Part shown: positions 1 to 37,362 of the stretch, piece by piece
How the letters are laid out: each line of letters begins with the position of its first letter
Position numbering within the stretch: position 1 is the first letter of the stretch
Assembly: GCA_013360745.1 (NCBI GenBank)
Contig: JABWBA010000030.1
Span: forward strand, 1-37,362
Length of the DNA stretch: 37,362 bases
Source of the DNA: Chthonomonadales bacterium
GTDB lineage: Bacteria > Armatimonadota > Chthonomonadetes > Chthonomonadales > CAJBBX01
Reading direction: 5' to 3'
The notes under the pieces: model-generated
What the model saw: only the letters and a program-made list of their open reading frames with translations
Databases searched by the model: none
Told to the model about the DNA's origin: nothing
Made by a program: the position numbers and the translations under genes

Positions 1-328
1 CGCGCACATCCGAGGCGGCAATATCGGAGGATACGCCGACATTGAACTCGATCGTAACGGTCGCAATGCCTTCTTGCGAAGTGGAGGAGATCGTTTTTAC
101 GCCGTTGACGCTCGCGACCGCATCCTCAATCCTCTTGGCTACTTCACTTTCGATCTCTTGAGGACCTGCGCCGGGGTAGACGGTAAGCACCGCGATCATC
201 GGGAAATCCACCTTGGGGTTCAGCTCCAGGCTCATCTTGCCCCGGGAGTTCCAGCCAAGTACGATCAGGGCGGATACCATCATCAGTACGAAAACCGGGC
301 GACGAATAGCCAGGTTAGTCAACCACAT
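1..328 (-). CDS. RND-family efflux permease, N-terminal fragment (runs off the window)
   Basis: Translation of the minus strand from an ATG at 328 gives about 109 residues beginning MWLTNLAIRRPVFVLMM, followed by a hydrophobic first membrane helix and then a periplasmic segment containing DFPMIAVLTVYPGAGPQEIE and a stretch about a conserved 'V..V.GVK.I.S.S..G.A..T.EF' pattern. This is the start of AcrB/HAE1-type proton-driven exporters, which pump substrates from the inner membrane or periplasm to a TolC-type outer channel. A Shine-Dalgarno AAGGAG lies 7 bases before the ATG. It is the last visible gene of the tetR-tolC-adaptor-pump operon, 78 bases after the adaptor gene. The rest lies outside the window, so substrate class cannot be judged. 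Confidence 0.93.
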   Translation of the reverse strand, partial: MWLTNLAIRRPVFVLMMVSALIVLGWNSRGKMSLELNPKVDFPMIAVLTVYPGAGPQEIESEVAKRIEDAVASVNGVKTISSTSQEGIATVTIEFNVGVSSDIAASDVR

Positions 329-406
329 CGAGGTCTCCTTGCGCGATCGAGGGATTGCATCCGTTCAGCATCGAGCGCCGCCGTACGGACGGTTGGGACG
401 TTTGGA

Positions 407-1957
407 TCACCGAGATATCGTGACCCGGTCGCCGGTTTGGAGTCCACTCTGTCCAGCGACGATAACCGACTCTCCGGGCTTTATTCCCTCGAGAATCTCG
501 ACAGACTCCGCATCCATATAGCCGACGCGTATCTTCCGCTCCTGCGCGACCCCATCGCTGCTCACGACGAAGACGACCGCCTGATTGGACTGATTGGAGA
601 AGATCACCGCGTCCTTAGGCACAAGTGTCGTGTTGGTATGGGTCCCCACGACGATTCGGGCGCGCGCGTACATCTCCGGACGCAGATCCTTGTTATCGTT
701 GAACACGATGCGGACCGTGAAGCTTCTCGCAGCGGACGAAGCCACAGGATAGATCTGCGAGACACGACCCTTGAAGACTCGATCGGGAAACGCTTCAACG
801 GTCACGTCGACGGTTTGTCCGGTCTTGACCGCCGGATACTCTGACTCCGGAAGATTGGCCTCAAGATCGACGGTCCCCGGAGTAACGATCCGGAGAATCT
901 GTCCGCCGGACCCGAGCTGTTGACCCGGCTCAGCAAGCCGTGCCGCGACAACGCCGCTGACAGGAGCCCGGATCTGGGCGTCATTGAGAGCGTTGCGCGC
1001 GAGGTCGAGCGTGGCCTTCGCCTGTCGGCTCCCTTCAAATGCGACTACCACCCCATCGCGCGCCGATTTCAGGGCGAGCTGGGCATTGGCAACATCGGTA
1101 CGCCGTACATCGACCTGACTTCGGTCGGCCTCGGCCTTGCGGAGTCCCTGACGGGCCTGCTCGACGGCGAGTTCGGCTCGTTTGACATCCTCAGAGCGAG
1201 CGCCTTCCAGCATCAGCGATAGGGCTTCCTGGGCGGCCCTGTACGATGCGTCCGCGGCTTCGTAAGCCGCCTCAGCTTGATCAAGCTGGCTTGACGAAAC
1301 AGCCTGTTCTTTATAGAGATCCTTAATGCGCCCGAGGTCCGTCTTAAGCTTATCTCGACTGGCTCTGGCGGCACGCACTTGCTGTTCGGCCTGCTGCCGC
1401 TCCTGAGGGCGGGCTCCGGCCTTTATCGCTTGAAGCGCCTGGTCTGCCGAGGCCACCGATGCTCTGGCAGCCTCTAACGCGGCGAGTGTGCTGGTATCAA
1501 GGACTTCTACGTTGACCCGGGCTTGTTTGAGCAGGTTTTCAGCCTGACTCTCCTGAGCCTCTGCCTGAGCCAGACGCGTCTGGGCAGTCCGAAGACCCGC
1601 CAGCGCCGCGTTCACCTGTGTCTGGTAATCAGTAAGCTCCATGATCGCGACGATCTGTCCTTGCTGAACCCGATCCCCTTCGCGAACATGCACCGCAACG
1701 ACTTTACCGGCCGATCGGGGACCGATCATCACGTCATTCAGTGCCGTGATACTGCCCGAAATATCCACAGTGCGCGAGAGCGCTCCAATACGTGCCTTAC
1801 GAACCGATACGGCGATCAGAGCCTTCTTTCCGCTGTCGTTGGAGGGCGCCGCTTGGGGGCGAGCACAGCCATAGGTAATCGTCAGTATCGTACTTGCGCT
1901 GATCGCGAGCGTGCAGCCGCGTAGAACCAACCTGAGGTTGGGTATGGTCATCGTCAC
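407..1957 (-). CDS. Periplasmic adaptor (membrane fusion protein) of an RND efflux pump
   Basis: This 516-residue protein bridges an RND pump and an outer-membrane channel. An N-terminal hydrophobic segment ends in a Cys (YGCARP, residues about 29-34), so it may be a lipoprotein, although the lipobox is poor. A split biotinyl-lipoyl domain follows (IGPRSAGKVVAVHVREGDRV and, after the coiled coil, IRAPVSGVVAARLAEPGQQL). Between them lies a very long Ala/Gln/Glu-rich coiled-coil hairpin (roughly residues 105-330), longer than in AcrA-type adaptors and containing two similar blocks (GARPQER..AEQQVRAAR and GARSEDV..AELAVEQAR). Beta-barrel and membrane-proximal domains end the protein. The start may be GTG 1957, whose GTGA overlaps the tolC stop, or ATG 1951. 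It is translated after tolC and before the pump. Confidence 0.93.
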   Translation of the reverse strand: MTMTIPNLRLVLRGCTLAISASTILTITYGCARPQAAPSNDSGKKALIAVSVRKARIGALSRTVDISGSITALNDVMIGPRSAGKVVAVHVREGDRVQQGQIVAIMELTDYQTQVNAALAGLRTAQTRLAQAEAQESQAENLLKQARVNVEVLDTSTLAALEAARASVASADQALQAIKAGARPQERQQAEQQVRAARASRDKLKTDLGRIKDLYKEQAVSSSQLDQAEAAYEAADASYRAAQEALSLMLEGARSEDVKRAELAVEQARQGLRKAEADRSQVDVRRTDVANAQLALKSARDGVVVAFEGSRQAKATLDLARNALNDAQIRAPVSGVVAARLAEPGQQLGSGGQILRIVTPGTVDLEANLPESEYPAVKTGQTVDVTVEAFPDRVFKGRVSQIYPVASSAARSFTVRIVFNDNKDLRPEMYARARIVVGTHTNTTLVPKDAVIFSNQSNQAVVFVVSSDGVAQERKIRVGYMDAESVEILEGIKPGESVIVAGQSGLQTGDRVTISR

Positions 1958-3369
1958 TTGAGCGCTCCAGTTGGCGGCGCGGATACGCCGGGATTGGGTG
2001 TCGTCGAATAGGCATCGCGGCCTACCGATCTCCGCAGGCGGACTTCTGCCAGGCGAATATCGTATTGTGCGTTGAGCTGATTGATCTGTGCCTGCGTCAA
2101 CGCGGTCTGTGCGTCGCTGATTTCCAGGAGCGGTGAACCTCCCGGCGTAGCCGTGATACCCGATGTGAAGCGGACCTTGGCGAGTCGATACGCCTCCTCT
2201 GCCTGTACAAGAGCGGCGTCTGCAACTGCTCGACGTTCAAGCGCGTCAGATAGAGATAAATAGGACTGACGCACTTCGAGAGCGATGCCATCCAGCGCAC
2301 GTACTCGGTCCTGCCGCGCGGCAGCGATATCAGCCAGAGCCTGAGAGCGTCGAGCAGCGCTGACCCCTCCATCAAAGATAGGAATCCTGGCACGGGCGAC
2401 AAGCGACCACGAGGACTCTCGTCCGAATGCTCCAGTGTCCGGTGTGTACTGCAGATTCCACGCGAGACCGAGTGTCGGCATCTGGTCGCGACTCGCCAGA
2501 ACATGGCCTTTCTCTGCCGCGCTGATCCCTGCCGTTGCCTGTAACGATTCGGGACGATTTCGGTACGCTTCCTCGATCAATGCCGACAGTTCAGGAACCT
2601 TTGACTCCTGAGGCTCCACAACGGGCTCCAGCTCAAGCGGTGTGTTCTGATCAAAGCCCAGGACACTATTCGCCGCTGCAATGGCGAGAGCAACCCGGTT
2701 CCCAGCCGAAAGGACCGCCTGGCGAGCATTTGCCAGATCCGTCTCTGACCGGAGGACATCGAATCGCGTACCCGTTCCGGCCTTATGCTGAGCCGTGGCG
2801 ATCCGGTGCCGCTCTTCTGCATTGTCAGCTGCGGCGGTAGCCACCTTCAGAAACGCCGTCGACCGCAGTACATCCAGATAGGCGATCGTTACATCCTGAA
2901 TCAGCTGATTGCGGACCTTGTTGTAATCTAGCCGTGCGATCAGATATTGGAACTCACTCAGGGACACAGCCGCCTTGAGCATTCCTGCGATATCGAGCGG
3001 CAGACTCGCTGTTAGGTTCGCGCTCTTTTGGTCCTGTTTCACGATCGTAACCGAGGATGCGGGATCGGGCCCAAGCTTGGTGGTCACTCCCTGGTCGAGA
3101 TGCGTGAGCGTTGCCTCGCCAGCGACGGTTGGCAGAAAGGCCGATCGACGCTCGGACACCGCTCCCTGGGCATGACGAACGCGTTCGGCTGCGGCCTTCA
3201 GGAGAGGGCTGTTTCTCAGTGCCTCTTCCTGAGCCGATACGATCGACAGCTTGCGTTTCGGAGGTGAAGAGCCAGGGATGGTTGTCGCGGTATGGGTCTG
3301 AGCGGCGGCGCAGGCGGCGGTGCACAAAGCTGCCGCAATCAATGCGGCCTGTCTACGTCCTGAGTACAT
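1954..3369 (-). CDS. TolC-family outer-membrane efflux protein
   Basis: The 471-residue product has a signal peptide (hydrophobic run up to about AACAAAQ, residue 24) and the two-repeat OEP architecture of TolC: long amphipathic helices with AQEEALRNSPLLKAAAERV near the start, a middle repeat beginning SALIEEAYRNRPE, and the typical 'Y.LA..RF..G..T...LL...QTAL..A..N' pattern near residues 395-430. It would form the trimeric outer-membrane channel of the pump encoded downstream. An SD-like GAGGG lies 9 bases before ATG 3369, inside the end of tetR, and the stop overlaps the adaptor start by 4 bases, so the genes are probably co-translated. The last 25 residues are Pro/Thr-rich. Confidence 0.93.
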   Translation of the reverse strand: MYSGRRQAALIAAALCTAACAAAQTHTATTIPGSSPPKRKLSIVSAQEEALRNSPLLKAAAERVRHAQGAVSERRSAFLPTVAGEATLTHLDQGVTTKLGPDPASSVTIVKQDQKSANLTASLPLDIAGMLKAAVSLSEFQYLIARLDYNKVRNQLIQDVTIAYLDVLRSTAFLKVATAAADNAEERHRIATAQHKAGTGTRFDVLRSETDLANARQAVLSAGNRVALAIAAANSVLGFDQNTPLELEPVVEPQESKVPELSALIEEAYRNRPESLQATAGISAAEKGHVLASRDQMPTLGLAWNLQYTPDTGAFGRESSWSLVARARIPIFDGGVSAARRSQALADIAAARQDRVRALDGIALEVRQSYLSLSDALERRAVADAALVQAEEAYRLAKVRFTSGITATPGGSPLLEISDAQTALTQAQINQLNAQYDIRLAEVRLRRSVGRDAYSTTPNPGVSAPPTGALK

Positions 3370-3381
3370 AGTCAGTAACCC

Positions 3382-4017
3382 TCATGCTGATTCGGAAGGT
3401 GCGGCGACCGGTGTGATCCCGTGCACGATCAACATCGATGCGTTCGCCGCCATATGGTCGGATAGGCGCTCCCATTCCGGGGCCTCTTTACGTCCATGGA
3501 CTACAAAGAAGGTAACGACCATGCCCATAAGCGCGCCTGTGATGACATGGGGATCAAGGTCGCTGCGAATACGGCCTCTCGCTTGATTCTGCGATATATA
3601 GGCGGCGATGACCGTTCGGGCGTCATCGTCAAAACGCTGGCTGAGTTCGGCCAGAGCGCCGTCGCGCAGCATTTCGGCAGCGTGCATCCTGAATGCCGAG
3701 CCGTGCTCGTAGATCACTCGAAGATGCTCTCGCAGTAGATTGTGGATCACATCCTCGACCGGGCGTTGGCCGGCCGAACGGACGATCGTACTGAGGCGGC
3801 CGTGCCATTGGTGGCGGCGCCAACACTCCGCAACCAGCTCCGATTTACTCGTAAAGTAATGGTACAGGAGGCCTTCTGCGACGCCCAGTTCGTTAGCGAT
3901 TTCGCGGATCGTGGTTCCTTCATATCCGCGTTCACAGAATAGGCGTACCGCTGCCTGCAAGATCTCCTCGCGGCGCCGATTGGCAGCTTGTTTTCTGGAG
4001 CCTTCTTCGGTTGGCAC
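3382..4017 (-). CDS. TetR-family transcriptional regulator of the efflux operon
   Basis: A 211-residue one-component repressor. The N-terminal helix-turn-helix is clear (REEILQAAVRLFCERGYEGT, then IREIANELGVAEGLLYHYF at about residues 38-57). The C-terminal ligand-binding and dimer half is all-helical and divergent as usual. The start is GTG 4017 with GAGGAG 11 bases upstream. It is the first gene of the operon, 12 bases ahead of tolC. A long palindrome just upstream (4038-4061) is the expected operator, so the protein probably represses its own operon and releases on binding a pump substrate or another envelope signal. The ligand cannot be told from sequence. Confidence 0.95.
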   Translation of the reverse strand: MPTEEGSRKQAANRRREEILQAAVRLFCERGYEGTTIREIANELGVAEGLLYHYFTSKSELVAECWRRHQWHGRLSTIVRSAGQRPVEDVIHNLLREHLRVIYEHGSAFRMHAAEMLRDGALAELSQRFDDDARTVIAAYISQNQARGRIRSDLDPHVITGALMGMVVTFFVVHGRKEAPEWERLSDHMAANASMLIVHGITPVAAPSESA

Positions 4018-4037
4018 CGAGGACGGTTCTCCTCAAG

Positions 4038-4061
4038 TATTGATTGAACGTTCACTCAATA
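4038..4061. promoter_or_regulatory. Palindromic operator upstream of tetR
   Basis: A 24-base inverted repeat centred on GAACGTTC, with ATTGA/TCAAT outer arms. Only one pair (4044 with 4055) breaks the symmetry. Size, position 20 bases before the tetR start, and the TGAACGTTCA core match operators typical of TetR repressors. No other gene start lies within 100 bases on this side, so it should control the tetR-tolC-adaptor-pump operon. Binding by this TetR is inferred. Confidence 0.85.
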
Positions 4062-4199
4062 ATACTCGATCCGGTGCGGAATGAGTTTCGTATACGCGAA
4101 AATACACAACGTCACTCCGTCATGGCCATGAGAGGAATACGCGAACGCGGTGCACTAGGAGAACACATAACGCGTATAGAACCATAACATGAAGGCATC

Positions 4200-5210
4200 A
4201 TGAGACTCGACCGTGATCGAACCATCGATAGTTCTACTGCAACTGCTGATGCGGAGTTTCGCGCCTGTGCTGGGAGGACGATCGTAGAGAAGCTCGATCG
4301 GTTAGTCGCGGCGGTGGACCGGGTTCGGTCGGTGGAGGATCCGGAGGCAATCCGCGACCTTCGCGTTGCGTCGCGACGGCTCCGATCGACGTTGCAGCTA
4401 TTCAGGCCGCTGTACGGATGCTCGGAGTATGGCCGCCTGGTCAAGGCGATCGGTGAGGTCACACGCTCCCTCGGTCGAGCGCGTGATCTCGACGTCCACA
4501 TCACCGAGCTTACAAGAGAAGCTGCAGCGATGCCGGCCGCACAGCGGGGGATCTTGCTTGGTCTGGTGCATAGGCTAACAACCGAGCGCCAAACTGCCCA
4601 AATGAGAGTCGAGGCCGCACTGGAACGGATCACCCGCTTCGATCCCATGGCCAGGTTCTCGCGTATTTGCACGATCCAGGCAGCGAGACCAACTGCGATA
4701 TCAAAGGCGGACCATGTCAAGCACATGGCTATTCCACCGCATCGGGTTTCAGTTGATCCTGTGGGCTATCCTATCGCAGGGCTGATCGCAGAACGGGTGC
4801 GGGATCTCATCCGCTGGGAGCCGTTCCTCAAGGATCCTTCGCGGGTATCGGAACACCATTCGATGCGTATAGCGGTGAAACGCCTTCGGTACAGTCTCGA
4901 AGTGTATGGGGCGGCCGCTGGCGATCGGGCCGCCGAAGCACAGGGGCAACTTAAGAAGCTTCAGGATATTCTCGGTGCGATCCACGATCTCGATGTTATC
5001 GTACCGATCTTGAGTCGCGCACTACGCGTGGCTCTTCGACCGGGGCAACGGGCAGGCCGATGGCAGAAGGTTGATTACTCCTCGATCGCCGGGGTTGCGG
5101 GCCTGTGCGAGCGCAAGCTCAATCACCGAACATGTCTATTGGCCGATCTGGAAAACGAATGGCGATCCATGCGGCGCCAGGGCTTCGTGGATACCCTCCG
5201 CGCTGCTTAG
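4200..5210 (+). CDS. CHAD domain protein
   Basis: The 336-residue protein has the paired helical repeats of CHAD (conserved histidine alpha-helical domain), known to bind polyphosphate in other bacteria. Repeat one carries IRDLRVASRRLRSTLQLF (residues about 50-67) and RARDLDVHI. Repeat two carries HHSMRIAVKRLRYSLEVY (about 220-237) and LQDILGAIHDLDVI. The usual His before 'DLRV' in the first repeat is Arg here, while the second repeat keeps it. There is no CYTH domain or signal peptide, so it is probably cytoplasmic. AAGG precedes ATG 4200. The 139 bases upstream of the operator hold its probable promoter, but no clear -35/-10 pair was seen. Its position between an efflux operon and redox genes does not reveal a specific role. 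Confidence 0.9.
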   Translation: MRLDRDRTIDSSTATADAEFRACAGRTIVEKLDRLVAAVDRVRSVEDPEAIRDLRVASRRLRSTLQLFRPLYGCSEYGRLVKAIGEVTRSLGRARDLDVHITELTREAAAMPAAQRGILLGLVHRLTTERQTAQMRVEAALERITRFDPMARFSRICTIQAARPTAISKADHVKHMAIPPHRVSVDPVGYPIAGLIAERVRDLIRWEPFLKDPSRVSEHHSMRIAVKRLRYSLEVYGAAAGDRAAEAQGQLKKLQDILGAIHDLDVIVPILSRALRVALRPGQRAGRWQKVDYSSIAGVAGLCERKLNHRTCLLADLENEWRSMRRQGFVDTLRAA

Positions 5211-5260
5211 CCAACCACCGACCAACACGCGCTACGGTAGCCGAACCATAGAAGGAAAGG

Positions 5261-5677
5261 ATGTCAATGATGAAATACTGTCCGCACTGTCGCACGGAAT
5301 ACGAAGATCATGTACGATCATGCTCTGACTGCGGCGTCGAGCTGGTAGGATCGCTGCTGCCCGAGCGCCTTGGACAGGAGCCTGTCATTGTGCTGCATGC
5401 CTCCACGGCTCATGAAGCTCAGATCAGCGTTGCCACGCTGCAGGCAGAGGGCGTGCCCGCTTATACGGCGGATCCCGATATCTATATACCGCAGCTCGGC
5501 AATCCCGTTGCCACGATCACGCCTGAGTTCCTTGTATGGGTGCCTGCAGATGCCCGAGAGGCAGCGTTGCGGATCTTAGGGGAACCCCTGATCACCGAGA
5601 GCGAGCTGCTCGAGGTCGAACAAGCGCACGACCCAGATCCGGACGTTGATGAAGAAACAACGCCCCTGCCAGCGTGA
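5261..5677 (+). CDS. Zinc-ribbon plus DUF2007-like (putative signal-transducing) protein
   Basis: A small acidic protein (138 residues, or 136 if ATG 5267 is used). Residues 6-27 form a four-cysteine zinc ribbon (CPHC...CSDCG). Residues about 40-110 resemble the DUF2007 fold: 'VIVLHASTAHEAQISVATLQ' looks like the domain's first helix-strand unit that compares with GlnB-like proteins, followed by 'FLVWVPADAREAALRIL'. The tail is Asp/Glu-rich. No catalytic motif is visible and there is no membrane segment. AAGGAAAGG directly before the start fits the second ATG (5267) better. It lies 50 bases after the CHAD gene and 73 bases before dsbD, so the three may be co-transcribed. Confidence 0.75.
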   Translation: MSMMKYCPHCRTEYEDHVRSCSDCGVELVGSLLPERLGQEPVIVLHASTAHEAQISVATLQAEGVPAYTADPDIYIPQLGNPVATITPEFLVWVPADAREAALRILGEPLITESELLEVEQAHDPDPDVDEETTPLPA

Positions 5678-5750
5678 ATCGAATGGATGGTGTGAAGCGA
5701 CCCATGGCCGGCCAACTCGGCAATCGCTGCTGGATCATCAGGAGTTGTGC

Positions 5751-7667
5751 ATGAAGGCGTACCGCGCTCTAATCTTCGCAGCCGTTGCCGTCCTGGGCAT
5801 TGGCCATTCGCCTGTCCTCGGTCAGGCTGACGAACACTATGTCCGTATGCGTCTCGAAGCGCCGGCTACTGTACAACCGGGCTCGAAGTTCGACCTGACC
5901 GTACAGCTGACCATCGCCGATGGATTTCACATACAATCGGATAAGCCAGCACCCAACTACATCCCGACGACGATCGCGGTAACCGGACCGAAGGGTATCG
6001 TTGCCGGGTCGCCCGTCTTTCCGCGGTCGGAGTTGGCGGAGGCGGCGGGGGAGATGATTCCGGTATTCGGAGGGGTGATCTCGATTCGAGTGCCGATAAC
6101 GATCGGTGCGGCGGTTACCGGCCGGCTGAGCCTGCGCGTAACCTGTCGGTACCAGGCGTGCGATACTGGGAGTTGCTTCCCACCCGACGAAACCAGCGCG
6201 GAAACTCGCCTGACCGTCGGAGCAAGCCGGGCGAACGCGAAACCGAGTCCAGGTGCGCCGCCGGATCAGGCTCCGACGGGTTCCGTCACGAAACCGCAGC
6301 AAACCGTTCAGGGGCCGGACACATCCGAAACGTCGACGTCCTCGGAGCCGCCGCAGGAGCCGGTTAATCCGGTGCCTGATGGAGCCCCAGAGGAGGACCA
6401 TGCGACCAGCGGGATCCTCGACGGCGTTACGATGACGAAAATCACGGAGTTCGTCGGGCCGGAGGAGTTCACCCGGTTCCTTGACACCGGATCCACAGAC
6501 GCTGGGAGCGATACCGGCGCCTTAAACAGGCTGTTGACTTCGGGCAATCTACTGCTGGCGCTCCCCTTGATCTTCCTTCTCGGCCTTGCGCTGAACCTGA
6601 CGCCGTGCGTTTATCCGATCATCCCGATTACCATCTCCTACTTCGGCGGGCAGGCGGGTAAATCGGGACCGCGCCCGTTGGCTCTGGCCATATGCTATGT
6701 ACTCGGGATGGCAGTAACCTATTCTACGCTCGGCGTCATCGCCGGTCTGACGGGCAATCTCTTCGGGTCGCAGCTTCAGAACCCATGGGTGCTGCTCAGC
6801 TTCTCCGTTGTTATGTTCGCACTCGCCCTATCTCAGTTCGATCGCCCCGACGGGCGTCCTATATGGGAGTTCCAACTTCCAGCGTCCATGCGGAATAGAG
6901 CGCAGTCGCGGACAGGCCTCCTGGGAGCGCTCCTGATGGGAATCATGGTCGGTGTTGTAGCCGCGCCGTGTATCGGCCCTGCCGTGATCGCACTCCTCCA
7001 ATGGGTTGGATCCCAGCAGGATCCTGTCATGGGCTTCACCGTATTCTTCAGTCTCTCGCTCGGCCTCGGCTTTCCGTATCTCTTCTTGGCTACAGCCTCC
7101 AGCCGCGTAAAGACGCTGCCAAGGGCCGGCGAATGGATGGTAGGTGTCAAGCATATCTTCGGTGTTATCTTGATCTGGATGGGTGTGTACTATCTACAGA
7201 CCATCATGGCCCTGGTGCATCCACTCGTGCCAAAGGCCGCGCTCGGTGGGACGACCGTACTGATTGGCCTATATCTACTCTTTCTTGATCGATCGGGCCA
7301 GTCCAGCAAGCTGTTCACCCTGTCTCGCCGCGGTCTCGGGCTGGTTGCGATCCTCCTCGCGGTCTGGATGTTGAAGCCGGCTCCACCGGAACAGATCCAG
7401 TGGCGTGCCTATTCGGACGCAGCGCTGAAAAAGGCGATCGCAGATGGTCGGCCGGTGCTGGTGGATTTCACCGCAGCATGGTGCGCCGCCTGCAAGGAAC
7501 TGGAACACAAGACGTTCTCGGATCCACGCGTGGGTAGAGCCGCCCAGCGCTTTAGCGCGTTTCGAGGCGATATGACCGATTTCGGTGGCTCCGAACAACA
7601 GAAGTGGCAACAGCTCTATGGCATCAAGGGTCTGCCGACCGTCGTTCGCCTCGAGCCTCGCCATTAG
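5751..7667 (+). CDS. dsbD: Transmembrane thiol:disulfide interchange protein DsbD, C-terminus short
   Basis: DsbD carries electrons from cytoplasmic thioredoxin across the inner membrane to periplasmic oxidoreductases. ATG 5751 has AGGAG 7 bases upstream and opens a signal peptide; the frame extends further up but without such support. The 638 residues hold an N-terminal immunoglobulin-like domain with Cys137 and Cys142 (ACDTGSCFPP), a Ser/Thr/Pro- and acid-rich linker (about 160-250), an eight-helix domain with LTPCVYPIIP and AAPCIGPAV as the redox Cys pair, and a thioredoxin-like domain with WCAAC (Cys578, Cys581) and the cis-Pro GLPT (629). The protein then stops after 9 residues, although the fold normally continues for about 30. 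No other frame restores it. The end overlaps an antisense gene. Confidence 0.93.
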   Translation: MKAYRALIFAAVAVLGIGHSPVLGQADEHYVRMRLEAPATVQPGSKFDLTVQLTIADGFHIQSDKPAPNYIPTTIAVTGPKGIVAGSPVFPRSELAEAAGEMIPVFGGVISIRVPITIGAAVTGRLSLRVTCRYQACDTGSCFPPDETSAETRLTVGASRANAKPSPGAPPDQAPTGSVTKPQQTVQGPDTSETSTSSEPPQEPVNPVPDGAPEEDHATSGILDGVTMTKITEFVGPEEFTRFLDTGSTDAGSDTGALNRLLTSGNLLLALPLIFLLGLALNLTPCVYPIIPITISYFGGQAGKSGPRPLALAICYVLGMAVTYSTLGVIAGLTGNLFGSQLQNPWVLLSFSVVMFALALSQFDRPDGRPIWEFQLPASMRNRAQSRTGLLGALLMGIMVGVVAAPCIGPAVIALLQWVGSQQDPVMGFTVFFSLSLGLGFPYLFLATASSRVKTLPRAGEWMVGVKHIFGVILIWMGVYYLQTIMALVHPLVPKAALGGTTVLIGLYLLFLDRSGQSSKLFTLSRRGLGLVAILLAVWMLKPAPPEQIQWRAYSDAALKKAIADGRPVLVDFTAAWCAACKELEHKTFSDPRVGRAAQRFSAFRGDMTDFGGSEQQKWQQLYGIKGLPTVVRLEPRH

Positions 7668-7899
7668 CCGACCGACGCAAGGCCCGGAGCATAGCGCGTT
7701 TTCGAAACATGTACCAGAGCCCTGTCGCGATGGCGACCAGGGCTAACACGCCGATGGCGGTGAGACCGGGGGCAGCAGCTTCAGCAAGCTGACTGCCGCC
7801 TCCATCCTCTTCGTGGGCGATGCAGGCCTTGGCCAGAACGGAGAACGCGAGCGCCATGGCGGCGGTTGCCCGAGCGAGAGATCGATTTGTTCCATACAT
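7624..7899 (-). CDS. Small exported single-helix membrane protein, function unknown
   Basis: ATG 7899 with AAGGA 8 bases upstream gives a 91-residue protein: a signal peptide (ATAAMALAFSVLAKACIA, to about residue 28), a mature start AHEEDGGG rich in His/Glu/Asp, a second hydrophobic helix (LTAIGVLALVAIATGLWYMF, about 48-67), and an Arg-rich cytoplasmic-type tail. It is not recognised. The acidic His cluster at the new N-terminus could bind a metal ion but that is only a guess. The last 44 bases overlap the 3' end of dsbD on the other strand. A longer reading frame upstream to 8217 has no ribosome site and lies across the lipid kinase start, so it was not used. Confidence 0.62.
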   Translation of the reverse strand: MYGTNRSLARATAAMALAFSVLAKACIAHEEDGGGSQLAEAAAPGLTAIGVLALVAIATGLWYMFRKRAMLRALRRSANGEARGERRSADP

Positions 7900-8058
7900 C
7901 GTGGTAATCCTTACTTGCGATGGTCTCCAGTATACGATACTCCATGCGCCGCCGCCCCGTGATCGGCGGATCCGATCGGGCTCTGCCCTGAAGGCGAGAG
8001 TGAGTACGAACATGTTGCGGATTGGCGCCGCGATCGATCGTGATCTGCGGTTACCCGA

Positions 8059-8988
8059 ATGACCAGGGGCGGTCGGGTATGGATCATCTTGAATCCGATT
8101 GCCGGTCGAGGAGCTGCCGATCGAGCTCGGCCTGTGTTGCAGCGGCTGCTGGATCAATGGCAGCGAACGGACGATTCCGTTCACATTGAGTTCATCGAGA
8201 CTCACCACAGGGGACATGCCGAACGGATTGCCGCTTCGGCAATCAATGCCGGAGCTGACCTGGTCGTCGCGGCGGGCGGCGATGGTACGCTCGTCGAGGT
8301 TGCCGCAGCCCTGAAGGGTAGCGGCGCCTGCGTCGGTCTCATCCCGCTCGGTACGGGGAACGACTTTGCCCGTGCGCTCGGGATACCCAGGACGCTTCTA
8401 GGCGCCCTGCATACCCTTCGACATGGCTCCGTGATCGAGATCGACCTCGGTGTATGGCCGAACGGTTATTTCATCAATGCAGCGGGGTGCGGTCTGGATG
8501 CGGCTGTCGCTGCTCGTGTAAACCACGGCATCCGGCATATGAGCGGTACATGGGCGTATCTCGCAGCGTTGATCGCCGAGCTGCGCATATTTCGACCATC
8601 GGATATCACGGTCGATATCGACGGCAGGCGAATCGAGTGTCGGGCAATGCTTTGCGCAGTCGCAAACGGCATCAGCTATGGAGGCGGTATGCGTATCGCT
8701 CCGAATGCCCGGTATGATGATGGTATGTTAGATATCTGCATCGTCCGCGAGTGTTCCTTGGCGGAGTTCGCCTGGGCCTTTCCAAGAGTCTACCTGGGGG
8801 CGCATCAACACCACCCGAAGGTCATCATGGAGCAGGGCTCACACGTTCGGATCGAGGCAGACCCGCCGTTGCCTGTTCATATCGACGGTGAGGCCTTCGG
8901 GGCTACACCACTCGATTGTACAACGATGCCCCGCGCTCTGCGGATGATCGTGCCGCCGAAGGATCGAGCGGCGGCGCGACGCCGATGA
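8059..8988 (+). CDS. Diacylglycerol/lipid kinase of the DagK/YegS family
   Basis: A 309-residue DAGK-catalytic-domain protein. Visible motifs are ILNPIAGRG (10-18), the nucleotide-binding GGDGTLVEV (73-81), PLGTGNDFAR (96-105), and the later DDGMLD segment that carries the acidic residues of the family. These enzymes phosphorylate diacylglycerol or related lipids with ATP; YegS-type and DgkB-type members cannot be told apart here. No signal peptide is seen. CdsA, which uses the phosphatidate product, is encoded 21 bases downstream, which supports a phospholipid role. No strong SD precedes ATG 8059. The 159 bases back to the divergent small gene are presumably promoter DNA. Confidence 0.93.
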   Translation: MTRGGRVWIILNPIAGRGAADRARPVLQRLLDQWQRTDDSVHIEFIETHHRGHAERIAASAINAGADLVVAAGGDGTLVEVAAALKGSGACVGLIPLGTGNDFARALGIPRTLLGALHTLRHGSVIEIDLGVWPNGYFINAAGCGLDAAVAARVNHGIRHMSGTWAYLAALIAELRIFRPSDITVDIDGRRIECRAMLCAVANGISYGGGMRIAPNARYDDGMLDICIVRECSLAEFAWAFPRVYLGAHQHHPKVIMEQGSHVRIEADPPLPVHIDGEAFGATPLDCTTMPRALRMIVPPKDRAAARRR

Positions 8989-9009
8989 AGCCAGTCTAGG
9001 GCCAACCGT

Positions 9010-9861
9010 ATGGCGAAGCGGTTTCTTGCCGCCGCACTTGGTGTCCCGGCGGTTCTCGCTCTCTGTTGGTGGGGTCCGCAACCTTTCTCCATCGGTGTCG
9101 CAGCCCTCGCCGTTGTCGCTGCCCTCGAACTGATCTGCGCCTTTCGAGCATCTGGGGTCCGTCCTGGGCTGGTCTTCGCTGCCCTGGGCCTAATAGGCCC
9201 GGCGCTGCCACTGATCTATCCTGAGGGGCTTTCGGCGGCTGGCGCTATGCCGTTGACCTCGGTTGCCATGGTTGCGATCACCGCGTTGATCTGCGGCATG
9301 ATCATGGAGGTCGCACGCGCAAGCGCTCAACCGGCAGCCCACGTAGCCACGCAGTCTGGCGCAGGACTATTCTGTGGAGTCTATGTTGCTCTCTTCGGCT
9401 CCATCAGCTCCCTCAGGCTTGCAGACGGCATTCAAATGAATGCGGCGATAACGTCGCCGGGTTCTGGCTTCTGGTTGGTCATCCTGGTACTGTGCTGTGT
9501 TTGGTCCACGGACACCGGGGCGTATATGGTTGGAAGTCGAATCGGTCGAACCCGTCTCGCTCCCACGTTATCTCCTCGCAAGACGGTAGAAGGCGCCGTT
9601 GCCGGATTCACTGCCGGTATATTGGTCGGGGCTATTCTCGGCCACTTCATGCTCGGACGCAGTCTCTTAGGATGGATGATTGGGGCGTGTGCGGGCACGG
9701 CCGGGCAGCTCGGCGACCTGTTCGCTTCGGCGGTGAAGCGTGAACTGGGAATCAAGGATTTCGGGAGTCTGATACCGGGGCATGGGGGCGTGATGGACCG
9801 TTGTGATAGCCTGCTGTTCGTGGCTCCGCTCGTCTGGGTGCTCGTTCGTATGTTCGGCTAG
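9010..9861 (+). CDS. cdsA: Phosphatidate cytidylyltransferase (CDP-diglyceride synthase)
   Basis: An inner-membrane enzyme that makes CDP-diacylglycerol from CTP and phosphatidic acid. The 283 residues contain about seven to eight hydrophobic helices and the C-terminal CDS signature: SAVKRELGIKDFGSLIPGHG continuing to GVMDRCDS (about residues 240-268), with the Lys-Asp, His-Gly-Gly and Asp-Arg-x-Asp positions present. A Cys stands where the signature usually has an aliphatic or Phe/Thr residue. Gene order lipid kinase-cdsA-maf replaces the common uppS-cdsA-dxr order. The spacing to maf is 8 bases, so they are probably co-transcribed. Confidence 0.95.
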   Translation: MAKRFLAAALGVPAVLALCWWGPQPFSIGVAALAVVAALELICAFRASGVRPGLVFAALGLIGPALPLIYPEGLSAAGAMPLTSVAMVAITALICGMIMEVARASAQPAAHVATQSGAGLFCGVYVALFGSISSLRLADGIQMNAAITSPGSGFWLVILVLCCVWSTDTGAYMVGSRIGRTRLAPTLSPRKTVEGAVAGFTAGILVGAILGHFMLGRSLLGWMIGACAGTAGQLGDLFASAVKRELGIKDFGSLIPGHGGVMDRCDSLLFVAPLVWVLVRMFG

Positions 9862-9869
9862 GTCTGGCC

Positions 9870-10574
9870 ATGGATCTAATTCTGGCATCGGCATCACCGA
9901 GGCGCAGGGAGTTGCTCGGGAGAATAGGTGTGGAGTTTATCGTAGCTCCCTGTGCGTCTGAGGAGTCGAGTCCGCCCGGATTGGATCCCGAGGATGCCGT
10001 GATCCATCTCGCACTTGAGAAGGCGGTCTCGGTATCGTACATGCATCCGGCGTCGATCGTACTGGGCGCTGATACGGCTGTCGTCGCCGGGCCGGACGGT
10101 TCGGCGGTATGGCTGGGCAAACCGTCCAGTCCCATCGAAGCCGAAGAGATGCTCGCTCAGCTATCCGGGCGGGTTCATCGTGTCGTTACAGGGGTAGCCG
10201 TTGTCCATCAATCGACTGGCGAAGCGGATGGGATCCTCGAGGCCCGGTGTGAAGCGACAACATCGATAGTTGAGTTTCGATGCCTGTCGGATGACGAGAT
10301 CACGGGTTATGTTGCCTCTGGTGAGCCCATGGATAAAGCGGGCGCGTATGCAATCCAGGGTGGCGCAGCATCCTTTGTGAAGCGTGTAGTCGGTGATTAC
10401 TACAACATCGTGGGTCTCGGTCTTGAAAGCGTCAGCCGGCTTCTTAAGGGACTGATGCATATTCCCTTCGCGCCACCGCCACCGCCTCCGACGCTCTTTC
10501 CGATTCTGCCCGGCGGCGATCTGCGAAGCTATCGGCATCGCGGAGCGCCAGAGGAACTGCTCGCTCGACGTTGA
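9870..10574 (+). CDS. maf: Maf family nucleotide pyrophosphatase
   Basis: Maf/YhdE/YceF proteins hydrolyse dTTP, UTP or modified nucleoside triphosphates to monophosphates and have been linked to septum inhibition. The motifs LILASASPRRRELL (3-16), GADTAVV, LGKP, LSGRVHRVVTG and EPMDKAGAYAIQGGAA are all visible. The 234 residues exceed the usual 190-200. The extra C-terminal part begins with a Pro-rich run and is encoded where the gene overlaps the 3' end of dnaE2 by 131 bases, so the tail may be a by-product of a lost stop codon. It could also be a real low-complexity tail. Confidence 0.92.
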   Translation: MDLILASASPRRRELLGRIGVEFIVAPCASEESSPPGLDPEDAVIHLALEKAVSVSYMHPASIVLGADTAVVAGPDGSAVWLGKPSSPIEAEEMLAQLSGRVHRVVTGVAVVHQSTGEADGILEARCEATTSIVEFRCLSDDEITGYVASGEPMDKAGAYAIQGGAASFVKRVVGDYYNIVGLGLESVSRLLKGLMHIPFAPPPPPPTLFPILPGGDLRSYRHRGAPEELLARR

Positions 10575-13500
10575 GCACGGCGCTGCGGCCTCGACGTTCC
10601 ACCAACCCTTCTACAATCAGCGCCGGACAGGTGAGAAAAACCGGTGTGCAGGTATTAAGTGCGTTGCCGCTTACGGTTACGGGCAGAAGACCGGTCTCAT
10701 CTTCGATCTGCGCAAACAGCACCGGTTCTCCCGAGCGGGTGGGAGGCCGATGGGGCCTGATATTGAGACCAGCGACTCGTACACGACATCGCGACCTCAG
10801 CCGATGGATGTCTATAACAGGCCGAACGCGCCATCGCTCAAGCTGTTCGCGCATATACGATACAGCATGGCATTCGGCGCAGATACCTGTAAGCCGCCAT
10901 GTCCAGAGGAACTTATCCCATGGATGGAAGTCCGGAATGTCCCGGGCGGTTGGTGTAGGATAGGCGGCCGGATCGCCGAAGTAAAACCGCGCTCGTGAAC
11001 CCTGCCCTTCGTATCCTCCGCCTCCAGTCGCTTCAGAGCGATAGGCCTGCGCCATTCCGAGCGTCTCATCGAGTCGCCATAGAATGCCTCTGCGGTGTTC
11101 ATGCAAGCGATCGAACGCTCCACACAGGATGAGGTTTTCGAGGAGATCTCGGGGAAGAACCACTCGGGCGCAGAAGTCCAGAAGCGAGCGATATGGTCTG
11201 TCTCGACGAGCTTCAAGGATATCCTTGATCACCTGAGGCTTGATGCTGTCGACGATCCGAAAGCCCAGCTGAATCGTCTCATGCCCCACGGCCACGCATT
11301 TATCGCAGCTGTCGTTGATATCCACCGGCTGAATATGAACCCCTCGGCGCCGCGCCTCTCCGGCCAGCGTATTGGCGTTGTAGAAGCCCATGGGTTGATG
11401 GCTCATCATGGCTGCGAAGTACTCCGCGGGGTGATGGACGGAGAGATAGGCGGTCCTGCATCCCGTGAGGGCGAACGCGGCCGCATGACCTTCGATAAAG
11501 CCGTAGCCGCTCCAGCCTTCAATCTGTTCGAACAGTTCTGAGAGGCGTTCTTCGGAGATGGCCGGCCTGTGCCTGATCGATCGCTCAATGAACCATCGTC
11601 GCGGCTCTTCCATGGTATCCAGCTTCGCATGCCGTTTGAGACCCTTCCGGAAACGATCGGCTTCGGCGTCGGAGCATCCGGTCATTGCGGCGATTACTTC
11701 GTTGGCCTGTTCCTGGAATACGATGCACCCATAGGTCTTGGCCAGGATCGGGATCAGGCATGGGTGCGCCCAGTCAACCCGAGTCCATCCGTTGCGGCAC
11801 GCCACAAATCGGCGTACGATGTTGCCACGTATCGGACCGGGGCGGATCAAAGCGACGGATGCGACCAGATCCTCGAAATGGCGGGGTACCAGGACTGCTG
11901 CCAGAGCCAGCTGACCGGGGCTCTCGAGTTGAAAGGCTCCCACAGCCTCGCTGGCCTGCAGCGTGCGATATGTATCGGGGTCGTTCAGCGGTATCTGATC
12001 ATAACGAAAATCGGGCTGGAGCTCCTGGATCTGTCCCTCGGCGTCAGCCACAGCCGATAGGGTGCGAAGTGATAGGACGTCAAACTTGATGGCTCCCACT
12101 TCCTCCGCATCGTCTTTGTCCAGAGTCCATATCTCGCTGATCCCGCGAGCCGAAGGCTGGAGGGGGGCGATGGTGTTGAGAGGAACGGCGCTGATGACAA
12201 TGCCGGAGGAATGAGTGCCGATATGCCTCGGGAAGCCGGAGATTCGTCGACACAGGTCGAGAAGCATGCGAAAGCGTTCGATCAGATGCTGATGTGGACG
12301 GAGTTCGGCGTAACGGTCGAAGGCGGCTTCGATGCGGTCGGCGCGGACGCTGAAGTGCAGCCTCCTGGCCAGGAAGTCCACAGCGTCCGGCGGCAGATCG
12401 AGGGCTTTGCCGATATTACGGACCGCTGATCGGGCCCAGAAGGTGTAGAACGTACAGACCATGCCCACGTGCCCGGAGCCGTAGATATCGATAATATGTT
12501 GGAAGACCTCATCGCGTCGATCGGAAGGGAAATCCATATCGATGTCGGGAATACGCCCCGGCGAGAGAAAACGGGCGAATGGGAGGTTGCGGGCTATCAC
12601 ATCGACATCGGTCAGATACAGGCAGAACGCCACGCAGCAGTCAGCGGCCGATCCTCGACCAGTGCATCGGATGCCCTGTTTGCGGGTCCAGCGCACGATA
12701 TCCCATACCATGAGGAAGTAGTCGGCATATCCCATCTCGCCGATCACTTTCAGTTCATAGTCCAGTCGCCGGGTGATCGCCGGGGTGAGCGCATCGAATC
12801 GCGCCTGTGCGCCACGATAGGTCAGCTCCCTGAGATAGGAGGCGGGCGTATAGCCTGGCGGCACGGCATAGGATGGTGTGATGTCCTCGCCGCCCGGCAG
12901 CGCCGGCTCACAGGCCTCGCTGATGCGGACCGTCTCTGAGATGGCATCGGGACACCATGCAAAGAGTTCTCGCATGTCAGCCGGCGATTTCAGGCAGCGT
13001 TCCGCGTTTAGCGGGCGAAGCGGGTGAATCTGGTCCACATGAACGCCAGCGGCGATACAGCGGAGGATGTCGTGGGCGATGAAGTCGTCACGATCAGCGT
13101 GATGGACGTTGTTGGTAGCGACTACGCGAGCCTTTACGATATGGGCAAGACGAACAAGATCGGCGCAGAGCTGAAGTGAACCGGGGGTCAGGTCATCCTG
13201 AAGCTCGATATGGAAGGAGTCCGCGCCGAAAGCCTCCTGGAGTTCTCTGGCCGTTCGATCTGCATCATCAAGACGGCCCTGCTGGATGAATGAAGCGATC
13301 CGGCCATGCCTGCATCCGGAAAGGCAGATGATGTCGCTGGAGGCTTCGGAGAGTAAGCGATCCCATGGAAGTCGGGGCTGAAGTCGTCCTCCATGGTGAT
13401 ACGCCTCGGTAATCAGCTTGCATAACCGGGCATAACCGGTGCGGTTGCGCGCCAACAGGGTCAGGTGCGTTTCATCCTCAAGGGTGATCTCGCTGCCGAG

Positions 13501-13689
13501 AATAGGTCGTATGCCATGGGATTCGCATGCTGCCGAAAACTTGACTGCAGCGCAGAGGCTGTTGTGATCCGTCAGTGCGAGGGCGTTCGCTCCCTGAAGA
13601 GCCGCTCGGCGTACAAGGGAATCGATGTCGCTGCCGCCGTCAAGAAAACTGTAGGGGCTGTGCAGGTGGAGATGAATGAAATCGCTCAT
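10444..13689 (-). CDS. dnaE2: Error-prone DNA polymerase III alpha subunit DnaE2
   Basis: A C-family polymerase for translesion synthesis after DNA damage. ATG 13689 (MSDFIHLHLHSPYSFL) is the family start; an upstream ATG at 13743 would lie inside imuB. The 1081 residues include the PHP domain (HLHLHSPYS and LTDHN), the catalytic PDIDMDFP (381-388) and the third acidic residue in KFDVLSLRTL (Asp537), a helix-hairpin-helix region (YRSLLDF..., LILCGAFD) and a C-terminal OB domain (PVLFAQIEDETGLLPVTVSG). The block MGFYNANTLAGEARRRGVHIQPVDIN is typical of DnaE2, not of replicative DnaE1. A clean QxxLF-type clamp motif is not seen in the linker before the OB domain, where GSRARFYFG stands instead. 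It follows imuB with no gap and should be co-expressed with it. Confidence 0.95.
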   Translation of the reverse strand: MSDFIHLHLHSPYSFLDGGSDIDSLVRRAALQGANALALTDHNSLCAAVKFSAACESHGIRPILGSEITLEDETHLTLLARNRTGYARLCKLITEAYHHGGRLQPRLPWDRLLSEASSDIICLSGCRHGRIASFIQQGRLDDADRTARELQEAFGADSFHIELQDDLTPGSLQLCADLVRLAHIVKARVVATNNVHHADRDDFIAHDILRCIAAGVHVDQIHPLRPLNAERCLKSPADMRELFAWCPDAISETVRISEACEPALPGGEDITPSYAVPPGYTPASYLRELTYRGAQARFDALTPAITRRLDYELKVIGEMGYADYFLMVWDIVRWTRKQGIRCTGRGSAADCCVAFCLYLTDVDVIARNLPFARFLSPGRIPDIDMDFPSDRRDEVFQHIIDIYGSGHVGMVCTFYTFWARSAVRNIGKALDLPPDAVDFLARRLHFSVRADRIEAAFDRYAELRPHQHLIERFRMLLDLCRRISGFPRHIGTHSSGIVISAVPLNTIAPLQPSARGISEIWTLDKDDAEEVGAIKFDVLSLRTLSAVADAEGQIQELQPDFRYDQIPLNDPDTYRTLQASEAVGAFQLESPGQLALAAVLVPRHFEDLVASVALIRPGPIRGNIVRRFVACRNGWTRVDWAHPCLIPILAKTYGCIVFQEQANEVIAAMTGCSDAEADRFRKGLKRHAKLDTMEEPRRWFIERSIRHRPAISEERLSELFEQIEGWSGYGFIEGHAAAFALTGCRTAYLSVHHPAEYFAAMMSHQPMGFYNANTLAGEARRRGVHIQPVDINDSCDKCVAVGHETIQLGFRIVDSIKPQVIKDILEARRDRPYRSLLDFCARVVLPRDLLENLILCGAFDRLHEHRRGILWRLDETLGMAQAYRSEATGGGGYEGQGSRARFYFGDPAAYPTPTARDIPDFHPWDKFLWTWRLTGICAECHAVSYMREQLERWRVRPVIDIHRLRSRCRVRVAGLNIRPHRPPTRSGEPVLFAQIEDETGLLPVTVSGNALNTCTPVFLTCPALIVEGLVERRGRSAVLNVERAVPLALRDADSFADRRRAESERASEAVAVARREYASVP

Positions 13690-13715
13690 GCGGGAACGCC
13701 GTATAGCCCGTTCGA

Positions 13716-15221
13716 TTAATCCGACAACCCCGTGATGCGCCATCGGCAGGGGCTCTGGGCGTCGTTATAGGGGCGACAGAGGTCGAGAACCGCCAGAGAG
13801 GCTGTCTCGACTCGAAAGAAGAACTGCTCCTGAGGACGGCCTTGCGATAATCCGCCAGTATACGGGTTCATGGCTTCGGACCAGCGATCCCGGATTCGCG
13901 TGATGTTCAGCCAGGCTCCGTCGCGACGGTAACGAACGGGATCTCCTTTCCCATCAATGGCTATTTCGATCCCTTCGTCCAGACGCCGTGTCAGGGGGTA
14001 GGTCCATAACCGATGAGATTGGGGACGCTGGAGCCCTGTCGCGTTGTTGACGGCATGCCGTCCGAAGCGCTCACATACAAAGCTTCTGGCCGCTTCAAGA
14101 CGTCGTCGACGCTCGTAGGAGCCGGCTTCTGAAAGCGGATCATCGTCCAGAAGGAGAGCCGAAACGCTTCCCGTCGCTTCGGCGATCCTGACGCGCACTC
14201 GGATGTCCGTCGGCGGACCTTCCGGGGGGCGATCTGTGCAGTCGTCCGCGTGCGGATGCGGCTTCGTCCGTTCCTGCGACATCCGGTCCCACAGGCGTAC
14301 TGCCGCTCGAAAGAGGCTCCGTTCACGGGATTCCGGCACATATAGCTTTTCAGTCTGCACTCGAGGTCGCCCCTGTTCATGAGTCGCGATGAGCGTGATG
14401 GATCGACAGCGTCGGCCGCGAGCGGTCAGGATCGCGGCGATCTGTCTGGTGCACTGCCGCAGAGCTTCATGGAGCATGGCTGTATCAGGAATGCCATCAT
14501 CCAGATGCAGGGCATGCTCCACGCAGTCCGGAGGCCATTGCGGCTGTACCGGGTCTCGATCGAGACCTTGCGCCAGCCGGCGGAAAAGGAGACTGCGCTT
14601 GTGCAGGATGCGGTAGAGATCTCCTTCATCACAGGCCAGGACCTCGCCCAGAGTCTGGACGCCCAGGCGATGGAGCCGCTGATATTCCTCCCGGGTGAAC
14701 TGGGGCACCTCGTGAAGAGGTATATCTCGAAGAAGATCTGGCTCTCTACCGGGCGGCACAACAACGGGCGTAGTGGTTGTATTTCGGAGCGCAACTGCAT
14801 GCGCTGTAAAACGGGATTGGGACATGGCAATGTGGACAGATGTGCGGGATATATTGCGCAAGTCAAGCGCCATATCCTCAAGGCGTCGATGCAGATCCGC
14901 GCCGGAAAAGGAGGCGAAGCACATCTCGGGGGAGAGAGGCTCTACGCAGGAACTATCGCAGGAAAGACGATCCCAAAGATCCTCCGCCATCTCGTTGTAG
15001 AGAGGCAGGCGATAGGGGAGTACCAGAAGATCGGCACAGAAGATACGACCAGAAGAGATCGTTTGCCCGGGACGAACTCCTCGTTGAGACGCGTGTACAG
15101 AGACGGCGCGAAGGATGCCGTCGTCATCGGAAAGCGCAATGGGGGCGCTCTGGATTTCAGGCTGCACCGCCTGTTCGCAGGCGATACTGTAATCCGGTAG
15201 GTAGCAGCAGACGATCCACAT
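13716..15221 (-). CDS. imuB: Catalytically inactive Y-family polymerase homologue ImuB
   Basis: ImuB links DnaE2 to the sliding clamp in the SOS mutasome. The 501-residue protein has Y-family palm/finger order but its acidic residues are gone. The first motif reads CCYLPDYSIACEQ (residues 5-17), lacking the D-x-D-x-F-[FY] pattern. The second reads SPEMCFASFSG (97-107) in place of S-x-DEA-x-x-D. This is the hallmark of ImuB, which does not polymerise. The C-terminal 90 residues (GDPVRYRRDGAWLNI, QEQFFFRVETASLAVLDL, CRWRITGLSD) match a DUF6504-like beta module found at the end of many ImuB proteins. GGAG lies 7 bases before ATG 15221. dnaE2 starts 26 bases after its stop. No imuA lies beside it. 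Confidence 0.88.
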   Translation of the reverse strand: MWIVCCYLPDYSIACEQAVQPEIQSAPIALSDDDGILRAVSVHASQRGVRPGQTISSGRIFCADLLVLPYRLPLYNEMAEDLWDRLSCDSSCVEPLSPEMCFASFSGADLHRRLEDMALDLRNISRTSVHIAMSQSRFTAHAVALRNTTTTPVVVPPGREPDLLRDIPLHEVPQFTREEYQRLHRLGVQTLGEVLACDEGDLYRILHKRSLLFRRLAQGLDRDPVQPQWPPDCVEHALHLDDGIPDTAMLHEALRQCTRQIAAILTARGRRCRSITLIATHEQGRPRVQTEKLYVPESRERSLFRAAVRLWDRMSQERTKPHPHADDCTDRPPEGPPTDIRVRVRIAEATGSVSALLLDDDPLSEAGSYERRRRLEAARSFVCERFGRHAVNNATGLQRPQSHRLWTYPLTRRLDEGIEIAIDGKGDPVRYRRDGAWLNITRIRDRWSEAMNPYTGGLSQGRPQEQFFFRVETASLAVLDLCRPYNDAQSPCRWRITGLSD

Positions 15222-15276
15222 CGGAACACTCCGTACGTTGAAGAACCGTAAGATAGCCGTATTCTAATGACAGCCG

Positions 15277-15288
15277 ACGTATATACGT
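15277..15288. repeat. Perfect 12-bp palindrome upstream of imuB
   Basis: ACGTATATACGT reads the same on both strands. It abuts and overlaps by two bases the larger inverted repeat at 15287-15302. Being about 55 bases ahead of the imuB start, it falls just downstream of the candidate transcription start and could be a second operator half or part of a composite site. Protein binding is not shown by sequence alone. Confidence 0.55.
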
Positions 15289-15322
15289 GTATATATGTAC
15301 ACTATGTTGTGTTGAATGTCAA
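15287..15322 (-). promoter_or_regulatory. imuB-dnaE2 promoter with overlapping palindromic operator
   Basis: On the minus strand a perfect -35 TTGACA (complement of 15317-15322) is followed, 17 bases later, by TACATA (complement of 15294-15299), about 70 bases before the imuB start. The -10 lies inside the 16-base inverted repeat GTGTACATATATACAC (minus strand; 15302 down to 15287), symmetric except for one pair. A repressor on it would block the promoter. A LexA-type SOS regulator is the obvious candidate given the genes, but the motif is not a standard Gram-positive (CGAAC-N4-GTTCG) or Escherichia-type LexA box. Confidence 0.6.
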
Positions 15323-15474
15323 CGGCTTTCGGAACGATTTGAAGCGATTGGCCTGCGTATTGTGGAGTATCAAACGGTAGCGTTATGCGGGAATAGTCGA
15401 TGCCGCCGCTCCGCAAGCCCCTGTGCTAGAATCTGAGCGCCATCTACCGACTTCAGCACGCAAAAGGAGAAGCA

Positions 15475-15780
15475 ATGCAGCCGAAGAGCGACGTCCTCGG
15501 AAGATTGATGGGCGCCGGTGTCTTTTTCCTGGGCGTGATCGTCGTCTTATGGGTGCTCAAGCTCGCCTATGCGCTCTACGCCGACCCATTGCCCGTCGGG
15601 GGTCCTCAGAGTCCAGCAGGCGAGGTGACCTTCGCCGGTCTGGCAGCAGGTCTCAGCAAGCTGCTCGCCAGGATCCTGTTGCTCATCGTCGGGAGCATTT
15701 CCGGCTCGCTTCTCGCTTCGCGCGGGGTACGCCTCTACGCCGCGTCGTCCGGACGCACCCAGCCGGCCGAACGGGAATAG
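15475..15780 (+). CDS. Small two-helix membrane protein, function unknown
   Basis: A 101-residue protein with hydrophobic segments at about residues 13-35 (GAGVFFLGVIVVLWVLKLAY) and 60-80 (LLARILLLIVGSISGSLLAS), joined by a Pro/Gly-rich loop, and a short basic tail. An excellent AAGGAG lies 6 bases before ATG 15475, so the gene is real. It is not recognised. It stands divergent from imuB and converges with gpsA, 36 bases apart. TAGAAT at 15427 could be a -10, but no good -35 stands before it. Confidence 0.72.
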   Translation: MQPKSDVLGRLMGAGVFFLGVIVVLWVLKLAYALYADPLPVGGPQSPAGEVTFAGLAAGLSKLLARILLLIVGSISGSLLASRGVRLYAASSGRTQPAERE

Positions 15781-15816
15781 GCTGTATATCGGTCGGATCG
15801 TCCTATTGTGTGCGCT

Positions 15817-16821
15817 CTAGCTCGCTTCATTTCGAGGAGGGCGGGTCATGAGGGCATCGAGCGTTCTATCGACCGGCGCGCCTTCGAACAAGATCGCATA
15901 GATCGAGCGACTTACGGGCATCTCAATCCCCGCCCGTTCCGCCAGCCCGCAGATCGCCTTCGTGGTCGGAACTCCTTCGGCAACTTGGTCCAGTTCGGCG
16001 ATGATCTCATAGAGCGGTCGTCCCTGTCCGAGTCCCATGCCAACGCGGTAGTTGCGCGAAAGATGGCTGCCGCAGGTTGCAATAAGATCGCCCACGCCTG
16101 CGAGGCCGAGAAAGGTCAGCGGATCAGCTCCGAACGCCACGCCCAACCGCGTGATCTCGGCGAGTCCTCGCGTCATGAGAGCCGCGCGGCTATTGTCCCC
16201 GTAACCCATCCCTTCGCAGATGCCCGCGCCGATTGCCACCACATTCTTCATCGCGCCAGCCAGTTCCACACCGGTTATATCCTGGCTGCCATAGACACGG
16301 AGGGAAGGTCCCATCCATAGCCTGCGGCACATGTCGACCGCGACCTCCGACGGTGAAGCCGCCACCGTGGCCGTTGGGAGGTGGCGGGCTACTTCCGGGG
16401 CAAGATTGGGTCCGGATAGCGCCGCGATGGGCAATGAGCAGCGATGGCGTTCCATTAGCGTTGTGCGGATCACTTCCGACATACGAGCGCCGGTCTCCTG
16501 ATCCAGCCCTTTGGCGGCTGTGATCAGCACCGTGCTGTCGGTGATGAAGGCGGCCGCCGCCGCCGCCGTAGTCGCCATCCCGGACGAAGGAACAGCGAAA
16601 ACGACGGCGTCGGAATCGGCTATCGCACAGGCGAGGTCCGTGGTCGCCGATATCGGTGCGCCCAATAGGACGCCGGGTAGATAACGGCGATTTTCGCGAC
16701 TGTTGCTGATCGACTGCACTACCTCAGCGTCACGAGACCAGAGACGGATCTCGTCTGCAGATTGGACGACCGTAGCCAGGGCGGTACCCCAGCTTCCGGC
16801 TCCCAGGATCGCTACGATCAA
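15817..16821 (-). CDS. gpsA: Glycerol-3-phosphate dehydrogenase [NAD(P)+]
   Basis: Makes sn-glycerol 3-phosphate from dihydroxyacetone phosphate for phospholipid synthesis in the cytoplasm. The 334 residues show the Rossmann start VAILGAGSWGTALA (3-16), ITAAKGL, SGPNLAPEVA, the catalytic Lys region GAMKNVVAIGAG, GLAGVGDL and SRNYRVG. The start appears to be TTG 16821 with GGAGG 11 bases upstream; no ATG fits better. A GCC/GCG run at about 16549-16570 encodes a short poly-Ala stretch. It follows an M42 peptidase gene after 54 bases on the same strand, so they may share a transcript. Confidence 0.96.
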   Translation of the reverse strand: MIVAILGAGSWGTALATVVQSADEIRLWSRDAEVVQSISNSRENRRYLPGVLLGAPISATTDLACAIADSDAVVFAVPSSGMATTAAAAAAFITDSTVLITAAKGLDQETGARMSEVIRTTLMERHRCSLPIAALSGPNLAPEVARHLPTATVAASPSEVAVDMCRRLWMGPSLRVYGSQDITGVELAGAMKNVVAIGAGICEGMGYGDNSRAALMTRGLAEITRLGVAFGADPLTFLGLAGVGDLIATCGSHLSRNYRVGMGLGQGRPLYEIIAELDQVAEGVPTTKAICGLAERAGIEMPVSRSIYAILFEGAPVDRTLDALMTRPPRNEAS

Positions 16822-16875
16822 CTCGTTACCCGCCTCCGAGCGGATTGGCGTGTGTATGCCCTTCAGCGACGCACA

Positions 16876-17940
16876 TCAATCGGAGAGAGCCTCCTCATAG
16901 CCGTACGATCGAGTATGGGCGTCCTCCAGATAGCGAGCGAGCAGCGTCGCCGCAGCGTCGATATCGCTGACCGCCGCCATTTCGTTGACCGAGTGCACGT
17001 AACGGCATGGGATCGAGAGAGTGAAGCTGGGCACTCCGCTGCGGGAACGCTGGATTGCTCCGGCATCGGTGCCGCCTCGCTGTAGTATCTCCAGTTGGTG
17101 CGGGATCTCATGCCTCTCGGCGACATCGCGGAAGTGGCGCACGAGTTTCGGATTACACAGGAGCGAGCTATCCATGATCTTGATCGCAGCTCCCTTACCG
17201 AGTTCGGTCACCCGGTTTTGCTCCTCGCCTCCGGGGTAGTCGTTCGCGAGCGTTACATCGATGGCAATCCCGACATCGGGTTTGAGATCGTACGCCGAGG
17301 TGGTGGCGCCCCGGAGCCCGACTTCTTCCTGACAGGTGGCGACTGCCAGGATATCGCACTGGTGCTCGCCCAACAACCTGAGTGCGGCGATCATCACGTA
17401 GACGGCGACCCGTGCATCGAGCGTCTTACTCAGAACGTTCTTGCCGACGAGCTCCGCGGTCCGAGCCATCGTCACAGGATCACCGATCTCAATCTGTTGC
17501 TTAACCTCATCGCACGGCATGCCGAGATCGACGAAGAACTCATCGATCTTCGGTGATCGTGCGGCGTCTTCCGGACTCAGCATATGGATCGGTTTCGCTA
17601 CGGGCATGAGCGCGCCAAGGAGTGTGCTCCCCTGCGAGCCGTGCACATAGACCCGCTGGGCCATCATCGTGCGGGGATCCCAGCCACCGAGAGGATGGAT
17701 GCGAAGGAATCCGCGTTCGTCGATATGCTTCACCACGAAACCGATTTCATCCATATGCGCGGCAAGCATGACACGAGGGCCACCGGATCCCCGTTTGACA
17801 CCGATCAGGTTGCCCATCGCATCCGTAGTGACCTCGTCTACCAGACCCCGCAACTCGGCAGCGACGAGCCTTCGCATCGCCTCCTCTCGACCAGGCACTC
17901 CTGGCGTCTCGCAGATCCTCTTGAGAAGATCAAAGTCCAC
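16876..17940 (-). CDS. M42-family dinuclear-metal aminopeptidase
   Basis: A 354-residue aminopeptidase of the FrvX/PepA(M42) type, expected to cut single residues from peptide N-termini as a large tetrahedral cytoplasmic assembly. Metal-site motifs are visible: AHMDEIGF (His62), DAR at 176-178 with Asp176, CQEEVG (Glu205, Glu206), AIDVT (Asp228) and YVHSVNE (His316). The usual D-N/D-R triad middle residue is Ala. I chose GTG 17940 because AAGGAG stands 7 bases before it and the protein then starts, as family members do, with DFDLLKRICETPG. The longer frame to 18021 lacks this. No signal peptide. Confidence 0.94.
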   Translation of the reverse strand: MDFDLLKRICETPGVPGREEAMRRLVAAELRGLVDEVTTDAMGNLIGVKRGSGGPRVMLAAHMDEIGFVVKHIDERGFLRIHPLGGWDPRTMMAQRVYVHGSQGSTLLGALMPVAKPIHMLSPEDAARSPKIDEFFVDLGMPCDEVKQQIEIGDPVTMARTAELVGKNVLSKTLDARVAVYVMIAALRLLGEHQCDILAVATCQEEVGLRGATTSAYDLKPDVGIAIDVTLANDYPGGEEQNRVTELGKGAAIKIMDSSLLCNPKLVRHFRDVAERHEIPHQLEILQRGGTDAGAIQRSRSGVPSFTLSIPCRYVHSVNEMAAVSDIDAAATLLARYLEDAHTRSYGYEEALSD

Positions 17941-18252
17941 GTTCTCACTCCTTGTTTCGTTCGAGCTCTCCGCGCGACGAACGATCGTTGCCGCCGCTAG
18001 CTCTTGATAAGTAAACCACACACCAATGTCGTGGCGCCCGTGGGCGTGATCCTTACGGATAACGACGGCTGCGATTGCGGCTAGATAGAGGAAATCGCAG
18101 CATTGTGTCGAAAGAACAGCCGATTGTAGTCGTTCTCATATCTGATGCGAAGGCGCGACTATTGACGTCCCGCGATGACGCCAGATTATACACACGCTAC
18201 CGTACCCGGACAAGCCGGTAACCGTCGCGGGTTCCGATCGTGGAGGGTCCCC
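17941..18252. other. 312-bp divergent intergenic region
   Basis: Between the M42 peptidase (minus) and the GH-like-10 gene (plus). It holds a 9-bp stem hairpin (18068-18101) and a possible plus-strand promoter: TTGACG at 18162-18167 with TATACA at 18187-18192, 19 bases apart, a rather wide spacer. A reading frame runs through part of it in the peptidase frame but has no start signal. Nothing else gene-like was seen. Confidence 0.6.
18068..18101. repeat. 9-bp perfect inverted repeat with 16-base loop
   Basis: GCTGCGATT at 18068-18076 pairs with AATCGCAGC at 18093-18101. It sits between divergent genes, 127 bases before the M42 start and 151 bases before the GH-like-10 start. There is no U-run on either side. 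It could be an operator or an mRNA leader hairpin. Confidence 0.5.
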
Positions 18253-20424
18253 ATGCTCGTACGAGCCCTTGCGCTGTTCATGCTGTTGGTGGTTACGGCG
18301 CCGATTAGATCAGGCGCCCAGGAGCTCCGCGCCTTCTGGGCTGATGCGTTCAATCCGGCGATCAAGAGCCGAGGGGAGATCGACGACCTGCTGCGTCGAC
18401 TGCGAAGCGCCAACTGCAATGCGGTATTCGTACAGGTCCGAAAGAGCGGTGACGCCTATTACGAATCCCGTTACGAGCCGTGGGCGGCGGATAATCCCGA
18501 GAGATTCGACGGACTCCGGTATCTCATACAGGCGGCCCATTCGGGTACGCCCCGAATCCAGGTCCATGCCTGGATCAACACCTGTGCCGTGGGCCGCAGT
18601 CACGGCAATCCATGGCACGTCGCGATACGGCGGCCGGATTGGCTCAGTCTGTCGGACAAGGGCGAAGAGTACGACGGCGAGGCGACCAAGATCGACCCGG
18701 GGCACCCGGAAGCCGCCGACCATACCTTCCGCATATACATGGACGTTCTGCGACATTACGATGTCGACGGAATCCACTTTGACTTCGTACGATATGGCGG
18801 CGCTAACTGGGGATACAACCCCGTCAGTGTGGCTCGGTTCAATAACGCCTATGGCCGACAGGGCAACCCTCCACCCGCCGATCCGCAGTGGCAGCAATGG
18901 CGTCGGGATCAGGTAACAGCCCTGGTTCGGAAGGTGTACGTGATGGCCTCCTCGATGAAACGGCCCGTTGCGGTCTCGGCGGCTACGATCACCTGGGGGA
19001 AGGGGCCTGAGAATCTGGACGAGTGGAAGACGAAGTCAGCGCCGATGACCCGGGTGTTTCAGGACTGGCGGGCGTGGATGGAAGAGGGGATCATCGACCT
19101 GAACTGTTTAATGTCCTACTACTCGGAGGCCAAACACGCGGACTGGTATCGTCTCTGGATTGATTGGGCAAAGGACCATCAATATCGGCGCTACGCGATT
19201 CCCAGCAGCGGTTCATGGTTGAACACGATCCCCGAAGTGCAGAAGCAGATTGCAGCGATCCGGGCTCCCTCCCGCCGGGGCAATCGGGCTCGAGGCGTGC
19301 TCTTGTACTGCTATGCAGAGACCAATCGTTCGGCAGGCGGTAAGGAGGAGCGCTATAACGAAGCGTTCTATAGCGGACTCGCGGGCACAGGCGCCGCGCC
19401 CGGTCCATTCGCTAAGCCCGCCGAGGCGCCCATTCTCCAGTGGAAGACCAACCAGAACACCGGTAATGTACAGGGATTCGTGCTGGACTCCGTCTCGCTT
19501 CGACCGATCGACGGAGCGATCGTTGCGCTCCATGGCGCGGTGAAGCGTGCTGTTCGTACCGATGGTACTGGCTACTACGCGTTCGTCGACGTCCCAAAGG
19601 GCTCAGTCACGCTGACGTTCAGCGGTCGCGGTTACAGCCCACAACGTGCGGGGCTGATCGTCAAAGGCGGGACCACGGTCGATCAGTGCGTGTATCTCGG
19701 TACCCCAGTGCAGAACGTCGGGAGTATGAACGCGCTTGCCAGACTCGGTGAGGGCGCGCCGGTTCAGCTCCGTTCTGTCCCGGTAGTCGGTGGTACGGAC
19801 TACTATATCGATCGGTTCTACGTCGTGTTGCCGGGCTCTGCCTGCGCCATACGGGTTGAACCCCAGACGGCTATGAGAATACCGCTCCAGGAAGGCGATC
19901 TGGTTTCGATCTCGGGTGCGGTCGGCGCACGGATGGGCGAGCGGTGTATAGAAAACGCAGTCGTTCGCTTAGTGGGTATGTCCATACCGACGAATCGATC
20001 GAGTTCGCAGTCCTTAACGGGCTCTGTTTCGGTACCGGATTCCAGGGTTATCCGTTCAGGACTCGTGCGTGTAGAAGGGGTCGTCCAGCAGGGAAACGAG
20101 CGGAGGGTCGTCTTGGACGGGCCCGTACCGATCGAGGTCGTATTGGCCGGCCGCAAACCGCCGGGTGTAGAAGATGACGCGATACCGATCCCGGCGCCTG
20201 CGGTCCTTAGTCGTGTCGCGGTAACGGGCATCGCCACTCTCCGGACCGACGGACCACGTACCGTCCTTGTTCTGCATCCAAGGACGCCTGAGGATCTCAT
20301 CGTTCTAGCAGGCCCTTCCGTTACCCGCTTACATAGGGCCGCCCGGATGGCGGCCGGTCCCTTTCGCGATAACCATCCTTTATCTTTTATGGAGAGGTAC
20401 GTATGGCCGTACAATGCGGAATAG
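18253..20424 (+). CDS. Exported glycosyl hydrolase-like 10 (DUF187) protein with accessory domains
   Basis: ATG 18253 has GGAGGG 5 bases upstream and begins a signal peptide (MLVRALALFMLLVVTAPIRSGAQ), giving 723 residues; an in-frame start at 18175 would not. The first 370 residues form the GHL10 TIM-barrel (ELRAFWADAFNPAIKS, AVFVQVRKSGDAYY, VHAWINTC, YDVDGIHFDFVRYGG). The family acts on or near peptidoglycan and other envelope sugars, but substrates are poorly known. A carboxypeptidase-regulatory-like beta domain follows (VQGFVLDSVSLRPIDGAIVA to about residue 490), then two OB-like beta modules (SIPVGTV-type strands such as DLVSISGAVGARM). It overlaps the NamZ gene by 22 bases, so the two are probably translated together. 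Confidence 0.85.
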   Translation: MLVRALALFMLLVVTAPIRSGAQELRAFWADAFNPAIKSRGEIDDLLRRLRSANCNAVFVQVRKSGDAYYESRYEPWAADNPERFDGLRYLIQAAHSGTPRIQVHAWINTCAVGRSHGNPWHVAIRRPDWLSLSDKGEEYDGEATKIDPGHPEAADHTFRIYMDVLRHYDVDGIHFDFVRYGGANWGYNPVSVARFNNAYGRQGNPPPADPQWQQWRRDQVTALVRKVYVMASSMKRPVAVSAATITWGKGPENLDEWKTKSAPMTRVFQDWRAWMEEGIIDLNCLMSYYSEAKHADWYRLWIDWAKDHQYRRYAIPSSGSWLNTIPEVQKQIAAIRAPSRRGNRARGVLLYCYAETNRSAGGKEERYNEAFYSGLAGTGAAPGPFAKPAEAPILQWKTNQNTGNVQGFVLDSVSLRPIDGAIVALHGAVKRAVRTDGTGYYAFVDVPKGSVTLTFSGRGYSPQRAGLIVKGGTTVDQCVYLGTPVQNVGSMNALARLGEGAPVQLRSVPVVGGTDYYIDRFYVVLPGSACAIRVEPQTAMRIPLQEGDLVSISGAVGARMGERCIENAVVRLVGMSIPTNRSSSQSLTGSVSVPDSRVIRSGLVRVEGVVQQGNERRVVLDGPVPIEVVLAGRKPPGVEDDAIPIPAPAVLSRVAVTGIATLRTDGPRTVLVLHPRTPEDLIVLAGPSVTRLHRAARMAAGPFRDNHPLSFMERYVWPYNAE

Positions 20425-21533
20425 ACGCACTCGTCGCTGACGGATATCGGCAGCTGCGCGGACAGCGGGTCGGGCTCGTAACGAATCACACCGGCCTCAC
20501 GGCGGATATGAGAAGCACGATCGATGTACTCCACACTGCGCCGGGGGTACAGCTCAAGGCTTTATTCGGACCCGAACACGGGATACGCGGTGATCGAGAC
20601 GAAAAGATCGCCGATTCCATAGATTCTGGTACGGGATTGCCCGTATACAGCCTGTATGGAGCATCGAACAGCCCGAGCGACGATGTCCTGAAGGATCTGG
20701 ACGCACTGGTTTTCGATATTCAGGATATCGGCTGCCGGTTCTACACCTATATCAGCACTATGGGTCATTGCCTGGAGGCCTGTGCGCGAGCCGGTATTCA
20801 TATGGTTATCCTCGATCGGCCCAATCCCATCAATGGAACGCTGATGGAAGGGCCGATCGCGGATGAGTCCGCTCTCTCCTTCGTCGGGTGGCACCCGATG
20901 CCGGTCCGCCACGGCATGACGGTAGGTGAGCTCGCCCGGATGTTCAACGTGGAGCGCAAGATCAACGCAGGGCTGATCGTCGTGCCGTGCGTTGGCTGGA
21001 AACGGAGCGATTATTTCGAGGAGCTCGGATTGGTTTGGACGAACCAATCCCCCAATATGCGATGCCTCAATCAGGCTGTGTTGTATCCGGGTATTGGCCT
21101 GTTGGAAACGACAAATCTGAGTGTAGGTCGGGGTACGGATACGCCGTTTGAGCACTTTGGCTCTCCATGGCTGGACTGCAAGAAGCTCGCCGATCAGCTG
21201 CAACGGCGACGCTTGCCGGGCGTTGCGTTTATTCCGCGCTACTTCACGCCCAACGGAAGTGTCTTCCAGGGCCAGCGTTGTGCGGGGATTAACGTTGCCA
21301 TCACGAATCGGTCGCAGTTTCGCCCGGTCCGAACGGGCATGGAGATCGCGTCCGCGATCCACCGCCTGCACCCGCAGGAGTGGATGGTCGATCGCTTCCA
21401 CCGTTTGCTCCTGAACGAAACGGCTCTCACCGCGCTCAAGGCGGGAATCGATCCCAAAGATATCGAACGTTCGTGGGCAGCGGGCCTGAAGGCCTTCCGC
21501 GGACGAAGAAGCTCATATTTGCTCTACGAATAG
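20403..21533 (+). CDS. namZ: DUF1343 / NamZ-type exo-beta-N-acetylmuramidase
   Basis: The 376-residue protein carries the DUF1343 (GH171) motifs: GQRVGLVTNHTG (20-31), FGPEHGIRGD (56-65), FDIQDIGCRFYTYISTM (about 98-114), DRPNPING, VRHGMTVGELA and GLLETTNLSVGRGT. Characterised members remove MurNAc from the non-reducing end of peptidoglycan fragments. GGAGAGG precedes ATG 20403, which lies inside the GH-like-10 gene. Unlike known secreted members there is no signal peptide, so it would act in the cytoplasm, unless exported otherwise. Its neighbours GHL10, AnmK and MurJ fit a wall turnover role. Confidence 0.92.
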   Translation: MAVQCGIDALVADGYRQLRGQRVGLVTNHTGLTADMRSTIDVLHTAPGVQLKALFGPEHGIRGDRDEKIADSIDSGTGLPVYSLYGASNSPSDDVLKDLDALVFDIQDIGCRFYTYISTMGHCLEACARAGIHMVILDRPNPINGTLMEGPIADESALSFVGWHPMPVRHGMTVGELARMFNVERKINAGLIVVPCVGWKRSDYFEELGLVWTNQSPNMRCLNQAVLYPGIGLLETTNLSVGRGTDTPFEHFGSPWLDCKKLADQLQRRRLPGVAFIPRYFTPNGSVFQGQRCAGINVAITNRSQFRPVRTGMEIASAIHRLHPQEWMVDRFHRLLLNETALTALKAGIDPKDIERSWAAGLKAFRGRRSSYLLYE

Positions 21534-21593
21534 GCCGCGAAGGAGAAGGAACCTTCGTAATCGGTCCGAATCTTCATACGTTCCTTCTCGGCC
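21533..21593 (+). repeat. Stem-loop just after namZ
   Basis: GAGAAGGAAC (21543-21552) pairs with GTTCCTTCTC (21580-21589), with a 27-base loop; GGCC at 21533-21536 and 21590-21593 add four more pairs across a bulge. It begins at the namZ stop codon. Lack of a U-run argues against a classic terminator, but it may end or protect the transcript. Confidence 0.5.
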
Positions 21594-21661
21594 AGAAGGA
21601 GCGAGCGCTAGAGTGTCGTATACGTCACTACATCCCAACCTCATGAAGGAGGAGGCGTTCG

Positions 21662-21799
21662 ATGGAAGCCTACTGTGTCAAGTGCAAGGCAAAGAAGGAG
21701 ATGGCGAACCCCACGGCGATAACGATGAAGAACGGCAAGCCTGCGACAACCGGTACCTGTGTCACCTGTGGTACCAAGATGTTCAAGATCGGCAAGTAG
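21662..21799 (+). CDS. DUF5679 small zinc-ribbon-like protein
   Basis: Only 45 residues. A start ATG at 21662 follows AAGGAGGAGG. Two CxxC pairs, YCVKCKAKKE near the N-terminus and CVTCGTKM near the C-terminus, flank the linker MANPTAITMKNGKPATTGT, and the protein ends FKIGK. The pattern is that of DUF5679, a short conserved family thought to fold as a rubredoxin-like or zinc-ribbon protein. Function is unknown. It lies 128 bases after namZ and before a gap with a large hairpin. It is too short to be found by usual length cut-offs. Confidence 0.85.
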   Translation: MEAYCVKCKAKKEMANPTAITMKNGKPATTGTCVTCGTKMFKIGK

Positions 21800-21868
21800 G
21801 CGCTCAGGTTCGCCGGTCGGGCGGTGCCCGACGATCCGATTCGTCTCCGTTACGACCCGGTAATGAAA

Positions 21869-21918
21869 CGACAGCAGGCGCAGTCACCGACGATAGGTTG
21901 ATCCTGCGCCTGCTGTCG
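21869..21918. repeat. 15-bp perfect stem-loop downstream of the DUF5679 gene
   Basis: CGACAGCAGGCGCAG (21869-21883) is exactly complementary to 21904-21918, with a 20-base loop. It is 70 bases beyond the DUF5679 stop and 79 bases ahead of the isomerase gene. The stem is very GC-rich and has no U-tract after it, so it may be a terminator needing Rho, an attenuator, or a binding site. Confidence 0.7.
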
Positions 21919-21996
21919 ATGCTTTCACGCTTTGCGGACCGCGAATCCTCATGGCAACCTATGGCCTTTTCCGTAGTGAGATAGGACGGAGCATCG

Positions 21997-22767
21997 ATGG
22001 CAGCGCCCAAGATTGCAATCCAACTGATCGTTTTCGGTGATCGAGTGCGAACCGACGTGGATGCCGTCCTGGCGGAGACGCGTGCGGCGGGCTTCAGTGC
22101 GATCGAGGCCGGTAATCTCATCGCAACCAATGGAGAAGGAACGGTCCGAGAGCTTATGAACCGCCATGAGATCTCTGTGTGTGGGGCGCACTTCGGATAT
22201 GGCGACTTCGCGGACCCAGGTCATCTGGCCACGAACACCGCCTATTGCCAAACACTCGGAATCCGGAACATGATATGCTCTGGAGTTGGGGATCCGACTA
22301 CCGCTGATGGATATATCGCCAGCGCCCGTCTATTCAACGAAGTCGGGGCCCGATTGCGGCAGAGCGGAATCGCGTTTCATTACCATAATCACGCGTGGGA
22401 GTTCACGGATCTCGGTGGTGTATGCGGCATGGACATCCTCGAGCAGGAGACCGATCCAGATCTCGTTCGGTTCAACGTCGACGTGTTCTGGGTGATGGTC
22501 GGAGGCCGATCACCGTCGGAGTTCATCCGACGCCATGCCGATCGGGCGACCTATTTCCATTTCAAGGACGGCCGCAGGCTTGCTGATGGCTCGGTTGAGT
22601 TCTGTGAGTTGGGGCAAGGCGAGGTCGATCTGATCGAGGCGGCGCATGCCGCGAGGGCGGCAGGTGCGGAATGGATCGTCGCGGAACAGGATCAGACCAG
22701 CTTGACACCGCTGCGCTCAGCGACGATCAGCGGCCAGTATCTATCCCAGAACCTGGCGTTCGGATAA
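21997..22767 (+). CDS. Sugar phosphate isomerase/epimerase-like TIM barrel protein
   Basis: A 256-residue protein of the xylose isomerase-like / AP-endonuclease 2 TIM-barrel superfamily. Diagnostic metal-site elements are the FHYHNHAWEF motif (about residues 127-136), NVDVFWVMVGG, YFHFKDG and the late WIVAEQDQT. Members act as ketose epimerases, inosose dehydratases or similar; a substrate cannot be given. There is no signal peptide. GGACGGAG lies 6 bases ahead of ATG 21997. It converges with an FmdB-type gene 53 bases away. Confidence 0.85.
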   Translation: MAAPKIAIQLIVFGDRVRTDVDAVLAETRAAGFSAIEAGNLIATNGEGTVRELMNRHEISVCGAHFGYGDFADPGHLATNTAYCQTLGIRNMICSGVGDPTTADGYIASARLFNEVGARLRQSGIAFHYHNHAWEFTDLGGVCGMDILEQETDPDLVRFNVDVFWVMVGGRSPSEFIRRHADRATYFHFKDGRRLADGSVEFCELGQGEVDLIEAAHAARAAGAEWIVAEQDQTSLTPLRSATISGQYLSQNLAFG

Positions 22768-22774
22768 GCCATCT

Positions 22775-22800
22775 GCCCATGCCGATCCTGTCGCATGGGC
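22775..22800. terminator. Possible bidirectional hairpin between convergent genes
   Basis: GCCCATGC (22775-22782) pairs with GCATGGGC (22793-22800), a perfect 8-bp stem with a 10-base loop, located between the ends of the isomerase gene and the FmdB-type gene. There is no U-run on either strand, so intrinsic termination is uncertain. Confidence 0.4.
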
Positions 22801-22820
22801 GAGTCGATTGGTAAAACCCG

Positions 22821-23099
22821 CTAGTCCGCTTTCGTCTCAACCGCGGCTGTCTCGCTCTTGGCCGGAGCCGATTCGCTCTTGGCGGCGGTGGTCTCCGCGG
22901 CCTTGCTCGTACTCGAATCTTTCGGTGCATAGTCGTTCACATGAAACCCGGGGCCTCGAAACACGATGCCCACCGGGAATATCCTGCGCCGCAACTGACC
23001 GCCACATCCCTCATGTTCCGTCAGCGGTTGATCCGTGATGCGTTGGGAGACCTCGAACTCCGCTCGACATTTCGTACATTCATAGCCGTACGTCGGCAC
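22821..23099 (-). CDS. FmdB/YrhK-type zinc ribbon protein
   Basis: The 92 residues begin PTYGYECTKCRAEFE and contain a second Cys around EGCGG, followed by RRIFPVGIVFRGPGFHVNDY, which is the standard FmdB-type putative regulatory zinc ribbon. The last 35 residues are a Lys/Ala/Ser/Glu-rich tail, low complexity. Start is GTG 23099, with GGAGGG 7 bases upstream. Function is not established; the first studied member is a formamidase operon regulator. It diverges from anmK. Confidence 0.88.
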   Translation of the reverse strand: MPTYGYECTKCRAEFEVSQRITDQPLTEHEGCGGQLRRRIFPVGIVFRGPGFHVNDYAPKDSSTSKAAETTAAKSESAPAKSETAAVETKAD

Positions 23100-23135
23100 C
23101 GTATCCCTCCAAGTTTATCTAGTACAATGCGAGCC

Positions 23136-23144
23136 ATTATAGCA
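23136..23144 (-). promoter_or_regulatory. Extended -10 element for the FmdB-type gene
   Basis: The minus strand reads TGCTATAAT, an extended -10 with a perfect TATAAT, about 37 bases before the GTG start. The -35 region at the correct distance is poor (TGGGAT), which is normal for extended -10 promoters. Confidence 0.55.
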
Positions 23145-23181
23145 GACCGATTCGCTCGATCCCAGGGAGGCCGCGCCTGCA

Positions 23182-24396
23182 GTGTATGTGATTGGTTTGA
23201 TGTCCGGCACGTCGGCCGACGGTGTCGACGCGGCTCTCATCGATATCAATGGCGCCGATCCGCCGTCGGTCCGGCTGATGGCGAGCGTCCATCATCCCTT
23301 TGCGACGGAGCTTCGGTACGAGATCCTCGCTGCCTGCGACCCCGGGAATGCAAGCGTCGACCGTCTCTGCGTGCTCCAGACCGCACTCGCGATAGTATAC
23401 GCGCGGGCGGTGCAGGATGTTTCGACCCAGGCGGGGCTGGATCTGAGAATGATCGATGCGATAGGATGCCATGGCCAGACCGTCTGGCATCAGCCAACGC
23501 CGGTACGGATCGGCGACACGGAGGTCCGGGGCACGCTGCAGCTGGCGTCACCCGCAACGCTCGCGGCGTTAACGGACGTTCCCGTAATCTCAGATTTTCG
23601 CACAGCAGATATGGCGGCGGGAGGGGAGGGGGCCCCCCTGGTGCCGTTCGCTGATTACATCCTCTTTTCCTGTGCGACGGAGACTCGAGCGATACAGAAC
23701 ATCGGTGGTATCGCGAACGTAACGTATCTGCCAAAGAACGGGCGAACTGAGGAGATCATCGCATTTGATACTGGCCCTGGCAACATGGTTATCGATGAAA
23801 CAGTCCGGGTTGTAACGGGCGGTTCGCGGACCTATGACGAGGGCGGCGATATGGCTTTCGCGGGCACCCCGGATCGCGAGCTGGTCGATACCTTGATGGA
23901 GCAGACGCCGTTTTTCCGGCGCTCGCCGCCCAAAAGCACTGGGCGCGAGGTCTTCGGCCGGTCCTTCGTTCACGATAGCTTCTTGCCCGCTTGTGCGAAG
24001 AGAACGCTGAACGACGTCGATTGTGTCGCTACCGCGACGTGGCTGACCGCGTGCAGCATTGCCGATGCGTACCGTCGATTTCTGCCATTGCTCCCGGATG
24101 TGATCATTTTCGGAGGCGGTGGAGCGCGGAACCGGAGGCTCATCGATATGCTCATGGCCGCGCTCCCGGGAGTGCGCATGGCCCGACATCAAGACTACGG
24201 TATCCCGGATGAGGCGAAAGAAGCGATGGCCTTCGGTATCCTTGCGCACGCTACCATCATGGGACGACCGTCCAATATCCCGAGCGCCACCGGCGCACGT
24301 TATCCGGCCATTCTGGGATCACTGACCCCGTCTCCCTCTCAACCAGTATTCCCTTGGGCGGGACGGAGCTGTACGAACAGGACCACGAATGTCTAA
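23182..24396 (+). CDS. anmK: Anhydro-N-acetylmuramic acid kinase
   Basis: Phosphorylates 1,6-anhydro-MurNAc to MurNAc-6-phosphate in cell-wall recycling. The 404-residue protein begins YVIGLMSGTSADGVDAALID, the phosphate-binding motif of the hexokinase-like AnmK family, and later has CHGQTVWHQP, NIGGIANVTYLP, FDTGPGNMVID and FGGGGARN. Start is GTG 23182 after GGGAGG. Its C-terminal end (PVFPWAGRSCTNRTTNV) looks longer than usual. The stop overlaps the murJ start by 8 bases, so the two are coupled. No murQ or ampG is seen in the window. Confidence 0.95.
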   Translation: MYVIGLMSGTSADGVDAALIDINGADPPSVRLMASVHHPFATELRYEILAACDPGNASVDRLCVLQTALAIVYARAVQDVSTQAGLDLRMIDAIGCHGQTVWHQPTPVRIGDTEVRGTLQLASPATLAALTDVPVISDFRTADMAAGGEGAPLVPFADYILFSCATETRAIQNIGGIANVTYLPKNGRTEEIIAFDTGPGNMVIDETVRVVTGGSRTYDEGGDMAFAGTPDRELVDTLMEQTPFFRRSPPKSTGREVFGRSFVHDSFLPACAKRTLNDVDCVATATWLTACSIADAYRRFLPLLPDVIIFGGGGARNRRLIDMLMAALPGVRMARHQDYGIPDEAKEAMAFGILAHATIMGRPSNIPSATGARYPAILGSLTPSPSQPVFPWAGRSCTNRTTNV

Positions 24397-26065
24397 TCCC
24401 GAAGTCACTCGAGGCGAACGAGTCCAGACGAGCGAGCGTACAGGACGGCGGCTCGCAGGCGCGGCGGGTATTATGATGGGTTCCATCATGCTTAGCCGTA
24501 TCCTTGGTCTTGCTCGCGACGCGATCATTTCGGGGAAGTTAGGCCAGGGCGACGCATCGGACGTATATATGGCGGCGTTCCTCTTACCCGACACGCTGTT
24601 CTTCTTAATCGCAGGAGGAGCGCTCTCCTCGGCCTTCATTCCCGTCTTCACTGAGTTCCTGGCCAAAGGGGAGCCGAATAAGGCCTGGGACCTGTTCAGC
24701 AGTATTGCCACGATCATGTTCGTGGCGGTTGGAGCTGCGATTGCCCTGGGTTTCACCTTCGCCGGTCCTCTTGTCGCGCTGCTTGCCTACGGATTCGATG
24801 CCCGACTGATCGATCAGATCGTCCCGCTGACGCGTATCCTTCTGCCGGCGCAGTTGTGTTTTTTTCTTGGCGGCTTAATGATGGGCGCGCAGCAAGCGCG
24901 CGGTCGCTTTCTCATCGCCGGGATGGGGCCGAATATCTATAACGTCGGGATCATTCTGGGCGGGCTATTGCTGGCCGACTGGTTGGGCGCGGCGGGATTC
25001 TGCTGGGGAGCTCTGATCGGGGCGGTGGCGGGCAACTTCGCGCTGCAAGTATGGGGAGTAGCGCGGACGGGTGGCCGCTACCATGTCTCCTTCGATTGGC
25101 GCAACCCCGCGACCAAACGGGTCTGGAAGCTAATGTTGCCGGTGATCTTTGGCCTCGCGTTACCGCAGGTGAGCATCATCCTGAACCGGATCTTCGCGAC
25201 CATGCTCGATACACCCGGTCCTGTCTCGGCGTTGACGCGTGCGAATACTCTGATGCAAGCGCCTCTCGCTCTCTTCGGACAGTCCTTATCGATCGCAGTG
25301 TTTCCGACCCTTGCCGCGCAGGCGGCCTTGAAGGAATGGAGGTCGTTTGGGGCGACGATCAGTCTGGGGATGCGTTATGTGATGGTGCTGACGTTGCCGT
25401 CGGCAGCGTTGTTGCTGGTACTGGGCAGGCCGATCGTAACGATCCTGTTAGAGCATGGCCGATTCACCCGTAGCGATACAATCCAGACCACCATCGCCCT
25501 GTCGTATTATGCGCTGGGTCTCGCGGCCTGGTCTGCTCAGGCGGTTCTCGCGCGAGCGTTCTACGCATTGCAGGATACACGAACGCCTGTGATTATCGGC
25601 ACGGCGGTTACGCTAGTGTTCATACCCATGAACTTCCTGTTTATGAGGACGTTCAGGATGGGGCATGGCGGCCTGGCGCTGGCCACAACGGTCGCTGCGG
25701 CAATGAACGCCTCAGCGATGCTGCTCTTTCTACATCAACGGATCGCGGGCCTATCCGGGATCGGCGGAGGTGATGTGATGGAACTCAGACGGCTCGCGAA
25801 CGCTGGCATTCGTGCCACGATCGGTGCCGCGGCTGCCGCAGTAGCCGCGTTTCTAGTCGCGTATTCAGCGGGGCATCTGGTATCGACGGCGACCGTCCTA
25901 CTTGCTCCGAAGGTTGAAGCCGGAGTGCTGCTCCTGTGCGGCGGAGGAGTGGGTAGCCTCGTCTATATCGCGGCCATCCATGTACTTGGACTACGGGAGC
26001 TGAGCGAACTCACTCGCTTATTGCGGCGACGCAGATCGCAGCACCCCTCGACAAGCGTGCCCTAG
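24389..26065 (+). CDS. murJ: Lipid II flippase MurJ
   Basis: MurJ moves lipid II from the inner to the outer leaflet of the cytoplasmic membrane for peptidoglycan assembly. The 558 residues have about 14 hydrophobic helices. Hallmarks include LGLARDAIISGKLGQGDASDVYMAAF (split at residues about 34-59), the GGALSSAFIPVFTE segment (a MATE/MOP-superfamily motif with the Arg/Glu pattern), and GGLMMGAQQARGRF. Codon overlap with anmK implies coordinated translation. Convergent with the sigma factor gene, 11 bases apart. Confidence 0.95.
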   Translation: MSNPEVTRGERVQTSERTGRRLAGAAGIMMGSIMLSRILGLARDAIISGKLGQGDASDVYMAAFLLPDTLFFLIAGGALSSAFIPVFTEFLAKGEPNKAWDLFSSIATIMFVAVGAAIALGFTFAGPLVALLAYGFDARLIDQIVPLTRILLPAQLCFFLGGLMMGAQQARGRFLIAGMGPNIYNVGIILGGLLLADWLGAAGFCWGALIGAVAGNFALQVWGVARTGGRYHVSFDWRNPATKRVWKLMLPVIFGLALPQVSIILNRIFATMLDTPGPVSALTRANTLMQAPLALFGQSLSIAVFPTLAAQAALKEWRSFGATISLGMRYVMVLTLPSAALLLVLGRPIVTILLEHGRFTRSDTIQTTIALSYYALGLAAWSAQAVLARAFYALQDTRTPVIIGTAVTLVFIPMNFLFMRTFRMGHGGLALATTVAAAMNASAMLLFLHQRIAGLSGIGGGDVMELRRLANAGIRATIGAAAAAVAAFLVAYSAGHLVSTATVLLAPKVEAGVLLLCGGGVGSLVYIAAIHVLGLRELSELTRLLRRRRSQHPSTSVP

Positions 26066-26076
26066 CTCGCGCCCAC

Positions 26077-26985
26077 CTAGCGAGCAAGATACTCCTGTAG
26101 GCGACGTCGTTTTGCTGCAGCACGCAGCCGACGCAGCGCTGTCGCCTCGATCTGACGCACCCGCTCGCGTGATATTCCCAGTTCTGCGCCGATATCCTGA
26201 AGCGGCTGACCTTCTTCGCCATCGAAGCCGAAGCGGCGGCGCATCACCGCGCATTCACGTTCCGAAAGACCATCGAGGATCGCTGCGATCTCGTCCCGCA
26301 GTTCATGATCGATCACTGCGTCTTCGGGTGGGCATGCGCTATCGTCTGCCAGTGTCCCCCAGATGCCTACGTGGTCGTCGCGAGTGCTCATCGCATCGAG
26401 TGAGATGGGTTCCTGCATCACCCGCAGATACGCCGCAAGGCGCACAACCGGGATCTGAAGCTCTTCCGCGAGCGCCTCGACGGAGGGTTCATGGCCGAGT
26501 TCGCGAATAAGCGTGGCTCGGCACCGTTCGATCCTGCGCAACGCGTCCGATACGTAGGCCGGGATACGGATAGTACGGGCTTTCGTGTCGATCGCTCGAC
26601 TGATCGACTGTTTGATCCAGTGGGTCGCATAGGTGCTGAAGCGATAACCCCGGTCCGGATCAAATCGCTCGGTTGCCGTCATCAGACCGATCGCACCTTC
26701 CTGGACGAGGTCCTCGAGCGGGATATCGACGCAGTAGTACCGACGCGCGATATTGATCACCAGGCGCATATTGGCCTCGACTAGTCGCCGACGTGCGTCA
26801 ACATCACCGCGGCGTACCTCACGGGCCAGGTCGCATTCCTCTTCGTGGGTCAATAACGGCTCGCGTGTAAGCCATGCTAGACCAGACACCATACCATCGC
26901 TACCGGCTTCAGTGCGCACACCGGCCTTCGGCACGGCCTGTCGGTTCACGGTTGGATTGGCCTCGTTCATGGTGTAATCGAGCAT
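26077..26985 (-). CDS. Group 2 sigma-70 family RNA polymerase sigma factor
   Basis: The 302-residue protein has regions 1.2 to 4: EPLLTHEEECDLAREVRRGD (1.2), LVEANMRLVINIARRY and LEDLVQEGAIGLMTATERFD (2.1-2.2), FSTYATHWIKQSISRAIDTK continuing into RTIRIPAYV (2.3-2.4), region 3 and LQDIGAELGISRERVRQIEATALRRLR (4.2). Lack of a long region 1.1 and its size place it among alternative group 2 sigma factors such as SigB/C/RpoS-like, or it could be the primary sigma of a small-sigma lineage. Nearby promoters probably follow the standard TTGACA/TATAAT pattern. Start is 26985 or the internal ATG 26970; neither has a strong SD. Confidence 0.92.
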   Translation of the reverse strand: MLDYTMNEANPTVNRQAVPKAGVRTEAGSDGMVSGLAWLTREPLLTHEEECDLAREVRRGDVDARRRLVEANMRLVINIARRYYCVDIPLEDLVQEGAIGLMTATERFDPDRGYRFSTYATHWIKQSISRAIDTKARTIRIPAYVSDALRRIERCRATLIRELGHEPSVEALAEELQIPVVRLAAYLRVMQEPISLDAMSTRDDHVGIWGTLADDSACPPEDAVIDHELRDEIAAILDGLSERECAVMRRRFGFDGEEGQPLQDIGAELGISRERVRQIEATALRRLRAAAKRRRLQEYLAR

Positions 26986-27084
26986 GAGCGGTATCTACTC
27001 ATATTAGAACGATTAACCGACTCGCGGCCGAGATCAGGCCGCATCCCTTCGAGCGTTATGTGAGTGTAGGACGCCGCGAAGCGC

Positions 27085-27105
27085 CGATTGTTCCCGTGAC
27101 AATCG
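27085..27105 (-). terminator. Weak hairpin downstream of the esterase-toroid gene
   Basis: A 7-bp perfect stem (27085-27091 with 27099-27105) and a 7-base loop lie 71 bases past the stop codon in the 190-base gap before the sigma gene. No U-tract follows, so function as a terminator is uncertain. Confidence 0.3.
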
Positions 27106-27175
27106 TTGGTCGATGGTCTGACGGAAACGAGAGACACCTCAGGCGATCCCCCTGGCCCGACCTACCGGATGCACA

Positions 27176-29725
27176 CTATAGCCGAATAATGCGTACCGTG
27201 ACAGGCTGGCCCGCTCGAAGGGTGATCGGAATACCGGATGCGAGTTCCTCGCCAGAGATGGTCTTCGAAACAGTATCTATCCTGACAGAGTAACGGGCGT
27301 CTCGCGTGAGCGTCCACCATTCGGGCCAGTGATTCAAGCGCAAATAGTCCGTTGACAAACCAAGTATCGCTCGATGCCGGGGCGTATCGCAATGCAGGCG
27401 ACCAGTCCAATCCGTGGGGCTTGTCAACCGTGCTTCGAGAGCGCCGTCGGTCTGGACAGCGCCAATGCGGATTCCATCTACATAGGGCGAAACCGTAAGG
27501 CCCTGAGCGCTATACATGGCGAGCAGAAGGCAAGTCCGCGCGAAGTTCCCGTCTCCATACCATCCTTCCACGATACCGGTCGGCTGCTGAAAGCTAAGGA
27601 AAATAGGCGTAACGATCTGGAGCCAGCGTTCGATTACTGGGGACGGATAGCGGCTGAGCAACAACAGTGCACCCTCGATCGAGTCCGCGTAGCTATCGGC
27701 TCCGCCGGCCCAATAGAGATACCGCGGTTTATCCAGCGCCTTGATCGCGGACTGCACTTCGCGCAGCAGCTCAGGACGATCCGCGGCATCGGCAAAGGCC
27801 GCTAGAGCGCAGAGGGCATAGCCCCAGGTGTCGGGAGGATCGGCTACTCTGACCTGTCCGGTTGAGGCGACCACCTGACCACGCCAGAGTCCATCCTCGT
27901 TCCGGCATGCCGCCAGCAGGCGACGGAACATCGCCAGTAGCGCCTCCTGATACCGCGCGGCTTGCTCTGGTTCGCGTCCCTTGGTGGCAATATAGGCTTC
28001 GACTAAACCGAGGATGATCTCGTTCCCGTGGTCATTCAGGTTGAAGACATCGTTGATTGGTGTGTGCTTGGTGAAGTCCCATCGGTGGGCTGGGATCCCG
28101 TTGTTCTTAGGGATAACCTCGAAACAATAGGCATCCGCGATGGAGCGCATCAGTTTATAGTACGGCTCCTTGCCCGTCATCGCATAGAGCCGTCCGAGTA
28201 CCTGTAGGAGATCGCCGTTGACTTCGGTATCGTCGGCGGGCAACCGCCCGAAATCCGTTGAGATCGGCAAGCGTTCGATGATACCGCTGATCAGGGTCTC
28301 CATACGATCGAACCAGGGACCGCGCCCCATCGCCTCAGTCATCGGCATCAAACCGTCTTTGCAGTATTCCGCAGCTCCGAAGATCATCCTGCGGAGATCA
28401 GGCGTTCGGTGAACCCAGTTGTGCGAAGTAAGGGAGAACCAATCGGGAAGCGGACCTTCGCGGTTGGTGAGCGCTGCTTCTGTCTTGAGTAGAGTGAGCA
28501 TCTCGGATTTGCGAGATTGTGACGTGTAGTAGTCGGTTAGCCAGAGAAATGGGACAAGGTCGGCTCCGTTATCGTTGGGCGCCCAGACCGGCTCTCGAAT
28601 CTGTCTGGGGGGCATCGAGGTTTGCGGGTCGCGTGCAGCCCACCAGCCTTCGAGTACACCAGATGCGCCATTCATCGCACGCCCATACACCTCAGCGCGT
28701 CGATCGGCTTCACGGATGACGCCCTTCTCGATCGTCCATGGCTGTTGGCCCCCAGCGAACGCGCGTAGTTCTGGCCAGTAGTCAGAGCCGACGAAGACAT
28801 GCCCTCCGGAATGGACGGTGAGACGGACTCGATCCGATGCGTCTAGTGCGGCATAGATCTTCCGGATTTCCTCGAACGCCGGTTGGGCGATCTCCAGGGG
28901 AAATCCTCCGGGAGCGCGCTCCTGTCTTCCGATCTCGCATACCAGCGATCGTGGTGCGATACAGCCGAAGATATCGGAGAAGTCGAAGTTCTCGCCAAGT
29001 CCAGGGAAGTCATAGCATTCGCAGTGGCCATTGCGCATATTCGCGACTGTGGTAAGCCAGCCGGAGGAATCGACGACCTTGAGCCTCGTGTCCAGAGCCG
29101 CGACATACATGGTTGTCTCGCCGCCAAGGGATAGACCGCAAACGGCGATTCGGTTCGGATCGACATCAGGGCGGCTAACCGCGTAATCGATCGCTCGGAT
29201 GCAATCCCAGGTCCTCTCACCCATCAAGGTCCAGTTCGGGTGTTGAAGATCGTGGGAGCCTACATCCGGGGCTATCACGACATAGCCCATTTCCACAAGA
29301 GCCTTGCCATACCAGTACAGGCTTTGCCCTCGGACGATCTGCTCGCCTGTACCTCCGTGTCCATGGATGGCCAGGACGACTGGCCGCCGGCTGGTATCGC
29401 CTTTGGGCGCTGCAACCCAGAGATGCGCACGACGATCGGGAAGTGATTGGAGCGTCAGCTCTTCCAGGGTGTAGGATGTACGCGGCGAATCGATGCGCCG
29501 AACGACCTCAACCTTCAAGGGGATACGGTCGGGCTTGCCACCCCCCATCATCAACCGATACAGTTCGGTACGGCACCGTGCCTGCCATCGTCGTGTGGCC
29601 GCGGCGCTCCCGTTCTCGTATCGGAGCCTGCGCTCGGGATTCATCGTGCTATCCGTGTTATTCCCGGCCAGAGCGGATACCGGGATCATCATCGTTGTCC
29701 AGGCAGCTGCAAGGACCTTTATCAT
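27176..29725 (-). CDS. Secreted alpha/beta hydrolase fused to an alpha/alpha-toroid domain
   Basis: An 849-residue exported protein: signal peptide (MIKVLAAAWTTMMIPVSALA), then an alpha/beta hydrolase of the dienelactone hydrolase/carbohydrate esterase type with AIHGHGG (119-125), nucleophile GLSLGGE (Ser199) and VHSGGHVF (His309 likely catalytic); Glu269 in CEIGRQE is at the place where the acidic residue usually lies. From about residue 345 to 800 there is a different all-helical half (LMPMTEAMGRGPWFDRMET, HDGNEIILGLVEAYIA, ADPPDTWGYALCALAAFADAA, EGWYGDGNFARTCLLLAMY) resembling six-hairpin glycosidases. A final beta segment follows. Substrate is unknown; plant or microbial polysaccharide is likely. 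GGGAG lies 6 bases before ATG 29725. Confidence 0.78.
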   Translation of the reverse strand: MIKVLAAAWTTMMIPVSALAGNNTDSTMNPERRLRYENGSAAATRRWQARCRTELYRLMMGGGKPDRIPLKVEVVRRIDSPRTSYTLEELTLQSLPDRRAHLWVAAPKGDTSRRPVVLAIHGHGGTGEQIVRGQSLYWYGKALVEMGYVVIAPDVGSHDLQHPNWTLMGERTWDCIRAIDYAVSRPDVDPNRIAVCGLSLGGETTMYVAALDTRLKVVDSSGWLTTVANMRNGHCECYDFPGLGENFDFSDIFGCIAPRSLVCEIGRQERAPGGFPLEIAQPAFEEIRKIYAALDASDRVRLTVHSGGHVFVGSDYWPELRAFAGGQQPWTIEKGVIREADRRAEVYGRAMNGASGVLEGWWAARDPQTSMPPRQIREPVWAPNDNGADLVPFLWLTDYYTSQSRKSEMLTLLKTEAALTNREGPLPDWFSLTSHNWVHRTPDLRRMIFGAAEYCKDGLMPMTEAMGRGPWFDRMETLISGIIERLPISTDFGRLPADDTEVNGDLLQVLGRLYAMTGKEPYYKLMRSIADAYCFEVIPKNNGIPAHRWDFTKHTPINDVFNLNDHGNEIILGLVEAYIATKGREPEQAARYQEALLAMFRRLLAACRNEDGLWRGQVVASTGQVRVADPPDTWGYALCALAAFADAADRPELLREVQSAIKALDKPRYLYWAGGADSYADSIEGALLLLSRYPSPVIERWLQIVTPIFLSFQQPTGIVEGWYGDGNFARTCLLLAMYSAQGLTVSPYVDGIRIGAVQTDGALEARLTSPTDWTGRLHCDTPRHRAILGLSTDYLRLNHWPEWWTLTRDARYSVRIDTVSKTISGEELASGIPITLRAGQPVTVRIIRL

Positions 29726-29771
29726 GAATCACTCCCATTAGGCATGGTATTACATGATGCCGCACACTACG

Positions 29772-30446
29772 CTAGGCATCTGCCCAGGCGTAACGACCGA
29801 TCAGCGGAACGAAGCGCACCGGGCTATGACATGTGGTCTGCAGGGTGCCATCCGCCAGTTTTTGGACCTTATGCAATCTCTGCTCGTCATCGGCGCCAAC
29901 AGGCATCACCAACCGTCCTCCCGGGCGCAGCTGCTCGAGCAATAAAGGCGGGATCGATTGGTATGCGGCGGAGATAATGATGCCGTCATAGGGAGCATGG
30001 GGCGCATAACCGATCGTACCATCCGCAGTTACGACTTCTATGTTGCCGTATCCTTCACATTGCAGTCTGTGACGGGCGCAATCAGCGAGGTGAGGGATCC
30101 GCTCTACAGAGATGATGCGGTTGGCGAGGCGGGATACTACGGCCGCCAGGTAACCAGAACCAGTCCCGATATCCAATATGAGATCATCGGGCGTCGGTTC
30201 GAGAAGCTCCGTCATCAGCGCGACAATATAGGGTTGCGATATCGTCTGACCGTTGCCGATCGGGAGGGGGCGATCCTCATATGCGGCGGTGGACTGGCCC
30301 GGAGGAACAAAGCGATGACGGGGGATCTCGCGCATCACGCGGAGAACATCGCGATTGGCAATACCGCGGGCTGCGATCTGATCGGCGACCATTGCTTCGC
30401 GCATGTGACGAAACGATCGCTGATGGTCGATGTCCCAGTCTTCCAT
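29772..30446 (-). CDS. pcm: Protein-L-isoaspartate O-methyltransferase
   Basis: Repairs isoaspartyl residues in aged proteins using S-adenosylmethionine in the cytoplasm. The 224 residues show the family marks GNGQTISQPYIVALMTELL (68-86), the SAM-binding LDIGTGSGYLAAVVS (about 94-108), ISVERIPHLA, the DG and YDGIIISAA segment, LLEQLRPGGRLVMPVG and the closing RFVPLIGRY. It follows lysS by 21 bases in the same transcript. Confidence 0.95.
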   Translation of the reverse strand: MEDWDIDHQRSFRHMREAMVADQIAARGIANRDVLRVMREIPRHRFVPPGQSTAAYEDRPLPIGNGQTISQPYIVALMTELLEPTPDDLILDIGTGSGYLAAVVSRLANRIISVERIPHLADCARHRLQCEGYGNIEVVTADGTIGYAPHAPYDGIIISAAYQSIPPLLLEQLRPGGRLVMPVGADDEQRLHKVQKLADGTLQTTCHSPVRFVPLIGRYAWADA

Positions 30447-30467
30447 TGGGGATCTCGGCGCCAGCCG

Positions 30468-31970
30468 CTATCGCCCTAACTGGCGCACCGCAGGAAAGGT
30501 GATCACATCGCTGATATCCGAGGCTCCCGTCAAGACCATCGCTAACCGATCGATCCCGACGCCAAGCCCGCCGGTGGGCGGCATGCCATATTCGAGCGCT
30601 GTGAGAAAGTCCTCGTCCATCGGATGCGCCTCTGCATCGCCGCGATCGCGCAGTGACACCTGATCTTCGAAACGGGCCCGCTGATCGATCGGATCGTTGA
30701 TCTCCGAGAACGCGTTGCCGAGTTCCTGGGTGGCCATGTAGACCTCGAAGCGACGCGTCAGCTCAGGATTCCCGGGCTTCTTCTTGGCAAGCGGCGAAGT
30801 CTCAACCGGAAAATCCGTAATGAACGTCGGCTCGATGAGCTTCGGCTGGACGATGCGCTCATGGAGCTTCTCAATCATGCCGCCGACAGAGGTTTCGGCC
30901 TCCGGATCGATATCGAATCGCCGGCAGGTGTCGCGGGCCCTATCGAGGTCGCGCAGATCATCGGGACCGATTGATCCGTACTCAAGTAGGCCGTCCAGCA
31001 TGGGCAGTCGTCGCCACGGGCGTTTGGCCACATCGATCTCTATACGATCATCGCGGATGTTGGCCCAAAAGCTCGTCGATCCGGTCACAGCCTTACACGC
31101 GACCACATACATCGCTTCGACGAGGTCCATGATGTCCTCGAGGTTGGAAAAGGCTTCATACAGCTCCAGCAGCGTAAACTCCGGGTTATGCCGTCGATCG
31201 GCGCCCTCGTTGCGAAAGACGCGGCCGAGCTCGTACACCTTCGGAAAGCCACCCACGATCAGGCGCTTGAGCGGCAGTTCAAGGGAGATCCGGAGCTTCA
31301 GGTCCGCATCCAGAGCATGATGGTGGGTTGTGAACGGTCTGGCCGCCGCGCCACCGGCGATCGCCTGGAGTACCGGTGTCTCAACTTCGGTGTAACCCCG
31401 GTTGTCGAGGAACTCCCGTATGGCGCGCACCATGGCCGCTCGGCGGATCAGGTAATCACGAGCCTCTGGGTGCACTGCGAAATCGACATATCGCAAGCGC
31501 TGACGGAGATCGGGATCCGTTAGGGTCCGAGTTCGTTTACCTTCGTATTCCTTGCCGAGCGGCAGAGGGCGAAGCGCCTTGGCGAGGAGAACGCACTCCT
31601 TCGCTCGAATGCTTGTTTCGCCCGAGTCGGTCCGAATAACCGGCCCGGTAACGCCGATGATGTCGCTCAGATCGAACGTCCGCACGGCTGCGTAGACTTC
31701 GTCGCCAACCTCGTCCTTGCGGAGATACACTTGAATAGATCCGGTCTCGTCTGAAACGTCGAGAAAGCCGGCTCTGCCCATCATCCGTATAGCGGTTATG
31801 CGCCCGCCGACCGATACGACCGTATCCATATGGTGGTCAGGGCGATCAACGATGGTCGCCGTCCTATGGGTGCGTGGATACCGTTCCCATACGAACGGAT
31901 CGGCGCCTGCAGCCTTCAGGTCCTCGAGTTTTTTCCGTCGGATACGGTGTTGGTCGGGTATGGTACTCAT
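30468..31970 (-). CDS. lysS: Lysyl-tRNA synthetase, class II
   Basis: Charges tRNA-Lys. The 500 residues have the anticodon-binding OB domain (VSVGGRITAIRMMGRAGFLDVSD) and the class II core: motif 2 in VFRNEGADRRHNPEFTLLELYEA and motif 3 in GMPPTGGLGVGIDRLAMVLTG, plus the CARD-like WANIRDDRIEID insert. The C-terminus ends ITFPAVRQLGR, as in the family. Start codon overlaps the greA stop by 4 bases. Class II LysRS is usual for bacteria outside some archaea-like and spirochaete lineages. Confidence 0.97.
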   Translation of the reverse strand: MSTIPDQHRIRRKKLEDLKAAGADPFVWERYPRTHRTATIVDRPDHHMDTVVSVGGRITAIRMMGRAGFLDVSDETGSIQVYLRKDEVGDEVYAAVRTFDLSDIIGVTGPVIRTDSGETSIRAKECVLLAKALRPLPLGKEYEGKRTRTLTDPDLRQRLRYVDFAVHPEARDYLIRRAAMVRAIREFLDNRGYTEVETPVLQAIAGGAAARPFTTHHHALDADLKLRISLELPLKRLIVGGFPKVYELGRVFRNEGADRRHNPEFTLLELYEAFSNLEDIMDLVEAMYVVACKAVTGSTSFWANIRDDRIEIDVAKRPWRRLPMLDGLLEYGSIGPDDLRDLDRARDTCRRFDIDPEAETSVGGMIEKLHERIVQPKLIEPTFITDFPVETSPLAKKKPGNPELTRRFEVYMATQELGNAFSEINDPIDQRARFEDQVSLRDRGDAEAHPMDEDFLTALEYGMPPTGGLGVGIDRLAMVLTGASDISDVITFPAVRQLGR

Positions 31971-32446
31971 CGAGAAATATGAGTGATCTTGTAACGGAGC
32001 TTACCAGCGGGTACGGTTACCGTTACTCGATCGCCTACCGTACGGCCGATGATCGCTTGACCAAGCGGTGATTCATCGGAGACGAGATCGGAATCGGGGT
32101 CGGCCTCAATGGAGCCGACGATCGTCACCTTCCAGATGTCGCCTGTGCCGGCTTCCTTCAGAGTGACGACTGAGCCGGTAGCGACACGATCGGTCGGCAC
32201 CATCTCCGGCGTGAGTATCTCGGCTCTCTGAAGCGTACGACGTAGTTCCCGAATCCGCGTCTCTAGCATGGCCTGTTCTGTCTTGGCCTCTTCGTACTCG
32301 GCGTTCTCCGCGAACTCACCGGCGTTCTGCGCTTCCCTCATGCGATCGGCGACTTCCCGCCGATCTGTGGTTCGAAGGCGTTCGAGTTCCTTCTCTAATC
32401 GGGCATATCCCTCCGGCGTCAGGAGGATTGTGTCGTCTTCTAACAT
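31967..32446 (-). CDS. greA: Transcription elongation factor GreA
   Basis: Rescues backtracked RNA polymerase by stimulating transcript cleavage. The 159 residues comprise the N-terminal coiled coil (GYARLEKELERLR to about residue 75) and the C-terminal FKBP-like domain (VVTLKEAGTGDIWKVTIVG, SDLVSDESPLGQAIIGRTVGD). The tip acidic pair, normally Asp-x-x-Glu before NAEY, reads AGEFAENAEYEEA, so the first is Glu. AGGTGA lies 3 bases before the ATG; the fit is short. lysS follows with a 4-base overlap, a common pairing. Confidence 0.95.
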   Translation of the reverse strand: MLEDDTILLTPEGYARLEKELERLRTTDRREVADRMREAQNAGEFAENAEYEEAKTEQAMLETRIRELRRTLQRAEILTPEMVPTDRVATGSVVTLKEAGTGDIWKVTIVGSIEADPDSDLVSDESPLGQAIIGRTVGDRVTVTVPAGKLRYKITHISR

Positions 32447-32576
32447 GGGTCACCTGTCGTGTACACGTGCTCGTATTGGGAGACTCATTCCATCGTTGGT
32501 CTTTGGATTCGCAGCCACGCGCAAGGCGCGCTATTGTATCACATGGAAGCTGAGAAGAAGGATCCCCTGGTGTGTG

Positions 32577-33278
32577 TTACCGCGCTCGGGCGCGTATTGC
32601 CGACACAATACTCTCGAGGATAAAACGGCCATCGGTTGAGCCAAGCAGCGCTTCAGCGGCTCGTTCCGGGTGCGGCATCATCCCTAGAACGTTACCTTCA
32701 CGGTTCATGACGCCTGCAATATTGCGCATACTGCCATTAGGATTGGCGTGTTCCGTTGGGTCGCCGTCCGCTGTACAGTATCGGAATGCGATCTGTCCCT
32801 CGTTCTCGAGGGCTGTGAGCGTCTCGCTATCCGCGACATAGCGCCCTTCACCATGGGCGATAGGGATCTGTAACGGCCGGTCCTTTGGCGCTGCGCTGGT
32901 CCATACCGTATCATGTCGCTCGGTTCGCAGCCATGCCTGTGTGCACCGGAACTTTAGCCCGGTATTGCGGATCAACGCTCCTGGCAGCAAGCCTGCCTCG
33001 CACAGTATCTGGAAGCCATTGCAGATGCCGAGGACATAACCACCACGGTGGGCATGGGCGATGATGGATTTCATCACGGGCGAGAGCCGAGCAACCGCTC
33101 CGGTACGAAGATAATCACCATACGAGAACCCTCCGGGAAGGATGACGAGATCGCTCTCGTTGATCGATTCCTCCTGGTGCCAGAGGTACTGGACTGATAC
33201 GCCGAAAACATCCTTAAAGACATGATACGCATCCTGGTCACAGTTGGAACCGGGGAACCGTACGACGCCGACCTTCAC
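32577..33278 (-). CDS. purQ: Phosphoribosylformylglycinamidine synthase, glutaminase subunit
   Basis: Supplies ammonia for the FGAM step of purine synthesis, in complex with PurL and PurS. The 233 residues include [11 protein letters not shown] (7-17), [15 protein letters not shown], the nucleophile LGICNGFQ with Cys86, HGEGRYVA and [11 protein letters not shown] with His/Glu (about 204). Start overlaps the purS stop by 4 bases (ATGA). The separate Q subunit, with PurS beside it, means PurL here is the small type; it is not in this window. Confidence 0.97.
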
Positions 33279-33517
33279 TCGTCAACCTCGAACCTGTAAT
33301 CCTCGATCGTGGGGTTGGCGAGAAGGCGCTCGCACATCTCCTTTACATCACGCTCTACTGCACCGCGATCCCCTTCCACGGTCATGGAGAGGTACTTGCC
33401 GATCCGGACATCGTGAACTCGGGAGTATCCGAGTGTGCCCAACGCATGTTCCACCACGCGTCCCTGTGCGTCCAGAAGGGTCGGCTTGAGGGTGATGTAG
33501 ACCTTAACATGAGGCAT
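33275..33517 (-). CDS. purS: PurS subunit of FGAM synthetase
   Basis: An 80-residue bridge between PurL and PurQ. It reads [41 protein letters not shown], and [18 protein letters not shown], the normal PurS pattern. ATG 33517 with AGGAG 8 bases upstream fits better than the upstream in-frame start at 33535. It is coupled to purQ by ATGA. Presence of PurS is typical of Firmicutes, Cyanobacteria and related deep lineages. Confidence 0.95.
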
Positions 33518-33563
33518 GGCTGCACTCCTGCGCATCCGGGATTCGCGCGAGAACCGAACGGGC

Positions 33564-33881
33564 TTATCGATGATGCAACAACCACCATGATAGCACAGCG
33601 ATGGCTGCTACGAACCCGATACAAACGAACCGTCCCATTGGTGAGGCTGGTGATTGCGAACCGGATCGGCTTGGCTCGAAACGAAGCATCGGGCGCCTCA
33701 TGATGGTTGCCTGGCTGCAACGTCGCCGGGATGCGGGTCCGCCAAGCCGTCGGATCAGTTGACCCACGGTCCTGGCCGCTGGAGGCAGCCACTGTGGATT
33801 CAGGAGAACGAGGCAAACGATCGCGAGAACCATCCAATGGATTGGCGACAGGAGCGAACCAAGGAGGAGTAAAGCGTTCAT
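33564..33881 (-). CDS. TatA/MttA-like small membrane protein with a second C-terminal helix
   Basis: The 105 residues start with a hydrophobic helix ending in LLNPQWLPPAARTVGQLIRRL (about 26-46), which copies the Tat pattern in which the membrane helix meets a '-P..LP...R..G..I..' amphipathic helix. The classical FGP becomes LNP. A basic, Ser/Arg-rich middle follows, then a second membrane helix (FVCIGFVAAIAVLSWWLLHH) that ordinary TatA proteins lack. GGAGGAGG lies before ATG 33881, and its A overlaps the TAA stop of the DUF167 gene (TAATG). The role is not certain; it may be a Tat paralogue or just an analogous sequence. Confidence 0.6.
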   Translation of the reverse strand: MNALLLLGSLLSPIHWMVLAIVCLVLLNPQWLPPAARTVGQLIRRLGGPASRRRCSQATIMRRPMLRFEPSRSGSQSPASPMGRFVCIGFVAAIAVLSWWLLHHR

Positions 33882-34189
33882 TAGTCCTCCTCCGAAGGAT
33901 CCGCACGCTTGCGTGGTGGCCCAACAGAACCCAACCGGTGAACGATCTCACTGTAGGACAGCCCTGTTACCTCCACGAGCTTGTTTCTGCTGCGATGCCC
34001 GCTTTTGAGTCGGAGCGATGTCGGAGGTACATGAAGCGCCTTCGCAAGTAGTCGTATAGCCGCGTGATTCGCCGCTCCGTCCGACGGCGCGGAGCGGACG
34101 CGAATATAAATCTCGCCGGTATCTGTGATGGTCACCTCCTCCGTCCGAGCAAGCGGAGTAACGCGTATCGATACCAGGGCTGACTCCAT
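33881..34189 (-). CDS. yggU: DUF167 / YggU family protein
   Basis: The 102-residue product has the DUF167 marks: an N-terminal VSIRVTPLARTEEV, IYIRVRSAPSDGAANHAAIRLLAKALHVPPTSLRL and SGHRSRNKLVEVTGL. ATG 34189, with GGAG 6 bases upstream, is 1 base after the CPBP stop; a longer frame from 34309 lies inside that gene. Function of the family is unknown. It is often next to yggT, as here with a protease in between. The C-terminus is acidic and basic low complexity. Confidence 0.92.
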   Translation of the reverse strand: MESALVSIRVTPLARTEEVTITDTGEIYIRVRSAPSDGAANHAAIRLLAKALHVPPTSLRLKSGHRSRNKLVEVTGLSYSEIVHRLGSVGPPRKRADPSEED

Positions 34190-34190
34190 C

Positions 34191-35621
34191 TCAGACTCCG
34201 AGATACAGAGCGAGATAGACGAATACGAGAGCGTTGTTGATACCGTGCGCCAGGATCGCCGGCCACAGAGATCCGGTAAGGCCGACAAGGGTCGAGAAGA
34301 CCAGACCAAGAGTGAAGATGCTTAAGAACCCCATGGGGAGCTGGGGATGAAGGATCGCGAAGATCGCGGAGGTAATCACCGCCGAGCTGAGGAAGCCATA
34401 TCTTGACTGCAGGCCTCGGAGCAAGATGCCCCGAAACACGATCTCCTCGATCATGGGCGCCAGGATAACGGCGGCTCCAAAGAGCAACATGCGGGTGGAA
34501 AGACGCGTCGCCTCTGCGAACTCGAGCACCGCCGGGTTCATACCACCTTCGTCGGCTCTAAAGAGTAACGAGGAGATCAGCAGCGATAAGGCGAGGGCCG
34601 GTAACGCCATGCTGTGGCCAACGAGCGCGTAGCCGATATCATGTATTGGCTTGATCCTGACAAGGCGAACCAGCGCATAGCCAGATCGCGGCTCGGATTT
34701 GGTGGATGAGACGACCGCCATCGCCGGGAGGATGGCTAGGATGTTCATCGAGACACTAGCGCCAACGATGAGCAGTCGTCGAACCTCACCGTGGTACGAT
34801 CCGCCAATCCACGCGGCAATGTTCGGGCCGATCAGTCGGAGGGTCAGAAGACTGGCAAAGAACATCGCACCGGCGAACAGCAACCGGTTACCGGTCAACT
34901 CATCCGGGCTCTCAGCGTTCACCCGGTTCCTCAATCGCTGCCACCCACTGCGAATCAGATAGACCCCACAGGCGAGCCAGGCGACCACGCCGAGCAGTCC
35001 GACAGCGATCGCAGTCAAGACCACTGCCGTGAGGCGATCCGTTGACGCAAGGGCGAGAGCCCGGAATCGGCGGGCTCGTACGTCGTTGCCGTTGTTTTCG
35101 TACAGCGCTGTGAGAGCTACTAACTCGTACCACCCGAGGCCCATACGACGGATCCGGCTGCTAACCTCAGCGACCCGTTCGCGATCGTTCCGTGCTCCGC
35201 GAAGCGCTCGGTTCCAATCGCTAAGCTCACGATCAGTCGCGGCGGCGCCTTTGTGATCACGAGCCTGATGCAGGCTATTAAGATATCGCGGCCAATCACG
35301 ACCCCCAAGGGCATAGTCGGCGAGCACGAGCATCCGAATCGACCTGCGGGTGGGCGCCAGGGCGGCGAGCTCCGAGAGCGCATTGTTTGCCGCGTTGCGG
35401 GTGTCGTCATAGGCACGCCATCCGGGTCCGAGATGCAGTCTGTACCTCAGCCAAAATGCTTGACGTACATGTCCGGTACCTTCGATGAGCAGGCGACTGG
35501 TCCGAGAAGACTCCATTGTTTCGGCGGATAACGTCCGACGTACGCCGATCACCGCTGTTGCCGTGCAGACCAAAGCCAAGACCACGCTCAACACGAGCCG
35601 CGTATTTGGAAGGGTATTCAA
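34191..35621 (-). CDS. CPBP family intramembrane metalloprotease with long N-terminal part
   Basis: The C-terminal third has the CAAX/Abi protease motifs: EEIVFRG (Glu392, Glu393, Arg397), FAILHPQ (His425) and LAHGINN (His459, Asn462), in a bundle of eight or so membrane helices. Members process or are thought to process prenylated proteins or bacteriocin-type substrates; no partner gene is seen. Residues about 45-185 form an extracytoplasmic soluble helical region with Arg/Ala pairs resembling TPR-like repeats, after one N-terminal helix. The start seems to be TTG 35621 without a strong SD, so it may lie elsewhere. The stop is 1 base before yggU. Confidence 0.85.
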   Translation of the reverse strand: MNTLPNTRLVLSVVLALVCTATAVIGVRRTLSAETMESSRTSRLLIEGTGHVRQAFWLRYRLHLGPGWRAYDDTRNAANNALSELAALAPTRRSIRMLVLADYALGGRDWPRYLNSLHQARDHKGAAATDRELSDWNRALRGARNDRERVAEVSSRIRRMGLGWYELVALTALYENNGNDVRARRFRALALASTDRLTAVVLTAIAVGLLGVVAWLACGVYLIRSGWQRLRNRVNAESPDELTGNRLLFAGAMFFASLLTLRLIGPNIAAWIGGSYHGEVRRLLIVGASVSMNILAILPAMAVVSSTKSEPRSGYALVRLVRIKPIHDIGYALVGHSMALPALALSLLISSLLFRADEGGMNPAVLEFAEATRLSTRMLLFGAAVILAPMIEEIVFRGILLRGLQSRYGFLSSAVITSAIFAILHPQLPMGFLSIFTLGLVFSTLVGLTGSLWPAILAHGINNALVFVYLALYLGV

Positions 35622-35710
35622 TCGTCTATGGATGCCCGGATAGGAGAACTCACACGGCTGCCGACTGGATCACGGTTGCGCTAGGCCGACCGTCGATGAA
35701 CTGCTCTAGT

Positions 35711-35986
35711 TTAGAGACGAGCGAAGACGCCAGCGATCACCTGAAGTAGGAGGATCGCCAACATGGGACTGAGGTCGAGACCTCCCATGCCCTGAGCCGG
35801 AAGAAGCCGCCGGATGGGGGCGAGGATTGGCTCGGTGATACGACGCAGCATCCGAACCCAGGGTTGGTACGGGCTGGCGCCCCGGATGCCGGCCATCCAT
35901 GCCCAGGAGACAACGACATCAATGAAGATCAACGTCGCTAGCGCCTGAGTAGCCTGAGCTAGCAGGATGCCGATCGAGAGGCTCAT
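35711..35986 (-). CDS. yggT: YggT family membrane protein
   Basis: A 91-residue protein with one or two hydrophobic helices at each end (ALATLIFIDVVVSWAW and LSPMLAILLLQVIAGVF) and, between them, the YggT pattern YQPWVRMLRRITEPILAPIRRLLPA. These proteins are placed near division and envelope genes in many bacteria, with a role in ion or osmotic homeostasis proposed. It is 25 bases after the TPR gene stop and 89 bases before the protease start. No clear SD before ATG 35986. Confidence 0.92.
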   Translation of the reverse strand: MSLSIGILLAQATQALATLIFIDVVVSWAWMAGIRGASPYQPWVRMLRRITEPILAPIRRLLPAQGMGGLDLSPMLAILLLQVIAGVFARL

Positions 35987-36011
35987 TGCGGGCGCTCAAC
36001 GTCTCCGTGCG

Positions 36012-36584
36012 TCATGTGCCTGACTCCACCAGTCGCCGTACTCGGTCCCGGTTGACTCTAGCCGCAGCTCGGCCGGGGTTCGTGGGATCGTCCGCTGCTC
36101 GGTTCCAGAGGTCCAGGGACTTACGGAGTTGTCCGACTCGCTCGTATGCATGAGCAAGAGTATGGATCACGATCTTCGGGCAATCGGGCTGCTCTATGGC
36201 CTTTTCCAGCATCTCGAGCCCGCGCTTCGGATCCTTGCGTCTCGTGAGCAGGTAGAAACCCTTTTCATTATAGAGTGCATAGGTGTTGGGATTGGCGGCG
36301 ATACCTTCATCGTAGAGCGCCTCAGCCTCGCTATCGCGATCCATGGACCAGAGAAGCCAGCCAGCGTCGATGTAGGCATCCACCTGTTGCGGGTGCGCGG
36401 CAATCACCATTCTATTGACGTTCACGAGATGGGCGTATTCACCCCGATGCCAGTGCATATCCGATATACGGTTGAGTTGGTGGACGACCTCACCGGCAAC
36501 GGCATCGGAGACCGCCTGGGATTCCGCGCGTGTGGGCGAGCTCCATCCAAGGACGGCGACCATCATGCAGATCAGGAATCTCAT
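36012..36584 (-). CDS. Exported TPR repeat protein
   Basis: ATG 36584 overlaps the gatB stop by four bases (ATGA) and starts a signal peptide (MRFLICMMVAVLGWSSPTRAES), giving 190 residues; a longer frame from 36719 would lie inside gatB. Tetratricopeptide-like helices follow: YAHLVNVNRMVIAAHPQQVD, AYIDAGWLLWSMDRDSEAEAL, ANPNTYALYNEKGFYLL and LAHAYERVGQLRKSLDLWNRA. It is likely a periplasmic scaffold; no catalytic motif or partner can be identified. Confidence 0.82.
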   Translation of the reverse strand: MRFLICMMVAVLGWSSPTRAESQAVSDAVAGEVVHQLNRISDMHWHRGEYAHLVNVNRMVIAAHPQQVDAYIDAGWLLWSMDRDSEAEALYDEGIAANPNTYALYNEKGFYLLTRRKDPKRGLEMLEKAIEQPDCPKIVIHTLAHAYERVGQLRKSLDLWNRAADDPTNPGRAAARVNRDRVRRLVESGT

Positions 36585-37362
36585 TTCGCGGTCTCGCGTT
36601 GCCGCTCGATCAGGAGCTGCCGCGTCACTTTCGGATTCGCCTTGCCGCCCGTCGCTTTCATAATCTGTCCCATCAGATAGGTTAACTTTCGTTCGTCTCC
36701 TTCCGTATAGGCCTGCCAAACATCCGGATGCGCTGCGACCGCTGCATCGATGACGGATCGGATCTCGTCTGCTTCGGTTAGTTGGCTTCCTTGAGCTTGG
36801 AGCAGATCCTGTGGAGATGCACCGGTCTCGAACATTTCCTCAAAAAACGCCTTCGCCATCTTACTGCTAATCGTACCGTGTTGCACCAGATCGAGCAGAG
36901 CCGCGAGGTGTTTTGCCGGGACGCGTGGCTGGGACCAGGCCAGCCCTGCGGCGTTCATCAGGCGAGCGTAGTCGCCCATCATCCAGGCGGCGACTTCCTG
37001 TGAGGCTGCGCCGAGGTTATGAACCTCGGTGAAATAGCGCACGCAATCTGGAGACGCCGTCAACCATTCCGCGGCTTGCGGGCGGAGACCGTGTGATTGT
37101 GTTAGGCGATGGTACGCATCGGATGGCGTCTCCGGCATGGATTGCCTGATCCTGTGCAACCATGCTGCATCCAGAGCTATAGGGCGAATATCCGGATCCG
37201 GAAAATAGCGGTATTCCTGTTCGATCTCCTTGGTGCGCTGGGGAACGGTAACCTCACGGTCGGCGTCCCATCCAAGAGTCTCCTGGATCACTGTATGACC
37301 GGCGTCAAGCCGCGCAGCATGACGTCGAACTTCGTACTCAATGCCTTTGTGGACCGCCCGAA
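36581..37362 (-). CDS. gatB: Aspartyl/glutamyl-tRNA amidotransferase subunit B (3' part)
   Basis: The frame is open to the window edge. It encodes the C-terminal part of GatB, which transamidates Glu-tRNA-Gln and Asp-tRNA-Asn. Recognisable blocks are VHKGIEYEVRRHAA, VIQETLGWDADREV, VPQRTKEIEQEYRYFPDPDI, then the YqeY/GatB helical domain (AAWLMTSPDCVRYF-like, ISSKMAKAFFEEMFETG) and the tail MKATGGKANPKVTRQLL. A Met at 37291 is not the start. This supports a bacterium that makes Gln-tRNA by the indirect pathway; gatA/C are beyond the edge. Confidence 0.95.
   Translation of the reverse strand, partial: RAVHKGIEYEVRRHAARLDAGHTVIQETLGWDADREVTVPQRTKEIEQEYRYFPDPDIRPIALDAAWLHRIRQSMPETPSDAYHRLTQSHGLRPQAAEWLTASPDCVRYFTEVHNLGAASQEVAAWMMGDYARLMNAAGLAWSQPRVPAKHLAALLDLVQHGTISSKMAKAFFEEMFETGASPQDLLQAQGSQLTEADEIRSVIDAAVAAHPDVWQAYTEGDERKLTYLMGQIMKATGGKANPKVTRQLLIERQRETAK

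Follow-up and report, generated by a model that had tools for sequence, protein, structure and literature searches.

A predicted LexA operator of the GTAGAC type at the imuB-dnaE2 promoter of a Chthonomonadales bacterium, and two LexA classes in the Armatimonadota

The window, that is, the whole 37,362-nucleotide stretch of DNA that was analysed, is contig C126 of the 3.32-Mb draft genome G000, from the phylum Armatimonadota. On its minus strand lies an error-prone polymerase operon, in which the dnaE2-like gene overlaps the end of imuB and one promoter is common to both:

10444-13743, minus strand: dnaE2-like error-prone polymerase III alpha subunit (Pfam alpha-subunit domains)
13716-15221, minus strand: imuB, Y-family polymerase-like, with an IMS domain (PF00817, 3.5e-12; PF11799, 4.6e-5)
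15277-15288, no strand: perfect palindrome ACGTATATACGT, with secondary matrix matches between 15272 and 15297
15286-15303, minus strand: proposed LexA operator AGTGTACATATATACACG, enclosing a 16-base palindrome (15287-15302) and identified by matrix ranking
15294-15299, minus strand: -10 element TACATA of the imuB-dnaE2 promoter
15317-15322, minus strand: -35 element TTGACA of the same promoter; several f1 orthologues retain it, again 17 bases from the -10

The imuB gene starts at position 15221; no imuA was seen next to it in the window, and an ImuB query against named genomes returned no match. The dnaE2-like product scores 760.8 bits against PRK05672, the error-prone polymerase, and 766.5 bits against PRK05673, in both cases below the cut-off.

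On the minus strand of the window the promoter reads TTGACA-N17-TACATA, the spacing that the first-pass annotation had described, and the -10 element indeed sits inside a 16-base repeat with one mismatched pair. This repeat, GTGTACATATATACAC (15287-15302), matches in seven of eight pairs, the exception being a C:A mismatch at pair 6. The second palindrome is perfect, as had been claimed, but it is more than a neighbor of the first: ACGTATATACGT overlaps the downstream end of GTGTACATATATACAC by two bases, where the transcription start is expected. It may be a second, weaker operator or simply the start region, and it is not kept as such in the imuB promoters of relatives.

Sixteen-mers with at least seven of eight pairs occur 34 times in the window, where a Markov-1 model predicts 23 (sd 2), and perfect 12-mer palindromes occur 20 times, where 13 are expected (sd 4). 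Both kinds stand within 15 bases of each other at a single place in the window, the imuB promoter. Either palindrome alone is therefore not rare, while their close pairing is unusual. The argument for function is drawn from conservation in relatives and not from the palindromes themselves. That palindromes of such quality are common here is also compatible with an explanation by the promoter alone, in which the AT-rich palindromes represent an extended -10 (TGTACATA) and a start region that are conserved because transcription needs them, and no repressor acts. GTGTACA includes the TGn and the -10, part of it is also the extended -10 of the imuB promoter, and f1 lexA promoters likewise end in GTGTACACT.

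ImuB matches were found in 18 of the 31 genomes of the order, and imuB orthologues in two families (f1 and f2) retain a palindrome resembling AGTNNAC-N4-GTNNACT at their promoters. The elements upstream of the orthologous starts include AGTGTACATATATAGACG (G008), AGTGTACATATATATGCA (G009), AGTATACTACTGTCTACT together with AGTAGACATATATTGACC (G011), GGTGTACTTTAGTACACT (G016), GGTGTATATTAGTATACT (G017), AGTAGACAAATTTACACT (G023) and AGTAGACAAAAATACACT (G024), among others. A matrix trained on the imuB orthologues, with G000 left out, ranks 15286-15303 first among 37,345 positions at 25.3 bits, the next position reaching 12.9; comparison of orthologous imuB promoters, which the earlier annotation had proposed, shows a conserved palindrome in two families. 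With a matrix built from f2 alone, five of seven f1 imuB sites were recovered, that of G000 included. Applied to lexA, the orthologue matrix finds its best match in the lexA contig of G000 at the lexA promoter site, and at p<0.05 it detects sites in 13 of the 22 lexA promoters that come from the order, but in no more than 3 of the 13 that come from Fimbriimonadia and their kin.

The position of the imuB palindrome differs by lineage: it lies over the -35 in L018 and L019, over the -10 in L006, L007 and L008, and just downstream of the -10 in L015 and L016. Such variation in place relative to the promoter elements would be expected of an operator and not of a core promoter element. These three placements argue against a sequence kept for transcription alone, as does conservation that extends past the -10.

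The box predicted for the group from these comparisons is AGTAGAC-N4-GTMYACT, in which AGTAGAC is the strong half and the other half varies; the G000 copies at imuB (AGTGTACATATATACACG, AGTGTAC...) and at lexA (AGCAGACATATGTTGGCG, AGCAGAC..., diverged from AGTAGAC) would be diverged variants of it. In the regions that precede imuB, recA and uvrA, with lexA promoters left out, GTAGACA was the highest-ranking of 6,660 seven-mers and was present in 13 of 41 gene-genus units; third place went to AGTAGAC. Several f2 recA promoters carry GTAGAC, and uvrA of G005, G008, G009, G010, G015 and G016 carries GTCTACT. In G000 itself, the box was not seen upstream of uvrA, nor at recA, which closely follows other genes. 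Since recA is not part of every known SOS regulon, a box at recA is not a necessary feature of a LexA regulon; nor is a box at uvrA a necessary feature of a LexA/SOS regulon.

The first-pass annotation had put forward GTGTA-N6-TACAC itself as the SOS box, to be abandoned if no conserved copy stood upstream of other SOS genes or imuB orthologues. In the 3.32-Mb draft this string occurs once, at the imuB promoter (the reversed control pattern occurs twice), and it is absent before recA, lexA and uvrA of G000; as a literal string it is therefore abandoned here as a group motif. The wider suggestion, that LexA acts here through an operator of an undescribed kind, is largely upheld by the sequence comparisons: the site is conserved, it resembles a LexA operator, and its box differs from the Gram-positive and proteobacterial ones. 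Across the 31 genomes, exact matches to AGTRKACN4GTMYACT were no more frequent than those of the control, at 10 each, so that the full palindrome cannot serve to mark sites genome-wide and AGTAGAC emerges as the stronger of the two halves. The one exact match in G000 (C18:17174) precedes an alcohol dehydrogenase and is probably due to chance. The pattern AGYRKACATATRTNNRCG was likewise set aside: it occurs exactly solely at lexA and imuB of G000, but was derived from those two sites, and with two mismatches its counts in G000 are near control. A covariance-model scan of G000 with model R1, which holds too little information, gave no match and missed the known sites too.

In L305 (G011, AGTAGACGTTAGTACACT) and L296 (G001, AGTATACAAATGTATACT) the box precedes genes that are related and encode a small protein bearing a sigma-like helix-turn-helix, and a perfect AGTAGACTTCAGTCTACT lies at L304:1501-1518 (G003), 172 bases before a dnaA-like gene. 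In G008, TGTGTACATATATTGGCT and near copies recur about ten times on many contigs (e.g. C267:143-160), often near contig ends, and probably belong to a mobile or repeated element. A conserved leader of 100-150 nt, CCGGAGGCCACYCGCG...GCCGCTGCGTCCTCACGGAG, precedes f2 recA in L150, L151, L152, L154, L157, L159, L160, L163, L164 and L166. Its consensus helix has 14 pairs, 7 of them changed on both sides, and it found no match in Rfam at E<=0.5; it is possibly an unreported structured RNA.

One lexA was found in G000 (C77); its product has a winged-helix domain, with matches to PF01726 and PF00717 and a score of 205 bits against the LexA equivalog TIGR00498 (cut-off 111). Its self-cleavage residues are intact (cleavage site AAG93, S128 and K165), its recognition segment reads SLRGVTVHL, and its nearest named relatives are the lexA of an uncultured Chthonomonas (74%) and then those of Fimbriimonadaceae. 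A second, weaker S24 peptidase match lies at C54:8882-9025 (L003), with no accompanying match to the LexA DNA-binding domain. Nearly all lexA promoters of the order carry AGTAGAC, and those of Fimbriimonadia carry GTAGAC. Here, too, the motif is not a core promoter element, because it directly follows the -35 in f1 and follows the -10 in f2.

Armatimonadota LexAs with SLRGV[TS][VI]HL in the recognition segment were designated class B. GTAGAC is present in the own promoter of 40 of 46 class-B genes and of 3 of 92 others (Fisher 1e-24, a p-value inflated by shared ancestry, which the test ignores), G000 being one of the six class-B exceptions. Conversely, GAACN4GTT is found in the own promoter of 45 of the 92 other LexAs and of none of the 46 in class B. 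That GTAGAC tracks LexA class is a further point against the promoter-alone explanation, which we regard as unlikely.

Class B forms one Armatimonadota clade (support 100/99; SH-aLRT 80 for the C-terminal part alone), and both classes occur together in G035, G126, G068, G087 and G140. In G087, boxes of the CGAACN4GTTTG type and GTCTAC/GTAGAC boxes stand together on imuB promoters, while in G055, G108, G120 and G125, where class A alone was found, the imuB boxes are solely of the GAAC/CAAAC type. At L246-L249, G087 has at least four imuB-like genes, every promoter of which carries GTCTAC/GTAGAC boxes and most a GAAC-type box as well.

An operator for another dimeric regulator, specific to the mutasome, would account for the departure of the imuB variant AGTGTAC from the lexA-promoter consensus AGTAGAC, and for the weak score of 15286-15303 with a matrix built from lexA promoters alone (4.2 bits, rank 37 of 37,345). 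Yet the relatives' imuB sites in L008, L018 and L019 contain exact AGTAGAC, and the imuB boxes of G087 match its two LexA classes, which leaves a regulator other than LexA quite improbable.

It thus appears likely that 15286-15303 is the operator by which LexA represses imuB-dnaE2, a proposal that draws on conservation of the site, the association between LexA class and box, and the intact lexA gene; against it count the deviation of both the imuB and the lexA site of G000 from AGTAGAC and the lack of a visible box at its recA and uvrA. Binding, repression and induction are extrapolated from the LexA family: a class-B dimer (SLRGVTVHL) would cover the -10 and block RNA polymerase, and upon DNA damage RecA filaments would trigger LexA self-cleavage, allowing the error-prone polymerase genes to be expressed.

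The LexA box of Firmicutes and Actinobacteria is CGAACN4GTTCG. It serves the same protein family and the same logic, and other Armatimonadota families have it at their imuB and lexA genes. It was never seen at class-B lexA promoters (0/46), and neither the imuB nor the lexA promoter of G000 contains GAACN4GTTC. LexA-controlled imuAB-dnaE2 cassettes are known, for example, from Caulobacter. These place an error-prone cassette under a LexA box, as proposed for G000, but the box is GTTCN7GTTC and they include imuA, which was not seen beside G000 imuB. The recognition segment of E. coli LexA is SPNAAEEHL, as opposed to SLRGVTVHL in G000. The E. coli box, TACTG(TA)5CAGTA (PMC9578287), is similar in being a palindrome of about 16-20 bases with an alternating TA center that lies over the promoter, but its half-site is CTGT, whereas the Armatimonadota box has GTAGAC/GTGTAC. 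Proteobacterial CTGTN8ACAG half-sites are not present at the imuB site, which has GTGT/ACAC instead. The prediction that the box would differ from both Gram-positive and proteobacterial ones therefore agrees with the imuB promoter, where neither type occurs.

LexA binding motifs shift sharply among bacterial groups, 17 having been reported by 2021 (PMC8565304), and none of the boxes of five species in Table 1 of PMC9578287 resembles the GTAGAC type. No paper linking LexA motifs with Armatimonadota was found in the open literature, to which the search was confined. The GTAGAC-type SOS box, found in no paper searched, is a first predicted box for the phylum.

Duplication of LexA followed by motif switching is a published model (PMC8565304), which the Armatimonadota resemble in having two LexA classes and two box types, with both in some genomes, and from which they differ in that both boxes stand on single imuB promoters of G087. 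We lean slightly toward the reading that this phylum has long possessed a second LexA, which uses a GTAGAC box of its own; some families would have it together with the GAAC-type LexA, and in Chthonomonadales and Fimbriimonadia it is the sole LexA found, so that the SOS regulon there would have changed its box. Genomes with both proteins, and with both boxes on one imuB promoter, would be living intermediates of that switch. A phylum that combines two LexA classes and two boxes with promoters carrying both would allow a direct test of the duplicate-and-replace route, by which a repressor might change together with its many operators.
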